Source: a gamma proteobacterium symbiont of Taylorina sp.
GTDB lineage: Bacteria; Pseudomonadota; Gammaproteobacteria; GRL18
DNA: 64,000 bases
Assembly (NCBI GenBank): GCA_025655455.1
Contig: JAHXIV010000026.1
Coordinates: forward strand, 1 to 64,000
Direction: 5' to 3'
Positions 1-64,000 of this stretch are shown piece after piece; position 1 is the stretch's first letter; each line of letters begins with the position of its first letter. A program made the position numbers and the translations under genes. Under the pieces are notes generated by a model. It searched no databases. It was not told the DNA's origin and was given only the letters and a program-made list of their open reading frames with translations.

Positions 1-90
1 ACTAAGCATAGTTTGAATAATAGATTTGTCTTTCGTGGGTACTCAGAAGGTCAGTCTTGACTCACTACGGCGATAGCCGTTTAGTTCAAC
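1..90 (+). repeat. 90-bp dispersed repeat, copy A
   Basis: Bases 1-90 are the near-perfect reverse complement of bases 31708-31796; differences are confined mainly to the middle (around 38-52). The copy lies just outside the first attC of the cassette array and touches the window edge, so it may extend further left. It contains no convincing gene. It could be the end of an insertion sequence or a non-autonomous element. Confidence 0.8.
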
Positions 91-279
91 ACTATTGTTT
101 GTCGTGCTAAAAAGGGGCATAATAACCTCATTAAAGTATGGAAATAGTAATGTTTTAGCCTATTATTAAGCTATTTTTTGCAAAGGTTCAATACCAGGAC
201 GTTCAAACATACAAGCCAGCCTTAGATTATCAAAAAACAATTTCCATAAATAAGATACTTGAACAGTCCACGCGGCATT
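91..279. other. non-coding stretch before the cassette array
   Basis: I see no gene here. The only structure is a perfect 7-bp inverted repeat, TTGAACA at 259-265 and TGTTCAA at 279-285, whose right arm runs into the first attC core. Neither an integrase gene nor an attI site could be recognised. Confidence 0.4.
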
Positions 280-338
280 GTTCAACAGACATTTATACGT
301 AATGCTGCGCACAACGTATAAATGCTAAGACGTTAGGA
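280..338 (+). repeat. attC site (first in window)
   Basis: A compact site of about 59 bp. The arms CATTTATACGT (290-300) and ACGTATAAATG (314-324) are complementary and are framed by TTCAAC on the left and GTTAGGA at 332 on the right. It belongs to a cassette whose gene, if any, is outside or lost. Confidence 0.7.
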
Positions 339-354
339 ATGGCAAATGTAAAGT

Positions 355-714
355 ATGAATATAGATCAAAAAATTTCTGAAATGCTCATTAATGTGAGTG
401 GTGAACTACTAAAGCATGTTGAGAGTAAGCAAGAAATGCAGGCTCACCTTGATCTGGTTTGCAATGCATGGAATATGGCAATCAATTCAGAACTGAAAAG
501 AAAAAGGGAACTTAAGTCATTTTTAAAAAAACAGAAAAAATATGCTCCAAACATTGAAGCTCTTAAAGGACTTGAGTGGGAAATCAGAAGAATAATGAAA
601 GCCAAAGATAGAGATTATCCAAAGGTAAACAAAAGAATTGTTTCAGCGGAAGCTGTAGAAACTTCAAAAGATGAATACATCATTAGAGCATTTTTTGAAA
701 CTGAAACAATTTAA
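355..714 (+). CDS. hypothetical cassette protein
   Basis: A 119-residue, highly charged, probably cytoplasmic protein that I do not recognise. It has no signal peptide or membrane segment; residues 45-60 are very lysine-rich (RKRELKSFLKKQKK) and the predicted character is largely helical. It fills one cassette, starting 23 bases after the core at 332 and ending 22 bases before the R'' core at 736. The ATG at 355 has only a weak ribosome site, so the start is uncertain. Its position suggests an accessory role, but nothing in the sequence shows a function. Confidence 0.65.
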   Translation: MNIDQKISEMLINVSGELLKHVESKQEMQAHLDLVCNAWNMAINSELKRKRELKSFLKKQKKYAPNIEALKGLEWEIRRIMKAKDRDYPKVNKRIVSAEAVETSKDEYIIRAFFETETI

Positions 715-735
715 ATAGTGTACCTAAAACTATAA

Positions 736-867
736 ATTCCTAACCAGGCCTCGGAGTGTATCGCTGGGTCTATGCGATTTTTCTGAAACATATGAGTGCA
801 CCGGAAATACTGTGGCTTTAATAACTTTTTTCCTTGACCCAGGCGAACACTCAAGGCAACGTTAGAG
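736..867 (+). repeat. attC site of cassette 1
   Basis: The R'' core ATTCCTAAC (736-744) is the reverse complement of the cassette start GTTAGGAAT at 332. The arms are CGCTGGGTC near 764 and GACCCAGGCG near 836, with ACACTC/GAGTGT pairing outside them. The R' core GTTAGAG is at 861. Confidence 0.85.
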
Positions 868-885
868 CTCAAAACATGGTAAAAA

Positions 886-1173
886 ATGTTAACAAAAAAA
901 CATCAAGAAGCTTATGATTCATTTTATGAGTCTACTCATGAAAATGAATTTTTAGACCAAAAAACTGAAATTCTCATTGGTTTATCAGCATCAATAGCTA
1001 TGAGCTGTAAGCCATGTACTAATTATTATTTAAAACAAGCAAAAAAAGCCAACATCACAAAAGGTGAAATATCTGAGGTTTTAGCTAAAGTAATGGCTGT
1101 CTCTGCTGGGCAAAAACGTCTTCAAATGAAAGATGTTTTAACAGAATATAAAATTAATTTGGAATCTTACTAA
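886..1173 (+). CDS. AhpD/carboxymuconolactone decarboxylase-like cassette protein
   Basis: This 95-residue protein resembles small AhpD-like members of the carboxymuconolactone decarboxylase family, which use a CxxC pair in peroxide reduction. The visible support is the segment SCKPCTNYYLKQAKKANIT at about residues 41-59, which has CxxC followed by the helix and the small-residue turn typical of the family (usually CxxCxxxH; here the histidine position is tyrosine). It occupies its own cassette between the cores at 861 and 1178. The loss of the histidine makes catalytic activity uncertain. Family assignment is fairly safe, the substrate is unknown. Confidence 0.75.
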   Translation: MLTKKHQEAYDSFYESTHENEFLDQKTEILIGLSASIAMSCKPCTNYYLKQAKKANITKGEISEVLAKVMAVSAGQKRLQMKDVLTEYKINLESY

Positions 1174-1177
1174 TAAG

Positions 1178-1311
1178 GCTCTAACAAAAATTTGAATTGG
1201 ATCACTGGGTCTTAGCGGTTTTTTAAAAAAAGTAATCAATCTTGGTCAAATAGAGTTATTTTTAAATAACCTCTTTCCTTGACCCAGTGCCCAATTAAAT
1301 AGGCGTTGGCA
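1178..1311 (+). repeat. attC site of cassette 2
   Basis: The R'' core GCTCTAAC (1178-1185) mirrors the cassette start GTTAGAGC at 861. The arms AATTGGATCACTGGGTC and GACCCAGTGCCCAATT pair across a long loop, and R' is GTTGGCA at 1305. The GGGTC/GACCC arms match those of the first cassette's attC. Confidence 0.85.
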
Positions 1312-1410
1312 GAGATAAATTAATGCTTTATCAAGTGTCTTTCAAATCTGATAAAAATATTGTCCTTATGCTATCATGGTATAAAGAAGATTAAACATTC
1401 AGGTGATAAA

Positions 1411-1635
1411 ATGAATACAACGGCACTAATTAATGAAGTAGTTTCACTTCCAGTTGAAGATCGTACTTTAGTTGTTGAGTCACTATTACGAAGTTTAAAT
1501 CAACCAGAATCAGAAATTGATGATAAATGGGCTAAAATTGCTGCAAAAAGACTTGAAGAATTGCAATCAGGCAAAGTTAAAGCTATTGATGGAAAGCAAG
1601 TTTTTAATAAAATTTGGGAAAGACTGGAAAAATGA
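1411..1635 (+). CDS. addiction-module antitoxin (PF09720-like)
   Basis: A 74-residue acidic protein resembling the putative addiction module family (TIGR02574/PF09720), which neutralises a ParE/RelE-type toxin encoded next to it. The typical N-terminal pattern is visible: MNTTALINEVVSLPVEDR followed by a helix and EIDDKWAKIAAKRLEEL. The ATG at 1411 is chosen because AGGTGA lies ten bases upstream; the open frame runs further left to 1360 without support. The stop overlaps the toxin start (ATGA at 1632), so the two are translationally coupled. It shares one cassette with the toxin. Confidence 0.85.
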   Translation: MNTTALINEVVSLPVEDRTLVVESLLRSLNQPESEIDDKWAKIAAKRLEELQSGKVKAIDGKQVFNKIWERLEK

Positions 1636-1922
1636 GCTTTTCATTTCATCCAGAAGCAGAGATAGAGCTGAATGAAGCAATTGACTATTATGAAAAAATA
1701 GAATCTGGCTTAGGCTTTGATTTTGCCAATGAAGTTTATTCTGCAATTCAACGTTCAGTTTCTTTACCGAAAGCTTGGGCAATAATTGATGGTAAAATTA
1801 GACGCTCTTTAGTTAATAGGTTTCCATATGGTGTTTTGTATTCTCAAGAAATCAATGGAATTTATATTGTTGCAGTGATGAATCTCCATCGTCATCCAGA
1901 TTATTGGAAAGACAGAAAGTAA
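1632..1922 (+). CDS. RelE/ParE-family toxin
   Basis: A 96-residue toxin of the ParE/RelE superfamily, expected to act in the cytoplasm on gyrase or ribosome-bound mRNA. The family pattern is clear: FHPEAEIELNEAIDYYE near the N terminus, the central RRSLVNRFPYGVLYS, and the C-terminal VAVMNLHRHPDYWKDR. The start is taken at the ATG overlapping the antitoxin stop; an upstream TTG at 1614 is in frame but has no support. A decayed C-terminal copy of a closely similar toxin lies at 9412-9531. The exact target cannot be told from sequence. Confidence 0.88.
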   Translation: MSFSFHPEAEIELNEAIDYYEKIESGLGFDFANEVYSAIQRSVSLPKAWAIIDGKIRRSLVNRFPYGVLYSQEINGIYIVAVMNLHRHPDYWKDRK

Positions 1923-1964
1923 AAAATATTTGATTCAACTATATATTTTTTCACAGAGTATAAA

Positions 1965-2094
1965 TCTGCCAACAATAGCATCCAATTTAAAAAACGGTTG
2001 ATGGACTTCTTAAAATTAAGAGTTTTGGTTGAACTCATGTCTTCCCCGAAACTTCAATGGGACGACCACTTTTAAATTGATGCAAGCGTTATAA
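1965..2094 (+). repeat. attC site of cassette 3 (long, about 130 bp)
   Basis: The core TCTGCCAAC (1965-1973) is the exact reverse complement of the cassette start GTTGGCAGA at 1305. The arms ATCCAATTTAAAAA and CCACTTTTAAATTGAT pair, and R' is GTTATAA at 2088. The site belongs to a subfamily also found at 7713 and 8865. Confidence 0.9.
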
Positions 2095-2114
2095 ACTCAG
2101 CCAACTCCATCACA

Positions 2115-2143
2115 TTGAAAAAATCAAGTTATTAGCCTACAAT
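2115..2143 (+). promoter_or_regulatory. predicted sigma-70 promoter of a toxin-antitoxin cassette
   Basis: TTGAAA (2115-2120) and TACAAT (2138-2143) are separated by 17 bases, which is ideal spacing. It lies inside the cassette, 34 bases upstream of the antitoxin start, so this module need not rely on an integron promoter. The same hexamers and spacing occur at 7070-7098. Confidence 0.7.
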
Positions 2144-2176
2144 GTATTACATAGTAATCAATAAATAGGTATCGTA

Positions 2177-2443
2177 ATGGGTGTAACAAGTGTGAGGCTA
2201 CAACCTGAAATTGAAAATCCTCTCGAAAGTTTATCTAAGAAGCTAGATAGAAGCAAAAACTATCTTATTAATCAAGCAATTAAAGAGTTTTTAGAGAGTA
2301 GAGCGATTGATGAACAGAGATGGACAGAAACAATGGAATCCATTGATTCTGTAAAAACTGGCAAATCTATTGATGAAAAAGCAGTTAGTGAGTGGCTTGA
2401 TAGTTGGGGTTCTGAAAATGAGCTTGAACCTCCAAAAATATGA
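2177..2443 (+). CDS. ribbon-helix-helix antitoxin (CopG-like)
   Basis: An 88-residue protein with an N-terminal ribbon-helix-helix DNA-binding fold: the strand TSVRLQPEIENPLESL is followed by two helices (KLDRSKNYLINQAIKEFLE, residues about 22-40). The acidic C-terminal half (ESIDSVKTGKSIDEKAVSEWLDSWG) is the usual toxin-binding part. It should bind the downstream toxin and repress the shared promoter at 2115. The ATG at 2177 follows a short AGG at 2167, and the last four bases overlap the toxin start (ATGA). Confidence 0.87.
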   Translation: MGVTSVRLQPEIENPLESLSKKLDRSKNYLINQAIKEFLESRAIDEQRWTETMESIDSVKTGKSIDEKAVSEWLDSWGSENELEPPKI

Positions 2444-2727
2444 AGCTTTCATATTCTCCAGAATCAATCAATGATTTAATTCGCCTGAGAGAGTTCATTG
2501 AAATAAAGAACCCACAAGCAGCAAAGCGTATTGCAATATCAATAAAGAAAAGCATTAATGAATTAAAGTCTTTTCCTTATATTGGCGTTAAAGTAGAAAA
2601 AGCACCTAACCCTGAGCTGGTTCGAGACTTAATTATTGGTAGCTATACAGCGCGCTATTTAATTCGCCCAAAAGAGATTACTATCTTGCGTATCTGGCAT
2701 CACAAAGAAAAAGAAAATCGTTTATAA
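2440..2727 (+). CDS. ParE/RelE-family toxin
   Basis: A 95-residue ParE-type toxin. Family features are MKLSYSPESINDLIRLREFIE at the N terminus, the central helix QAAKRIAISIKKSINELKSFPYIG, and the C-terminal GSYTARYLIRPKEITILRIWHHKE, which matches the typical YRVxxxxIxIxxIxHxR(E) ending. It starts inside the antitoxin's final codons, a standard order of antitoxin then toxin. The toxin is expected to act on gyrase (ParE-like) but the target is inferred from family only. Confidence 0.87.
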   Translation: MKLSYSPESINDLIRLREFIEIKNPQAAKRIAISIKKSINELKSFPYIGVKVEKAPNPELVRDLIIGSYTARYLIRPKEITILRIWHHKEKENRL

Positions 2728-2850
2728 ACAGCAATTCGAGTGGAAATTTTGGACGTCGTTTCTATTCAAAGTACGGAGTGTGCAGAAAGAGAATACTCTT
2801 TCAATTTCTGCTCTGGAACGTCCAAAATTCAACTCGATTGATCGTTATCG
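2720..2850 (+). repeat. attC site of cassette 4, right edge joined to an intron remnant
   Basis: The arms AATTCGAGTGGAAATTTTGG near 2732 and CCAAAATTCAACTCGATTG near 2822 are complementary, with GACGT/ACGTC inside. R' is GTTATCG at 2844. The R'' core TTTATAAAC at 2721 overlaps the toxin's stop region and only loosely mirrors the cassette start GTTATAAAC at 2088. Group II intron sequence begins immediately after R'. Confidence 0.8.
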
Positions 2851-3381
2851 CGCCGAGCAAAGCTCGGTGTATCTTGCAGGGTGCAAGTCCCTGTCGGGGT
2901 CATTGCAGTAATGCAATGTCTTAAGGCTTATTAGCGAACGAGATGTTTCTAAGCGTAGGCAGAGAATCATGCAGGCCGTAGGGGTGACGCGCATACCTGA
3001 AGAGCTGGTACAGCTTCGAAATATTACATTGCGGATTGTCGAGGGTTTTAACGTACACCGAAGACGAAACAGAAGCTTCCATCAATGGCGAGGAAGTGAA
3101 GATCCGTCGGAGTCAACAGGCCGTGGCATGCATGAAGAGATACACTGAAGAACTCGGGAAGTCCCAAAGGCTCCTGTTTCCGATCTGACACTAAAGTATG
3201 GTTGCAATACAGATTAAGAGTGGGAAACCTTCTTGGACGGTAGCTTGAACCTAAACTTTACGGTTGCAGTGGGGTGTTTGTTCATACGTGGATGAACAGC
3301 TATAGGCTGAAGGGGTGGGAGACTCGACTGCGGGGGGCGCTGAGTAATCGGCGTTCCTACCGTGAGAGATGTGGCAACAAT
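2850..3381 (+). mobile_element. 5' remnant of a group II intron RNA (no reverse transcriptase)
   Basis: This stretch has the look of group II intron domain I-III RNA: the GGGTGCAAGTCCCTGTCGG element near 2879, a hairpin CCGAG/GCTCG at 2853-2866, and the G-rich tract ending near 3340 that normally precedes the reverse-transcriptase gene. Here no reverse transcriptase follows; the sequence runs straight into a methyltransferase gene. It abuts the attC core at 2844, the usual target of IIC-attC introns. The base composition is richer in GC than the surrounding cassettes, fitting transfer. The exact 5' end is a guess within some ten bases. Confidence 0.55.
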
Positions 3382-3870
3382 ATGGCAAGAGTTAATCATA
3401 CATATGAATCAAATTATTTTTTTGGAATTGGCATTTTAAACAATGTTAATGAATTAAATATTGGGACGCTTTGGAGGTCAGCTTATATATTAGGTGCCTC
3501 TTTTATTTTTACTGTAGATAAAAAATATAAGCAACAGGGAAGTGATGTGACAAGGACATGGACAAAAATTCCTTTATACCATTACAATACAATTCATGAA
3601 CTAAAATCTAATTTGCCATACTCAACAAGATTAATAGGGGTAGAAATGACTAATAACTCCATCCCTTTATCTCAATTTGAACATCCAGAAAGAGCAGTTT
3701 ATTTGCTTGGGAATGAACAAATTGGATTATCAGAAAATGTTATGAAAGAGTGCCACTCAATAATATCTTTGCCTGGTAACTTTAGTTTAAATGTAGCAGT
3801 AACTGGAAGCATATTAATGTACGATAGAGTCACTAAATTACAAACGGTGTTCCCCAAAGGTACTAATTAA
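3382..3870 (+). CDS. TrmH/SpoU-family RNA methyltransferase (cassette-borne)
   Basis: A 162-residue SPOUT-class RNA 2'-O-methyltransferase. The three SpoU motifs are visible: NVNELNIGTLWRSAYILGA (motif 1, residues about 20-38), AVYLLGNEQIGLSENVM (motif 2) and SIISLPGNFSLNVAVTGSILMYD (motif 3, with N in SLNVA). These form the trefoil-knot S-adenosylmethionine site; the substrate, tRNA or rRNA, is unknown. The start is taken at ATG 3382; the upstream extension to 3274 is intron RNA read as protein and is discarded. The gene is jammed between an intron fragment and the core at 3885, with no full attC of its own. Confidence 0.85.
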   Translation: MARVNHTYESNYFFGIGILNNVNELNIGTLWRSAYILGASFIFTVDKKYKQQGSDVTRTWTKIPLYHYNTIHELKSNLPYSTRLIGVEMTNNSIPLSQFEHPERAVYLLGNEQIGLSENVMKECHSIISLPGNFSLNVAVTGSILMYDRVTKLQTVFPKGTN

Positions 3871-3901
3871 ATAGAGAGCAAGGCGTTATGTTTGAGCCTC
3901 T

Positions 3902-4303
3902 TTATTCAGAGATCCAGTTTTCCACAATAAGATTAGGAACCCTGTTAAATTCTCCAACATTATTTGTAACTAATATATGTCCCAAACTTCTTGCATGTGC
4001 TGCAATTAGTAAATCATTATTTCCAATGGAGGTACCTTGTTTTTTAAGTATTGCTCTTATAGACCCATAATGTTTAGCAGCTTCCTCATCCCAAGAGTCA
4101 ATAAGTAATCTTTGAGTAAACAAGGTAAGTTCATCCCATCGAGCTTCTCTTTTAGAGCTATCCCCATTCTCAATGCCAAAGCACAGTTCACCATATGTTA
4201 CTGAAGATATGCAAATATTTTTAGTAACCTTAAATTTATGCCGTAGCTTGTTTGAATGTTTTTTTAAAACATAAATACAAATATTTGTGTCGAGCATATA
4301 CAT
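3902..4303 (-). CDS. vapC: VapC toxin, PIN-domain ribonuclease
   Basis: A 133-residue PIN-domain ribonuclease toxin, a Mg-dependent enzyme usually cutting tRNA or rRNA. Acidic active-site residues are visible in MLDTNICIYVLKK (D5), SSVTYGELCFGIE (E at about 40), IGNNDLLIAAHA (D at about 97) and the late TNNVGEF where many members have D. The ATG overlaps the VapB stop by one base. Together they fill a cassette that lies in reverse orientation to its neighbours, so it must use its own promoter. Confidence 0.92.
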   Translation of the reverse strand: MYMLDTNICIYVLKKHSNKLRHKFKVTKNICISSVTYGELCFGIENGDSSKREARWDELTLFTQRLLIDSWDEEAAKHYGSIRAILKKQGTSIGNNDLLIAAHARSLGHILVTNNVGEFNRVPNLIVENWISE

Positions 4304-4536
4304 TAATCAAAATTCCGTTCTTGTGGCAAAGTATCCAATCTATCTTTTAAAAAATCATCATCAAAGCTAGATTTAGAGTCAAAAAAATCATCCCATGTTG
4401 GTTTTTTTGCAGAAATTATGATATTTTGTCCTTGCTTTGTAATGTATACTTCATCAGTGTCAAAACGATATTCCTTAGGTAAACGTACAGCTTGGCTACG
4501 ACCATTCATGAAAATTTTGGCTATTTGAGCATCCAT
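4303..4536 (-). CDS. vapB: VapB antitoxin (AbrB/MazE fold)
   Basis: A 77-residue antitoxin with the swapped-hairpin AbrB-type DNA-binding domain at the N terminus: AKIFMNGRSQAVRLPKEYRF followed by DEVYITKQGQNIIISAKK. The acidic tail (DDFFDSKSSFDDDFLKDRL) is the VapC-binding part. A strong ribosome site AGGAGA precedes the start. Upstream, the 24-bp inverted repeat at 4554-4577 is a likely operator for the VapBC complex. Confidence 0.92.
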   Translation of the reverse strand: MDAQIAKIFMNGRSQAVRLPKEYRFDTDEVYITKQGQNIIISAKKPTWDDFFDSKSSFDDDFLKDRLDTLPQERNFD

Positions 4537-4553
4537 AGAGTTTTCTCCTATTT

Positions 4554-4577
4554 GATATATATCTTTTAGTATATATC
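4554..4577 (-). promoter_or_regulatory. inverted repeat, likely vapBC operator/promoter
   Basis: GATATATA (4554-4561) and TATATATC (4570-4577) form a perfect 8+8 palindrome with an 8-base spacer, 17 bases upstream of the vapB start. VapBC complexes classically repress by binding such palindromes over the -10 region. The role is inferred from position and symmetry. Confidence 0.6.
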
Positions 4578-4624
4578 GTTTGTTCAGAAAGGCAAATGGA
4601 TTTCAGTTAACTGTAAGTGTAAAA

Positions 4625-4711
4625 AACATAACCAGCGTTTGCTCGTGGACAATTTGGTCATCAGCTGAAAAAACGCTGATGACCAAATTGCCAGAGAAAC
4701 GGACGTTAGAT
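4625..4711 (+). repeat. attC site of the vapBC cassette
   Basis: AACATAAC (4625-4632) mirrors the cassette start GTTATGTT at 3885. The arms AATTTGGTCATCAGC and GCTGATGACCAAATT form a perfect 15-bp stem around AGCGTT-like outer bases, and R' GTTAGAT is at 4705. Confidence 0.9.
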
Positions 4712-5023
4712 GCTAGTCATAAGAAAATCAATTGCACCAAGTATTTCATACCTAAGATTTTCCAGAGAAGTTACTCTTTTCTTAAGCATTGTTTTGGGCA
4801 TGGATGTCATTTGGTGAGTAAGTAGTACAAACTGTTCACCATTAATATTAATTATTGGACAAAGCTTTTTTGCATTAGTTTGGTTAAGGGCGTTATGTGT
4901 TGATAGAGGTATTACAATTCTAGAGTTGAGCTCATCAAAAAAATCGTTTTGTACATCAACAAGATAAGGATATATTTTTTTTGAACTTTTGTTTTCATTT
5001 TTATAAAGTGTAAATTGGCTCAT
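4706..5023 (-). CDS. ccdB: CcdB-family gyrase-poisoning toxin
   Basis: A 105-residue CcdB-like toxin, which traps DNA gyrase on cut DNA. Matches to the family are YPYLVDVQNDFFDEL, SRIVIPLSTHNAL, LCPIININGEQFVLLTHQMTSMP and a C-terminal helix ending GAIDFLMTSI; in CcdB the C-terminal tryptophan-glycine-isoleucine contacts gyrase, and here only the isoleucine is kept. The stop codon TAA (4706-4708 on the minus strand) is made of the first three bases of the cassette next to the attC crossover. The start overlaps the antitoxin's last base. Confidence 0.88.
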   Translation of the reverse strand: MSQFTLYKNENKSSKKIYPYLVDVQNDFFDELNSRIVIPLSTHNALNQTNAKKLCPIININGEQFVLLTHQMTSMPKTMLKKRVTSLENLRYEILGAIDFLMTSI

Positions 5024-5268
5024 TAAAAATCTCTGTAAGAATCTGAAAATAATCCATTGCTTTCTGCTAAGTCATTTAAAGCTTTAATGGCCTCTCTATT
5101 TTCTGTTTGCCATTTTTTGCGTTCGGCTTTTCTAACATCAGAAACCAGAGCATGCTCCAAAGTGGCCGATAAATTAATTTTTAAATTACGAGCTTTCATA
5201 AGCAAATCACTGTTTACAGAGAGATTTGTTGCTTTTTTAGGTGCATTTTGGTCATAAACTTGTTGCAT
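5023..5268 (-). CDS. ccdA: CcdA-family antitoxin
   Basis: An 81-residue CcdA-like antitoxin. The N-terminal ribbon-helix-helix is seen in KKATNLSVNSDLLMKARNLKINLSATLE, and the C-terminal toxin-binding tail in KWQTENREAIKALNDLAESNGLFSDSYRDF, which matches the CcdA pattern ending FxDxxRxF. The start at 5268 is chosen for its AGGAG ribosome site; the frame is open ten codons further. It is the first gene of a reversed two-gene cassette with ccdB. Confidence 0.9.
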   Translation of the reverse strand: MQQVYDQNAPKKATNLSVNSDLLMKARNLKINLSATLEHALVSDVRKAERKKWQTENREAIKALNDLAESNGLFSDSYRDF

Positions 5269-5343
5269 TAAAATAACTCCTATAGTTACAATGAGCATTA
5301 GTTATGCGCATAATTAATGCTAGCATATGAATCATAATCTAAC

Positions 5344-6137
5344 AAGGGCTTGCTCGCGCCAAGATAAATCCGAAATCTTGGGAGTGGATTAACCCTCCGT
5401 GAAATTGGTTGATGTTACTCAATGGGTGAGAATCCCATCAGACTAAAGCTTTATCGTGAGGTTTGTCGATGATTTCATCATTGGTTGCGAACACGAAGCC
5501 GATGCCCGTCGAGTCATGGAAATTCTTCCCAAACGATTTGGTCGCTTTGGACTGACAATTCATCCAGACAAAACGGTATTAGAAGCGTTCAGAAACCCCG
5601 ACAGGAAACTGAAGGGTGAAGTGAGAAATGGTACATTCGACTTTGTTGGATTTACTCACTACTGGGCGAAATCCCGAAAAGGGAACTGGGTAATAAAACG
5701 CAAGACGGTAGGCAAACGACTAAGACGAACGATAAAATCCCTCTGGATTTGGTGTCGCAATAATCGTCATATGCCGGGAAAAGAGCAATATCAGATATTT
5801 TGTTCCAAATTACGGGGACATTTTCAATATTATGGTGTTCGATGTAATATGCGTTCAATGGAAAAGGTATATGAACAGGCAAAAAGAACCTGGCGATATT
5901 GGTTAAGCAGAAGAAGCCATACCGGAAAGGTCATCTGGGAAAAATATGAGCTTTTTCTGAAAAGAAATCCTCTACCATTGCCCCGAATTATTCACACTGT
6001 CTAAAGCTTGCAGGGTAGCTAAAGTTATGTGTCAATAGAGTACCGAACTACTGATTACTGAGGAACCGGATGAGGGAAATCTTCACGTCCGGATCTGTGG
6101 GGGGATTGGCCGGGCAACCGCTGATTCTACCCGGAAT
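5344..6137 (+). mobile_element. truncated group II intron inserted in the ccdAB attC
   Basis: The insert splits an attC: its R'' core ATCTAAC is at 5337-5343 and its other arm and R' lie at 6135-6246. Inside are a short 5' intron segment containing the conserved GGGTGAGAATCCCATC element (5423-5441), the 3' half of a reverse transcriptase, and at about 6060-6100 a domain V-like hairpin (ACCGGATGAGG, GAAA loop, CTTCACGTCCGG). Domain I-III and the N-terminal half of the protein are deleted. The catalytic triad of domain V appears as AAC instead of AGC. Ends are approximate. Confidence 0.75.
5447..6004 (+). pseudogene. ltrA: group II intron reverse transcriptase/maturase, C-terminal half
   Basis: The open frame begins in the middle of the reverse-transcriptase core: FIVRFVDDFIIGC carries the catalytic double aspartate (YADD motif, here FVDD), followed by the thumb (GLTIHPDKT and FDFVGFTHYW) and the maturase X domain with LRGHFQYYGV and the C-terminal RSHTGKVIWEKYE. 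Roughly the first 200-250 residues are missing; the frame is stopped at 5444 where intron RNA sequence begins. A GTG at 5456 can open it but there is no ribosome site. The fragment cannot be an active polymerase. Confidence 0.9.
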
Positions 6138-6246
6138 TGGAAAAACTGGTCTATGCGATTTTTTCAAAATATGAGTAAGATTTAACTTTCATCGCATTCA
6201 ATTAAGTCTCTGGGAGACCAGTTTTCCAATGAAGCTGACGTTATCT
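6135..6246 (+). repeat. right part of the intron-split attC (ccdAB cassette)
   Basis: ATTGGAAAAACTGGTCT (6136-6152) pairs with AGACCAGTTTTCCAAT (6216-6231), and R' GTTATCT lies at 6240. The matching R'' ATCTAAC is at 5337, about 800 bases away because of the intron. The loop shares GGTCTATGCGATTTTT with the attC of cassette 1. Confidence 0.85.
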
Positions 6247-6290
6247 TTATTATAGCGATGCCAATGCTAAAATTAGCAACTCAGAATAAG

Positions 6291-6318
6291 TTTTCAATAT
6301 TTCTATATCTGCTATAAT
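6291..6318 (+). promoter_or_regulatory. predicted promoter, probably giving a leaderless PIN-toxin mRNA
   Basis: TATAAT at 6313-6318 is a perfect -10 with a weak TTTTCA -35 at 6291 and a 16-base spacer. Transcription would start at about 6325, which is the ATG of the next gene, and no ribosome site is visible there. Confidence 0.6.
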
Positions 6319-6324
6319 TTGAGT

Positions 6325-6786
6325 ATGAAAAAAGTATATATTGAATCATCAGTTATAAGTTACATCACTGCAAAACCAAGTCGTGATTTAATTGTATTAG
6401 CTCGGCAAGCTCTAACTCTTGAGTGGTGGGAGAGTAAACGCAATAAATATGATATCTGTATATCTGAGCTTGTTCTTCAAGAAATAGCATCTGGAGATCC
6501 TGTGGCAGCACAGAAAAGACTTGATGTTGTAAGAGATGTACAAAATCTTGAAATTACCTTAGCAGCAAAAGAGCTTGCAAGTATCCTTGTATCAGAAGGT
6601 GCAGTTCCTAATAATAGTTTAGAAGATGCCTTACATATAAGTACAGTAGCGGTTCAAGGAGTTGAATACTTATTAACTTGGAATTTCAAACATATTAATA
6701 ATGCATCAACAAGAGCAATAATCACTCATGTAATTGAAAATTTTGGCTATATAAGCCCTATTTTATGTTCACCTGAAGAATTATAA
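6325..6786 (+). CDS. VapC-like PIN-domain toxin
   Basis: A 153-residue PIN-domain protein of the subgroup beginning with YIESSVISYITAKPSRDLIVLARQ, in which glutamate replaces the first catalytic aspartate. Further acidic positions are in ISELVLQEIASGD (E) and LEDALHISTVAV (D), followed by LLTWNFKHINNA. It is expected to be an endoribonuclease toxin. The ATG at 6325 lies where transcription should begin, six bases after a perfect TATAAT. The 57-residue partner gene follows after ten bases, with toxin first, the reverse of the usual order. Confidence 0.85.
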   Translation: MKKVYIESSVISYITAKPSRDLIVLARQALTLEWWESKRNKYDICISELVLQEIASGDPVAAQKRLDVVRDVQNLEITLAAKELASILVSEGAVPNNSLEDALHISTVAVQGVEYLLTWNFKHINNASTRAIITHVIENFGYISPILCSPEEL

Positions 6787-6796
6787 GGAGGTTATT

Positions 6797-6970
6797 ATGT
6801 TCCAAGATCCAATAGTGGAAGAGATTCGAGGATATAGGAAACAACATGCTGAAAAATATGACAATGATTTAGATAAAATATTTAAAGCATTAAAAAAATC
6901 AGAAAAAGAATCTGGTAAAAAGTTTGTTAATTTTGAACCTAAATTACTATTAAAGAAAACAGGTAGCTAG
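6797..6970 (+). CDS. small partner/antitoxin of the PIN toxin (57 aa)
   Basis: A 57-residue charged protein starting FQDPIVEEIRGYRKQHAEKY, a pattern commonly encoded right after this subgroup of PIN toxins and presumed to be the antitoxin. It has a strong ribosome site (AAGGAGG at 6785-6791) six bases before the ATG, in contrast to the toxin that has none, so it should be made in excess. Residues 18-45 are strongly helical and lysine/glutamate-rich; the C-terminal FEPKLLLKK could enter the toxin's active-site groove. It lies in the same cassette, whose R'' core is at 6990. Confidence 0.75.
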   Translation: MFQDPIVEEIRGYRKQHAEKYDNDLDKIFKALKKSEKESGKKFVNFEPKLLLKKTGS

Positions 6971-6989
6971 CTTAATTTTCTGTAAAAAA

Positions 6990-7057
6990 AAGATAACAAA
7001 ATCATAAACTCTAAATTTTAAAGCGCCACTTCGTTATGCTTTAAAATCAGGTTATGC
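6990..7057 (+). repeat. attC site of the PIN/57-aa cassette
   Basis: AAGATAAC (6990-6997) mirrors the cassette start GTTATCTT at 6240. A short stem ATTTTAAAGC (7013-7022) with GCTTTAAAAT (7038-7047) follows, and R' is GTTATGC at 7051. This is one of the shortest sites in the array. Confidence 0.88.
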
Positions 7058-7069
7058 AAACCTTAGCTA

Positions 7070-7098
7070 TTGAAAAACAGCCTCATCAGTTGTACAAT
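7070..7098 (+). promoter_or_regulatory. predicted sigma-70 promoter, probably leaderless vapC transcript
   Basis: TTGAAA (7070-7075) and TACAAT (7093-7098) are 17 bases apart. Transcription should start at about 7105-7106, at the A of the vapC ATG. The hexamers are identical to those at 2115-2143. Confidence 0.7.
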
Positions 7099-7105
7099 TG
7101 TCTGC

Positions 7106-7495
7106 ATGAATGTTATCTCAGACACAAATATTTTTCTGGCAGTAGCTTTAGATGAACCAGAAAAAGAATATATTATTCAGATTACATCTGGAGCTAATAT
7201 TATTTCACCAGAAATATTACCTTATGAGATTGGCAATGCTCTGTCAGCCATGGTTAAACGTAAACAACTTACACCAGAGGAAGCATTGCAAGCACAAATA
7301 AAAACTAATTTTATTCCTGTCCGTCTTGTTAGCACAGATATTCAAAAGGCACTAAAATTGGCAATCAAGTTTAATATTTATGCTTATGATGCCTATTTTT
7401 TACATTGTGCAAAATCACTTACTTATCCATTGTTCACTTTTGATAAGCGTATGAAACAGGTTGCAAATGAACTTAATATTGAGTTATTGGAGTAA
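7106..7495 (+). CDS. VapC-family PIN toxin
   Basis: A 129-residue PIN-domain toxin. Catalytic acids are visible in VISDTNIFLAVALDEPE (D5), SPEILPYEIGNAL (E at about 41), IYAYDAYFLHCA (D at about 93) and LFTFDKRMKQVA (D at about 111). The start at 7106 gives the usual length; the in-frame extension to 7070 overlaps the promoter. There is no ribosome site, and the predicted transcription start coincides with the ATG. The toxin gene precedes its antitoxin, which follows after three bases. Confidence 0.88.
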   Translation: MNVISDTNIFLAVALDEPEKEYIIQITSGANIISPEILPYEIGNALSAMVKRKQLTPEEALQAQIKTNFIPVRLVSTDIQKALKLAIKFNIYAYDAYFLHCAKSLTYPLFTFDKRMKQVANELNIELLE

Positions 7496-7498
7496 AAA

Positions 7499-7717
7499 AT
7501 GAAAGTATTTACTTATTCAGAAGCCCGTCAAAATCTTTCAAAATTGTTACTACTTGCCCAAGGGGAAGAAGTAGAAATCCGTAGAAAAGATGGTGCTGTT
7601 TTTTCATTAGTTTCAAAAATAAAAGAGAAAAAGTCACCTTTTGATGTTCCCGGAATAAAAACTAAAGCAACAATGCAAGATATTTTAAATGCAGTTCAAG
7701 ATTCAAGATCAAGCTAA
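7499..7717 (+). CDS. Phd/YefM-family antitoxin
   Basis: A 72-residue antitoxin with the Phd/YefM N-terminal DNA-binding fold: VFTYSEARQNLSKLLLLAQGEEVEIRRKDGAVFSLVSKI. The C-terminal tail, with DVPGIKTKATMQDILNAVQDSR, is the toxin-binding region. It is the second gene of a VapC/Phd-type pair inside one cassette, ending against the attC core GCTAAC at 7713, which overlaps its last codons. Its translation is probably coupled to the toxin because only three bases separate them. Confidence 0.88.
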   Translation: MKVFTYSEARQNLSKLLLLAQGEEVEIRRKDGAVFSLVSKIKEKKSPFDVPGIKTKATMQDILNAVQDSRSS

Positions 7718-7840
7718 CCAGAGCATCCAATTTAAAAAGTGGTCGATTCGCCTTCTTAAAATGAGGAATCTTGGTTTAACTTGTGTCGCCCTCGAAAGTT
7801 CAGTGGAACGACCACTTTTAAATTGATGCTGATGTTGGGC
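7713..7840 (+). repeat. attC site of the vapC/phd cassette (long subfamily)
   Basis: The core is GCTAAC (7713-7718), the arms are ATCCAATTTAAAAAGTGG and CCACTTTTAAATTGAT, and R' is GTTGGGC at 7834. It is nearly identical in the arms to the sites at 1965 and 8865. The core mirrors the cassette start GTTATGC only loosely. Confidence 0.88.
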
Positions 7841-7864
7841 ATCAAAGAGACATATGGAGAACCT

Positions 7865-8273
7865 ATGATTGATCGTGGCATTGGGTTAGCAGGGATAGCT
7901 TTGGCATTAATTACAGGTCTATCTCAATATCTTCCTTTCATACTTCCCGACTGGTTTCTTCTATCTGGCTTTATATTGGGTGTGTTGTTATTTGGTATTT
8001 CCTTGGGATTAATATCAACAGCCCGAAGAAAGTCAAAGCTAGTAGACACGGCACTCTTGAGGTTACATATCTACAACGACACAAGAACAGATCATTACAC
8101 AAACACTTTTCGTGACCTTTGAGCCAGAAGTGCATATTTCTACAATTTATGTATGTTCTCCAGACGTTCAACTACCAATGCACGAAGTTAAAGAATTTAA
8201 CCAGCGTTTTGCGATCATTATATTTAGCGGCTCAATCCCGAGCGGAACACTTGAGATTATGGTAGAACCATGA
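7865..8273 (+). pseudogene. frameshifted two-helix membrane protein in a cassette
   Basis: The first frame (7865-8122) encodes 85 residues with two hydrophobic helices (IGLAGIALALITGLSQYLPFI and WFLLSGFILGVLLFGISLGLI) and then RRKSKLVDTALL. A second frame, open from 8061 and ending at 8273, continues with VTFEPEVHISTIYVCSPDVQLPMH and reads like the missing soluble C-terminal domain. A single indel near 8060-8115 would join them into about 135 residues. GGAG lies nine bases before the ATG at 7865. I do not recognise the family. Either a true mutation or a sequencing error would explain it. Confidence 0.6.
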
Positions 8274-8282
8274 GTTATAAAT

Positions 8283-8343
8283 CGCCAACAAGTCACTCCA
8301 GCACATTCCGGTCAGCTGAATTTGGTGTTGGGCATAATAAATA
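8283..8343 (+). repeat. attC site of the membrane-protein cassette (about 60 bp)
   Basis: A classic short site: GCCAAC (8284-8289) and R' GTTGGGC (8337-8343) are complementary and bracket CAAGTCACTCCAGC and TCAGCTGAATTTG arms of weaker pairing. The cassette start at 7834 is also GTTGGGC. Confidence 0.75.
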
Positions 8344-8355
8344 CAGGAGACAATA

Positions 8356-8628
8356 ATGCCAACAATTTCTATGTTTTATGGCATTCTCATAAGAATGTTT
8401 TTCTACGATACAGATAAACATAATTTGCCACATATACATGCAGATTACCAAGGAGAAGTTGCAGTCTATGCAATCAATGATGGAAAGTTATTAGCAGGAA
8501 AATTACCTGCCAAGAAAAATAAATTAGTTGTTGCATGGATTGAAATTCATAAAGAAGATCTTCTTGCTGACTGGGAATTGGCTGTCAATGGTAAAAAACC
8601 TTTTCCAATTCGAGGACTTGACCAATGA
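8356..8628 (+). CDS. DUF4160 protein, possible toxin-antitoxin component
   Basis: A 90-residue protein of the DUF4160 family: PTISMFYGILIRMFFYDTDKHNLPHIHADYQGEVAVYAI has the conserved FY.D...HxxPHxH signature (residues about 18-30). The function is not established; the conserved histidines could bind metal. It has a good ribosome site (AGGAGA) and overlaps the following DUF2442 gene by four bases (ATGA). DUF4160 and DUF2442 genes are often adjacent in bacteria, which suggests a two-component module, possibly toxin-antitoxin, in this toxin-rich array. Confidence 0.85.
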   Translation: MPTISMFYGILIRMFFYDTDKHNLPHIHADYQGEVAVYAINDGKLLAGKLPAKKNKLVVAWIEIHKEDLLADWELAVNGKKPFPIRGLDQ

Positions 8629-8888
8629 AAATTTCTACTATCTCCCCATGTAGCAACTACATATTAAAGGTTGTTTCAGATGATGGAAAAACAGGGTATT
8701 TTGATATAAGCCCATATTTAGATTCTGAGGCTTTTGCTGAATTAAAAGATAAAAAAGAATTTGAGCGTTTCCATAATGGTGGTTACTATATTGAGTGGGA
8801 ATGTGGTGCAGATTTATCATCAGATACCATTGAAGCACACTGGAGTGATGAGTTGCATACAAATGCCCAACAAAAGCATCCAATTTAA
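8625..8888 (+). CDS. DUF2442 protein, partner of the DUF4160 protein
   Basis: An 87-residue DUF2442 family protein with the features VVSDDGKTGYFDISPYLDSEAFAELKD, FERFHNGGYYIEWECGADLSSDTI. The last residues (CPAQQKHPI-like end) are encoded by the attC R'' core GCCCAAC at 8865, so the C terminus is written by the recombination site. It is translationally coupled to the DUF4160 gene. In this family the role is unknown; DUF2442 proteins have been suggested to bind DNA or partner proteins. Function here is inference from cassette context. Confidence 0.85.
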   Translation: MKISTISPCSNYILKVVSDDGKTGYFDISPYLDSEAFAELKDKKEFERFHNGGYYIEWECGADLSSDTIEAHWSDELHTNAQQKHPI

Positions 8889-8993
8889 AAAGTGGTCGAT
8901 TCGACTTCATAAAATTAGAAGTTTTGGTTAAACTTATGTTGTCCTCAAAAGTTCAGTGGGACGACCACTTTTAAATTGATGCAGGCGTTGAGG
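8865..8993 (+). repeat. attC site of the DUF4160/DUF2442 cassette (long subfamily)
   Basis: The core GCCCAAC (8865-8871) is the exact reverse complement of the cassette start GTTGGGC at 8337. The arms ATCCAATTTAAAAAGTGG and CCACTTTTAAATTGAT pair, and R' is GTTGAGG at 8987. Confidence 0.9.
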
Positions 8994-9144
8994 GTGTAGA
9001 ATAACTCATTTTTTGCAAAAAAAATGCTGTTTTTGGTTTACATTACGCTAATTATAAGCTGTTAAATCAATGTATTATAGCGTGCAAATAACACTGTTTT
9101 TTTGAGTTTTATAAAAAATGAGTAACTCTACAGCCTCGTTATAC
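8994..9144 (+). repeat. orphan attC-like palindrome without a gene
   Basis: GTAGAATAACTCATTTTTT (8996-9014) pairs with AAAAAATGAGTAACTCTAC (9113-9131) with two mismatches, and a GTTATAC core follows at 9138. The roughly 150 bases between cores at 8987 and 9138 hold no reading frame. It looks like an empty cassette, or an attC whose gene has been deleted. Confidence 0.6.
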
Positions 9145-9163
9145 AATAGGAGTCCACAATTGA

Positions 9164-9415
9164 GTAGGAATTTTAATTACTATTAGTTACGTTAACTGGA
9201 TACTTCAGGAACATGAACATCAAAAGTGGCCGGGAACAAATGCTCGTATTGCTACTAGATTACAAGCTCTTATCAACAGTACTGTTAGTGGTTTAAGAAA
9301 TGGTCTTGGGTTTGATACAGATATTCTTGATACAGAAGTCTTAAATTCAGTAGATACTCTTGCAATTTTCCTTTTTACATATGAAGAGATAGGTAATATT
9401 CTCACAGGTGTTTAG
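9164..9415 (+). pseudogene. unrecognised partial gene in the last cassette
   Basis: An open stretch of 83 codons with no start codon reads coding-like: WILQEHEHQKWPGTNARIATRL, then LINSTVSGLRNGLGFDTD and a C-terminal FLFTYEEIGNILTGV. The frame is closed upstream by TGA at 9161. AGGAG at 9149 precedes a TTG at 9160 that opens a different frame for eight codons, so the start has probably been lost by a frameshift. I do not recognise the family. It is followed directly by a toxin fragment. Confidence 0.5.
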
Positions 9416-9531
9416 TTCAGAAATTTCCATATGGCATTATTTATCAGTACATGGAAGCTCAGGAAGAAATCTTAATTGTTGCAGTTTCTCATTTGCATCG
9501 TATACCAGATTACTGGTCAGAGAGAGAATAA
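9412..9531 (+). pseudogene. C-terminal fragment of a ParE/RelE toxin
   Basis: Thirty-nine codons encode LVQKFPYGIIYQ and IVAVSHLHRIPDYWSERE, closely matching the last third of the toxin at 1632-1922 (LVNRFPYGVLYS and VAVMNLHRHPDYWKDR). The N-terminal two thirds, and any antitoxin, are absent; the frame joins the previous pseudogene at 9412. Only a remnant of a former toxin-antitoxin cassette remains. Confidence 0.8.
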
Positions 9532-9692
9532 ATAACATAACGAATAAGGTTAGAGGACGATAAGTGATAAGTTTAGCTAACTAGCTGTTGTTGTTATACT
9601 TGGTGATGAATAATCACTGCCTGGAATATTTCCCCTAATCCTCCTGCTCCTACCTTACTAGAACCTCAACGCCATACATAAGTAATGAGCTC

Positions 9693-10733
9693 TTAATTTA
9701 TATTAACAGAGAGAATTTCAAAAGAGATTGGACTAGTGCTCAAATCATAACTTAGTACAACATTATAACTACTGCTTAAATCCGTTTTTGGATCAAAAAT
9801 TAGCAAGTTATTTAAAGTAATCGTCTCCTTTGAGGCATCTAAACTTCCCAGTTTAATATTTAAACTACTGGCATTACTAGCACTTAACCCAGGTATTTCC
9901 AGTATTCCCGCCAGTGACAATTTAACTTTATTATCAATGCTTTCAATTACTATTGGTAGTAAGTAGGTTGTCCCATAAATATCAACTTGAGCATAAATCG
10001 TATTGCTAAATGTATTTAGGGTACTACCTTTGCTATCAACTAAAAGCTCCTTGGCTAACCAGCTACCATCACAGTTATCGCCATTATTAGTTGTAAAAGT
10101 CCAGTGAAAGCTAGAAACTCCAATACCATTAAATCCCTCTATTTTCCAGTTATTATCCTGATAGCTAATATTGGCCTGAGAATCCAAGCCCATTTGTACT
10201 TTTGATCGAGCACTATATGTGTGACCACATCCACTACCAGATATGGTTATTTGAGGGAAATCCAAATAAAGATAACCATTGCTATCACCAGTCAGTTTAA
10301 ATAAACTATTATCAGGTGCCGATAAATTAGCCGTTGCTCTATTATTACTTCTACTTCTATTCACTTCTGGGTGTCCTTTACCACTAAAAAAACTAAAAAA
10401 ATCATAATTTGGTTTTTTTCTTGAGCACCAAGAAGCATAATAATTCCAAGTAACAATTAGTCGAACATAATCAGCTGGCCAATTTCCTTCTCTTTCAGCA
10501 TCAAAATGGGTTCCTAAAGATGATAAGCCAAATAAAATTAATGCTGGATTCCCATCCATATACACATGTTTTTCTGCATAATCCTTAAAATTTTCAGCTG
10601 CTATTTCATATTCTTGGCAGGGATTTATCTCTCGAAGAGAATCACTTGAGGCTTGTACAGATAAACTAAAGGATGCCAAGAATAGAGTTAAAACAAGTGT
10701 TTTTATTATTTGTAACAAAAATTTCAAATACAT
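9693..10733 (-). CDS. secreted protein of unknown family
   Basis: A 346-residue exported protein. The N terminus YLKFLLQIIKTLVLTLFLAS with SLSVQA before the mature part is a clear signal peptide. The mature part has an N-terminal region with paired cysteines (NPCQEYEIAA and YASWCSRKK) and a long C-terminal region, from about residue 140, rich in S, T, N and alternating hydrophobics, suggesting beta-sandwich structure with another cysteine pair (GSGCGHTY, DNCDGSW). ATG 10733 is chosen for its AGGGGA ribosome site; an ATG at 10748 is also possible. It stands alone just after the cassette array. I recognise no family and assign no function. Confidence 0.75.
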   Translation of the reverse strand: MYLKFLLQIIKTLVLTLFLASFSLSVQASSDSLREINPCQEYEIAAENFKDYAEKHVYMDGNPALILFGLSSLGTHFDAEREGNWPADYVRLIVTWNYYASWCSRKKPNYDFFSFFSGKGHPEVNRSRSNNRATANLSAPDNSLFKLTGDSNGYLYLDFPQITISGSGCGHTYSARSKVQMGLDSQANISYQDNNWKIEGFNGIGVSSFHWTFTTNNGDNCDGSWLAKELLVDSKGSTLNTFSNTIYAQVDIYGTTYLLPIVIESIDNKVKLSLAGILEIPGLSASNASSLNIKLGSLDASKETITLNNLLIFDPKTDLSSSYNVVLSYDLSTSPISFEILSVNIN

Positions 10734-11011
10734 GGCTATTCCCCTCATTTTACCTAAGGTAACTGTAAATTAGTTTAGCAATGATGTACATATCTAAAAA
10801 GGCATAATACCCTTACAAATTCAAACAATAAAATTAGCCCATAAAATTTATACAACTGAATAAGTGCTATTCATTACAATTTTACATATCTAGAGTCAAT
10901 TTATTCATGTATAGGTATTTGATCCTAGAAAATATATGGACTCCACCCTGATTTTAAGTAAACATTTAAGCTTATGCAATAAAGCCACTTTTCGGCTATA
11001 TAGTTAAAGCC

Positions 11012-11155
11012 ATGAACAAGACAAAACTTCCCTTAGCAATAACGACTTCTTTTGATATCAGAGATAAATCAGAAAACTATTTATATATTGATAAAACTGA
11101 TTTTGCCCATCGTAAGGATAGGAAATTCAATGGTGTTTTTCAATCTATAAGTTAA
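11012..11155 (+). pseudogene. N-terminal remnant of a DUF1703/AAA-ATPase-like protein
   Basis: The 47-codon frame encodes KLPLAITTSFDIRDKSENYLYIDKTDFAHRK, which matches the start of the large AAA-ATPase-like/PD-(D/E)XK family (PF09820/PF08011): a proline-rich start, a variable stretch, then YxxVDKTxFI. Normal members exceed 500 residues; here the frame stops almost at once and nothing of the rest follows. These genes are multicopy in many aquatic bacteria and prone to decay. Confidence 0.65.
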
Positions 11156-11331
11156 GAATTTTGCCATTTTTTTGCTTCGCCAAAAGCGCCTACTCTTGGT
11201 ATATCAAGAGAATGGTGATAGAAAATTTAGAAAAAGTGAATCAAAGAACTGAAAGTTACTTTATTGACTGAACTCCATCTTTTTTTACCCCGAAGCAAAG
11301 CAACATCTGAATCATCTCATCCTGTTGCTGA

Positions 11332-11647
11332 CGAGAAGATGGATTTACCGGTTATTTACCCTTACAGCAACTCTACCGTATACCATTCACAGAAATGAAA
11401 ATTGACCGTTCCTTTGTCATGGATGCTTTACAGGATAAAGAAGCTAGAGCCATTATAGAAATGAGCATCATACTCGGACATAAACTCGGTATGAAGATTG
11501 TTGCAGACGGAGTGGAAACAAAAGAATCTCTGGAACTTATCCGGGAATTAGGCTGTGATTTTGCCCAAGTACTTTATTGCCAGACCTATGCCTTATGAAA
11601 ATTTATTAGAGTGGATACCACAATGGCAAGAGCAGCACCCTCTTTGA
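11332..11647 (+). pseudogene. C-terminal remnant of an EAL-domain protein, frameshifted
   Basis: The fragment starts in the loop before the last third of an EAL phosphodiesterase domain: GYLPLQQLYRIPFTEMKIDRSF, then DKEARAIIEMSIILGHKLGMKIVADGVETKES (the VAEGVE motif reads VADGVE). Near 11570 the frame breaks; the natural continuation YFIARPMPYENLLEWIPQWQEQHPL lies in another frame and ends at 11647. Everything N-terminal to about the DDFGTG motif is missing. It is a dead c-di-GMP phosphodiesterase gene. Confidence 0.85.
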
Positions 11648-11994
11648 GTTTAATTCAGATAATCGACTATCTGAATTAGTATTGTGAAATATCACATTGT
11701 AATGAATTATCTCCAGTTTTCCCCCATTATAAGTTTCTTATCAGCTTTCTAAGCCTGGAATTTTCCTTCAGTTAATTATAAAAAAATGGCAAGAATAAAT
11801 TATTTATGAATCTTCCTTGATTTTTGCAATTAATATTCTATGCTTTATTTTAGATATTAAATATTAAATATTAACAATTAGTGTTGGATTTATTGATTTG
11901 TCAGCTCAGAATAATTATCAATAATGAATTAACATTATGATTATGCTTCTAATTATCATGAATAATAACAAAATATAATAAAATTGGGGAAATT
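11648..11994. other. AT-rich intergenic region upstream of the binding protein
   Basis: No gene is visible. The last 150 bases are extremely AT-rich, with repeated ATATTAAATATTAAATATTAA at 11847-11867, and should hold the promoter for the following substrate-binding protein. I could not single out one promoter. Confidence 0.4.
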
Positions 11995-12960
11995 ATGAAA
12001 AAAATATTTTTACTAACACTGCTTGCTGTTTTCTGTTGTAAAACAGCGATAGCCAAAGAGCCATTAAGAGTAGGCTATCTTCCTATTCTTGATCACCTTC
12101 CTCTTGTTGTATCCCATGCGCAGGACAATAGTTCATTTAAGCATGTTGATGTACAAACGAAAAAATTTAAAAGCTGGAAAAAAATGGTGGGTGCATTAAA
12201 GAATAAAGTCATTGATGCGGCCTTTATTCTTTCTCCTTTAGCCATTAGTCTGCATAATTCTGGCCAAGATATACAAACGATTCTTTTAGCTCATCGTGAT
12301 GGCTCTGCAATTACAGTCAGGCATGATAGTTCAATTAGTAGTGCTAAAGATTTAAAAGGGAAAATCATTGCTATTCCTGATAAAAAGTCAACGCATCTTG
12401 CACTACTGAGTAAATATTTAATAGATAATGGTTTATCTCTTGCTGATGTTAAGACACCTGTTATTGCCCCGCCTCATATGGAAAAAGCAATGGCAAAGGG
12501 AGCAATAGATGCCTTTATTGTGGCAGAGCCATTTGGTGCTAAAGCACAGGTGAATGGTGTTGGAAATATTTTGGTATTAACCAGCAGTATTATTAACAAT
12601 CATGTTGAGTGTATTGTTATCATGAATAAAGACTATATCAATTCAAATGCTCAGGGTGTACAAGAGTGGGTAGATAGTTTAATTCGGGCTGGAAAGTTTA
12701 TTGATAATGATAAAATAACTAATGGTTCAAAAAATGTTGCTAAAATTGTTGCGGATAAGAAATATATGGGGCATCCAGAGCAAGTGACGATTAATGGTTT
12801 ACAAAAACCCAGTGATCGTATTAGTTTTAGTGACTTAAATCCAACAGCACAAGGTTTTGAGCCCATTGTTAATATATCAAAACAGGCCAATATTATAAAA
12901 AAGGCGGATTTAGCTAATTTTATCAATAATAGTTTCTATAATAATTCAACTGAAAAATAG
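11995..12960 (+). CDS. NrtA/SsuA-like periplasmic substrate-binding protein
   Basis: A 321-residue periplasmic protein of the NMT1/THI5-like, nitrate-sulfonate-taurine class of ABC binding proteins. The signal peptide is KKIFLLTLLAVFCCKTAIA. Family features are EPLRVGYLPILDHLPLVVSHA, a MVGALKNKVIDAAFILSPLAI segment, GKIIAIPDKKSTHLALLSKYL and MAKGAIDAFIVAEPFGAKA. GGGGAA lies six bases before the ATG. No permease or ATPase gene is next to it; instead a chemoreceptor follows after 223 bases, so it may deliver ligand to a receptor rather than to a transporter. The ligand is unknown. Confidence 0.85.
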   Translation: MKKIFLLTLLAVFCCKTAIAKEPLRVGYLPILDHLPLVVSHAQDNSSFKHVDVQTKKFKSWKKMVGALKNKVIDAAFILSPLAISLHNSGQDIQTILLAHRDGSAITVRHDSSISSAKDLKGKIIAIPDKKSTHLALLSKYLIDNGLSLADVKTPVIAPPHMEKAMAKGAIDAFIVAEPFGAKAQVNGVGNILVLTSSIINNHVECIVIMNKDYINSNAQGVQEWVDSLIRAGKFIDNDKITNGSKNVAKIVADKKYMGHPEQVTINGLQKPSDRISFSDLNPTAQGFEPIVNISKQANIIKKADLANFINNSFYNNSTEK

Positions 12961-12995
12961 TCAGGCTTTCATTCAATATAATATTTTCTCTGTTA

Positions 12996-13034
12996 CTTTG
13001 TAATTTCCTCTTTGTACAAAAAGGATTTACAAAG
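12996..13034 (+). terminator. hairpin after the binding-protein gene
   Basis: CTTTGTAATTTCCT and AGGATTTACAAAG form a stem of about 13 bp, 36 bases after the stop. There is no clear U-tract, so it may attenuate rather than terminate transcription into the chemoreceptor gene. Confidence 0.45.
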
Positions 13035-13183
13035 TGGTAGTGAAAATTGTATTTGTTGATGGTTCTCAACAAATTATTTATCTTTTATGTGTACTTTCTT
13101 GTGCATATATCATGCGTTGAAAACTTTTCGTACTTTGTTGTCTTATTATAATAAAAAATAGATGTTTTTTGGAGATATTAATC

Positions 13184-14794
13184 GTGACTTTAAAAAATCA
13201 ATTGATTGGAAATTTTGTTTTGTCGATTCTTGCGCTTTGTATCATTGCTGGTTTGGGGGTCATTAAAATGCAGGATTCCTCTTTATTAACACAAAATCTT
13301 GTTGAGCAAAAAGTTCCTCAAGTTGTTGATTTATTCAAGTTTCATATTAATCTGGATAAATATTTAACAGACTTGATTGCTCATACGGGTAGTGATGATA
13401 ATAATCTTACGAGTCAATTGGAAAAACAGATAAAAGGTTATCATAAACTTATTGAGACTCAATTATCTCAATTAAAGGGTAATCACCAATTTGATGAAAA
13501 AGAAATTAATTCATTAGTACATAGCTGGCAAAAATTAAAAAAAATCTCTGCTGATATTATTAAAAAAAGTAATAGTTATATGAAAGAAGATGCTACTGAA
13601 CTTGTCCATGGAGAAGGTAAAACCACTTATAATCTTATTTCTGTAAAATTGGGGGAGATGATTGTTATTGTTGACAAGATGATCAGTCATGAAACAGATA
13701 ATGTCATTAGTTTAGTGGCAAGTGCCAGAAATTTGATTATTTTTATTATAGTGATTACTCTGATTATGCTTGTTTCTTCTAATGTTTTTATTATTAATAA
13801 TATTACCCAATCTCTGAATAAAATAAAATATGCACTGAAACAACTTGCAAAAGGGGATTTAACAGTTACTGTTGACTATAATAAAAATGATGAAATTTCT
13901 GTATTAATGAAAGTTGTCGGCGAAACTGTTGCTAACTTACGAGAAATTATCAGCAGTATTGTTGATATAGCAGATACAACATCAAATTCAGCATGTGCAA
14001 TGCTTAACACAAGTGAGAAAACCAATACGGTAATTCTACAGCAAAAAGATGAAGTTGATCAGGCAAAAATTTCACTAAATGAAATGTTAAGTGCATCTAA
14101 AGTAATCTCAGACAATACTAATTTGTCTGATAATGCAACCAAAACTTCACAGGATAAAGTCGTCAATGGCTCAAAGCTGGTTGAGGATTCAATTAATGTT
14201 ACTCAAGGTGTTTTAGAACAAATAGGCCTTTCTTATAAGACTGTTTCAGAACTTGAATCACATAGTAATCGTATTGGTACTGTTTTAGATGTCATTAAAA
14301 ACATAGCTGAACAAACCAATTTATTGGCTTTAAATGCTGCAATTGAGGCTGCTCGTGCCGGTGAAGCGGGGCGAGGTTTTGCCGTTGTTGCCGATGAAGT
14401 ACGTACTCTGGCACAAAAATCTCATGATTCTACAGAAGAAATACAAACATTAATCGATAAGCTCCATTCTACAATGAGTGCAACGGTTGAATCCATGAAA
14501 AAAAGCCAGCAACATGGTGAAATTAGTGTAGATAAAATTGAAAATGCAGGTACTGCTATTCAGGCTATTGATGAATCTGTTAGCTCTCTGGTTGAAATCA
14601 ATCATTCTGTACTACACTCTGTTGAACTTCAGAAGCAAACATCCAACAATGTTAGTAACAATATTCAGAGTATCTCTCAATTAATGGATGTTACTGCAGC
14701 TAATGCGATACAAGTATCTGATTTAAGCCAAACACTAACCAAACAGGTAGAATCCATCGAGCAGATTACAAGCAAATTTAAATTGAGTGCTTAG
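13184..14794 (+). CDS. methyl-accepting chemotaxis protein
   Basis: A 536-residue transmembrane chemoreceptor. It has a TM helix near residues 10-30, a periplasmic helical region of about 150 residues, a second TM ([21 protein letters not shown]), a HAMP domain ([23 protein letters not shown]) and a C-terminal signalling domain with the hairpin tip [33 protein letters not shown] 13184 is the start, with GGAG nine bases upstream. It lacks the C-terminal WEEF pentapeptide of the receptors at 46586 and 49304. The neighbouring binding protein could be its ligand carrier. Confidence 0.92.
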
Positions 14795-14984
14795 TAACAA
14801 GGTTGTTTAATGCTAAGAAGCTCTCCAATTTCCCGTTGTTTCAAATTCAATGTCTTTTGTCATGGTTTTCTAGCTCCTTGGCTTCCCTATACCGTTTTTT
14901 TATTAAATCAACAGAAGGGCTATTTAATCTTGCAGGAGCCATGTTCAAGCAATTATGGGAGCACAGGCTGAACAGTCAATAAAG

Positions 14985-15133
14985 TCGGGGAAATTTATTA
15001 AAAGCTGAAATCAAAAAAATTGATCGAAAAAATTGAACAACTATTTGACCGTATTGTTGATGCTGATTCTTCAACAATTGTCAGTGCCTACGAAAAAGGT
15101 ATCAAAAAACTGGAAGTTAAAAGATTGAATTAA
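14985..15133 (+). pseudogene. C-terminal remnant of a large serine recombinase
   Basis: Two short frames joined by one frameshift read GNLLKAEIKKIDRK and then EKIEQLFDRIVDADSSTIVSAYEKGIKKLEVKRLN. This coiled-coil segment is typical of the region after the zinc ribbon in large serine recombinases. The catalytic N-terminal domain is absent. It lies 140 bases from tRNA-Arg, a common landing point for mobile elements. Confidence 0.6.
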
Positions 15134-15275
15134 ATGAAAAAATCTTAAATTTAGGTCACTTACAAAGAGGCTATAACAAAACTATTAGAGTCGCTATGGG
15201 GTTTCTTTCAAATCCGCATAAACCACTTTACCTTTCAGTATGTTAGGTGATGTTTTAGGGGGTCAAAATGAATAA

Positions 15276-15352
15276 TGGTGCGCTCGACAGGAGTCGAACC
15301 TGTAACCGCTCGGTTCGTAGCCGAGTACTCTATCCAGTTGAGCTACGAGCGC
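15276..15352 (-). tRNA. tRNA-Arg (anticodon ACG)
   Basis: A 77-base cloverleaf on the minus strand: acceptor GCGCTCG, anticodon stem CTCGG/CCGAG around the loop CTACGAA (anticodon ACG), T-arm with GGTTCGACTCC, and an encoded CCA end. Position 34 A is expected to be edited to inosine, reading CGN arginine codons. Confidence 0.97.
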
Positions 15353-15731
15353 AAATCTTTTAGAAACATATCAGTCTGTAAAAGAGGATGAATTATGAAG
15401 TTTAAAGAGAGATTTGTCAACCAGAATCTAAAAGTTCATAAGCATTTTGTGACCGAATAATAGTGAAGAGGGGGAGACTTCTTTATTCGTCTTGTTGTAA
15501 TATATTGATAAATAACATTTTATTTTTTATTTGATATGCTATACCATGTTTTAACGGTGTACAAGTTATTAAATTTTGCTCCAGTTTAAAAAGAGAATGT
15601 TAACACAATCACTAACATCTGGTTCATACGAGTTATTTTCCACCCATTATAAATATTGTTAATCCAATCAAATTTTAAATCCGCCTGGTGGCTGACCAAT
15701 GCGCACATGCAAACTTTATATTCAAACAGAT
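15353..15731. other. intergenic region with one hairpin
   Basis: No convincing gene; a 21-codon frame at 15395 with GAGGA before it may be spurious. CGAATAATAGTGAAG (15454-15468) pairs with CTTCTTTATTCG (15478-15489), a stem that could end transcription. The rest is AT-rich without further structure that I can support. Confidence 0.4.
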
Positions 15732-15968
15732 TTATTTCATTTTTGATGCCCAAATGGCAAGCTTATGCATCATAGATTTCTGAGAAATCTGATCTTCCGG
15801 GATAGGTTGAATTACTTTATCATGGACAAGTAACCGATAGATGTACTCAATTTTTTCATGTGCAGAATCAGTGGGTTCAAATTCAACTACACCTCTCCTC
15901 TCTCCATATTTGACACCCTCTAGAATTGCCTTTTTAACCAACTCTTTTTCATTTTTTAGCTTTTTCAT
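15732..15968 (-). CDS. DUF5062-like small protein
   Basis: A 78-residue cytoplasmic protein resembling DUF5062: KKLKNEKELVKKAILEGVKYGERRGVVEFEPTDS, then IEYIYRLLVHDKVIQPIPEDQ and MMHKLAIWASKMK. Family members of this size occur widely in gammaproteobacteria and have no known function. It stands alone between tRNA-Arg and the aldo/keto reductase, with no clear operon. The reading frame, length and start agree with the family. Confidence 0.75.
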   Translation of the reverse strand: MKKLKNEKELVKKAILEGVKYGERRGVVEFEPTDSAHEKIEYIYRLLVHDKVIQPIPEDQISQKSMMHKLAIWASKMK

Positions 15969-16213
15969 CTTAACCTCATAGTAATCTCAATGTCTCATAA
16001 ATTTATTTGTCAAAAATATTAAAAATATAAAGTTTGGCAGTTTCATCACTAACAATATAAAAACGGTTTTTTCAGGATTGATAGCAACACCTTTTGCTTT
16101 TTTACACGTTTCCTATAATAGGCGTTTTATGTTTTCAGTCCAGGCATAACCACTGGACTCTACAATAAAAGTTAATTCACGCATTAAGTGAGATCCACAT
16201 AACATCCTTCTAT

Positions 16214-17266
16214 TTAAAATGGAAGCGGATACTGACGAATGACTGAATCAATATCAGTCATAACTTCATCTGATAAACTTTTTTCAAAAGCAGCGATATC
16301 TTCATCTAATTGTTCAAGACTTGTAGCACCAATAATTGTAGAACTAACCCCATTCACTTGAGCACACCATGATAAAGCTAATTGCGATGTTGAAAAGCCA
16401 TATTTCTGTGCAATTTTCATATACTCGTTCACAGCTTGATTAACTGTCGCATTATCACGAAACAAACCATTACGTTGTGCTTTGCTCCAACGACTTCCTA
16501 CAGGACGAGATCCATTTAAATATTTTCCACTCAATACACCACCAGCTAGAGGAGACCAAGGTAAATAGCTAACATTAGCATGTACACAATTTTCTATAAG
16601 ATAGGGCCAATCTTTAGTATGCAATAAATTAAACTCATTTTGTATAGAAACTATACGAGGTAGATTATATTTCTCACTTAAGCGAATATATTCATTAATA
16701 CCCCAAGGTGTATCATCCGACAAACCGCAATAACGGATTTTTCCAGATTTAACACAACTATCTAAGGCTTGCAGAATTTCCAACATTTGAGCTGAGTGCT
16801 GATTTGTATCAACATCAGTAAACTTAATCATGCCCGGCCAGTGTTTTGAAAAATGAGGTGATGTACGATTAGGCCAATGTAGTTGATACAAATCAATATA
16901 GTCTGTTTGTAAGCGTTCTAAAGATGCATCAACCGATTGTATTATTGCTTCTCCGGTAATATCAGCTCCATCACGAATCCAGGATAAACCATTACCAGCT
17001 ATTTTTGAAGTTAAAATGATCTCTGAACGTCGCTCATGATTATTAGCTAGCCAATGACCAATAATTTTTTCTGTTTTACCATAAGTTTCAGGGGAAGGCG
17101 GTACCGCATACATTTCAGCCGTATCAATAAAATTAATTCCTTTGGATACAGCAAATTCTATTTGTTGATTGGCATCCTGTTGATTATTTTGTGTACCCCA
17201 GGTCATACTGCCAAGACATATATTGGATACTTTTAAATCACTTTGTCCAAGTGTTGTAAACTTCAT
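16214..17266 (-). CDS. Tas/YajO-type aldo/keto reductase
   Basis: A 350-residue NADP(H)-dependent oxidoreductase with a TIM-barrel fold. Features are LGSMTWGTQN near residue 20, the catalytic GINFIDTAEMYAVPPSPETYGKTE (D48 and Y53), ILTSKIAG (K), LYQLHWPNR (H at about 129), and the C-terminal nucleotide-binding SSTIIGATSLEQLDEDI. Its N-terminal segment AEMYxVPPxPET is the hallmark of the Tas subgroup of E. coli, whose physiological substrate is not established. It is transcribed alone, away from the membrane gene that follows after 85 bases. Confidence 0.93.
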   Translation of the reverse strand: MKFTTLGQSDLKVSNICLGSMTWGTQNNQQDANQQIEFAVSKGINFIDTAEMYAVPPSPETYGKTEKIIGHWLANNHERRSEIILTSKIAGNGLSWIRDGADITGEAIIQSVDASLERLQTDYIDLYQLHWPNRTSPHFSKHWPGMIKFTDVDTNQHSAQMLEILQALDSCVKSGKIRYCGLSDDTPWGINEYIRLSEKYNLPRIVSIQNEFNLLHTKDWPYLIENCVHANVSYLPWSPLAGGVLSGKYLNGSRPVGSRWSKAQRNGLFRDNATVNQAVNEYMKIAQKYGFSTSQLALSWCAQVNGVSSTIIGATSLEQLDEDIAAFEKSLSDEVMTDIDSVIRQYPLPF

Positions 17267-17351
17267 ATTTTTTCCCTAAACATAATAAAATCTCTATAAA
17301 TATAAATCTGAAAATAACAATTTATGTTAATGAGTGTTAACAAGGTAAATA

Positions 17352-18332
17352 CTACCTGATATCAAAGTCTGGTACTAGCTTGCAGATACCCAAAGAGGAA
17401 AATGGGGAGAATATTAATTTTCTTACCTTATACCAATAAGTCCCAAAGAAAATAATAAATATTCCAACTCCTATAAAGATGAACAAGGTCATGTTCTCAA
17501 CTTGCATAAATTGCTGGTATGCAAACTTAAAGACAACATAAAGTGCATAGGCGAAGCTTGATATCAGGATTGCTCTTCTGTCAACAAATAATGCAATAAA
17601 AAAGAATAGGGTAAATAATAGTAATATAGAAAAACTATTATCCTGCAAACCATTATTATTTGAAAGAAACAAACTGACCATTACACCATGTACAATCAAA
17701 GGTGCCGCCAATAGATGCAGCCAAAAACCATTGTCACTTAGACTGGTAACTCTCAGTGTATCCCTTGAGTCATACCACATTGCCACAATGAATACCATCA
17801 TACCTAAAAGGATAAATATATACGGGTATTCAATAACATTGATACCTGATAGTTCAATGGATAAATAGATACAACCTACTGCAACAGGATATAAACTAAA
17901 CGGCATTTTATAGCGGATATAAAACAATAGGGCAGCACTAATCATTAAAAAAACATCTAATGATTCATACACACCAGGAATCATATCTGCAACACCATTC
18001 ACAAAATAAAGTATCGATAACAATATTGTTATACCCGGCAGAACAAGGCGTTTGTATCCAACTAGCCACTCAGCAAGCAGAAAAAAAGCAATGATAGTTA
18101 TGAGTTGGTGGGTTATATTAACTGCAAGTTGGCTAGTTGTGAATGCAAGCAAAATTACACCTAAAGCAATGAAAATATCACCAAAGCTGCGCATAAACTT
18201 TAACTGTTCACCAGTATTCTCAGTTTGAGAAGCTTTAGCCTTTTCCATTTCAAAAAAATCCAATAAAGACACTGCCTGTTCCTTACTGATAATTCCTTGT
18301 TTAACGGCATTTTCTAGTAGTTTTTTATTCAT
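17352..18332 (-). CDS. multi-pass membrane protein (DUF2157-like)
   Basis: A 326-residue inner-membrane protein. A short soluble N terminus (NKKLLENAVKQGIISKEQAVSLLDFFE, about 45 residues with a helix pattern as in DUF2157) is followed by some ten hydrophobic helices, for example FGDIFIALGVILLAFTTSQL, ITIIAFFLLAEWL, LFIFIGVGIFIIFFGTYWY. No catalytic motif is visible, and the family is uncharacterised. It is in its own transcription unit between the reductase and nth, separated from nth by a hairpin. Confidence 0.7.
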   Translation of the reverse strand: MNKKLLENAVKQGIISKEQAVSLLDFFEMEKAKASQTENTGEQLKFMRSFGDIFIALGVILLAFTTSQLAVNITHQLITIIAFFLLAEWLVGYKRLVLPGITILLSILYFVNGVADMIPGVYESLDVFLMISAALLFYIRYKMPFSLYPVAVGCIYLSIELSGINVIEYPYIFILLGMMVFIVAMWYDSRDTLRVTSLSDNGFWLHLLAAPLIVHGVMVSLFLSNNNGLQDNSFSILLLFTLFFFIALFVDRRAILISSFAYALYVVFKFAYQQFMQVENMTLFIFIGVGIFIIFFGTYWYKVRKLIFSPFSSLGICKLVPDFDIR

Positions 18333-18386
18333 AGGAAATTTTTTTAATTACATAGCCAATATTAAATTTGTCGATACTTAAGAGCA

Positions 18387-18433
18387 GTCTGGAAGATACT
18401 TTCTTCTTCAATTTAAAAATGTACCTTCCAGAC
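18387..18433 (-). terminator. hairpin downstream of nth
   Basis: GTCTGGAAG (18387-18395) and CTTCCAGAC (18425-18433) are perfectly complementary with a 29-base loop, about 100 bases after the nth stop. It probably marks the end of the rnf-nth operon, though no U-tract follows. Confidence 0.4.
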
Positions 18434-18535
18434 ATCAACAATATTTTGACACAGCGTAGAAATAGTTTCTGTATTGTTACTGCTACTTACTTTTATGGCT
18501 TTCTGGGTCAAAACTAATAACTGATGAGTTTTACT

Positions 18536-19165
18536 TTATGTCTTTTTCTTGAACTCACATAAATCTTCAATAAGACAGGCACCGCATTTTGGTTTTCTTG
18601 CGATACAAATATATCGACCAAGTAAGATAAGCCAATGATGGGCATCAAGCATAAATTCCTTTGGTATCAGCCGCACAAGACGTTTTTCAACTTCTACAAC
18701 ATCTTTTCCCGGAGCAATTCTGGTGCGATTAGAGACTCTGAATATATGTGTGTCAACGGCCATTGTTGGATGACCGAAGGCAGTATTGAGTACCACATTG
18801 GCTGTTTTTCGTCCTACACCAGGCAAAGCTTCCAGAGCCTGCCGATCATCCGGGACTTGACTATGATGATAATCAATCAGCAGTCGACAGGTCTTTATGA
18901 TATTTTTTCCTTTGCTATTATAAAGACCGATAGTTTTGATATATTCTTTTAACCCTGTTTCACCTAATGCGTAAATGGCTTCAGGTGTATTGGCGATTGG
19001 AAAGAGTATTTTTGTGGCTTTATTAACCCCCTTATCGGTTGCCTGTGCAGACAAAATTACAGAGATTAGTAGCTCAAAGGTTGTATTAAAATTTAGCTCA
19101 GTGGTGGGATTGGGATTATCCGCCCGCAACCGGGAAAAAATCTCTATACGCTTTTGTTTATTCAT
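18536..19165 (-). CDS. nth: endonuclease III
   Basis: A 209-residue DNA glycosylase/AP lyase that removes oxidised pyrimidines in base-excision repair. It has the helix-hairpin-helix LEALPGVGRKTANVVLNTAFG with the catalytic lysine at about 120, the catalytic aspartate in AVDTHIFRVSNR (about 138), and the C-terminal 4Fe-4S loop CIARKPKCGACLIEDLC with spacing C-x6-C-x2-C-x5-C. It is the last gene of the rnf operon, starting 13 bases after rnfE, the usual gammaproteobacterial arrangement. Confidence 0.97.
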   Translation of the reverse strand: MNKQKRIEIFSRLRADNPNPTTELNFNTTFELLISVILSAQATDKGVNKATKILFPIANTPEAIYALGETGLKEYIKTIGLYNSKGKNIIKTCRLLIDYHHSQVPDDRQALEALPGVGRKTANVVLNTAFGHPTMAVDTHIFRVSNRTRIAPGKDVVEVEKRLVRLIPKEFMLDAHHWLILLGRYICIARKPKCGACLIEDLCEFKKKT

Positions 19166-19178
19166 CGTTATTCTTATA

Positions 19179-19832
19179 TTATTTCTTATTGATCAGGTTA
19201 CGGGCGGCTAATAAAAATGCCAGTCCCATAAAAGCACCGGGTGGTAACACGGCTAATAAAAACCCATCATAGTTGGGAAATAATTCTATCGTCAGCCATT
19301 GCATTCCATTGCCAAACATAATATGTGCATTTGAAAATAGTGTGCCCATACCAATTATTTCACGTAATGCACCCAATGATAGCAGTACCAGAGCAAAACC
19401 AAGCCCAGTCATCAGACCATCAAACATAGACTTCCCTATGGTATTTTTTGAAGCAAAACTTTCTGCGCGGGCAATAATGGCACAATTGGTGACGATTAAT
19501 GGTATAAAAATACCCAGAACCAGATAAAGTTCATGGAACCAGGCATGCATAATGAGTTCAATAGCCGTGACTGCTGAAGCTATAATGATGACAAAAACGG
19601 GGAGTCGTATTTCCGGACGGATAATATTGCGTATGAGAGAGACAAATAAATTAGAAAGAATTAAAACCATTATTGTGGCTAAGCCGAGACCCAATGCATT
19701 AACCACAGTATTAGAAACAGCCAGCAGCGGACACAGACCCAGCATTTGAACAAATATGGCGTTATTCTTCCATAAGCCATCTTGTGCAATAGGCGTATAT
19801 TCCTGAATGATAGAAACTTTGGTTTCTGACAT
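19179..19832 (-). CDS. rnfE: Rnf complex subunit RnfE
   Basis: A 217-residue integral membrane subunit of the Rnf (Rsx) complex, with six hydrophobic helices and the family segments [52 protein letters not shown] and [13 protein letters not shown]. RnfA and RnfE are homologous and sit in opposite orientation in the membrane, framing an iron-sulfur site at the conserved cysteines (CPLL and TNCAI). The start at 19832 gives the normal length; the open frame runs on to 20000 within rnfG. It lies two bases from rnfG. Confidence 0.97.
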
Positions 19833-19833
19833 A

Positions 19834-20520
19834 TTATTTAGCCCCGGCCTTTTTACTTGTGAGTAATTGATCATATATTTCCTGATCAAGAAATAGTTTA
19901 TCCCGATTTTGATTAAAATAATCCAGCGCTTTATAAATTGCGTTAACCACGGCTCTGGGAGTAATGGTTGCACCACTGAACTGATCAAACACACCGCCAT
20001 CTTTTTTGACTTTCCATTGTTTGATACCAGGATTATCTAAAGTCTTATGATTAAAGCCTAATATCCAGTCACTTTTTTCTACCTCGATTTTATCACCCAG
20101 CCCGGGTGTCTCTTTGTGAGCAATAACCCGTACACCGGAAATTGTACCGGATGACAGGATGGCTATGAGTAATTTTATCTCTCCGTTATAGCCATCATTT
20201 GCCACGATGGGAAAAGCGACAGCGACTGGTTGTTTCTCTTGCCATGCCTGATATAGAGTAATGCCCTTACTATTTTTGGAACTCTTATTATTAAGTAGAG
20301 AATCAGCGGGCACAATTAATTGATTATCCAGAAGATTATTGGAATGACTTTCAGGTGGGATAATGTAATTTAAATTTTTTAATAGAATAGCTTTTTCATT
20401 GGCATCAATTTTTTCTTTGGTTGATTCAAAAGTAAATACCACCAGAGCTGTGCCAATACCACCAAAACCAGCTAATAATGAGGCACTAAACAGCATATTT
20501 TTTAGTATTTTTTTAATCAT
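19834..20520 (-). CDS. rnfG: Rnf complex flavin subunit RnfG
   Basis: A 228-residue subunit with one N-terminal TM helix ([24 protein letters not shown]) and a periplasmic FMN-binding domain. The covalent FMN attachment motif is [10 protein letters not shown] near residue 180, where FMN is bound to the second threonine. Further family pieces are [12 protein letters not shown] and the [14 protein letters not shown] region. The start overlaps the rnfD stop by eight bases; an ATG two codons upstream (20526) is an alternative. The gene lies between rnfD and rnfE in the standard order. Confidence 0.96.
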
Positions 20521-21574
20521 GACCATAAACTCTTGGCTGAGTATAATAGTCCAGTAATGGCACACACATATTCATAATAAGTACAGAAAAAGCAATGGCA
20601 TCAGGATAACCGCCCCAGCTGCGAATAATATAAATCAAGGCACCAATACCGGCACCATAAATAATACGGCCTTTATGACTACTGGCTGCAGTGACTGGAT
20701 CTGTGGCAATAAAAAAAGCCCCTAACATGGTGGCACCGGAAAACAGGTGAAAAAGAGGAGAAGGATTACTATCCAGTTCAAAGCTGCCAAACAGCAGGGA
20801 TAAAAATCCCAGACTGATTAATAGAGAAATAGGAATATGCCAGCTGATCAGCCCCTTGCGCAATATAAATAATCCACCAGCCAGAAAAGCCAGGTTCACC
20901 CATTCTATACCAATGCCGCCAAACATTCCGAATGCAGTGCCTGTGGCCTGAATTTCACTGATGGTTGCAAAGCCTGTGAGTGTTGATGTGCGTACAACGT
21001 CTAACGGTGTGGCAGAAGTCAAAGCATCAATAGTAAGGTTGTTCGGCAGCTGAGAAAAAAATTGAAAATTAATTGTGTCAAGCAAGCCCAGACTGACAGG
21101 TATGATGTTGGAGACTTCTGACTGAGAGATCAGTGCTGTAGGAGTTTGCCAATAAGTTGTCATTTCTGCAGGAAAAGAAACCAGTAAAATAGCATAGGCC
21201 ACCATAGCGGGATTAAAGATATTATAACCCAGACCACCATAGAGTTGTTTGCTGATAACAATGGCAAAAAAGACACCGATAACGGTCAGCCACCAGGGTG
21301 CCAGAGGAGGCAGAGCCAAGCCAATTAATATCGCTGTCAGTAAAGCACTATTATCCTTTAAATAAACCATTACAGGACGTTTTCTCAACAATAGCATCGC
21401 CGCTTCAAAACTATAAGCTGACAGAATTGCCAGACAGATATTCATCAGTACGCCAAAACCAAAGATAAAAATAGAAGTCAGTATTCCCGGAATTAATGCT
21501 AAAATCACTACCAGCATCATTTTTGATACTGAAGGAGCAGATTTTAAAAAGGGTGAACTTTGAGCTGAAAACAT
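20513..21574 (-). CDS. rnfD: Rnf complex subunit RnfD
   Basis: A 353-residue integral membrane subunit, homologous to NqrB, with about nine TM helices. Family features are YGGLGYNIFNPAMVAYAILLVSFP, the FMN-attachment motif DALTSATPLDVVRT near residue 183 and FFIATDPVTAASSHKGRIIYGAG. It carries electrons between RnfC/B and RnfG and forms part of the ion channel. It begins 21 bases after rnfC and overlaps rnfG. Confidence 0.96.
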   Translation of the reverse strand: MFSAQSSPFLKSAPSVSKMMLVVILALIPGILTSIFIFGFGVLMNICLAILSAYSFEAAMLLLRKRPVMVYLKDNSALLTAILIGLALPPLAPWWLTVIGVFFAIVISKQLYGGLGYNIFNPAMVAYAILLVSFPAEMTTYWQTPTALISQSEVSNIIPVSLGLLDTINFQFFSQLPNNLTIDALTSATPLDVVRTSTLTGFATISEIQATGTAFGMFGGIGIEWVNLAFLAGGLFILRKGLISWHIPISLLISLGFLSLLFGSFELDSNPSPLFHLFSGATMLGAFFIATDPVTAASSHKGRIIYGAGIGALIYIIRSWGGYPDAIAFSVLIMNMCVPLLDYYTQPRVYGHD

Positions 21575-21595
21575 AATGTTTATAATGATTCTCTG

Positions 21596-23215
21596 TTATT
21601 TATCTGTGGCTTTAGGTGGAGTGCTTTTCTGAGCCTGCTGCAAGGTTTTTTTAGCCTGACTACGGGCAATGGCTTCTTTGATCAGATCGTTATTTTTATC
21701 TGTTTTATTGTCATTCTCTTTGTCTCTGGCTTTTTTCCTGGCGAGTTTTTCTTTACGTAAACGTGAAGCTTCTGCCTTTGTTTGCTTGATTCTTTCCAGT
21801 CGCTGCAAACGAAATTCATGGCGTTCGCGAGCAATATTGGATTGTTTATGTTCCTGCCTATCTATTAATATCTCTGTTTTAGCAGAACGAAAATATTGTA
21901 CCAGAGGGATGTTGCTGGGGCAGACATAAGAACAACAGCCGCATTCAATACAATCAAAAAGATGATATTGCTGAGATTTTTCTATATCATGAGCTTTTGC
22001 AAACCAGTATAATTGTTGCGGCAGTAATGACATTGGACAGCTTTCAGTACAGCGAGCGCATCGAATACAGGGCATGGCAGGAGAAGCGCTGTCCAGCTCA
22101 CCTTTGGCACTGACTAGGATACAATTAGTGGCTTTAGTAACAGGAGAGTCAACAGAAGGTACAGCAAAGCCCATCATAGGACCACCTAAAATAATTTTTT
22201 CAACTTTTTCTTTATCCAGTCCGGCCTGCTCCAGAATATTATGGATAGGTGTGCCAATAAGTACCTCAATATTTTGTGGCCGTTTAATTGCCCCCCCTGT
22301 AATCGTCACAATTCTTGATATTAAAGGTTCATTGCAATAAATTGCCTGGTAAACAGCAGCAGCCGTAGTGACATTATGACAGATAATGCCCAGATCCATC
22401 GGTAATTTTCCACTGGGCACTTCCTGACCTGTAAGTACCTGAATCAGTTGTTTTTCCCCACCAGCGGGGTAACGGGCAGGTATTTGAATAATCTCAATCT
22501 TTGCATCGGAATGGGGAATGTCATAGCCCTGAATGGCATTTATGAGTGCCTGACAAGCTTCTGGTTTATCATTTTCTATACCAATCAAGCAATTTTTTGC
22601 ACCCACAGCTTTCTTCATTAGTAAAATGCCAAGAATAATCTCCTCAGGACGCTTTTGCATTAATATATCGTCACAGGTGATATACGGCTCACATTCAGCA
22701 GCATTAATAATCAGGGTTTCTACTGTTTGCTGTACGGCAGTGGTTAACTTGGGGGCTGTAGGGAAAAGAGCGCCACCCATACCCACGATCCCAGCATTGC
22801 CTATGCGCGATATTATTTGTTTTGTTGTTAAAGACTGAATATTTTTCTCCGGAGAGTGTTCAATCCACTGATCATAACCATCTGTTTCTATGATGATACA
22901 GAGGCTGCTCAGGCCTGAGGGATGTGCAAGCAGACGTTCTTCGATGGCAATCACTATACCTGAACTTGAAGCATGAATCATTGCACTGATGACATCTTTC
23001 TTTGCAATAGCCAGAACCTGTCCCTTGAGTACGCTATCACCCACATTAACGACAGGCTCTGCTGCGCTGCCGATATGCTGACTCAAAGGAATGCTTAAAT
23101 ACCTTGAGAGCTTTGATGAATTGATAGCCTGTTGATTAGAAAGCTCTTTCTTTCCTGCTGTTTTAATACCGCCTGGAAATGGCCATAATTTGTATAATGT
23201 ATTGTGTAGACTCAT
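21596..23215 (-). CDS. rnfC: Rnf complex NADH-dehydrogenase subunit RnfC
   Basis: A 539-residue cytoplasmic subunit that takes electrons from NADH or delivers them to it. It has an N-terminal biotinyl-like/SLBB region ([15 protein letters not shown]), an FMN/NADH-binding core ([19 protein letters not shown] and [13 protein letters not shown]) and two 4Fe-4S motifs, [12 protein letters not shown] and [12 protein letters not shown], at about residues 370 and 410. A lysine/arginine-rich tail of about 90 residues follows, as in other gammaproteobacterial RnfC proteins. The start overlaps the rnfB stop by four bases. Confidence 0.97.
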
Positions 23216-23817
23216 AAATGGGCATTCTCTGACAGGACATGCTGAATGCTTGTAAATATCGTTTCTTCTGTTTTGTTATTAACACTGTATTGTGGTTCTT
23301 GCCAATGCCAGTTAGAGAGAGTTTGTTTGATTGGAACCATTTCAATACAATCGACAGGACATGGCAGAACACAAAGTTTGCATCCTGTACACTCACTTTC
23401 TATCACGGTATGCATCTGTTTTGCTGCACCAAGAATAGCATCTACCGGACAGGCCTGAATACACAGAGTACAACCAATACAGATTTCTTCAATAATAACA
23501 GCCACCAGAGGGATCGGATCAGTGTCTTCACTTTCGTCCAACGGCAGGGCTTCAACATCGAGTAGATCAGCCAGTGCCTGTATTGTTTTTTCACCACCGG
23601 GCGGGCAGAGATTAATCGGTGCTTTTTTTGCAGCAATTGCTTCAGCATAGGGTCGACAACCGGGGAAAGTACATTGCCCACATTGAGTTTGTGGTAATAA
23701 ATTATCAATTTTATTGACAACCGGGCTGGATTCTACTTTAAAAAATATAGCAGAAAATCCTAACACAAGGCCGAAAAAAGCAGCCAGCATAATTAAGGCC
23801 AGAACACCGGAAAGCAT
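23212..23817 (-). CDS. rnfB: Rnf complex ferredoxin subunit RnfB
   Basis: A 201-residue iron-sulfur subunit. An N-terminal TM helix ([25 protein letters not shown]) is followed by the 4Fe-4S domain [16 protein letters not shown], then two ferredoxin clusters [16 protein letters not shown] and [16 protein letters not shown]. It passes electrons between ferredoxin and the membrane subunits. It starts one base after the rnfA stop. Confidence 0.97.
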
Positions 23818-23818
23818 A

Positions 23819-24406
23819 TTAATTGAGTCCCTTGTCTAAACCGGCAAAGCCTAAAAAAGCAATAGACATAATACCTGCGGTAATGAGGGCAATAGGGGCG
23901 CCCTGAAATATTTCAGGTACATCTGAGGCAACAAGACGTTCACGAATCGAAGCGAATAATATCATCACCATAGAGAAGCCAACGGCAGCACCAAAACCAA
24001 ATATTATGGATTCAAAAAAGCCATGTCCTGTTTGAATATTGAGCAGTGCAACACCCAGCACTGCACAATTGGTGGTAATAAGGGGTAAAAATATGCCTAA
24101 AACCTGGTATAACATGGGACTGGTTTTATGTACCATCATTTCAGTGAGGTTGACCACGGCGGCAATGACAAGAATAAAAGTAATCGTCCGTAGATATTCA
24201 ATCTCCAGAGGGATTAGAATGTATTGATTGACCAGATAGCTGGAAGCTGAAGATATTGTGAGAACAAATGTGGTTGCCAAAGCCATGCCGATAGCGACTT
24301 CCAGTTTTCTTGATGAACCCATAAAGGGGCATAAGCCAAGAAATTTGACCAGTACAAAGTTGTTCACCAAAATGGTGGAAATTAGTAATAAAAAATATTC
24401 ACTCAT
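23819..24406 (-). CDS. rnfA: Rnf complex subunit RnfA
   Basis: A 195-residue integral membrane subunit with six TM helices. Family features are [24 protein letters not shown] and [17 protein letters not shown], containing the cysteines that with RnfE hold a membrane-embedded iron-sulfur centre. It is the first gene of rnfABCDGE, 17 bases after metG on the same strand. The complex couples NADH:ferredoxin electron transfer to ion pumping, or in gammaproteobacteria also serves to reduce SoxR. Confidence 0.97.
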
Positions 24407-24423
24407 AAGATTCGCTGCAAACG

Positions 24424-26532
24424 TTATTTTACCCGCATTCCAGGTTGTGCACCCTCATCCGGATTGAGAATCCATAAATCTTTACCTCCGGGGCCTGCGG
24501 CTAGAACCATACCTTCAGAAATGCCGAAACGCATTTTTCTCGGTGCCAGGTTGGCCACCATCACGGTGAGTTTACCTTCTAAATCTTCCGGCTGATATGC
24601 AGATTTAATACCGGCAAAAACATTACGGGTTTCACCACCAATATCCAGAGTAAGCTGTAAAAGCTTATCTGCTTTTTCAACATGTTCAGCTTTGATTATT
24701 TTTGCAATACGCAAATCAATTTTGGCAAAATCATCAAAGCTAATCATCTCGCTAACAGGCTCAGCTAAAGCAGTAGAAGTTTCTTTACTACTTGTTTTTT
24801 CATTGTCGGTTGAAGATTTTTTCTTATTAACTTCCGCTTTATCGATGACTTTTAATTCTTCTTTTGATGCATCAACCATTGCCTGAATTTTATCTTCCTC
24901 AACGCGCATCATTAATGGTTTGAATTTTTTGATTGCATGCTTTGTTAATGGCGTTTGCATGTCATCCCACAGCATGCTGTTCAGGTTTAAAAAATCTGCT
25001 GTTTTTTCTGCCATAACGGGCAGCACCGGACTGAGATAGATAATTAACTGGCGGAACAGATTAAGTCCCATACTGCAGACATCATGTACTTCTTGCTCTT
25101 TACCTTCTTCTTTAATCATCTGCCAGGGTTTTTTATCATCAATATACTGGTTTGCCAGGTCAGCCAGCGCCATAATTTCACGGATGGCCTTACTAAATTC
25201 CCGTTTTTCATAATGTTCACCGATAGAAGCTGAAGCATCAGCAAAGCGTGCAAATAATTCAGGCTCACTGATATTTTCAGATAGAGTGGAATTAAATTTT
25301 TTCTTAATGAATCCGGCACAACGGCTGGCAATATTGACTACTTTTCCGACTAAATCAGAGTTAACTCTGAGGCGGAAATCCTCCAGGTTTAAATCCAGAT
25401 CAGTGACGCCGCTCCCCAGTTTGGCGGCAAAATAATAGCGTAAATATTCTGGATTTAATTCGTCCAGATAAGTACGTGCCTTAATAAAGGTACCACGTGA
25501 TTTAGACATTTTTTGTCCATCAACAGTTAAAAATCCGTGGGAGAAAATAGCGGTTGGTGTTCTAAATCCAGCACCGTGCAGTATAGCAGGCCAGAACAGA
25601 CCATGAAAATAAACAATATCTTTACCAATAAAATGATATAACTCAGTTTGACTATCAGACTCCCAAAAGGCGTCAAAATCAATCCCTTCTTTTATGCCGC
25701 GAGAAGAGTCACATAGATTTTTAAAACTGGCGATATAGCCAATAGGAGCATCCAGCCAGACATAAAAGAACTTGCCATTGGAATTTGGAATTTCAAAACC
25801 AAAATAGGGTGCATCACGGGAAATATCCCATTCCTGCAGGCCGGCATCAAACCACTCTTGTAGTTTATTTGAAATCTCGTCCTGTAAATGTCCAGAGCCG
25901 GTCCATTCTTTTAACATGGACTCAAAATCAGGGAGTTTAAAAAAGTAATGTTCTGAATCTTTTTCAATGGGTTTAGCACCAGAGACGACGGAGACTGCAT
26001 TTTTCAACTCAGTAGGGCTATAAGTTGCACCGCAGGCTTCACAATTATCACCATACTGATCAGCGGCACCACATTTTGGACATTCACCTTTAATAAATCG
26101 GTCAGGTAAAAACATTTTCTTTTCAGGGTCGTAGGCTTGAGAAATGACACGTTTGCTAATATGACCAGCATCGTTCAGACGGTTATAAATAGTTTCTGCA
26201 AAAAAACGATTTTCATTACTATGAGTGCTGTAATAATTATCAAAATTAACGGAAAAATCTTTAAAGTCTGACTGATGTTCGATACTGGTATCGCTGATCA
26301 GCTTTTCCGGAGTGATACCTTCAGCCTGGGCACGTAACATAATTGGGGTTCCATGGGCATCATCGGCACAAACGTAGTAACATTCATGGCCTTGCATTTT
26401 TTGAAAGCGGACCCATATATCTGTCTGGATATATTCAACAAGATGTCCTAAATGTATTGAACCATTGGCATAGGGCAGCGCGCTGGTGACTAGAATTTTT
26501 CTCATATTGTTTGAGCCGACTTGTGTTGCCAT
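24424..26532 (-). CDS. metG: methionyl-tRNA synthetase
   Basis: A 702-residue class I aminoacyl-tRNA synthetase charging tRNA-Met. It has [17 protein letters not shown] (HIGH-type motif HLGH), a zinc finger [18 protein letters not shown], the KMSKS loop in [12 protein letters not shown], an anticodon-binding alpha domain, and the C-terminal tRNA-binding/dimerisation domain from about residue 590 ([18 protein letters not shown]). The first methionine at 26532 is used; [12 protein letters not shown] nine codons later is an alternative. Upstream is divergent to mrp. Confidence 0.97.
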
Positions 26533-26767
26533 TGCTTGAGTTACCCTTATTTTGTAAATTGTTTCAGGCGTATCGGCCTGTGATTATGCTTGGTTTTTAT
26601 TGCTAAAGAAGCAAACGGCATATCTTAACAATTTTAACGTTGAACTAAAAGTAATAGTATTTGAGTATTGTAACAAAGTCTGTATAATAACTCACTAAAT
26701 TACTCAGGAATATATTCAAGAGCTTACTCAAGAACAATCCCAAACTAGATATCTGGAGTTTTTAACC

Positions 26768-27853
26768 ATGGCAACTATTGAACAAGTTGAAGAAAAATTA
26801 AAAGAATTTATTGATCCTTATATGGAATCCGATCTGGCTTCTGCTCATTGCTTAAAAAATACACAGGTGGAAGGTTCGAAAGCAATTATTGATATTGAAC
26901 TGGGTTTTCCCCATGAAGGCTATCAGCAAACTCTTAGTGATAAGCTAAGTGCTTTGTTAAAAGAACTGGATGATATTGATGATGTACAAATCAATATTAC
27001 CAGTAAAATTGTTGTTCATGCGGTACAAAAAGGTGTGCAGCCTATTCCCGGTGTTAAGAACATTGTTGCTGTCGCTTCTGGTAAAGGGGGAGTCGGTAAG
27101 TCAACAACGACTGTTAACCTGGCGCTGGCACTGGCTGCAGATGGTGCACGAGTCGCTGTTTTAGATGCAGACATTTATGGTCCAAGTATGCCGAGAATGT
27201 TGGGCATTACCGGTAAACCTGAATCTGTAGATGGAAAATCTCTTGAACCAATGCTGAATTATGATATTCAAACTATGTCAATTGGTTTTTTGGTTGATGA
27301 TGATACCCCGATGATCTGGCGTGGACCGATGGTGACGCAGGCACTGGAACAATTATTTAAAGATACCCGTTGGACAGATGTTGATTATCTGGTGGTTGAT
27401 TTGCCGCCTGGTACAGGTGATGTACAATTAACTCTGGCACAAAAAATTCCTGTCAGTGGTGCTGTGATTGTAACAACACCTCAGGATATTGCGTTACTGG
27501 ATGCCCGCAAAGGCTTGAAAATGTTTGAAAAAGTCAATGTTCCTGTGTTAGGCGTAGTTGAAAATATGTCAACTCATATTTGCAGCAACTGCGGCCACGA
27601 AGAGCGTATCTTTGGTGAAGGTGGTGGTCAACGTATGTCAGAGGAAGAAAATGTTGCTCTATTGGGGTCACTTCCGCTGGATATGAGTATTCGCCAACTT
27701 GCTGATGAAGGTAAACCAACCGTTGTTGCTGAACCGGATTCACGTATTACCGAGCTTTATGTCGATATTGCCCGCAAAGTTGCTGCTAAGTTAGCATTGA
27801 AAGCTCGTGATTATACGAATAAGTTTCCTAAAATTGTTATTAAAAATGATTAA
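26768..27853 (+). CDS. apbC: Mrp/ApbC iron-sulfur cluster carrier ATPase
   Basis: A 361-residue P-loop ATPase that carries 4Fe-4S clusters to apoproteins. It has an N-terminal MIP18/DUF59 domain (about 1-85), the deviant Walker A VASGKGGVGKSTTTVNLAL near 105-123, the Mrp signature DYLVVDLPPGTGDVQL, and the cluster-binding CSNCGH near 270. It is the usual divergent neighbour of metG in gammaproteobacteria. A terminator follows at 27883. Confidence 0.96.
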   Translation: MATIEQVEEKLKEFIDPYMESDLASAHCLKNTQVEGSKAIIDIELGFPHEGYQQTLSDKLSALLKELDDIDDVQINITSKIVVHAVQKGVQPIPGVKNIVAVASGKGGVGKSTTTVNLALALAADGARVAVLDADIYGPSMPRMLGITGKPESVDGKSLEPMLNYDIQTMSIGFLVDDDTPMIWRGPMVTQALEQLFKDTRWTDVDYLVVDLPPGTGDVQLTLAQKIPVSGAVIVTTPQDIALLDARKGLKMFEKVNVPVLGVVENMSTHICSNCGHEERIFGEGGGQRMSEEENVALLGSLPLDMSIRQLADEGKPTVVAEPDSRITELYVDIARKVAAKLALKARDYTNKFPKIVIKND

Positions 27854-27882
27854 ATTTTAGTTCTAACTTTAGTTCCTTACCT

Positions 27883-27920
27883 TAAAAAGCCGGAGATATT
27901 TTTTCTTCGGCTTTTTTTTT
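27883..27920 (+). terminator. Rho-independent terminator of mrp
   Basis: AAAAAGCCGGAGA and TTCTTCGGCTTTTTTTTT form an A-stem-loop-U structure 30 bases after the stop; the stem is about 10 bp with a T-tract of nine. Confidence 0.85.
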
Positions 27921-28111
27921 GCCCAAGGATGGGCTTATTCTATGTAGCATATGGACGACTCCGGCATCGTGCCTCTCACACGCATTCCCACCATCCGTGT
28001 TGGTCATGTGCGCGAATAGTGCTGGTAAAAAAATCATCAATAGAATTATTTTTCCAGATAGGTTAGACTTTTCAAAGATTTGCATAGCTAATTATATTCG
28101 AGGAATTTTAA

Positions 28112-28750
28112 GTGATAACAGTTTTGTTGGTTGATGATCATGATTTGGTTCGTACAGGGATAAGACGTTTACTTGATGATATTAAAGGGCTTGAAGTTAT
28201 TGGTGAAGTTGAGACTGGTGAAGAAGCCATAGAATTTGTCAAAAATGAAAAGGTTGATGTGGTTCTAATGGATCTAAACATGCCTGGAATTGGTGGTATG
28301 GAAGCCACTCGACGTTTAATGAGTCGATATAAAACTCTAAAGGTCATTGTTGTTACAGTACACGATACAGAACCTTTCCCCCAACAACTTTTTAAAGCGG
28401 GAGCAAAAGGTTATCTGACTAAAGGCTGTAAGATTGATGAAATCACCCATGCTATAAAAGAAGTTTTCTATGGCAGGCGTTATATTAGTGTTGATATTGC
28501 TCAAAAAATAGCAATGAGCCTTCAATCCAGTGATGAAAATCCATTTGATTCCCTGTCACAAAGAGAAATGCAGGTTCTATTAATGCTGATGCAGGGTTTA
28601 AAGGGACAGGACATTTCTGAACAATTAAATTTAAGTCCGAAAACTGTGAGTACCTATAGATATCGACTTTTGGATAAATTAAAGGTAAAAACTGATGTTG
28701 AACTGACTCGTCTGGCCATGCAATATGGTTTTATTGATGATAATTTGTAA
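28112..28750 (+). CDS. uvrY: UvrY/GacA-family response regulator
   Basis: A 212-residue NarL-type response regulator: receiver domain LLVDDHDLVRTGIRRLLDD with the phospho-aspartate in DVVLMDLNMPGIGGMEA (D54), conserved lysine in KGYLTKG, and a LuxR helix-turn-helix SQREMQVLLMLMQGLKGQDISEQLNLSPKTVSTYR. It is the partner of BarA/GacS and controls Rsm/Csr small RNAs. The GTG start at 28112 has AGGAA upstream. The order uvrY-uvrC-pgsA is the classic one. The HptB/HsbR module at 54 kb feeds into the same Gac/Rsm network in Pseudomonas. Confidence 0.95.
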   Translation: MITVLLVDDHDLVRTGIRRLLDDIKGLEVIGEVETGEEAIEFVKNEKVDVVLMDLNMPGIGGMEATRRLMSRYKTLKVIVVTVHDTEPFPQQLFKAGAKGYLTKGCKIDEITHAIKEVFYGRRYISVDIAQKIAMSLQSSDENPFDSLSQREMQVLLMLMQGLKGQDISEQLNLSPKTVSTYRYRLLDKLKVKTDVELTRLAMQYGFIDDNL

Positions 28751-28781
28751 TTAATGTGTAACTGCTTATTCTATCTTTGTT

Positions 28782-30635
28782 ATGTCATTTAATAGTGAAG
28801 AGTTTGTAAAAGAGTTAACCACAAAACCCGGCGTCTATCGTATGATCGATGCGAATAATGTGGTTATTTATGTTGGTAAGGCAAAGAATTTAAAAAACAG
28901 AGTATCCAGTTATTTTAGAAAAGCTGGTCAATCCCCAAAAACAATCGTTATGGTGGGACAAATTGCCAATATTGAAGTGCTTATTACACATACTGAAAGT
29001 GAGGCTCTATTACTCGAAAATAACCTGATTAAAACACTCAAACCACGCTACAATATTTTATTACGTGATGATAAATCCTATCCTTATATTTATTTGTCTG
29101 CTCAGGATAAATTCCCGCGTCTTGCTTTTCATCGCGGAGCCAGAAATAAAAAAGGCCGTTATTTTGGACCCTATCCTAATGGACACTCTGTTAAAAGCAG
29201 TTTGAACCTGTTACAAAAATTATTTCCGGTACGTCAATGTGAAGATAGCTATTTTAAAAATCGTTCCAGACCCTGCCTGCAATATCAAATTAAGCGTTGT
29301 AGTGCCCCTTGTGTTGGTTTAATCTCAGAAGAAAATTTTGCTGAGGATGTGCGTCATACGGTTTTATTCTTAGAAGGTAAAAGTAATGAAGTTGTTGATG
29401 AATTAGTGGTTCTAATGGATCAGGCTGCAATCAAACTGGAGTATGAAAAGGCTGCTATTCATCGTGATCAGATAGCCAGTTTAAGACGTCTTCAGGAAAA
29501 ACAATATGTCAGTAATGAAAAGGGTGATCTGGATGTTATAGCAATAGAATTTCATCACGGACTTGCCTGCATCCAGGTTTTTTTTATTCGTGATGGCCTA
29601 AATCTGGGTAATAAAAGCTTTTTTCCAAAGAATGTTCAGCATCAGAGCATTTCTGAAATATTATCTGCATTTATTGCACAATTTTATATTGTCTCATCAA
29701 GAACGGAACGTTTTATACCCGCTACTATTTTAGTAAGCCAGTCTTTTGAAGATAAGGAAATTATAGAAAAAATTCTGCACAAGCAATCAAACCATAAGGT
29801 TGAAATCAGGGATAAAGTTCGTGGAGAACGGGCACGTTGGTTGGAAATGGCGCAAATGAATGCTCAAACAGCATTGATGAGTCGACAATCAAATCGCTCC
29901 AGTGTAGTAGAACGTTTTGAATCTTTACAGGAAATGTTAAAATTTGAAAAATTACCGGAACGACTGGAATGCTTTGATATTAGTCATAGTTCAGGTGAGG
30001 CAACAGTTGCTTCCTGTGTAGTTTTTGGTCTGTCAGGCCCTTTAAAGTCTGATTATAGGCGTTTCAATATTGAAAATGTGACTCCAGGAGATGATTATGC
30101 AGCTATGCACCAGGCCTTGAAGCGTCGTTATCTAAGGATTTCCAAAGATCTGGATATAAAAAAAGAAACCATGCTTCCAGATATTTTGGTTATTGATGGT
30201 GGTAAAGGACAAGTTAAGCAGGCTCAGGAAGTCATGGCTGAATTACAGATTGGTACAGTCCAGATTGTAGGAATTACAAAAGGTGAGGGGAGAAAAGCAA
30301 AATTTGATACATTGCTTCTATCCAAAGGGGTATTGTCTGATAGTAGTGAGAAAGTTATACTCCCCCATGATTCAAAGGCTATGCATCTATTACAGCATAT
30401 TCGTGATGAAGCACATCGATTTGCTATAACGGGTCATAAAAATCGTCGAGCCAAGGCAAGAACAACTTCGCCATTAGAAAAAATTACTGGACTGGGTTCA
30501 AAACGTCGACAAATACTACTAAAACAATTTGGCGGCCTGCAGGAAGTGACTCGTGCAGGTGTTGAAGATTTGGCCAAAATCAATGGTATTAGTAAGTCAT
30601 TGGCTAAAAAAGTTTATGAATATTTTCATGATTAA
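28782..30635 (+). CDS. uvrC: UvrC excinuclease subunit
   Basis: A 617-residue nuclease of nucleotide-excision repair that makes both incisions around a lesion. It has an N-terminal GIY-YIG domain (KPGVYRMIDANNVVIYVGKAKNLKNRVSSYF is split at residues 15-45), an UVR motif (LVVLMDQAAIKLEYEKAAIHRDQI), the RNase-H-like domain (LECFDISHSSG, DILVIDGGKGQV) and two C-terminal helix-hairpin-helix motifs (LEKITGLGSKRRQILLKQFG). It follows uvrY by 31 bases. Confidence 0.97.
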   Translation: MSFNSEEFVKELTTKPGVYRMIDANNVVIYVGKAKNLKNRVSSYFRKAGQSPKTIVMVGQIANIEVLITHTESEALLLENNLIKTLKPRYNILLRDDKSYPYIYLSAQDKFPRLAFHRGARNKKGRYFGPYPNGHSVKSSLNLLQKLFPVRQCEDSYFKNRSRPCLQYQIKRCSAPCVGLISEENFAEDVRHTVLFLEGKSNEVVDELVVLMDQAAIKLEYEKAAIHRDQIASLRRLQEKQYVSNEKGDLDVIAIEFHHGLACIQVFFIRDGLNLGNKSFFPKNVQHQSISEILSAFIAQFYIVSSRTERFIPATILVSQSFEDKEIIEKILHKQSNHKVEIRDKVRGERARWLEMAQMNAQTALMSRQSNRSSVVERFESLQEMLKFEKLPERLECFDISHSSGEATVASCVVFGLSGPLKSDYRRFNIENVTPGDDYAAMHQALKRRYLRISKDLDIKKETMLPDILVIDGGKGQVKQAQEVMAELQIGTVQIVGITKGEGRKAKFDTLLLSKGVLSDSSEKVILPHDSKAMHLLQHIRDEAHRFAITGHKNRRAKARTTSPLEKITGLGSKRRQILLKQFGGLQEVTRAGVEDLAKINGISKSLAKKVYEYFHD

Positions 30636-30653
30636 CACTTATCAAATATAAAA

Positions 30654-31229
30654 ATGACTATGCAATATAATTTACCTAACTTATTAACTTCTCTTAGAAT
30701 ATTACTTGTACCTGTACTGGTCATATTTTTTTATTTACCCGTGACCTGGTCTAATGAGGCGGCGACTTTTATCTTTATGGTGGCAGGTGCGACAGACTGG
30801 TTAGATGGATACTTGGCAAGACGTTTAAATCAGACTTCAGCCTTTGGTGCTTTTTTAGACCCTGTGGCAGATAAAATTATTGTGGCAGTTGCACTGATCC
30901 TTATCGTAGATGAAAATCCGACTCAGTTTGATGGTTTTTATATGAGCATTGCTGCTGCTATTATTATTGGACGGGAAGTCACCATTTCAGCTTTAAGGGA
31001 ATGGATGGCGGAAGTAGGTTCACGAAACAATGTTGCCGTATCTATTATTGGAAAGGTAAAGACCACTGCTCAAATGATGGCTTTGGTCTTTTTGCTCTAT
31101 GGTGAACCTCTATTTGGAATATCCACTGCTTTTATTGGTTTTGTCTTATTATATCTATCTGTATTTTTAACCCTTTGGTCAATGATTGACTACATTTCCT
31201 CTGCACTTCCAGCACTGCAGGATAAATAG
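30654..31229 (+). CDS. pgsA: CDP-diacylglycerol-glycerol-3-phosphate phosphatidyltransferase
   Basis: A 191-residue membrane enzyme making phosphatidylglycerophosphate. The CDP-alcohol phosphatidyltransferase signature D-G-x2-A-R-x8-G-x3-D-x3-D is seen as TDWLDGYLARRLNQTSAFGAFLDPVADK (residues about 43-69), and it has several TM helices. It is the third gene of the uvrY-uvrC-pgsA unit, 18 bases after uvrC, and is followed by tRNA-Gly and tRNA-Cys. Confidence 0.96.
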   Translation: MTMQYNLPNLLTSLRILLVPVLVIFFYLPVTWSNEAATFIFMVAGATDWLDGYLARRLNQTSAFGAFLDPVADKIIVAVALILIVDENPTQFDGFYMSIAAAIIIGREVTISALREWMAEVGSRNNVAVSIIGKVKTTAQMMALVFLLYGEPLFGISTAFIGFVLLYLSVFLTLWSMIDYISSALPALQDK

Positions 31230-31248
31230 GCTTTTAGCTAAAAAATCG

Positions 31249-31276
31249 TTGACATAATTTATATAAACGTTAAAAT
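31249..31276 (+). promoter_or_regulatory. predicted promoter of the tRNA-Gly/tRNA-Cys unit
   Basis: TTGACA (31249-31254) and TAAAAT (31271-31276) are separated by 16 bases, followed by GC bases and the tRNA 19 bases later. A GC-rich discriminator after the -10 (ACACGCC) fits growth-rate-controlled tRNA promoters. Confidence 0.75.
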
Positions 31277-31294
31277 ACACGCCATCGAAATAAA

Positions 31295-31370
<76 letters not shown>

Positions 31371-31441
31371 ATTCGAAACTCTTAGAACAAAATAAAATCA
31401 ATTTTATTTATTAGCAATTTTTATAAAATGAAGTGATTTAA

Positions 31442-31515
31442 GGCTGAATGGCAGAATGGCTATGCAGCGGATTGCAAATCCGTGAACCTCGGTTCGACTC
31501 CGGGTTCAGCCTCCA
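31442..31515 (+). tRNA. tRNA-Cys (anticodon GCA)
   Basis: A 74-base cloverleaf: acceptor GGCTGAA, D-arm with GGCAGAATGGC, anticodon loop TTGCAAA (GCA), T-arm CGGTTCGACTCCG and encoded TCCA end. It is followed by a degenerate mobile-element zone. Confidence 0.98.
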
Positions 31516-31890
31516 AATATTTGCAAAGATTTCAAACCTTTACGGTTAATTTAGTTGCTGTTGCTGCACTTTTAACCATCCCTGATGCACTTATAATAGG
31601 GAAGTTAGAATGAGGACTTTGAAATCTAAGCCATCCCACGAATATTTTTCTATAAGTCCAACTGCTTTTTTTCGTGAATTCTGAAATATTTTCAAAAACT
31701 AATCGCAGTTGAACTAAACGGCTATCGCCGTAGCGAGTCAAGACTGATTTTTTGAGTTTCCCGAAAGACAAATCTATTATTCAAACTATGCTTAGTATTG
31801 AGACTGGGACACTGTGCCCAAATTATTTCAATTTCCTGATCAGGAGTACTAAGTCTGACACATTTATGCCATCAAATGCATGTTGGCTGA
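31516..31890. other. degenerate zone downstream of tRNA-Cys
   Basis: No intact gene. The region holds the second copy of the 90-bp repeat (31708-31796) and unreadable sequence around it. An open frame of 79 codons on the minus strand (31532-31771) overlaps the repeat but has no recognisable product. Confidence 0.5.
31708..31796 (-). repeat. 90-bp dispersed repeat, copy B (inverted)
   Basis: The reverse complement matches bases 1-90 over its full length; the shared core includes GTTGAACTAAACGGCTATCG and the opposite end ATTCAAACTATGCTTAGT. The two copies face each other 31.6 kb apart. Homologous recombination between them would invert the whole segment. Confidence 0.8.
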
Positions 31891-31989
31891 AGGCTCTTTA
31901 CTAAAAAAATCCGTCAGCCCAAACAAAAGCGCTTACCTAAAGTACTTCCCCATGATGATATTAATCGACTACTGAATCAGGCATGTTAG
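31891..31989 (+). pseudogene. tyrosine recombinase fragment
   Basis: The frame reads IRQPKQKRLPKVLPHDDINRLLNQA, the linker and first helix of the catalytic domain of Xer/integrase-type recombinases (usual pattern RLPxVLSxxEVxRLL). None of the catalytic R-H-R-Y residues is present; the frame stops after 33 codons. It is probably the debris of an integrative element beside the tRNA genes. Confidence 0.55.
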
Positions 31990-32055
31990 TCGAAAAAACA
32001 GGTTATAAACGTAATAAAGAATTTGTTTTTGAGCAATACCTTAAGTTGTTCTAAA

Positions 32056-32169
32056 ATGTTATCTAAACTTGACTTATCTGGACGAATTGTTGCGCTGGTT
32101 GGATCAAATGAAGCTGGAAAATCATCAATTCTCAAAGCAATAACCTATATATACCCAATCTTCAAGTAG
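32056..32169 (+). pseudogene. N-terminal fragment of an AAA/OLD-like ATPase
   Basis: The 37-codon frame LSKLDLSGRIVALVGSNEAGKSSILKAI carries a complete Walker A motif of the G-x-N-E-A-G-K-S-S type found in OLD-family and SMC-like ATPases. It is cut after YIYPIFK by a stop, and nothing of the remainder follows. Such ATPases are frequent in phage-defence islands, which fits the recombinase fragment next to it. Confidence 0.6.
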
Positions 32170-32252
32170 CTTGGGTATATGCTATTATACTCGATAGATA
32201 ATTTACGATATACAGATTGGGAAAAGGGCTTATCAATGGGATTATTATCGCA

Positions 32253-32789
32253 GTGACATTATCAATAGCACAAATGAAGACAGATGATGATATTCTTAGA
32301 AACATTGCCAAACCAGTTCAGAATATTAGCTCTGAGGATATTCAGAATCTCATTGACAGACTTATGTTTACTTGTGAAAAAGCAAAGGGTATGGGGATAG
32401 CGGCACCACAAATATTTCAGTCTAAACAAATTTTTATCATGTCGTCACATCCAAATGAGCGTTATCCCGATGCACCTGTTATGGTTCCTGTTGCTGTTAT
32501 AAACCCAAAAATCATCTGGCAGTCTCATGATTTTGAAAAAGACTGGGAAGGTTGCCTAAGTGTTCCTGATATTCGGGGGCTGGTTCTCAGATCAAGAACA
32601 ATAAACGTCACCTATACTAACAGATATGATGAAAAAATTGAGGCTGAATATCATGGTTTTCTGGCTCGCTTATTTCAACATGAATATGATCACTTAAAAG
32701 GCATATTATTTATTGATAAAGTCCTGTCTGAAGCAGATATTATTACTGAAAAAGAATATCAGAATGTGATGATGAAGCGCATCATATAA
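32253..32789 (+). CDS. peptide deformylase-like protein
   Basis: A 178-residue metalloenzyme family member that removes the formyl group of nascent proteins. The three motifs are present: GMGIAAPQI (motif 1), EGCLSVPDI (motif 2 with metal cysteine) and FQHEYDHLKG (motif 3, HExxH metal histidines). The GTG at 32253 gives the usual N terminus (LSIAQMKTDDDILR); the frame is open from 32217. It is not next to fmt, so it is likely a second deformylase; the sequence around it is a former mobile zone. Confidence 0.85.
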   Translation: MTLSIAQMKTDDDILRNIAKPVQNISSEDIQNLIDRLMFTCEKAKGMGIAAPQIFQSKQIFIMSSHPNERYPDAPVMVPVAVINPKIIWQSHDFEKDWEGCLSVPDIRGLVLRSRTINVTYTNRYDEKIEAEYHGFLARLFQHEYDHLKGILFIDKVLSEADIITEKEYQNVMMKRII

Positions 32790-32967
32790 TATTTGAAAAT
32801 GATAAATTATAGTCATGAGAATGAGAAAAATAATTCATAATAAATGGAAACAGATAATAAGTGCGTTGAATATAATATTCTTGGATGTGTGGATATATTG
32901 ATGAATTTCTCTATTTCAGGCTATTGTCAGATATGAATAATCTTATGTTCATTAAATAAACAGGCTT

Positions 32968-33270
32968 GTGTACGAAACTATGGACTCTTTTTATTCCTGG
33001 GAACAAGACACCCTGAGGTTAAATGTGCTTGGGACTCCAAGTGCCAAACAAACAAAAATTGGCAAAGTCAGGGGCAGTGAGCTAAAAGTCAGTGTTAACT
33101 GTGCGGCAGAAAAAGGTAGAGCCACAGACTGTATGATTAAATTTCTTGCAAAGGAGTTTAAGGTAAAGACTTCTGATATTAAAGTTGTTTTTGGTCAAAC
33201 CAGCATTCACAAACAGTTTTTGATAAAAGCACCTAAGCACTTGCCTAATATTATTTCTCAAGATTCTTGA
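32968..33270 (+). CDS. YggU-family DUF167 protein
   Basis: A 100-residue DUF167 protein of unknown biochemical role. The family pattern is FYSWEQDTLRLNVLGTPSAKQTKIGKV, VNCAAEKGRATDCMIKFLAKEF (usual PxxGkANxxLixfLak) and IKVVFGQTSIHKQFLI (usual V.ivsGetsr.K). The alanine-rich segment replaces the common PPVDGKAN. The start could be GTG 32968 or ATG 32980; neither has a clear ribosome site. It overlaps the end of the convergent gene by 13 bases. Confidence 0.85.
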   Translation: MYETMDSFYSWEQDTLRLNVLGTPSAKQTKIGKVRGSELKVSVNCAAEKGRATDCMIKFLAKEFKVKTSDIKVVFGQTSIHKQFLIKAPKHLPNIISQDS

Positions 33271-33557
33271 GTCAATCTGTTTTTAATAAATTCTGTTAGT
33301 ATTGAAATATTATCCTCAATAGCCGCTAACAATCGAGTGCGCATCATTAATGCAATATCGCCTTCATTTTTGGATAAGTCTTGAAAATTTTGTTCGTGCT
33401 GATGAAGTGGTAATTGAAAATCATTATATAAATAAGAAATTTGATTGACAGTTAAAGGTGAGATCGTTTTCCAATGCTGTAAATGTTGTTTTTTTTCAAT
33501 AATCTCATCATGATTTTTTGACAAAAAGGGGAAATTTTTATCAAAGATTTTAAACAT
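33258..33557 (-). CDS. hypothetical protein
   Basis: A 99-residue protein without recognisable family, signal or membrane segment. It is rich in asparagine, histidine and glutamine and seems helical (TRLLAAIEDNISILTEFIKNRLTQES at the end). ATG 33557 is chosen because of a weak AAGAA upstream; an earlier ATG at 33584 is possible. It overlaps the convergent DUF167 gene tail-to-tail by 13 bases. Coding status is moderately likely. Confidence 0.5.
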   Translation of the reverse strand: MFKIFDKNFPFLSKNHDEIIEKKQHLQHWKTISPLTVNQISYLYNDFQLPLHQHEQNFQDLSKNEGDIALMMRTRLLAAIEDNISILTEFIKNRLTQES

Positions 33558-33711
33558 AAGTCTATTCTTAGGAAAAATATACAAGTAACAACTTAGAAGA
33601 TATAATTATTGAGCTGATTTATATTTGTAAATCAAAAGTTGCCTATAGGTGGCCGGGTATAGATATGAATTTGACTAAAAGTTAATAGTTTCAATGGGTT
33701 AGATAAGAATG

Positions 33712-33787
33712 TGGCGTCCCCTAGGGGGTTCGAACCCCTGTTACCGCCGTGAAAGGGCGGTGTCCTGGGCCACTAGACGAAGGGGAC
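33712..33787 (-). tRNA. tRNA-Glu (anticodon TTC)
   Basis: A 76-base cloverleaf on the minus strand: acceptor GTCCCCT, anticodon stem CCGCC/GGCGG with loop CTTTCAC (TTC), T-arm GGGGTTCGAACCCC, and encoded CCA. Confidence 0.98.
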
Positions 33788-33869
33788 AGTATGATAAAAA
33801 TCTATTATTAATAACGCTTCGCTGTGAAAACAGCTGAATTGTTGAATAACTAATTTGATAATAAAATAA

Positions 33870-33945
33870 TGGTGGAGCTAAGGAGGATCGAACTCCTGAC
33901 CTCTTCGCTGCCAGCGAAGCGCTCTCCCAGCTGAGCTATAGCCCC
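33870..33945 (-). tRNA. tRNA-Ala (anticodon GGC)
   Basis: A 76-base cloverleaf on the minus strand: acceptor GGGGCTA, D-arm AGCTCAGCTGGGAGAGC, anticodon stem TTCGC/GCGAA with loop TGGCA region (GGC), T-arm AGGAGTTCGATCCTCCT and encoded CCA. It is expressed with tRNA-Glu, 82 bases away. Confidence 0.98.
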
Positions 33946-34027
33946 AAACAACAGGCAGATATGATACTTGGAAGTAAGTGATTTGTCTACCATAAATTTG
34001 ATTTTTTTATTCTTGTCTGTATGGGGT

Positions 34028-34098
34028 GGGGCGAGTCGAATTTCAAATGATAAAACTTATTATTAAATTCAGTTTTCATTAAATTTGACTCTGACCCC
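34028..34098. repeat. REP-like inverted element upstream of gltX
   Basis: GGGGCGAGTCGAATTT (34028-34043) and AAATTTGACTCTGACCCC (34081-34098) are imperfect inverted arms around a 37-base AT-rich loop. The same end motif occurs at 63402-63498. The consensus GGGGTCAGAGTCAAATTT is widespread as dispersed elements in gammaproteobacteria. The TTGACT of the right arm could serve as a -35 for gltX. Confidence 0.6.
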
Positions 34099-34143
34099 TG
34101 AATTTATTGTAAAATACCTTCTTTTTTATTTTCGAGAGACATA

Positions 34144-35565
34144 ATGACTGTAAAAACACGTTTTGCTCCCAGTCCAACTGGATATTTACATATTGGTGGT
34201 GCCCGTACGGCTCTTTTTTCCTGGCTTTATGCAAAAAGACATCAAGGAAAGTTTGTGTTACGTATTGAGGATACCGATAGGGAGCGTTCTACACAGGAAG
34301 CAGTGGATGTCATATTAGAAGGTATGCAGTGGCTGGGTCTGGATCATGATGAAGGACCGTTCTACCAGACTGAGCGCATGGAACGCTATAAAGAAGTCAT
34401 TCAACAGCTACTGGATGATGGCTATGCCTATCCCTGTTATTGCAGTAAAGAAGAAGTTGATGCCATGCGTGAAGCACAAATGGCAAAGAAACAAAAGGCG
34501 CGCTATGACCGTCGTTGTCGATTGCTGAAAAAACCACCACTTGGTAAAGAGAATATTGAACCTGTTATTCGTTTTAAAACTAATGTGGATGGCGAGGTGG
34601 TTATCAATGATCATGTGAAAGGCAATATTGTTATTCGCAATGAGGAACTGGATGACTTAATCATAGCACGCAGTGATGGTACTCCTACTTACAATCTGGT
34701 GGTGGTGATTGATGATTTGGATATGGGAATGACTCACATTATTCGTGGTGATGACCATTTAAATAATACGCCACGCCAGATTAATATTCTTAAGGCAATG
34801 GGGGCAACGATTCCTGAGTATGCTCACTTGCCGATGATCCTGGATGAACAGGGTGCGAAACTATCAAAACGCCATGGTGCTGCTAATCTACTGAATTATC
34901 GTGAAGAAGGTTATTTACCTGAAGCATTATTAAACTATCTGGTTCGCTTAGGCTGGTCTCATGGTGATCAGGAAATATTTTCTATTGATGAAATGATTGA
35001 ATTATTTGAACTGGATGATATTAATAAATCGGCTTCCTGTATTAATCCTGAAAAACTGCTCTGGTTAAACCAGCATTATATTAAAGAAGGTGATACTGAG
35101 CATATTGCCGGACATCTGGCCTGGCATATGGAAAATCTAGGTATTAATACAGACAATGGACCATTATTGAGCGAGGTTGTCAAAGCCCTGTCAGAAAGGG
35201 CTAAAACTCTGGTTGAAATGGCTCAAAGCAGTCGCTACTTCTTTGAAGACTTTGCTGATTTTGATGAAAAAGCAGCAAAAAAGAATTTTAAAGCCTTTGC
35301 CTTAGAACCTTTAAAAATGATGCTGGAACGTTTTACCGCAATTTCTGAATGGGATGGAGAAGCTTTGCACCAGATTGTATTGCATGTGACTGAAGAACTG
35401 GATCTAAAATTAGGCAAAGTGGCTCAGCCTTTACGTGTTGCTGTCACTGGTGCAGGTATGTCACCTTCTATTGATATTACATTAGAGCTGATAGGTCGTG
35501 AGCGCTGTCTGCAAAGAATGAACAGGGCAATCGCATTTATAGAGGAAAAAACAGCAAATCAGTAA
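34144..35565 (+). CDS. gltX: glutamyl-tRNA synthetase
   Basis: A 473-residue class I synthetase charging tRNA-Glu. Motifs: [19 protein letters not shown] (HIGH-type), the zinc region [43 protein letters not shown]-type KLSKRHG (KMSKS loop), and the C-terminal anticodon-binding helical domain. It follows the tRNA-Glu/tRNA-Ala genes, which are on the other strand. The ATG at 34144 has GAGAGA upstream. Confidence 0.98.
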
Positions 35566-35589
35566 AAGCTGATCTTTAATTATTAATTA

Positions 35590-38022
35590 TTAATTATTAA
35601 TTGTTGAAGAATAGACGCTATTGTCATGGATAAAATGCAGTGTGTCTCCCTGTAGAACAATTCGTTCATTACTACTATAGCTTTGTTGATCTCCATTTTC
35701 CAGTGACTCAGTGACCAGAATGCCGGTCTGCTTTAAAGCGGGAGATTCTCCCGTATTGATATCAAAGACATAAGCACCGGTCTTTGTCCAGGAATAATAG
35801 TCTGAAGGATGATCATAATTATTCTGCCATTCACTCTCAGTCGCATGTTCATTGATTGGTATGGCAAGACGATAGCTGTCAGCTTCATCACTATTGGCTA
35901 GCCATGCGAGAGCATGGTGGTCGCTGAGTACAGCCGAAGAGGTGCCGCGCTTGCCGATAACAATAGACTGAACTTCTTTTAAATGACTGCCGTCAGAAAC
36001 ATCAAATAATGATAATTTGACACCCTGATACCATGCGCCGCGATTTTCAGTATTGTTAAAACTGGAGTCTGCGACAGCATCCTTGCCAATACCCAGTAAA
36101 AAATTTTCACCAATGGGATGCAAATAATCAGAATAACCATTAATTTCCAGTTCACCCAGAATCTGTGGTGATTCCGGTTCACTAAAGTCCAGCAGATAGA
36201 GAGGATCAGTGACTCGAAAAGTTACCAGATAGCCGCGATTGCCAATAAAACGTGCTGCGTATAATTTCTCTCCGGGTTTGCCCAGGTTGTCGATATGGCT
36301 GATCTCATCAAGAGTATGACTCTCAGTATTTTCCCGTAAAACACCAACCCGGCTTGTGGAATTTGTCCCCCAGCTGCTTCCAAGAGAGGTAGCCACTTTT
36401 AAAATACCATTATGTTCGCCCATACGAAATGGTTTTTTATCCATTTCCCAGCCCAGATGACCTGATACACTGCCAGAGCCTTTATAGTCTATATGATTAT
36501 TACTAAAAGAAAATTTGTGTATTTCTGTATTGTATTGAGCTGCTTGATCATAGCTGATTTCATTGCCGCTTATATGATAGGGATAGCGACTGGAAGCCAG
36601 ATATAGTGCCTCTGTAGAAACATAAGCCGTCTCGATATTGCCGGTAACACAAGTGGATTGATAGGATGTTGGATCGCTGATAGACAGGGTAGTGATGGTG
36701 ATAATAGTGCCATCATAAGTTTGATTACTGGTTGATGCGGGAACATAGCAATCTGTTGGCTTGACTAATGAACGTTTTATGCCGTCATTAAATGAAATCT
36801 CAGGTAAAGCTGAATTGATTAACGGCATGATGGAATAGTGATTTTTACGTGTGACAAGATAAAGCTGGTCTCCAATTCTGCGGCTGGCAATCAATGCTCC
36901 GTCCAATGATACTTTAGTTTCAGGGGTTAGCTTTTCCCGATTGGAAATATCAAAAAACTGTAATGTGACTTGATTATCTGTCCAATAACCCGGACTGCCC
37001 CAGAATGACCAGATATTCTGCTGCATTGTATCTGATATCCAGATAAGTTGACTGGATGATTTTGAAGCCTTCCCTTCATTTAGAAATAAACTACCGGGAC
37101 TATAGCTGTTGGTATCAAGTTCTGTTTGAGCAAGGCGTATGGCTGATGCTGGTGATTCCTGTAATTGATAACTGCTGAGGCAGGTTTTATTCTGCTGTGG
37201 ATAATCAACTAAGAAGGTCTCTCCACTATTGGAGTCATTTTTAGCGGCTTCATCAGTGATTGTTTTTTCTATTCCTGTGCTGCATTGCTCCAGAGCAAAA
37301 AGGATATTATCACTGGTTTTTATTGTATCACTTTCATCAACACCTGTTTCCTGCAAATTAGTTTGTGAGGTTGCACTATTGCTTACCGGCGGAATTGCAG
37401 TTGTGACACCGGAAAATTGAGCATTATCGAATTCTGAATAAATGCTGTAGCGGGCATTGTCTTGTGCTTTGCTGAGAAATTCATTTAAAAAAAAGCTGCT
37501 TTTTATACGATGTAAAGCCGGCATTGATTTATCAGAAACAATAAAAGTAATTGCATCGCGATTATATTTTATGTCTCCGGAAATTGTTTTGTAGGCGGCA
37601 ATAAAAAGATATTCACCAATAGGTAGTTGATAATTATCAAGAACACTAATATTTTCCTGTTCCTGTAATTTCTTCTTAATAGTCGCTTCTAAAACAGGTT
37701 TCTGATCATTCCAGGGCTGCCATTGACCTGATTGGGTTCTCATAAAAATAGAATTATTATAAGCAGCAATGAGATAAAGTTCACTTTGAATTGCAATATC
37801 TTCTGCTGCAATATTCAGCTGAAAATTGAGACTGATTGCTTCATCAGACAGGAAGGTATTTCTTTCCATAACTTTCGTTTCACTGCTCAATAATGCGCTG
37901 ATGCTGGCATCTCCTGTCGTAACAGTTTTATCGACAGGAATATAGCTGAAAGAAAAAACAGGTGCATTGAAAACAACAAGTAATAGAATTATGCATAATG
38001 AAGATTTTTTTAATGTTTTCAT
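35590..38022 (-). CDS. secreted beta-propeller protein (PF09826-like)
   Basis: An 810-residue exported protein with signal peptide MKTLKKSSLCIILLLVVFNAPVFS. An N-terminal region of about 150 residues is followed by the beta-propeller domain of PF09826: QETGVDESDTIKTSDNILFAL is the family's hallmark (usual QVxGVDEADIVKTDG.yiY), then the blades containing VSGHLGWEMDKKPFRMGEHNGILKVATS and RFIGNRGYLVTFRVTDPLYLLDFS. Such proteins are surface or periplasmic and of unknown activity. Start 38022 has GGAAAC before it. It is convergent with gltX, 24 bases away, and alone. Confidence 0.85.
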   Translation of the reverse strand: MKTLKKSSLCIILLLVVFNAPVFSFSYIPVDKTVTTGDASISALLSSETKVMERNTFLSDEAISLNFQLNIAAEDIAIQSELYLIAAYNNSIFMRTQSGQWQPWNDQKPVLEATIKKKLQEQENISVLDNYQLPIGEYLFIAAYKTISGDIKYNRDAITFIVSDKSMPALHRIKSSFFLNEFLSKAQDNARYSIYSEFDNAQFSGVTTAIPPVSNSATSQTNLQETGVDESDTIKTSDNILFALEQCSTGIEKTITDEAAKNDSNSGETFLVDYPQQNKTCLSSYQLQESPASAIRLAQTELDTNSYSPGSLFLNEGKASKSSSQLIWISDTMQQNIWSFWGSPGYWTDNQVTLQFFDISNREKLTPETKVSLDGALIASRRIGDQLYLVTRKNHYSIMPLINSALPEISFNDGIKRSLVKPTDCYVPASTSNQTYDGTIITITTLSISDPTSYQSTCVTGNIETAYVSTEALYLASSRYPYHISGNEISYDQAAQYNTEIHKFSFSNNHIDYKGSGSVSGHLGWEMDKKPFRMGEHNGILKVATSLGSSWGTNSTSRVGVLRENTESHTLDEISHIDNLGKPGEKLYAARFIGNRGYLVTFRVTDPLYLLDFSEPESPQILGELEINGYSDYLHPIGENFLLGIGKDAVADSSFNNTENRGAWYQGVKLSLFDVSDGSHLKEVQSIVIGKRGTSSAVLSDHHALAWLANSDEADSYRLAIPINEHATESEWQNNYDHPSDYYSWTKTGAYVFDINTGESPALKQTGILVTESLENGDQQSYSSNERIVLQGDTLHFIHDNSVYSSTINN

Positions 38023-38312
38023 CGTGTTTCCAAAAAAATTTATTTGTGGCTGTCTTAAGACACTTATCACCTAGCTTAAGTATAAGGTACTCTGAAATAA
38101 AATCAATGAACTGTATCACAGCTTTGAGTTTATCAGCTGAATTACTCTGTTTTACCTTTGAAAATTACTATTTTTTAAATTCTATGCTATCTTTTATAGT
38201 ATTCATCATAAATAGTTAAGCAATTCAGATAGGTAAGTGATTTTTATCCTGTATATTGTTTAAGACAATACATTTTACCGTTTAGAGAATAATTATTTTG
38301 AGGGTTAACAAG

Positions 38313-40313
38313 TTGCAGCCCAGACAGATTTACATTCTGACTCTGATGTCAGCGTTTCTGCTCATATCCGTCATGAGTTTTTTATTTTATCTTGGTAATA
38401 AACTTTTAATTGAAAGTGCTCTGATTGAGGCTGCAGAAGAGATCAAAATAGAAGGCACCACGGCGCACTTATGGTTTGAAGAAATTATGTCAGGTGACAG
38501 TACTGAATCCATTGATGGTGTGTGGAAAGATATTGATGATGCAGATTGGTATGCTAAAGCAATGCTGGATGGGGGAGAAAATGCCGAAGGTACTTATTTT
38601 CCTCTGCAAGATCCTCAGTTGCGGGCTTCTATTGTGGCGGTGAGAAAAGCTCTGGCTGAATTTAAAAAAATTGCTGTAAATCGCTATAACAATTTTTCAG
38701 ATGCAGTACCGGGTTCAGAAATTGATTCACAGTTTGATGCAGTATTTCTTGATTTCATTAAACAGGCAGAGAATGTCGAACGCATGATCAAAATACGCAT
38801 TCATAGAGAATATAATCAGTATCGCTATCTAAGTATTTTCCTGATTTTTGTTTCTACTATTCTTTCTTTTGTTTTAAGCAGTTTCCTGTTCAAAAGAGAA
38901 AAAAACAGAACAAAGCTTTTCGAATCTTTAAGAGAGGCCAAACAAGCTATCGAAGAGAAAAACTTTAAACTGGATTATATGGCTCATTATGATGCTTTGA
39001 CAGGACTACCAAACCGGGTTCTTTTTCTTGATCGGCTGGAACAGACTATTGTTCATGCCATGAGAAAGCAGTTTTCAGTTGCTTTGTTATTTATCGATTT
39101 GGATCACTTTAAAGCAGTTAATGATCAATATGGACATCAGCAGGGTGATCAATTATTGAAGCAGGTTTCCCAACGTTTAAGAAATTGTATTCGTGAGGAG
39201 GATTCTGCTGTACGTATCAGCGGTGATGAATTTATTATCATTCTAGGTGATATGGCGGATATTAATTCGGCAATAAAGGTATCTAATTCGATTGCCGCTG
39301 AAGTTATGAAAAAATTACAGGAACCTTATGATTTGGATGGTTCTATTATCCATATTTCTGCCAGTACAGGGGTTGCACTTTATCCGGATGATGGCAGTAA
39401 TGCAGAAATACTTATCAAACATGCAGATGCAGCTATGTATCATGCTAAATCATTGGGGAAAAATAATATTCAATTCTTTTCTAGTGAGCTGAATCGTCAG
39501 GCGCAAAGGCAGCTGGAAATAGAACATAATTTAAGAACTGCCATTGAGGAAGATCAATTTATACTTCACTATCATCCTCAATGGCAATTAAACTCCGGAA
39601 AAATCTCCGGTTTAGAAGTACTGGTACGCTGGCAGCATCCTGAGCAGGGAATGATTTTTCCGGATGAATTTATTCCGGTTGCAGAATCATGTGGTCTCAT
39701 TCAACAGTTGGATTTACTCATTGTGTCCAAGGCATTTCATCAGCTTAAAAGCTGGAATATGACAGGCTTTGACTTTGGATGTATGGCAATAAACATATCA
39801 CCGATCTGTTTTTGCCGTGCTGATTTTTTTAATAATATTCAGAACTTAATCAGTGATATCGGTGTGGATGCCGGAAGTATTGAACTGGAAATTACCGAAT
39901 CTGTGCTGGTCAATAATGTTAAACAATCTCAGCAGCTATTACTTGATCTTCATCGTTTAGGTTTGCGAATCGCCATTGATGACTTTGGAACAGGTTATTC
40001 ATCCATGTCCTATTTAAAGGACTTTGTTATTGATACGCTTAAAATAGATCGAAGTTTTGTGTCTGAATATAATCAAAGTAAAACATCCAGTGTGGTACTG
40101 AAAAATATGATTAATCTTGGTATTGATCTGGGTCTGGATGTGGTTGCTGAAGGTATTGAAACTATTGAACAGGAAACTTATCTGAAAGACTTAAACTGCA
40201 GCATTGGTCAGGGATTCCTTTTGACAAAGCCCTTGCCGGCGCAGGAATTGGAAAACTTTCTGACCGCAAAACTAGCTGATAATATAATAAACATAGCTTC
40301 AAAACAGGTGTGA
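38313..40313 (+). CDS. membrane GGDEF-EAL protein
   Basis: A 666-residue membrane-bound c-di-GMP enzyme. An N-terminal TM (LTLMSAFLLISVMSFLFYLG), a periplasmic region of about 140 residues and a second TM (LSIFLIFVSTILSFVLSSFLF) precede a GGDEF domain (YDALTGLPNRV; active site ISGDEF with I-site REED upstream) and an EAL domain, where EAL reads EVL but catalytic residues DDFGTGYSSM, ELEITES and VVAEGIE remain. The TTG at 38313, eight bases after GAGGG, is the preferred start; TTG 38298 is an alternative. Catalytic direction cannot be decided from sequence. Confidence 0.93.
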   Translation: MQPRQIYILTLMSAFLLISVMSFLFYLGNKLLIESALIEAAEEIKIEGTTAHLWFEEIMSGDSTESIDGVWKDIDDADWYAKAMLDGGENAEGTYFPLQDPQLRASIVAVRKALAEFKKIAVNRYNNFSDAVPGSEIDSQFDAVFLDFIKQAENVERMIKIRIHREYNQYRYLSIFLIFVSTILSFVLSSFLFKREKNRTKLFESLREAKQAIEEKNFKLDYMAHYDALTGLPNRVLFLDRLEQTIVHAMRKQFSVALLFIDLDHFKAVNDQYGHQQGDQLLKQVSQRLRNCIREEDSAVRISGDEFIIILGDMADINSAIKVSNSIAAEVMKKLQEPYDLDGSIIHISASTGVALYPDDGSNAEILIKHADAAMYHAKSLGKNNIQFFSSELNRQAQRQLEIEHNLRTAIEEDQFILHYHPQWQLNSGKISGLEVLVRWQHPEQGMIFPDEFIPVAESCGLIQQLDLLIVSKAFHQLKSWNMTGFDFGCMAINISPICFCRADFFNNIQNLISDIGVDAGSIELEITESVLVNNVKQSQQLLLDLHRLGLRIAIDDFGTGYSSMSYLKDFVIDTLKIDRSFVSEYNQSKTSSVVLKNMINLGIDLGLDVVAEGIETIEQETYLKDLNCSIGQGFLLTKPLPAQELENFLTAKLADNIINIASKQV

Positions 40314-40333
40314 ATAGTTAAAACCTGGTAAAG

Positions 40334-40361
40334 AGGAGGAGTCTATCTGTCAACTCCTCCT
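40334..40361. terminator. hairpin between convergent genes
   Basis: AGGAGGAGT (40334-40342) and ACTCCTCCT (40353-40361) form a perfect 9-bp stem with a 10-base loop between the convergent GGDEF-EAL and CBS genes. No U-tract is present on either side, so bidirectional termination is only inferred. Confidence 0.5.
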
Positions 40362-40403
40362 GATGTGTATTCTCGGACAAGCCCCCTGCATTACTCATTG
40401 TTG

Positions 40404-40805
40404 CTAAACTTTTCCGCACAATCCTTTTAATACCATATCTGTGTGGCTAACCATACCAATCACTTCACCATGTTTAACCACGGGTGCGCGTGAAAGTCCG
40501 AGTCGCTCAAACAGGCGGGCGCAATAACGAATATCCATATTTTGATGAATTGTTACCACCGGTTTTGTCATTACCTCATAAATATTCGTTCGTTCAATGG
40601 ATTTGTCAGCTGCTAAGACTTTACTGGAAATATCTGAAACAACCACCATGCCCCACTCGTCATTTTCGTGACGTTTATTGACTATGAGTATTTTTGTTTC
40701 AATATGCTGCATTTCATGCAGGGCTTCTTTTACAGTTTTCATGCCATCAACAAAATCAACTTTATGTTTCATAACATCTTTAACTAGAATTATATCCGGT
40801 TTCAT
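40404..40805 (-). CDS. tandem CBS-domain protein
   Basis: A 133-residue protein made of two CBS domains (VKDVMKHKVDFVDGMKTVKEAL and IYEVMTKPVVTIHQNMDIRYCARLFERLGLSRAPVVKHGEVIGMVSHTDMVLK). Such pairs bind adenine nucleotides and sense energy state. It is the last gene of a four-gene operon with PII-like and two DUF1538 genes; its start overlaps the PII-like stop by four bases. A regulatory role on the transport proteins is inferred. Confidence 0.88.
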   Translation of the reverse strand: MKPDIILVKDVMKHKVDFVDGMKTVKEALHEMQHIETKILIVNKRHENDEWGMVVVSDISSKVLAADKSIERTNIYEVMTKPVVTIHQNMDIRYCARLFERLGLSRAPVVKHGEVIGMVSHTDMVLKGLCGKV

Positions 40806-41152
40806 ATTCTTTCCTCAATTGTTTCGCTTAATTCTTTAATCTGGTGTGAAACACCGACGGCATCTTCAACATCAATTTGAAAGGCAATACCGCTTCCGGG
40901 TGAATCGTCAAATTGTCCAACTTCACTGATTTTTTCAAGAATTTCACGGCTTAAATGTTCCTCAACCAGCAGTAATAAAACATCACGCTGAGTTTCTAAA
41001 GTCAGGCCAAAAAAAGTTTTAGTCTGTTCAATGCCTTCACCTCGTGCATTATTAATCACAGTAGCTCCTGTTGCCCCCGCGAGGCGGCTTGCATTAAGTA
41101 CTATATCGGTGACGTCATCATTAACAAATGCAATAATCAGTTTAAATCGCAT
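40802..41152 (-). CDS. PII-like regulatory protein
   Basis: A 116-residue GlnB/PII-like protein: MRFKLIIAFVNDDVTDIVLNASRLAGATGATVINNARGEG matches the PII core with the T-loop region following at ...IEQTKTFFGLTLETQRDVLLLLVEEHLS. The uridylylation tyrosine of GlnB is absent. PII-like proteins of this type accompany transporters and bind nucleotides. It sits between the CBS gene, which it overlaps, and the DUF1538 pair, 130 bases away. Confidence 0.8.
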   Translation of the reverse strand: MRFKLIIAFVNDDVTDIVLNASRLAGATGATVINNARGEGIEQTKTFFGLTLETQRDVLLLLVEEHLSREILEKISEVGQFDDSPGSGIAFQIDVEDAVGVSHQIKELSETIEERI

Positions 41153-41282
41153 TATCCTTCTACCTTTTAATAAAAATTTAAAGTTTATAATCTTCTAATA
41201 ACTTAAAAATTTCCATGCATCATATTTGATATTTTATGTTATCAAAATGATTCATGGAAATTTATAAGTTGGCTGATGGCTC

Positions 41283-42095
41283 TTATGAATCATCCTCTGT
41301 TCCTGAATTGTTATTCCTATTTCCATACCATTCGGATAATTGTGCATAGGCCAGTACCGAAATAATCGGGAATAAGCTGGCAAAAGCAATCAGGCCAAAG
41401 CCATCTAACAATGGACTGCGTCCCGGTACATTGGTTGCCAGGCCTAAACCCAGAGCGGCAACAATAGGGACTGTGACCGTGGATGTAGTGACTCCTCCGG
41501 AATCATATGCCAGAGGAATAATTAATTTGGGTGAATAAAATGTTTGAATCACCACAATAATATAGCCTGTTATAATAAACCAATGTAATGGCAAGCCGGT
41601 TACAATACGCCAGGAACCCAGTGAAATACCAAAAGCGACGCCCAGAGCGACAGCAATTCTCAGACCCCAGATACCAATACTGCCACCGGACACTTCATTG
41701 GCTTTGATGGCTACGGCTAATAAAGAAGGTTCTGCAATCGTAGTGCTAAAGCCAATGGTAAAGGCAAAAATATAAACCCAATAATATTTGTCCCAGTGGA
41801 TTTCAACACCTGCCTTTATATCTTCTGTCGTATGTAAAATAAAATGGGGATCGGTTAATTGAGTCGCCATCATTTTTCCAATAGGAAAGAGTGCGTCTTC
41901 AAGACCTTGTAAAAAAAGTGCCAGACCGACAATGACGTAGAAAAAACCCATTAGAACACGTTTAAGATTAGGTATTTTTTTTCTAATGACAAAAAACTGG
42001 AAGCCGAATATAATGGTCGCAATGGGTATAACATCAATAATAGTATGTAAGAAAGTAGAGACAAATTCTATAATTAAGTGAATAAAAATGTCCAT
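41283..42095 (-). CDS. DUF1538 membrane protein B
   Basis: A 270-residue integral membrane protein of DUF1538. Signatures are the repeated segment GFSTTIAEPSLLAVAIKANEVSGG and [24 protein letters not shown] near residues 205-225, also found in the neighbour. Pairs of such genes (UmpA/UmpB) have been reported as a two-subunit cation/proton antiporter in Halomonas; that function is extended here by homology only. The start touches the stop of the first DUF1538 gene. Confidence 0.85.
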   Translation of the reverse strand: MDIFIHLIIEFVSTFLHTIIDVIPIATIIFGFQFFVIRKKIPNLKRVLMGFFYVIVGLALFLQGLEDALFPIGKMMATQLTDPHFILHTTEDIKAGVEIHWDKYYWVYIFAFTIGFSTTIAEPSLLAVAIKANEVSGGSIGIWGLRIAVALGVAFGISLGSWRIVTGLPLHWFIITGYIIVVIQTFYSPKLIIPLAYDSGGVTTSTVTVPIVAALGLGLATNVPGRSPLLDGFGLIAFASLFPIISVLAYAQLSEWYGNRNNNSGTEDDS

Positions 42096-42829
42096 TAGTA
42101 GATCATTCCGTATGCCATAACAAAAATCATTGGTGTTAAAGAAGCCAGAGCAATCAGGCCAAAACCGTCAAGCATAGGATTTCGTCCCTTGATACTGGAA
42201 GCCAGCCCAATACCCAGAGCGGTCATAAGAGGGACTGTAATGGTGGAAGTAGTTACTCCCCCGGAATCATAGGCAATGCCGATAATTTCTTTGGGTGCAA
42301 TCATGGTCATCATAACCACCAGAATATAGCCGCCCATAATAATCCATTGGATAGGCCAGCCTTTGACAATCCGCAAAACACCAATGACGGCAGCCATGCC
42401 GACAGAAATGGCAACGGTAAATTTCAAACCCAGTGCGTATGAACGAATAGCAGCATCAGTGGTTTCAATGACACCACCCTGGGCAGCAATGCGGGCTGCT
42501 TTTTTTGAAACAGCAATCAGAGCGGGCTCCGCAACGGTGGTTCCAAAGCCTAAAGCAAAGGCAAAAATTAACAGCCACATAACATCACCTTTGCGGGCAA
42601 AGGCAAAGGCCATAGATTCACCAATAGGAAATAGACCCATTTCCAGACCATACACAAAAAAGGTGAGTCCCACCACAACAAAGATGGAGCCAACAATCAT
42701 TTCTTCCATATTTGGGATAGGCTGCTGCAGAACAAATATTTGAAAAAAGGCAATCACCAGAGCAATTGGAGCCAGATCTCTTGCACTATTCAGTGTTGTT
42801 TTAAAAAATTGAATTAGAGGTTTTTTCAT
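42095..42829 (-). CDS. DUF1538 membrane protein A
   Basis: A 244-residue integral membrane protein, paralogous to the next gene: [26 protein letters not shown] and [26 protein letters not shown]. Both motifs are invariant in DUF1538 and lie between TM helices. It is the first gene of the DUF1538-DUF1538-PII-CBS operon. The regulatory proteins suggest its activity is tied to nucleotide levels. Substrate is unproven. Confidence 0.85.
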
Positions 42830-43067
42830 TAATCTTTGTTAATTGGCCTGAGACTGTTTATAAATTAATATGCCTGCTGGTAAAACTAAAAGAGCTATAC
42901 TATAGTAAAAATCAGGAAGTTATTATTCTATAACATCCATATAATCAATCAAGCTTTATTATTTATTCTTTTTGTTTAATAGAAAATACTAAAGCTTTTT
43001 TTTAAATAACCGATACAGACTATATGATAAGAAGATTGGATTTGTAATCAGTAATAAGGAACTATTT

Positions 43068-43358
43068 ATGGGTGCATTGGCAGTGGATAAAGAGGGATTG
43101 ATAAGTTTTGATGATTTATTGGATATCACTATGGTTGCTGATCGTTATGAACAGCTAAGTCAATTGCTTAATGAACATAAAAGTATTCTGATTAATGCGG
43201 AAAATATTGAACGTATTGATGGTGCCGGTCTGCAGTTATTAACGGCTTTTTTTAAAGAGGCAAAATCCTTAAATATTTCCCTTGAATGGCAATCTTGCTC
43301 AGAAGCATTAAAAAATAGTGCAAAACTATCAGGATTAACTGAAAATTTGGGATTATAG
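43068..43358 (+). CDS. STAS-domain protein heading the chemotaxis operon
   Basis: A 96-residue STAS-domain protein (anti-anti-sigma fold). The loop that carries the phospho-serine in SpoIIAA reads RIDGAGLQLL: aspartate is followed by glycine where SpoIIAA has serine 58, so it is not a substrate for an RsbW-like kinase. A second STAS protein at 54359 keeps the serine. It is the first gene of the cluster, 61 bases before cheY, with AGGAA upstream. Such STAS genes head several gammaproteobacterial che operons, role unclear. Confidence 0.85.
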   Translation: MGALAVDKEGLISFDDLLDITMVADRYEQLSQLLNEHKSILINAENIERIDGAGLQLLTAFFKEAKSLNISLEWQSCSEALKNSAKLSGLTENLGL

Positions 43359-43418
43359 AATTGTTACTCAGGTTAAATACAGAAGAGCAAATCCTGCTTA
43401 TCTTTGGAGAAAATATAA

Positions 43419-43784
43419 ATGGCTAAAACAATACTGGCAGTTGATGATTCAACTTCTATGAGGCAAATGGTAACTTTTACTCTGAAAGGAGCGGGTTATG
43501 ATGTTATAGATGCTGCAGATGGTCAACAGGCGCTGGATATTGCAAAAACCAGAAGTTTTGATCTGGTTTTGTCAGATGTCAATATGCCGGTGATGGATGG
43601 TATCACCCTGATTCGTAATTTACGGGCTTTGCCGGATTTTAAATTCACGCCTATTTTGATGTTAACAACAGAAGCAGGCATAGAAAAGAAAAAAGAAGGA
43701 AAGGCTGCGGGGGCAACCGGATGGATAGTGAAACCGTTTAATCCGGATCAACTGCTTAATACAGTGAAACGAGTGCTGGGCTGA
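43419..43784 (+). CDS. cheY: CheY response regulator
   Basis: A 121-residue single-domain receiver: KTILAVDDSTSMRQMVTF (acidic pocket D8, D9 region), phospho-aspartate in LVLSDVNMPVMDG (about D54), T in MLTTEAG and lysine in GWIVKPF. It is expected to receive phosphate from CheA and act on the flagellar switch or on a downstream partner. It stands between the STAS gene and cheA. Confidence 0.95.
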   Translation: MAKTILAVDDSTSMRQMVTFTLKGAGYDVIDAADGQQALDIAKTRSFDLVLSDVNMPVMDGITLIRNLRALPDFKFTPILMLTTEAGIEKKKEGKAAGATGWIVKPFNPDQLLNTVKRVLG

Positions 43785-43838
43785 TCCCGGGCTGAAGTAT
43801 TAAGTAATAATGACTAAATTAATGTCAGGGTGTGAGTA

Positions 43839-46022
43839 ATGTCGATAGATTTATCACAATTTAAACAAACCTTCCTTGAAGAAAGTGATGAAGGACTGGA
43901 TGTTCTGGAGTCCGGCTTGTTGGCGCTGGATTCTGGTACTGCTGATGATGAGGTGATTCATGCAGTATTTCGGGCTGCACACTCAATTAAAGGAGGAGCA
44001 GGAACCTTTGGTTTAAATGAAATTGCCAGTTTTACCCATGTCATGGAAACACTTCTGGATGAAATGCGTGATGGACGCCGTGAGATAACCAGAGATGCAA
44101 TGAATGTTCTGCTTTCCTCTGTTGATGTTTTGCGTGAACTGATGGATTCTGCAAGGGATGAAGTAGAACCTGAAATGGAACGGGTGAATGAGGTTCAGGC
44201 ACAACTGGATGCTGTTTTAGCTGGTGGAAGCAGTGATGCAGTAACTAGTGGTGAACAAGGTGTAGAACAGGAGACCTCGGCTGATAATGTATCAGCAGCA
44301 AAACAAATTGCCTGGCTAATTAAATTTCGTCCTCATGAACATTTATTGAGAACCGGTAATGATACCGTTCGTATGTTCAGGGAGCTATCAACTCTGGGCG
44401 ATATGGAAAACACCGTGAGTTGCTCTGAACTGCCTGAACTTCCACATCTGGATCCTGAACTCAGTTATTTAAGTTGGGAGATTACTCTAAAAAATAATGC
44501 TGAATTGGGTGATATTGAAAAAGAAACTATTGAAGAAATTTTTGAATGGGTTGATGGTGATTGTGATTTAACTATTGAACCCGTAATAATGGATGATGTT
44601 TCTACCGAGGAAGTCAGTACAGAAGATCCCCCACCGGCCAGGGGTGCTGGTTCTGGTTCTCCCGGTGATGTATTGCAGTCACATATTGAAGTACTGCTGG
44701 CTGGTTCGGCTGAAGTGGATAAAAGCGATATTGTGTCTGAGACGGTAGAATCAGCAGTAACAGCACCAATAGCAGATAAGGTGGTTCCAATAACCGCTAG
44801 AACAGCCAAGAAAAAGAAAAAAAATGTTGAAGGCTCCATTCGGGTTGGTACCAGTAAAGTAGATTCTCTTATTGATATGGTGGGTGAGCTGGTGATTACG
44901 CAATCTATGCTTAGTCAGCTGGGTGATAATTTTTCTATGGCTAAACTGGAAACATTAAGAAGTGGTTTGGCTCAGTTAGAAAGAAATACCCGTGAATTAC
45001 AAGAAAGTGTGATGCGTATTCGAATGCTGCCTATTAGTTTTTCCTTTCAACGGTTTCCACGTCTGGTACATGATCTCAGTCAAAAGATGTCCAAGAAAAT
45101 TGAATTGAAAATGTCTGGAGAGCAAACAGAGCTAGATAAAGCTGTCATGGAAAAAATTGGTGATCCAATGGTTCATCTGGTGCGCAATTCACTGGATCAT
45201 GGTATTGAATCTCCAGAGATTCGTCTGGCGGCAGGAAAAGATGAGACAGGAATTATTCATCTTAACGCCTATCATCAGGGCGGTATGATTATGATTGAAA
45301 TCTCTGATGATGGTGCAGGTTTGCCCAGAGATAAATTATTACAAAAGGCCATTGAGAAAGGTCTGGTTGCACCGGGTGAAAACCTGTCGGATGAAAATAT
45401 CTATGATTTAATTTTCCACCCGGGATTTTCAACTGCAGATCAGGTAACTGATGTTTCCGGACGTGGTGTTGGTATGGATGTGGTCAGGAAAAATATCAAG
45501 GAACTGGGAGGAAGTGTTGAAGTCAGTACAGAACCGGGTCAGGGAACAACATTTACCATACGTTTACCTTTAACTCTGGCCATTCTGGATGGACAGCTTG
45601 TTCAGGTTGGTCAGGAAACGTATATTATTCCTCTGGTTTCTATTATTGAATCATTTGAAATTGAGCCGGAGAAAGTCAACTCAATTGATAGTGCTAATGA
45701 AGTTTATAAGATTCGTGATGAATATATTCCTATGGTTAGACTTTATGATATGTTTGATATAAAACCGGTGACAATGAACCTGCAGGATTGTCTCCTGGTT
45801 GTTGTAGAGGCGGATGGTCGCAAAGTTGGTTTGCTGGTAGATGACTTGTTAAGCCAGCAGCAGGTGGTTATCAAGAGTCTGGAAACAAATTATAAACGCA
45901 TTGAAGGTTTTTCCGGAGCGACTATTTTAGGAGATGGGACAATTGCATTGATTCTGGATATGTCGGGCTTATCTAATTTACTAAAACAGTCAGCTTCAGT
46001 GAAAAATTATGCCAGTGCATAA
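43839..46022 (+). CDS. cheA: CheA histidine kinase
   Basis: A 727-residue chemotaxis kinase. P1 Hpt domain with VFRAAHSIKGGAGTFG (phospho-His48), a variable linker of about 170 residues that includes a short acidic-to-proline stretch (EDPPPARGAGSGSPGD), P3 dimerisation helices (GTSKVDSLIDMVGELVITQSMLSQ), P4 kinase (MVHLVRNSLDHGIESPE, GRGVGMDVVRKNI) and P5 CheW-like domain. It phosphorylates CheY and CheB. It is the third gene of the cluster. Confidence 0.97.
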   Translation: MSIDLSQFKQTFLEESDEGLDVLESGLLALDSGTADDEVIHAVFRAAHSIKGGAGTFGLNEIASFTHVMETLLDEMRDGRREITRDAMNVLLSSVDVLRELMDSARDEVEPEMERVNEVQAQLDAVLAGGSSDAVTSGEQGVEQETSADNVSAAKQIAWLIKFRPHEHLLRTGNDTVRMFRELSTLGDMENTVSCSELPELPHLDPELSYLSWEITLKNNAELGDIEKETIEEIFEWVDGDCDLTIEPVIMDDVSTEEVSTEDPPPARGAGSGSPGDVLQSHIEVLLAGSAEVDKSDIVSETVESAVTAPIADKVVPITARTAKKKKKNVEGSIRVGTSKVDSLIDMVGELVITQSMLSQLGDNFSMAKLETLRSGLAQLERNTRELQESVMRIRMLPISFSFQRFPRLVHDLSQKMSKKIELKMSGEQTELDKAVMEKIGDPMVHLVRNSLDHGIESPEIRLAAGKDETGIIHLNAYHQGGMIMIEISDDGAGLPRDKLLQKAIEKGLVAPGENLSDENIYDLIFHPGFSTADQVTDVSGRGVGMDVVRKNIKELGGSVEVSTEPGQGTTFTIRLPLTLAILDGQLVQVGQETYIIPLVSIIESFEIEPEKVNSIDSANEVYKIRDEYIPMVRLYDMFDIKPVTMNLQDCLLVVVEADGRKVGLLVDDLLSQQQVVIKSLETNYKRIEGFSGATILGDGTIALILDMSGLSNLLKQSASVKNYASA

Positions 46023-46048
46023 TCCAGCTTGTGATTCAGGAGAAGAGA

Positions 46049-46561
46049 ATGAGTGATGTTCAAAATACTGTAGAGAATTTAGAAAATCCAGTGGATGAAT
46101 ACTCAGATCAGTATTTAACTTTTGTTCTGGAAGGTGAGGAATTTGCAATTGATATTTTGCGGGTGCAGGAAATAAAAAGCTGGGATAAGGCAACAAATTT
46201 GCCAGGTTCTCCTTATTATGTTGAGGGTGCCATTAATTTACGCGGTACGATTGTGCCTATCATTGATCTTAGAAAACGTTTTAATTTACCGGAAATTGAT
46301 TTTGACTATACGACTGTTGTGATTGTTGTCAAAGTACTCGGGGATGAGCGTGATCGTATTATGGGTATTATTGTAGATGCGGTTTCAGATGTGCATAGCC
46401 TGGCACAAAGTTCAATCCGTCCAGCCCCGGATATGAAAGGAAAACTGGATAGCCAGTTTGTGACAGGATTAACGACCATCAATGACAAAATGGTTATTGT
46501 AATGGATATTGATGCTTTGATGAATTCTGATGAATTAGTTCTGGAAACGGAAGAAGCATAA
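46049..46561 (+). CDS. cheW: CheW coupling protein
   Basis: A 170-residue CheW: YLTFVLEGEEFAIDILRVQEIKSW, then LPGSPYYVEGAINLRGTIVPIIDLRKRF and GIIVDAVSDVHSL. It links chemoreceptors to CheA. The start at 46049 is preferred because AGGAG precedes it by eight bases; an upstream GTG at 46031 is in frame. It has an extended acidic N terminus and C terminus. Confidence 0.97.
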   Translation: MSDVQNTVENLENPVDEYSDQYLTFVLEGEEFAIDILRVQEIKSWDKATNLPGSPYYVEGAINLRGTIVPIIDLRKRFNLPEIDFDYTTVVIVVKVLGDERDRIMGIIVDAVSDVHSLAQSSIRPAPDMKGKLDSQFVTGLTTINDKMVIVMDIDALMNSDELVLETEEA

Positions 46562-46585
46562 TGCAATACAATCAGGAGAATTTAA

Positions 46586-49225
46586 ATGAGTTTAATTAAT
46601 AATCTTAAATTGGGACAAAAACTGGCTCTTCTAGCCGCTGTACCACTGTTTATCATGGTTGTGTTTGCTCTACTTCGATCAGTTTCAGCCCTTTCACTCT
46701 ATAATTCAGCGCTACAATTGGAATCTTTGACCCAGCTCAGTATTAATTCCAGTAGTCTGGTACATGAATTGCAGAAAGAACGGGGTATGACGGCTGGTTT
46801 TTTAGGTAGTAAAGGCGAAAAGTTTGCCCGGCAGATAGTCAAGCAGCGTCAGTTGGTTGATAAAAAAAGAGAAAAACTGAATCACTTTTTAACAGATTTT
46901 GATGCTGCTTCTATCAGTAAAAAATTTGATAGTGGTTTAAAAGAGGCTCTAAAACGTTTGAGTCTGATTGAACAAAAACGTGTTTTGGTGAGTGATCAGA
47001 ATATACAGTTAAAAGAGGTTATTGCCTACTATACCAATCTTAATGCTTCTTTCCTTACTCTGGTTTCTGAAGTTTCCAGGAACAGCCCCAATGGTGAATT
47101 GGCTGTGATGACAGCATCTTATGCTAATTATCTGCAATCAAAAGAACGTGCAGGTATTGAGCGGGCGGTGATGTCAAATGTATTTGCACGGGATGAATTC
47201 GGCTCACTATTCATCAAGTTTCTTTCTCTGGTGGTAGCTCAGGATAATTATATGAATGTATTTTTATCTCTGGCAGGACAGGAGGCCAAAAGTTTTTATA
47301 AGGAGAGTCTGCAAGGTGAAGCAGTAGAAGAAGTTGATCGTCTGCGGAACATTGCCCGAAATAAAAGCAATGAAGGGCAATTTATGGTTGATCCAACCTA
47401 TTGGTTCAAAATGTCTAGCGCTCGAATTAATCTATTAAAAAAAGTGGAAGATCATCTTTCACAAGAACTTTTCAGTACTACCAATATACTTAAATCAAAT
47501 TCATTTAATGAATTACTTATCAACGTTATTGCTGCATTATTAGGTCTTATAATCTCAATTAGTTTAGCGATAATCATTAAACGTGGTATTCAGACCCAGC
47601 TGGGTGGTGAACCTGATTATATCGAACAGATTGCCAATAGTATTGCTGATGGTCGCCTGGATATGAAACTTAATAGTGAAGGCGTACCTTCCGGTGTTTA
47701 TGCCGCGATGGCTAAAATGCAGCAGCGCTTATCCGATGTAATTGAAAAAGATATACAGTCTGTTGTGGATGCCAGTCGCAATGGAGATTTAAGTCAGCGT
47801 GTTGATTTACAGGGGAAATCCGGTTTTTATGAAACACTCAGTTCGGGTGTCAATGATGTTGTTGATGCCAGTGATAATGTAATCAGTGATACGGTTCGGG
47901 TGTTTGGAGCTTTGGCTCAGGGTAATCTGAATGAGAAAATTGAACGTCAATATCATGGTTCATTTAATCAGCTTAAGCAGGATGCCAATGCCACAGTAGA
48001 TAAGATCAAACAAGTCATTGAAGTTGATATTCAGAGTATTATTAATGCAGCACAAGCAGGGGATTTAAGTCGTCAGATTAGTCTGGATGGGAAGGATGGT
48101 TTCTTTCGTGAATTAAGTTCGGGCATTAATCAGCTGATAGATACAATCAATGAAATTTTTGGTGATATAGGCCACGGGCTGGAAGCTATGTCTACAGGAG
48201 ATCTGAGTAAAATCATTGACAAGGATTATCAGGGTGAATTTGCTGCAATGAAAAATTCATATAATAAAACTACATCTAATCTGCAGGGAATTGTAGATGA
48301 CATCCGTTCATCAGCCAGTCAAATTTCCACTGCAGCCAATGAAATTTCTCAGGGTAATACTGATCTCAGCCAGAGAACGGAAGAACAGGCGGCCTCACTG
48401 GAAGAAACAGCCTCCAGTATGGAAGAAATAACTTCAACTGTGAAACAAAATGCAGATAATTCCCGTCAGGCTAATCAATTAGCGGCGGGGGCACGTGATC
48501 AGGCACAGGATGGTGGTGCAGTGATTGAGTCTACAATCTGGGCAATGGAGGAAATCAATCATTCCAGTACCAAAATTGAAGATATTATTGGTGTAATTGA
48601 TGAAATTGCTTTCCAGACAAATTTACTGGCGCTTAACGCTGCAGTTGAAGCCGCACGAGCAGGAGAGCAGGGTAAAGGTTTTGCCGTGGTGGCATCAGAA
48701 GTAAGAAGTCTGGCACAACGCAGTGCTGCAGCAGCCAAAGAAATTAAAGTACTGATTAAAGATAGTGTTGAAAAAGTAGAAGAAGGTTCACGTCTGGTGG
48801 ATGACTCAGGTCTGACTCTGGCTGAAATTGTGAATTCTGTGCGCAAGGTAAGTGAAATTATCGCTGAAATTGCGGCATCGAGTAATGAGCAATCTGCCGG
48901 TATTGAGCAGATTAATATTGCTATCACGCAATTGGATGAAACCACACAACAAAATGCAGCTCTGGTAGAGGAAGCGGCGGCTGCCAGTGAGTCTTTGGAT
49001 GATCAGGCCAAAGGCCTGAATGATATGACCGCATTTTTTGAAACAGGAAGTACTGTTCATAGTAGAGAAAGTCAAATGCATGCTGCAACTGCTTCTGCTG
49101 AAACTTCTGTACCGGTGTTGCATGAGCTGAGTGAACCGCCAATTAAACATAAAGAAAAATTATCAGAATCATCTGCAGCTGTTGTTTCAACAGCTGCAGA
49201 TGATTCTGATTGGGAAGAGTTTTAA
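46586..49225 (+). CDS. chemoreceptor with NIT domain and poly-HAMP array
   Basis: An 879-residue receptor. TM1 near residues 10-30, periplasmic NIT domain from about 50 to 300 ([20 protein letters not shown] is its hallmark), TM2 ([14 protein letters not shown]), then three or more HAMP units ([67 protein letters not shown]) and the signalling domain with [23 protein letters not shown]. The C terminus SDWEEF is a CheR/CheB docking tail. It is nearly identical to the next receptor from the last HAMP on. Confidence 0.95.
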
Positions 49226-49303
49226 TGGTCACAAGTATGGAGCCATGATTATGAATGGTTCAAGCTTGAATACAGTAAGAAATTGACAATTAAGGTTAAA
49301 AAA

Positions 49304-51634
49304 ATGAAAAACAATCAACCCGTAACTAATAATGAAGTTCAGATGAGATCCGGCAGCGTCATTGTTTCCAGAACAGATCTAAAAGGGGCTATTGTTTATA
49401 TCAATCAGGATTTCCTCGATATCAGCGGCTTCAGTGAAGCTGAATTAATTGGAAAAAGTCACAATATCGTGCGTCACCCTGATATGCCGTCAGCAGCATT
49501 TAAAGACTTGTGGGATACGATGAAAGCCGGTAAGCCCTGGGTTGGCATGGTAAAAAACCGTTGTAAAAATGGTGATTATTATTGGGTGGAAGCCAATGTT
49601 ACACCAGTTTATAAAGATGGCCAGATTGTTGAGTATCTTTCTGTTAGAAAGATACCAGGCCGGGATCAAATTAGTACTGCGGAAGTACTTTATAGTCAGC
49701 TAAATTCAGGCACTGCAAGTTTACCTTCTGATAATCCATTGTCTTCTTTATTTAATATCCGTAATCGTATTATTGGTGCCTATTCACTAATGATATTATT
49801 TATGCTGGCTTTAGGTTTAAATCTTTTTGGCAGTGCGACAATAGGGATAATGATTGCCGGTATTCTGACGACTATTGTACTAACCATTTTAACGGTGACC
49901 CAGGTGATTAACCCTATTAATAATCTATCAAAAGCCATTAAAAAATTACAGGAGGATCCGCTTAATACCTTTGTGGATTATAGCCTTAATGATGAATTAG
50001 GCGGAGTGCAAAAAGCTTTAAAATCATTACAGATCAAAGTCAGTTATGACATTATGGGATCCCGTGAAGAAGCAGAACGATCAGAACGAATTAAGCAGGC
50101 GCTGGATAATGTTTCCAGCAATGTCATGCTGGCTGATACTTCATACGATATTATCTATATGAATCAGGCAGTGCAGGATATGTTCAACAGGATTGAGCCG
50201 GATTTGAAAAAGGTACTGCCTGATTTTAATGCAGGCAATTTGTTAGGTACGAATATTGATGTTTTCCACAAAGCTCCTTCTCATCAAAGAAGAATACTGG
50301 ATAGTTTGACAGCGACTTATTCATCTACTATTGAAGTGGCCGGTTTAACGTTAACCGTGACTGCAAATCCAGTGCTTAATGAAGAGGGAATACGCAGAGG
50401 GACAGTGGTTGAATGGCTTGATCGTACTGAGGAAGTGGCGGTGGAACATGAAGTTGAAAATATTGTACAGGCTGGGATGCAGGGAGATTTAAGTCAACGT
50501 ATTGATTTGCAGGATAAAAGTGGTTTCTTTAAACAATTAGGTTCAGGAATTAATGACCTGATGGATGTAATTTCAGATAGTTTCAGTTCAATTTCCTATG
50601 TGATGAAAGCCCTTTCAGTGGGTGATTTGACTAAAACTATGAGTGGAGAATATTCAGGTGAATTTGCTGATATTCAAACTACAATTAATACCAGTATGTC
50701 CAAACTGCAAAATATGGTCAGTGATATTCGCAGTGCTTCCGGGCAGATCTCATCAGCTGCCAACGAAATATCTCAAGGTAATACGGATCTCAGTCAGAGA
50801 ACAGAAGAGCAGGCTGCATCGCTGGAAGAAACTGCCTCCAGCATGGAAGAGTTAACCTCAACCGTTAAGCAAAATGCTGATAATTCCCGTCAGGCCAATC
50901 AACTGGCAGCAGGGGCACGTGATCAGGCACAGGATGGTGGAGAAGTGATTGAATCAACCATTAAGGCAATGGAAGAGATCAATGATTCCAGTACTAAAAT
51001 TGAAGATATTATTGGAGTGATTGATGAAATTGCATTTCAGACTAATTTACTGGCACTCAATGCAGCCGTTGAAGCAGCGCGAGCAGGAGAACAGGGTAAA
51101 GGTTTTGCAGTGGTGGCATCAGAGGTTAGAAGTCTTGCACAACGCAGTGCAGCAGCAGCGAAAGAAATTAAGGTATTGATTAAAGACAGTGTGGAAAAAG
51201 TAGAAGAAGGTTCACGCCTGGTGGATGATTCCGGTCAGACTCTGGCTGAGATTGTGACTTCAGTACGCAAGGTGAGTGACATTATCGCTGAAATTGCAGC
51301 GTCCAGTAATGAACAATCTGCCGGTATTGAGCAGATTAATCAGGCCATTACTCAACTGGATGAAGTAACACAACAAAATGCGGCTCTGGTTGAAGAAGCA
51401 GCTGCAGCCAGTGAATCTATGGATGATCAGAGTACCAGTCTAAATGAAATGATGAATTTCTTTAATACCGGTGATATGGATGGTATTACTGCAGCAATAC
51501 CTGTTTCTGGCTCTGTATCTAAAGCTGCTGTGATTAGACCTGCTCGTCCTGAAACGGTTAAAAAAGAGGCATTTGTTCAAATGGCTGCCGCACCGGTCAC
51601 TGCTTCCGATGATTCAGAATGGGAAGAATTTTAA
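49304..51634 (+). CDS. PAS-containing, Aer-like chemoreceptor
   Basis: A 776-residue receptor. An N-terminal Aer-type PAS domain ([20 protein letters not shown], then [18 protein letters not shown] and [15 protein letters not shown]) implies redox or oxygen sensing through FAD. TM helices follow near 165-205, then a HAMP, a second PAS-like region ([20 protein letters not shown]), another HAMP and the signalling domain, ending SEWEEF. ATG 49304 is used since AAGG lies 13 bases upstream; a TTG at 49283 is in frame. The C-terminal half is almost a copy of the previous receptor. Confidence 0.95.
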
Positions 51635-51637
51635 CTA

Positions 51638-52477
51638 ATGAGTTTGGTTAAAAAGGAATTTGATTTTACGGATAAGCATTTTAATCATGTGCGTGATATT
51701 GCCACACGACATTCAGGCATAGTGTTGAGTGATGGTAAACGTGATATGGTTTATTCTCGTCTGGTGCGTCGCTTACGTAAAACAGGCATTGACAATTTTG
51801 ATGATTATTGTATTTTACTTGAAAATCCCGGGCATGAAGAATTTACCCATTTTGTTAATGCCATTACCACTAATCTGACTTCTTTTTTTCGTGAAAATCA
51901 CCATTTTGAAATGCTGGCAGATGTGGTACTACCTGATATTATGAAACGCAATCAGGCGACAAAAAAAATTAAAGTCTGGTCTGCAGGTTGTTCTACAGGG
52001 ATGGAAACCTACTCCATTGCAATGGTGTTAAAAGAAGTTATACCGGAGAATAGCGGATGGGATGTTAAGATTCTGGCCACTGATCTGGATACCAATGTCA
52101 TTGCAACGGCCAGTAATGGTATTTATAATTATGATAGTGTGACAGGTGTTTCTGATAAACGTATGACGCGCTGGTTTATGCGCGGCAGCGGTCAACATTC
52201 TGATGAGTTGAAAGTTTCCAAAAAATTGCGTGAAATGGTGACATTTAAACAGCTTAACCTGTTGCATCCCTTTCCCTTTAAAGGTCCGATAGATATTATT
52301 TTCTGCCGTAATGTAGTGATCTATTTTGATAAAGAGACGCAAAAGGTTTTATTTGAAAAATTTGCCAATATCCATGCGTTTAATGGTTATCTCTTTATTG
52401 GGCACTCAGAAACATTGTATAATGTAACTGATCGTTATAAATTATTACGTAATACGGTTTATAATAAAATTTCTTAG
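51638..52477 (+). CDS. cheR: CheR receptor methyltransferase
   Basis: A 279-residue S-adenosylmethionine-dependent enzyme that methylates receptor glutamates. It has the N-terminal helical domain, the SAM site VWSAGCSTGMETYSIAMVL, ILATDLDTNVIATA, and DIIFCRNVVIYFDKETQ. It starts three bases after the receptor stop. The receptors' WEEF tails should recruit it through its beta-subdomain. Confidence 0.96.
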   Translation: MSLVKKEFDFTDKHFNHVRDIATRHSGIVLSDGKRDMVYSRLVRRLRKTGIDNFDDYCILLENPGHEEFTHFVNAITTNLTSFFRENHHFEMLADVVLPDIMKRNQATKKIKVWSAGCSTGMETYSIAMVLKEVIPENSGWDVKILATDLDTNVIATASNGIYNYDSVTGVSDKRMTRWFMRGSGQHSDELKVSKKLREMVTFKQLNLLHPFPFKGPIDIIFCRNVVIYFDKETQKVLFEKFANIHAFNGYLFIGHSETLYNVTDRYKLLRNTVYNKIS

Positions 52478-52508
52478 CAATTACCTACCTATGATAGAAG
52501 CATAATAA

Positions 52509-53165
52509 ATGAAGCCAAATTCTGTTTTTAGTCATAAGAACAAAATCCCTCCCAAGTCGTTTTCCGGTTTTGAAAGTATTAACCGCTATTGGGATAACTA
52601 TCACAATTCTTTTGCTGCAAAAATATTACCCGGTGAATATTATGTCACTATGAAAGATGAAATGGTGGTGACTGTTCTTGGTTCCTGCGTTTCAGCCTGC
52701 ATCCGTGACCGTATTTTTGGTATTGGCGGTATGAATCATTTTATGCTGCCGCATACCCGAGATGATCTGTCTCATCATTTAGGATCCGGTCCATCAACAA
52801 CGGCTTCCCGCTATGGTTCTTATGCAATGGAAATGATGATCAATGATATTCTCAAGCATGGTGGACGTAAGGAAAACCTTGAAGTTAAAATTTTTGGCGG
52901 TGGTAAAATTTTAAAAAATATGTCCGATGTCGGACTACGCAATATTCAATTTGTAGAAGAATATATTGCTCTTGAGGCAATTCCATTAATTTCAGAAGAT
53001 ACCGGGGATATTTATCCTCGAAAAGTAGTTTATCATCCTAATACAGGTAAGGTGAAAGTCAAAAAGTTACGTTCATTACATAATGAAACCCTGATTAGAC
53101 GTGAAGAAGAATATCAGCATAGTATTGATGATAAACCAGTAAATTCAGATATAGAATTGTTTTAA
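52509..53165 (+). CDS. cheD: CheD receptor deamidase
   Basis: A 218-residue CheD glutamine deamidase. The catalytic triad is seen in VTVLGSCVSACIRD (Cys), GGMNHFMLPH (His) and a following threonine in STTASRYG. It activates receptors by converting glutamine to glutamate. The position between cheR and cheB matches many gammaproteobacterial clusters. It has longer tails than the B. subtilis protein. Confidence 0.95.
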   Translation: MKPNSVFSHKNKIPPKSFSGFESINRYWDNYHNSFAAKILPGEYYVTMKDEMVVTVLGSCVSACIRDRIFGIGGMNHFMLPHTRDDLSHHLGSGPSTTASRYGSYAMEMMINDILKHGGRKENLEVKIFGGGKILKNMSDVGLRNIQFVEEYIALEAIPLISEDTGDIYPRKVVYHPNTGKVKVKKLRSLHNETLIRREEEYQHSIDDKPVNSDIELF

Positions 53166-53194
53166 AAATAGTTTAAGGAAACAAGAATAATAGT

Positions 53195-54268
53195 ATGGCA
53201 AAAAAAGTAAAAGTTCTGATTATTGATGATTCTGCATTAATCAGACAATTATTGCGTGAAATTCTTAGTAGTGATGCAGGTATTGAAGTGGTTGGTACTG
53301 CAGCTGATCCTTTGATTGCAAGGGAGAAAATAAAAAAGTTTTCACCGGATGTTCTGACGCTTGATATTGAAATGCCGAAAATGGATGGTATTACTTTCTT
53401 AAAAAATTTAATGCGTCTGCGTCCTATGCCGGTGGTGATGATTTCTACCCTGACTGAAGCAGGGGCGGGTGTCACGCTCGAAGCTCTGGAAATAGGTGCT
53501 ATTGATTTTATATCCAAACCAAAAGTGGATGTTGCTGATAAATTACAGGAATATGCTGCTGATATTATCAATAAGGTCAAAACCGCTTCGGTTGCCAGAG
53601 TAAGAAGTCTTGCTGATACAACATCGAAAGTGAAACCTGGTGTGGAAGTAAAACATTCTGCTGACTCGGTATTGCTGAAAAGAACGACAAGAGTTGAAAA
53701 AACCACAGAAAAAATAATTGCCATTGGTTCATCAACCGGTGGCACTGAAGCGATTAAGGAAATTTTGATTCGCCTGCCGGCCAATACACCGGCTATTGTT
53801 ATCAGCCAACATATTCCAGCAGCTTTTAGTGGTCCATTTGCTAAACGAATGGATGTTTGCAGCGCTATGAATGTCTGTGAAGCTCGGGATGGAGAACAAG
53901 TTTTACCCGGTCATGTTTATATTGCCCCAGGCAGCCATCATCTTATTATCGAAAAAAATGCATCAGGCTATGTTTGTCGTCTCAGTGACGGGCCAAAGGT
54001 TAATCGCCATAAACCTTCTGTTGATGTTATGTTCCGTTCAGTGAGTCAGAATGCAGGTCAGAATGCAGTGGGAGCGATTTTAACCGGTATGGGGGATGAT
54101 GGTGCCCGAGGGTTAAAGGAAATGCAGGATGTTGGTTCAGCAACTATTGCACAGGATGAAAAAACCTCAGTGGTCTGGGGTATGCCGGGTGAGGCAGTTA
54201 AACGTGGCGGGGTTGATCATATTCTACCACTGGAGCAGATAGCACAGAAATTACTTAACCTTTGTTAA
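53195..54268 (+). CDS. cheB: CheB receptor methylesterase
   Basis: A 357-residue response regulator-methylesterase. Receiver domain with VLIIDDSALIRQLLRE and phospho-site LTLDIEMPKMDG (D57), a linker of about 40 residues, and the esterase with the catalytic triad in GSSTGGTEAI (Ser), ISQHIPAAFSGPFAKRMD (His) and TGMGDDGARGL (Asp). CheA phosphorylation activates it. It closes the canonical chemotaxis set. Confidence 0.97.
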   Translation: MAKKVKVLIIDDSALIRQLLREILSSDAGIEVVGTAADPLIAREKIKKFSPDVLTLDIEMPKMDGITFLKNLMRLRPMPVVMISTLTEAGAGVTLEALEIGAIDFISKPKVDVADKLQEYAADIINKVKTASVARVRSLADTTSKVKPGVEVKHSADSVLLKRTTRVEKTTEKIIAIGSSTGGTEAIKEILIRLPANTPAIVISQHIPAAFSGPFAKRMDVCSAMNVCEARDGEQVLPGHVYIAPGSHHLIIEKNASGYVCRLSDGPKVNRHKPSVDVMFRSVSQNAGQNAVGAILTGMGDDGARGLKEMQDVGSATIAQDEKTSVVWGMPGEAVKRGGVDHILPLEQIAQKLLNLC

Positions 54269-54358
54269 AATGCGATAGCTGATGAACACTTATTGATTAA
54301 TTCTTATTTTCAGTTATAGTTAGTGTTTTAGCGATATATATACTTTATGGAGAGCAAT

Positions 54359-54661
54359 ATGCCGATTACAAGCAGCAGCAATGGGAATACAGTGAATATT
54401 ACAATTTCCGGACGTTTTGATTTTAGTGTACATAAAGAATTTCGTGATGCTTATAGCAGCCTGGCTTCAGGTGAGAGTAATGAATATATAATTGATATGT
54501 CACAGACTGAATATGTCGATAGTTCGGCTTTGGGTATGCTGCTTTTACTCCGTGAACATGCTGGCAGTGATCAGGCAAAAGTGTTAATTAACGGTTCCAA
54601 TAATGATGTTAAAGAAATTCTTATGGTTTCCAATTTTGATAAACTCTTTACTATTTCCTAG
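54359..54661 (+). CDS. hsbA: STAS anti-anti-sigma factor, HsbA-like
   Basis: A 100-residue STAS protein with the conserved phosphorylatable serine in TEYVDSSALGMLLLLREHAG (first S after D). The start is the ATG at 54359, seven bases after GGAGAG. It is followed after 31 bases by a protein with receiver, PP2C and kinase domains and then an Hpt protein, the order and content of the Pseudomonas HsbA-HsbR-HptB set. It should be the switch protein bound or released by phosphorylation. Confidence 0.88.
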   Translation: MPITSSSNGNTVNITISGRFDFSVHKEFRDAYSSLASGESNEYIIDMSQTEYVDSSALGMLLLLREHAGSDQAKVLINGSNNDVKEILMVSNFDKLFTIS

Positions 54662-54692
54662 TCATTATTTCAATATTATTTTAGATACATAA

Positions 54693-56426
54693 ATGAAAAT
54701 ATTAATAGTTGATGATGATGCAACTAACCGTCTGGTTTTAGGTGCCTATTTAAAAAAAGATGGTTTTAACATTGTTTCAGCCAATAATGGGCAAACTGCT
54801 GTTGACCTGTTTCAAAGTGAAGCTCCTGATCTGATCCTGATGGATATTATGATGCCGGTGATGGATGGCTATGAAAGTACCATTAAGATAAAGTCTCTTT
54901 CCGGAGAAAGATTCATACCCATAATTTTTTTAACGGCCATGACGGATGAAAATGCTTTGACTCGTTGTGTTGAAGTCGGTGGTGATGATTTCCTGACCAA
55001 GCCTTATAATAGAACTATCCTGAAAGCCAAAATTGATGCATTGGAACGAGTGAGTGAATTATATAATACCAATCAGCAGCAAAAACAGGAAATCATTGCG
55101 CGTCGTGAAATTGAAATCCAGGAACAGGAAGTTGCACGTAGAGTTTTTGATAGTATTCTGAGTCCGGGTTGCCTGTCTAGTTCTGATAATATTCAACTAC
55201 ATCTTTCCCCAATGTCACTTTTTAATGGTGATGTTGTACTTGCAGCAGTGAAACCCATGGGTGGGCTTAATATTTTATTTGGTGATTTTACCGGTCATGG
55301 ATTAGCAGCTTCATTGGGTGCATTGCCTGTTTCCAATGTTTTTTATACTATGACAGCCAAGGGTTATTCTATCGCTGATATCGTCTCTGAAGTGAATCGT
55401 AAGCTTAAGTCACAGCTTCCGGTCGGCATGTTTTTAGCTGCCTGTCTGGTAGAAATTGATACCAGTAATAATGTAATAAAGTACTGGAATGGTGCAATTC
55501 CCGCTGCCTACTTAATGCAGGAAAATTCTCGTATTGAATTAAAATCAAAGAATCTTCCCTTAGGTATTCTTGGCGATAATAGTTTTAGTAATCAACTGGA
55601 TTTAATTGAAATTCATAATAATGATAAAATTGTTTTGAGTACAGATGGAATTCTGGAAGCGGAAAACAAACAAGGTGCAATGTTTGGTGTTGAACGCTTT
55701 TTAGAGTGTTTAAATGTTGAATTTATAAAAAATGATCAGGAAAAGGAAAAACCTGATTTGTTTGATCATATTTTGGAAAATATGAATATATTTGTTGATG
55801 GTTTTGAGCAAACCGATGATGTGACTCTGGCGGTCATTAACTGTGATATTGACTATATTAATCAACTGTCATCAGATCGTGAAAATTCTAAAAAATTTAT
55901 TCCCAGTCATTGGGATTTTGAAATGTGCTTTTATTATGATGCAATCAAATCAGTTGACCCTGTTCCTTTAATTAATCAGATACTCAGAGAGATTCAGGGA
56001 CATCGAATTCAACAGGATAAATTGAGTACAATATTATCGGAATTATTTTGTAATTCACTTGATCATGGTTTGTTAAGGCTTGATTCTAAAACAAAATCAA
56101 CACCTGAAGGTTTTATGCAATTTTATGCAGATAAAGAATTACGTCTAAAAGAGCTTGATGAGGGTTTTATTAGAATTTCCATTAAAAACACACCGATCAA
56201 AAATGGTGGTGATCTAAGCATTATTTTTGAAGATAGCGGCCCGGGATTTGATACCAGTAAATTAGGTAAAACCAATATTCAATTACCAGATACTGACAAG
56301 CCAGTCGCTTTTTCAGGTAGGGGTATACTTTTAATTAATAATTATTGCCAATCTATATCCTATAATGAAAAAGGTAACAGGGTTGAATGTGTTTATCACT
56401 GGTCAAATAGTGATCATGCAGATTAA
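54693..56426 (+). CDS. hsbR: HsbR-like regulator: receiver, PP2C phosphatase, HATPase kinase
   Basis: A 577-residue three-domain regulator. Receiver domain with ILIVDDDATNRL and phospho-site LILMDIMMPVMDG (D51); PP2C/SpoIIE domain with GDFTGHGLAASLG and VLSTDGILEAENK; C-terminal GHKL kinase of the RsbW type with ELFCNSLDHGLLRL and FEDSGPGFD plus GRGILLINNY. In Pseudomonas HsbR, phosphate from HptB switches it between dephosphorylating and phosphorylating HsbA. The Hpt gene lies next to it. It is rather long for the family but complete. Confidence 0.9.
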   Translation: MKILIVDDDATNRLVLGAYLKKDGFNIVSANNGQTAVDLFQSEAPDLILMDIMMPVMDGYESTIKIKSLSGERFIPIIFLTAMTDENALTRCVEVGGDDFLTKPYNRTILKAKIDALERVSELYNTNQQQKQEIIARREIEIQEQEVARRVFDSILSPGCLSSSDNIQLHLSPMSLFNGDVVLAAVKPMGGLNILFGDFTGHGLAASLGALPVSNVFYTMTAKGYSIADIVSEVNRKLKSQLPVGMFLAACLVEIDTSNNVIKYWNGAIPAAYLMQENSRIELKSKNLPLGILGDNSFSNQLDLIEIHNNDKIVLSTDGILEAENKQGAMFGVERFLECLNVEFIKNDQEKEKPDLFDHILENMNIFVDGFEQTDDVTLAVINCDIDYINQLSSDRENSKKFIPSHWDFEMCFYYDAIKSVDPVPLINQILREIQGHRIQQDKLSTILSELFCNSLDHGLLRLDSKTKSTPEGFMQFYADKELRLKELDEGFIRISIKNTPIKNGGDLSIIFEDSGPGFDTSKLGKTNIQLPDTDKPVAFSGRGILLINNYCQSISYNEKGNRVECVYHWSNSDHAD

Positions 56427-56469
56427 TTGAGAAAGATACAATATAAATAACATATACATTGGAAAAATA

Positions 56470-56811
56470 ATGTCTGCTAATATACTTGATTTGGATATAC
56501 TGAATGAATTAAAAGAAATCATGGAAGATGATTTTGATGAATTAATTGAAACTTTTATTTTAGACGGGCAGGCTCAGCTTGATAATTTACGGACTGCAAC
56601 TGATGCTCAGCTTGCTGCAGATATCAGAAGTATTGCTCATACGCTTAAGGGCAGTAGTGCTAATCTGGGCGCTAATGCATTATCTGGGGTCTGTAAAGAC
56701 TTAGAACATAATGTGGCGGTTGATAATTTAGATGAGATTGATGAAAGTTTTGAAAAAATAAAAAATGAATATGAAGCTGTGAAAATGGCTTTAAAAGAAA
56801 ACTTTCAGTAA
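56470..56811 (+). CDS. hptB: HptB-like histidine phosphotransfer protein
   Basis: A 113-residue four-helix Hpt protein: SIAHTLKGSSANLGANALSGVCKDLE holds the phospho-histidine (H57) in the HxxKGxxxxxG pattern. It should carry phosphate from a hybrid kinase to the receiver of the preceding protein. The nearby hybrid kinase at 60147 has its own Hpt, so the donor is likely elsewhere or shared. It ends the chemotaxis/partner-switch unit, 20 bases before the convergent exopolyphosphatase. Confidence 0.92.
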   Translation: MSANILDLDILNELKEIMEDDFDELIETFILDGQAQLDNLRTATDAQLAADIRSIAHTLKGSSANLGANALSGVCKDLEHNVAVDNLDEIDESFEKIKNEYEAVKMALKENFQ

Positions 56812-56830
56812 TAGGATAAACAAGAACTTG

Positions 56831-58372
56831 CTAACAAAATTCTAATTTAAATTTTATTGTTCCAAGATAGTCTGCTTCTAATTCCAGATCAACCAGTGTC
56901 AATGGATGTTTATTAATAAATTTTTTCGGGAACTTGAGTATAAGCTTTTCAGATTTAGCCTCAATTTTAATGGGTGGCTGTGCATTTTCACTGCGATCCC
57001 TATGTAATAAAATACTCAGACGTAATAATATGGCTAAATAGGTCATTGTTTTATCACAGGTTTTAGAAAACTGCTTAAATTCATTTTTGGGAAATTTTCT
57101 ACGTTGTGCGCGGATTAATAAAGCCAGACGATGTTGTTCCTGCCGTGAGAAACCCGGTAAATCTGAATTTTCGATAATATAAGCACCATGTTTGTGGTAT
57201 TGGTTATGGGCAATCGACAGACCTGACTCATGTAGTACAGCTGCCCATTCTAATATTTGTTCTGCATCCTGTAACGGAGTTTGCCTTTGTTGTATAGAAT
57301 TAAACCACTGCTGCTGCACCTGCTGATAAAAATTGGATAAGGTTCTTTTGACTTCTTCAGCCTGTTTAACATCAATATGGTATTGTTTTATCAAATGCTT
57401 AATTGTCCTCTGGCGCACATCTTCATGTTTAAATCGCCCCTGTAAATCATAGATAACACCTTCTCTTAATGCGCTATCAGAAGCATTCATTGATTCTATT
57501 TTTAATACTTTAAATGCAGCATATAATACTGCAACTCCTCCGGCAAAAATGGCCTGACGTTCAGGACTTAATCCTTCCAGCTCCAGCTTAGCGATTGTTT
57601 TATTCTTGATCATTTGCTTGATGAGCCATTGCAGCCCCTTAGTGGTAATACCAGGGTAGGGATCAGTGCTTGTGGATTGTTCATGATGGGTTCTTAAGAC
57701 TTTGGCAATTGATTTAATACTACCTGATGCACCGGTGGCATATGACCAGCCAACATTGATATAAGTGCTCTTTATGCTTTGTAATTCAAGTCGTGCATAA
57801 AGTTCGGCTATTTTAAAATTGGTTTTGCTGAGCTTGCCGTCAGAAAATGCCTTGAGGGTCATGCTCACGCATCCCATATGTAAACTTTCAGTATGACTGG
57901 GGGTAAATCCTTTGCCTATAATAAATTCGGTGCTGCCGCCGCCAATGTCAATGACCAGCCGGTTATCCGTGTTAACCGATTGACTATGGGCTACCCCCAG
58001 ATAAATTAAACGTGCTTCTTCCCGGCCAGCAATGACTTCGATTGGATGATCGAGTAGCTGTTCTGCCTGGGCAATAAAGAGGGCTCCATTTTTGGCCTTG
58101 CGCAGAGTATTAGTGCCGACAATACGGATATTATCTTTAGGAATATTTTTTAATCTTTGTCCAAAACGAGATAGACAATCCAGTCCTGTTTGCTGTGATT
58201 TCTCTGTTAGCAGTCCTTTTTCGTCCAGGCCGGAAGCCAGTCGAACCATCTCTTTCATTCGATCAATAATTAACAGCTGATCATTTTTAACTTCTGTCAC
58301 AATCAAATGAAAGCTGTTTGATCCCAGATCAATAGCAGCAAAAATATTATTATTGTTTATTGGCTTTGTCAT
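56831..58372 (-). CDS. ppx: exopolyphosphatase / pppGpp phosphohydrolase (Ppx/GppA)
   Basis: A 513-residue enzyme of the actin-like Ppx/GppA family, hydrolysing polyphosphate or pppGpp. N-terminal AAIDLGSNSFHLIV, GTNTLRKAKNG, the second phosphate loop LVIDIGGGSTEFIIG, then ASGSIKSIAKVL, and a C-terminal HD-like helical domain with LHESGLSIAHNQYHKHGAYIIENSDLPGF. Length and C-terminal domain favour Ppx, but Ppx and GppA cannot be parted with certainty. It is convergent with the hptB-like gene. Confidence 0.92.
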   Translation of the reverse strand: MTKPINNNNIFAAIDLGSNSFHLIVTEVKNDQLLIIDRMKEMVRLASGLDEKGLLTEKSQQTGLDCLSRFGQRLKNIPKDNIRIVGTNTLRKAKNGALFIAQAEQLLDHPIEVIAGREEARLIYLGVAHSQSVNTDNRLVIDIGGGSTEFIIGKGFTPSHTESLHMGCVSMTLKAFSDGKLSKTNFKIAELYARLELQSIKSTYINVGWSYATGASGSIKSIAKVLRTHHEQSTSTDPYPGITTKGLQWLIKQMIKNKTIAKLELEGLSPERQAIFAGGVAVLYAAFKVLKIESMNASDSALREGVIYDLQGRFKHEDVRQRTIKHLIKQYHIDVKQAEEVKRTLSNFYQQVQQQWFNSIQQRQTPLQDAEQILEWAAVLHESGLSIAHNQYHKHGAYIIENSDLPGFSRQEQHRLALLIRAQRRKFPKNEFKQFSKTCDKTMTYLAILLRLSILLHRDRSENAQPPIKIEAKSEKLILKFPKKFINKHPLTLVDLELEADYLGTIKFKLEFC

Positions 58373-58425
58373 AGTGTTAGTATTATTACTTATGTTTAAT
58401 ATACAAGATTTAAATGATAAGCAGC

Positions 58426-59256
58426 TTACTCTATTAGATTAACCCTGATAGAGTAGTCCATTTCCAGATCAGAATATCGTTTGGTTGAATATCGTGTGCC
58501 GCCTATCTTAGCATTTTCATAGCTTATACCAGAACTAATATTTTTTGCATTGTCCTCTGTTGCCGCTCCACCCAGGTATAGCCATTGCCCCAGTCTGCCG
58601 GTGATACTGGTATTTAGAGAACGTGTATTAATCCAGTCAGCATTTTGTTTACTCATTGAATCATTATGAGGACGAACTTTTAGAGTGACCTGGTTGCCAT
58701 TGAGTATAGGAAAAACATCGAAGCCGGAGGTAACGTCCTCCAGATGGGTCGTGTTTTGCCAACGATGGTTCCAGTTTCCCTGCATGCTGTAATAGGGAAC
58801 TTTTTGTCCGATTTGTATTGCTGACCATTGACCTTCAACAGTTCTTATTTTAAAAATATCAGGAGTCTTATTTGAACTTTTTCTACGTGTGTGTATTGAT
58901 TGAATTTTAGCATCGGATCTATTATAGCCAATATCATTGTTTTGTAAACTTTCATTTTCAATGAAAGAGTGACTCACTTCAATGAGCAGATTAATTAAAG
59001 GCTGATCAATTTCCTGTAATAATTGTTCTATTTCAAATAGAATTTGTGCGGGTGCTTTAATTATCAGAGTATTATTTTTTGCTGTAAACCTTGCAGATTG
59101 ACCGTAGAGTGGTGCAAGTATTGCAATCAAATTTTGGGCGGGCTGCTGAGTTTGAAAAACTTTGAAGCCGGGTTCTGCTAAAACAGATCTTGAAAAAAAC
59201 AAACTAAAACTTAAAAGGGCAAAAAAAACAATAATGATCGATCTTGATTTTGACAT
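58426..59256 (-). CDS. secretin-like short-domain protein
   Basis: A 276-residue exported protein with a signal peptide (IIIVFFALLSFSLFFSRSVLA). Residues 30-90 resemble the N1-type secretin domain (FKVFQTQQPAQNLIAILAPLYG, IKAPAQILFEIEQLLQEIDQP), and the rest contains LLIEVSHSF and an alternating beta pattern ending in YSIRVNLIE, like the start of a secretin beta-domain, but too short for a full secretin (usually over 400). It is transcribed with the GGDEF regulator and hybrid kinase, two bases away. Its role is not clear; it may be an orphan scaffold. Confidence 0.65.
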   Translation of the reverse strand: MSKSRSIIIVFFALLSFSLFFSRSVLAEPGFKVFQTQQPAQNLIAILAPLYGQSARFTAKNNTLIIKAPAQILFEIEQLLQEIDQPLINLLIEVSHSFIENESLQNNDIGYNRSDAKIQSIHTRRKSSNKTPDIFKIRTVEGQWSAIQIGQKVPYYSMQGNWNHRWQNTTHLEDVTSGFDVFPILNGNQVTLKVRPHNDSMSKQNADWINTRSLNTSITGRLGQWLYLGGAATEDNAKNISSGISYENAKIGGTRYSTKRYSDLEMDYSIRVNLIE

Positions 59257-59257
59257 G

Positions 59258-60154
59258 TTAATATAAACCTGTTTGGCTAAAGACAGCGACTTGATTTCGA
59301 CCTGATTCCTTTGCCTGATATAATGCCAGATCAGCTTGCTTAATTAAATCTTCAATGGTTTCTTTGTCATTATTGAGCTGTGTAACGCCAAAACTACAGG
59401 TGATTTTTATATTATCCGGATTTAATTTTTCAAGAGTTTTTCTGATTAACTCAGCTTTTTCATGAGCTGCCTGTTGATTTGTCTGATCTAATAAAATAAT
59501 AAATTCTTCGCCGCCAAAACGAGTGATAATGTCTTCTTCACGACATAGTTCTATTAATAATTTTGCCACTGTTTTTAAGACATAGTCACCCTTGGGATGA
59601 CCATAATTATCATTGACCTGTTTAAAATGATCAATATCCATCATAATCAGACTTAGTTCAATCTTATGTCTTATAGAAAAAGCAATTTTTTTTATGACAG
59701 TTTCCATAAGAAAGTGACGATTATAAACTCCGGTTAATTGATCATGTATGGCTAATGATAATAATTTATCCTGCTGTTGTTTTATTGTGATGTGAGTCTT
59801 AACTCTGGCCAGAACAATTGTTGGACAGATTGGCTTGGTAATATAGTCGACTGCTCCTAATTTTAAGCCTTTTACTTCATCCTGTTGTTGATCTTTGCCT
59901 GTGACAAAAATAACCGGAATGGCTTCATCTGTATCATTATTGTTCAATTGTTCAAAAACTTCATAGCCATTCATGTCAGGCAGGCCAATATCAAGTAAAA
60001 TCAGATCAGGCAGGGGTTCTTTTTCAGCAAGTGCTATTGCCTGTGAGCCATTAATAGCGACCTTTAAAAGGTAATTTTCATTTAGACAATTGGCCAGAAT
60101 TTGCAGGTTAATAGGATCATCATCTACAATCAGAAGAACAGGTTTTTCAGACAC
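59258..60154 (-). CDS. GGDEF response regulator (PleD/WspR-like)
   Basis: A 298-residue regulator: receiver domain with [18 protein letters not shown] and phospho-site [13 protein letters not shown] (about D53), conserved KPI, then a GGDEF domain with [14 protein letters not shown] and active site TRFGGEEF, with the product-inhibition I-site REED just before. It is predicted to make c-di-GMP when phosphorylated. It overlaps the hybrid kinase by eight bases, so the two form a kinase-regulator pair. Confidence 0.94.
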
Positions 60155-63100
60155 CAGCCTGTACCTCCTGTTTTTCCTGAGTAGAAATAGACTCTGTTTC
60201 AGTATTTAGAATTGACAGCATTATTTTACTGGCGGTATGTAGAGCCGTGGAATAATCAAAACATTGAATTTGTTTGTGTATTTGAGCTAATAAAAGTTGA
60301 GTCATGTTATTGGCAGAACCTGACTGTAATGCTTCTAATTCTGTATTATCGATGTATAGCCCCTTATTCAGTTTAATGATAATTGGCTTAAGATAACTTT
60401 GTAGTTGCTGTTGATTAAGAATTTCTATCTCATTAATTGATACAATGGCTGAATTATTTTTTTCCTGAAACTGTCTTAGCATCTGTTCTAATTGTGCAAA
60501 AGTTGAGTTGAGGTTTTTTAAATGACATTGAATATTATTAATTTGTCCGGATTTGATATTAGTTTCCATCTGCGCAGCAAGTTGCTGCAGATGTAATGCG
60601 CTCAAATTAGAAGATGTTCCTTTAATACTATGTAAAACTTCCTGGGCTTTTTGAAATTGCTGCTTATCAATATTCTGCTGTAATTTTTTCAGTTGTTTAG
60701 GCATATCTTCAAGGAATAATTCAATTAAGGGTAATAAATATTTGATGCTGTTTCCAACTCGCATGGTAACTGTATCAATATCCCACGCAGTTGAATCTCT
60801 ATCTATATCATTGATCCCATTAGTAGAAAATTCACCGTCAGGTAGTAGATTTTCTGCCACTTCACCCTCTGTTTGAATAATGTTGGATGTTATATTAACT
60901 GTATTACTTATTAACCACTTTTTTAATTTATTAGAGAGCCGCTCATTATCAATCGGTTTACTGAGATAATCACTCATACCCGCATCCAGGCATTTTTCCC
61001 GGTCACCCTGCATAGCATTGGCTGTCATTGCGATAATTGGAAGCGACTGATAATGATCACCTGCTGTTCCCTGACGGATTTGTTGACTAGCTTCATAACC
61101 ATCCATTTCAGGCATTTGACAGTCCATTAATAGCATAGTGTAAGGTGAATTATCAGGTGCATTTGTTAAGATTTCTAATGCTTCAAGTCCATTTTCAGCG
61201 ATATCTGCACCTAAACCCAGTTTCTTTAATATCCCACTGGCGACAAGCTGGTTAACTCGATTGTCTTCCACTAAGAGTATTCGGGTGTCTGCAGGCCATT
61301 GCTCAGAAGGTGTGGCTGACTGTTGAAGTTTACTCTTATCAAACATAAATTCCCCCTCTGTCTTATTTGCAGGTGAAGATGTTTGCAAAACGACAGCGGG
61401 CGAATTTATTGGCCGAGGGCTCTTTTGTAATGATTTTACATAATGTCGGGTGACCAGTGGTTTTGCATTATCCAGTGCATCACCGCCTGCAGCAACAATA
61501 GAAAGCGCATCAAAAAGATCGGTCGTGGTTGCAGGTTTGGGAAAATAGGCACTAAAACCCAATTTTGAAAAATAATCTGCATCACCCTTAAAAGCCATTG
61601 ATGTCATCATTATCAGCTTCATAGAGTTAAAACGAGGATCAGATTGTAGATTTTTACTTAATTGAACTCCATCTATTTCGGGCATTTGCATATCCAGAAA
61701 AGCGATATCAAATAGATTCTGATTACTTTTTACCCGCATTTCACACATTTTTAATGCATCGAAAGCGTTGGCTGCCTCTTCAACCTTGGCTCCCCAATGT
61801 TCCATCTGGCCTCTAAAAACATTTCGGTTGGTTTTATTATCATCGACAATTAACAGGTTTAAAGTTGAAATATCTATTTCCGGCAGTACTGCCTGCGACT
61901 GTTGGCTATAGCCCATTAATACATTGAATTCAAAACAACTGCCAAGACCTTCTTCACTGCTTACGGTGATTTGACCGCCCATTAGTTCACAAAGTACTTT
62001 TGCAATACTTAAACCTAGTCCTGTACCACCATATTTGCGAGTTGTAGAAGCATCAACCTGAGAAAAAGATTGAAACAGTCTGTCGAGTTTGTCCTGTGGG
62101 ATTCCAATACCTGTATCACTTACCGTGCAATGTAGTTTAAATTGTTTTTTATTATGAGGAAGAATCTCAAGGAAAATAACCACCTCGCCCTGTTCAGTAA
62201 ATTTAATGGCATTACCAACCAGATTAGTCAGAATCTGGCGCAGACGTCCTGGATCCCCCTTGATCATGGAATGCTCAATGCCCTTGATATTTAAAATAAT
62301 TTCCAGATTTTTATCTTCTACCTGCATGGACATGGCTTCTGCAAAATCCCCCAGCATACTGCGCAGGTCAAAATCGAGTATTTCCAGATCCAGTTTGCCT
62401 GCCTCAATTTTGGAAAAATCAAGAATATCATTGAGCAGGGTGAGCAATGCATTAGCACTACCCTGAGCGAGTTCTGCCCGGTGATATTGTTCCTTGGTTA
62501 AACCATCATTGAGTAGTAGACCCAGCATACCTAATACACCATTCATAGGGGTACGAATTTCGTGACTCATGCTGGCCAGAAACTCACTTTTGGCCTGTGA
62601 AGATTTTTGTGAAGCGAGGATCTTTTCCTCTAATAATTGCTTTTCCCGAAGTGAAACACGACGTAGAAATAAAATAATGGTAATCAGGCTGATACCAAAC
62701 AGGAAAAAGCCAAGTAAACGAAAATTCTGACTGGCTTCATGAAATTCGTTGTCTATATTGGTAATGACTCTAGCTGTATTTTTTTCATACAATTTCATTA
62801 AAACCTTTATCTGACTTAAAATAATTTTTTGGGCGGGTATGGCCTGTTCAAAAAGAATAGGATAGGCATCCTCTTGTCGTTCATCCATTAATAACCGGGC
62901 AGCACTATTTTGCAAGGGTTCATTTTTCCGGGCGAGTTTCATTTGCGCTTTAAACAAAATATTCTCCTGATGACTGAGCTGCATGGATAATAATTGTTCA
63001 CGTGCTTTAATAAAAATTCTTGCCTGAGTCCCCATATCCTGATTAAACTGATCTAACTCAAAGGGATCAGTGGTAGCATACATTTTTAATAATATGATCG

Positions 63101-63287
63101 TGCGTTCTCTTGTCGCATGATACATCTGATTAAAAATTGTTGTCTTGGATTGTTGTTGCTGAATGATATTTTTGGTTTTGAGGTAAATTAATCGGGTCGT
63201 ATTATAACTATTATAAAGAGTCATACCTGAGGCGATGAGTATTACTATTAAGATGAAGGCAAGGCTACGATTTAACAGATTACTCAT
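60147..63287 (-). CDS. hybrid sensor kinase with two receivers and an Hpt domain
   Basis: A 1046-residue membrane kinase. TM1 ([19 protein letters not shown]), a periplasmic helical domain of about 170 residues, TM2 ([18 protein letters not shown]), HisKA with [18 protein letters not shown] (phospho-His near 243), HATPase with [15 protein letters not shown] and [10 protein letters not shown], receivers [14 protein letters not shown] and [12 protein letters not shown] with phospho-sites [10 protein letters not shown] and [10 protein letters not shown], and Hpt with [15 protein letters not shown]. The domain order matches BarA/phosphorelay kinases. The adjacent GGDEF regulator is its likely output. 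It could also serve UvrY. Confidence 0.94.
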
Positions 63288-63401
63288 AAGGTTTTAGTGA
63301 TTTCTTGGGCTAAAGGCTTTTTCTTATATAATGAATAATAGTAGTAGTGATTGAGAATAGAGTCAAATTAATCCAGAAAATAAAACAGGGTCGCTATAAG
63401 C

Positions 63402-63498
63402 CGGGATCAGAGTCAAAAATATCAAATTATAAGTCAGCCATTGTATTGACAAACTTTAACCTGAATAACAAACTATCAATCAACTTGACTCTGACCCC
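63402..63498. repeat. REP-like inverted element upstream of the kinase and downstream of purB
   Basis: CGGGATCAGAGTCAAA (63402-63417) and TTGACTCTGACCCC (63485-63498) are imperfect inverted arms sharing the GGGGTCAGAGTCAA motif with the element at 34028-34098. A partial extra motif TAGAGTCAAAT lies at 63358. The element sits between the purB stop and the hybrid kinase start; no gene is inside. Confidence 0.65.
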
Positions 63499-63518
63499 TA
63501 TGGATATTCAGAGAGATA

Positions 63519-64000
<482 letters not shown>

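Follow-up and report, generated by a model that had tools for sequence, protein, structure and literature searches.

Two small open reading frames (ORFs) on the plus strand, at positions 8356-8888 of the 64,000-nucleotide stretch of DNA analysed here (the window), sit in an array rich in toxin-antitoxin (TA) pairs, and the question raised by this locus is whether they form a TA module of their own and, if so, of which kind. The first ORF (8356-8628, 90 aa) matches DUF4160 (PF13711, E 1.1e-23, 83.6 bits against a Pfam cut-off of 23) and is a putative dhiT-like toxin gene. The second (8625-8888, 87 aa) matches DUF2442 (PF10387, E 1.6e-10, 41.5 bits against a cut-off of 23.9) and would be a dhiA-like antitoxin gene whose product is without a helix-turn-helix (HTH) domain. 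The coordinates first given for the two ORFs are correct; both are intact, and all invariant residues of the family are retained. The toxin stop codon and the antitoxin start codon share a four-nucleotide ATGA at 8625-8628, an overlap by which translation of the two genes is probably coupled, and the region 8341-8355, with an AGGAG motif within it, presumably holds the ribosome-binding site of the toxin gene.

The original prediction regarded the pair as a candidate undescribed TA system. The TA reading is very likely right, but the family has been described: the DUF4160/DUF2442 pair of Dickeya dadantii was named dhiTA in 2021 (PMC8198452), a pair from Thermus plasmids followed in 2025 (PMC12724237), and NCBIfam holds curated models for both DhiT and DhiA. 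The D. dadantii toxin gene comes first, is co-transcribed with the antitoxin gene and overlaps it by 3 nt according to the paper's table; over-production of DhiT inhibited growth of both D. dadantii and E. coli, production of DhiT together with DhiA did not, and the promoter was repressed by the antitoxin as well as by the complex (PMC8198452). The Thermus pair raised plasmid persistence, and AlphaFold 3 predicts that its two proteins form a heterodimer; a plasmid without the second gene (DUF2442) gave no T. thermophilus transformants, and deletion of the first gene was tolerated (PMC12724237). The behaviour of DhiTA modules varies nevertheless, since the Thermus pair was without effect in E. 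coli (PMC12724237) and a test plasmid was not stabilised by D. dadantii dhiTA (PMC8198452). Toxicity and rescue are thus experimental findings made in homologues, and by analogy with these the window copy may be active as well. The earlier remark that the activity of the pair is not established holds for the toxin's biochemical activity only, growth effects having been published for the homologues.

How closely the window pair resembles the named systems differs between its two halves. Domains, toxin-first order and an overlap of a few nucleotides are shared with dhiTA of D. dadantii 3937, and the NCBIfam model toxin_DhiT (NF048015) is matched by the window toxin over practically its whole length (positions 1-82 of 84, 94.3 bits, E 5.1e-27), a score below the equivalog cut-off of 100, which makes the protein a family member rather than a strict equivalog; the same model is matched by 60/60 diverse relatives. 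The DhiA model, in contrast, is 160 aa long, and the 87-aa window antitoxin, which is without its C-terminal half, matches it weakly, over positions 4-69 only, with 19.8 bits against a cut-off of 200. It is therefore not a DhiA equivalog, although this leaves the TA claim unaffected, and a full-length DhiA cannot define the DUF4160/DUF2442 family, because the D. dadantii member has the 160-aa form and the Thermus member one of 92 aa. The persistence-enhancing module (PEM) of T. thermophilus pIOK1/pIOK9, with a DUF4160 gene (87 aa) followed by a DUF2442 gene (92 aa), has a short antitoxin as here (PMC12724237), and DUF4160 proteins encoded on T. thermophilus plasmids, possibly those of PEM, share 41.6% identity with the window toxin. 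Unlike the window pair, which lies in an integron array, PEM is plasmid-borne, comes from a thermophile and has no reported integron array. Neither window protein was matched by PADLOC, and matches in PHROGs carry no function.

To the experiments on homologues, the present analysis adds homology, linkage, conservation, selection among relatives and the absence of the HTH domain. DUF4160 is carried by 77 and DUF2442 by at least 80 of 274 sampled genomes of the same class. That the two domains recur together, as originally proposed, was borne out by gene-neighbourhood statistics: for at least 90 of the best 100 DUF4160 matches in class genomes, DUF2442 follows on the same strand within 400 nt (it lies upstream in 2), and a DUF2442 ORF directly follows DUF4160 in 79 of 80 relatives from the genome collection, seven of these neighbours having been recognised by motif rather than by automatic ORF choice (L087 being the remaining locus). 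The same 4-nt overlap is found in at least 62 of the 80; in nine, mostly belonging to a 63-66% identical subgroup, there are gaps of 4-14 nt instead. Toxin and antitoxin distances are correlated (Mantel r 0.54; all 1000 permutations gave lower values, with a maximum of 0.45). Purifying selection acts among close DhiTA relatives, dN being well below dS in close pairs except in one comparison with almost no changes to count; dS is saturated against the window copy itself, and the selection test rests on the close relatives.

The distribution of the pair is patchy. Relatives of 63-87% identity occur in Gammaproteobacteria, Nitrospira, Chlorobi, Lentisphaerae, Chloroflexi, Bacteroidetes and others, phylum assignments among which some binning errors are likely because most are metagenome-assembled genomes. 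In the window's own genus, a match is present in only 2 of 16 genomes. Such a pattern is as expected for a mobile accessory module. Besides the pair in the window, its genome carries three more DUF4160/DUF2442 pairs, four in all, at C78:3671-4170, C14:93730-94245 and C34:48578-49143; their toxins share 39-42% identity with that of the window or are more distant. A DUF4160 fragment was also observed at C14:95015-95077.

The conserved histidine signature noted at the outset, HNLPHIHADY, occupies residues 22-31, and its core H22-x2-P-H26-x-H28 proved near-invariant in relatives down to about 24% identity, H22 and H26 being present in 60/60 and H28 in 59/60. M1, P2, W61 and L69 are likewise found in all 60 toxin sequences, an acidic residue usually stands shortly before H22, and the conserved residues of the window toxin comprise H22, P25, H26, H28, W61, L69 and W73. 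An AlphaFold2 model of the toxin (pLDDT 93.2, pTM 0.86) comprises five strands and two helices; H26 and H28 alternate on the strand 26-31, and H22 sits in the loop immediately preceding it. When the PDB was searched by sequence, neither the toxin by itself nor a profile of 60 members gave more than chance-level matches, Foldseek found nothing at E 0.001 or better for the model in the PDB and among viral models, and the best Z in a VIA structure comparison was 4.6, in the range of common arrangements. A new fold does not follow from the lack of a solved structural match.

That the histidines bind metal, as the original prediction suggested, is plausible. A serious alternative, to which we would give somewhat less than an even chance, is that DhiT is a metal-independent nuclease or an RNA-binding translation inhibitor in which the histidines act in general acid-base catalysis and not as metal ligands. 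RNase activity is the commonest mode among small type II toxins, which speaks for this alternative, as do the three near-invariant histidines themselves, since no acidic triad is as conserved as they are. On the other hand, structure and profile comparisons detected no similarity between DhiT and known RNase toxins, an absence that excludes nothing, and a metal site is equally compatible with the motif. The HxxPHxH cluster would most likely serve the toxin as its active site or as a metal site.

The antitoxin belongs to a domain family with a solved structure. Its DUF2442 domain is that of NE0471 (PDB 2AUW) of Nitrosomonas europaea, matched by profile at E 3e-4, and the DUF2442 part of the relative L143 superposes on 2AUW with a VIA Z of 11.4 (rmsd 2.5 over 79 residues). 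An HTH domain is added to this common fold in NE0471, a putative DNA-binding protein, whereas Pfam finds no HTH domain in the window antitoxin; antitoxins at loci with the same 4-nt overlap measure 70-101 aa. DUF2442 is joined to an HTH in the relatives L143, L150 and L153 from the viral collection and, more weakly, in L163 and L164, and these HTH domains resemble TA regulators such as HipB. As the window antitoxin is without the DNA-binding half, transcriptional autorepression of the D. dadantii type, in which DhiA represses its own promoter, is not expected here.

L143 (1203-1943, on a viral-collection contig) is itself a natural single-chain protein of 247 aa with the order DUF4160-DUF2442-HTH_3, and a ribosome-binding-site-like AGGAG precedes its internal antitoxin start. 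Structure prediction of the fusion gave a pTM of 0.53, with the domains well modelled and the interface unreliable; toxin tails were misplaced in the underlying alignment. The protein is nonetheless a candidate for structural work. A second fusion-like ORF, of 187 aa, was noticed at L155:2983-3543, its start lacking the usual N-terminus. A search of the class genomes yielded no open frame long enough for a toxin-antitoxin fusion, and fusions were found in viral contigs only. Another unusual relative, L119, carries glutamine in place of H26 (HNPPQFHAEY), with no adjoining DUF2442 found; it is possibly an inactive toxin freed of its antitoxin.

The surroundings of the window pair agree with the earlier description of an array rich in TA pairs. 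Domains of such pairs lie in the first 8 kb. Unstab_antitox is found at 1360, RHH/ParE at 2177-2727, MazE/PIN and CcdB on the minus strand at 3902-4536 and 4706-5023, respectively, and PIN at 7070 with a Phd-like antitoxin at 7499; the RHH and Phd matches score below their cut-offs. The array also contains a group II intron match (RF00029, 6061-6136), with an ORF resembling a reverse-transcriptase fragment just upstream (5456-6004). The segments 1859-1929 and 9468-9538 are 70% identical; the first is the end of a 102-aa partner of Unstab_antitox, and the second resembles what is left of a decayed gene of that type.

That this array is an integron is suggested by attC-like sites on the plus strand. 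The site 3' of the pair (8865-8993, R'' GCCCAAC ... R' GTTGAGG) folds as a single strand with a z of -4.7, none of 200 shuffles being as stable, and codes for the last residues of the antitoxin (AQQKHPI). The genome has seven near-full-length copies of this repeat, the other six being 84-88% identical to the site at 8865-8993; one lies on the contig of another DUF4160/DUF2442 pair (C78), and another, 86% identical and with a fold z of -3.4, ends the preceding cassette (7712-7839). A further long attC-like repeat is located at about 1970-2090. Where the cassette begins is less certain: its 5' boundary is either the well supported site 7712-7839 or a possible short attC at 8279-8333 (CGCCAAC ... 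GTTGGGC), which was picked out by eye and folds no better than shuffles (z 0.26). In the relatives L018 and L024, GTTGGGC also precedes the toxin start by 28 nt. Around the relatives, attC core boxes are modestly enriched, upstream in 10/73 against 3.0 expected and downstream in 14/73 against 4.2, figures obtained from relaxed scans since a strict attC pattern missed most sites, and some of the relatives, not all, would thus travel as cassettes. Two integron integrase genes scoring above the TIGR02249 cut-off of 265, with 420.8 and 342 bits, are encoded in the same genome on contigs other than the window's (C62:4148-5089 and C24:64118-64954). A literature search found no paper joining DUF4160 with integron, cassette and toxin-antitoxin. 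The carriage of TA genes as chromosomal integron cassettes is known from the Vibrio cholerae superintegron. The window pair is very probably a type II TA module of the DhiTA family that forms part of a chromosomal integron array.

Large chromosomal integrons leave most of their cassettes unexpressed, and the DhiTA homologues in the window might have ceased to act as a TA module, as a silent or degenerate cassette lacking, for instance, a promoter. Only about 29 nt lie between the possible cassette boundary GTTGGGC and the start of the toxin gene, and the region of the pair has no more promoter-like matches than shuffles do (5 versus 5.6); TA cassettes of V. cholerae have been reported with promoters of their own, whereas none is evident at the window pair. 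We nevertheless consider silencing improbable. TA cassettes, unlike most, usually carry promoters, one could lie further upstream in the same cassette given that the short 5' attC is weakly supported, and both ORFs are intact with their invariant residues complete, close relatives being under purifying selection. An intact new member of the DhiTA family that is probably functional within its integron context remains our reading. Two attC-like hairpins, at 7802-7816 and 8955-8969, resemble intrinsic terminators on the plus strand (2 found versus 0.8 expected); attC sites could end cassette transcripts here.

It is very improbable that the pair is instead a small regulatory or metal-binding module with a stabilising partner, the toxicity of homologues being an over-expression artefact: DhiT activity is without biochemical definition, the Thermus pair is ineffective in E. 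coli and the fold has no PDB match, but the partner rescues in two systems unrelated to each other, of which one is a plasmid that carries the module itself, and the TA-like neighbourhood, the toxin-antitoxin-HTH fusion and the HipB-like HTH domains all speak against it.

From these data, a working model of the DhiTA module can be proposed. DhiT, the DUF4160 product of the first gene, would be a small growth-inhibiting protein, and DhiA, the DUF2442 product of the second, would be produced together with it owing to the ATGA overlap and would neutralise it by direct binding, in line with the heterodimer predicted for the Thermus pair. RNA or a translation-related component is the best guess for the target, because filamentation was not reported on over-expression of the toxin in D. 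dadantii (PMC8198452). The balance between the two proteins would probably be kept by translational coupling plus read-through or an upstream promoter. A more far-reaching view is that DhiT founds a toxin fold without a solved relative, with a three-histidine site and a chemistry new to TA toxins, that it has spread across many phyla partly as integron cassettes, and that coupled translation alone keeps these in balance, with no DNA-binding antitoxin involved; as a whole, we regard this as rather unlikely.

With the TA status of the family settled, the value of the finding lies in the mechanism of the toxin, where the invariant HxxPHxH motif, together with a confident model that no solved structure convincingly matches, points to residues that can be tested directly. 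The window pair itself, coupled, HTH-less and carried in an integron, provides a simple case of how a TA module may survive without classical autorepression.
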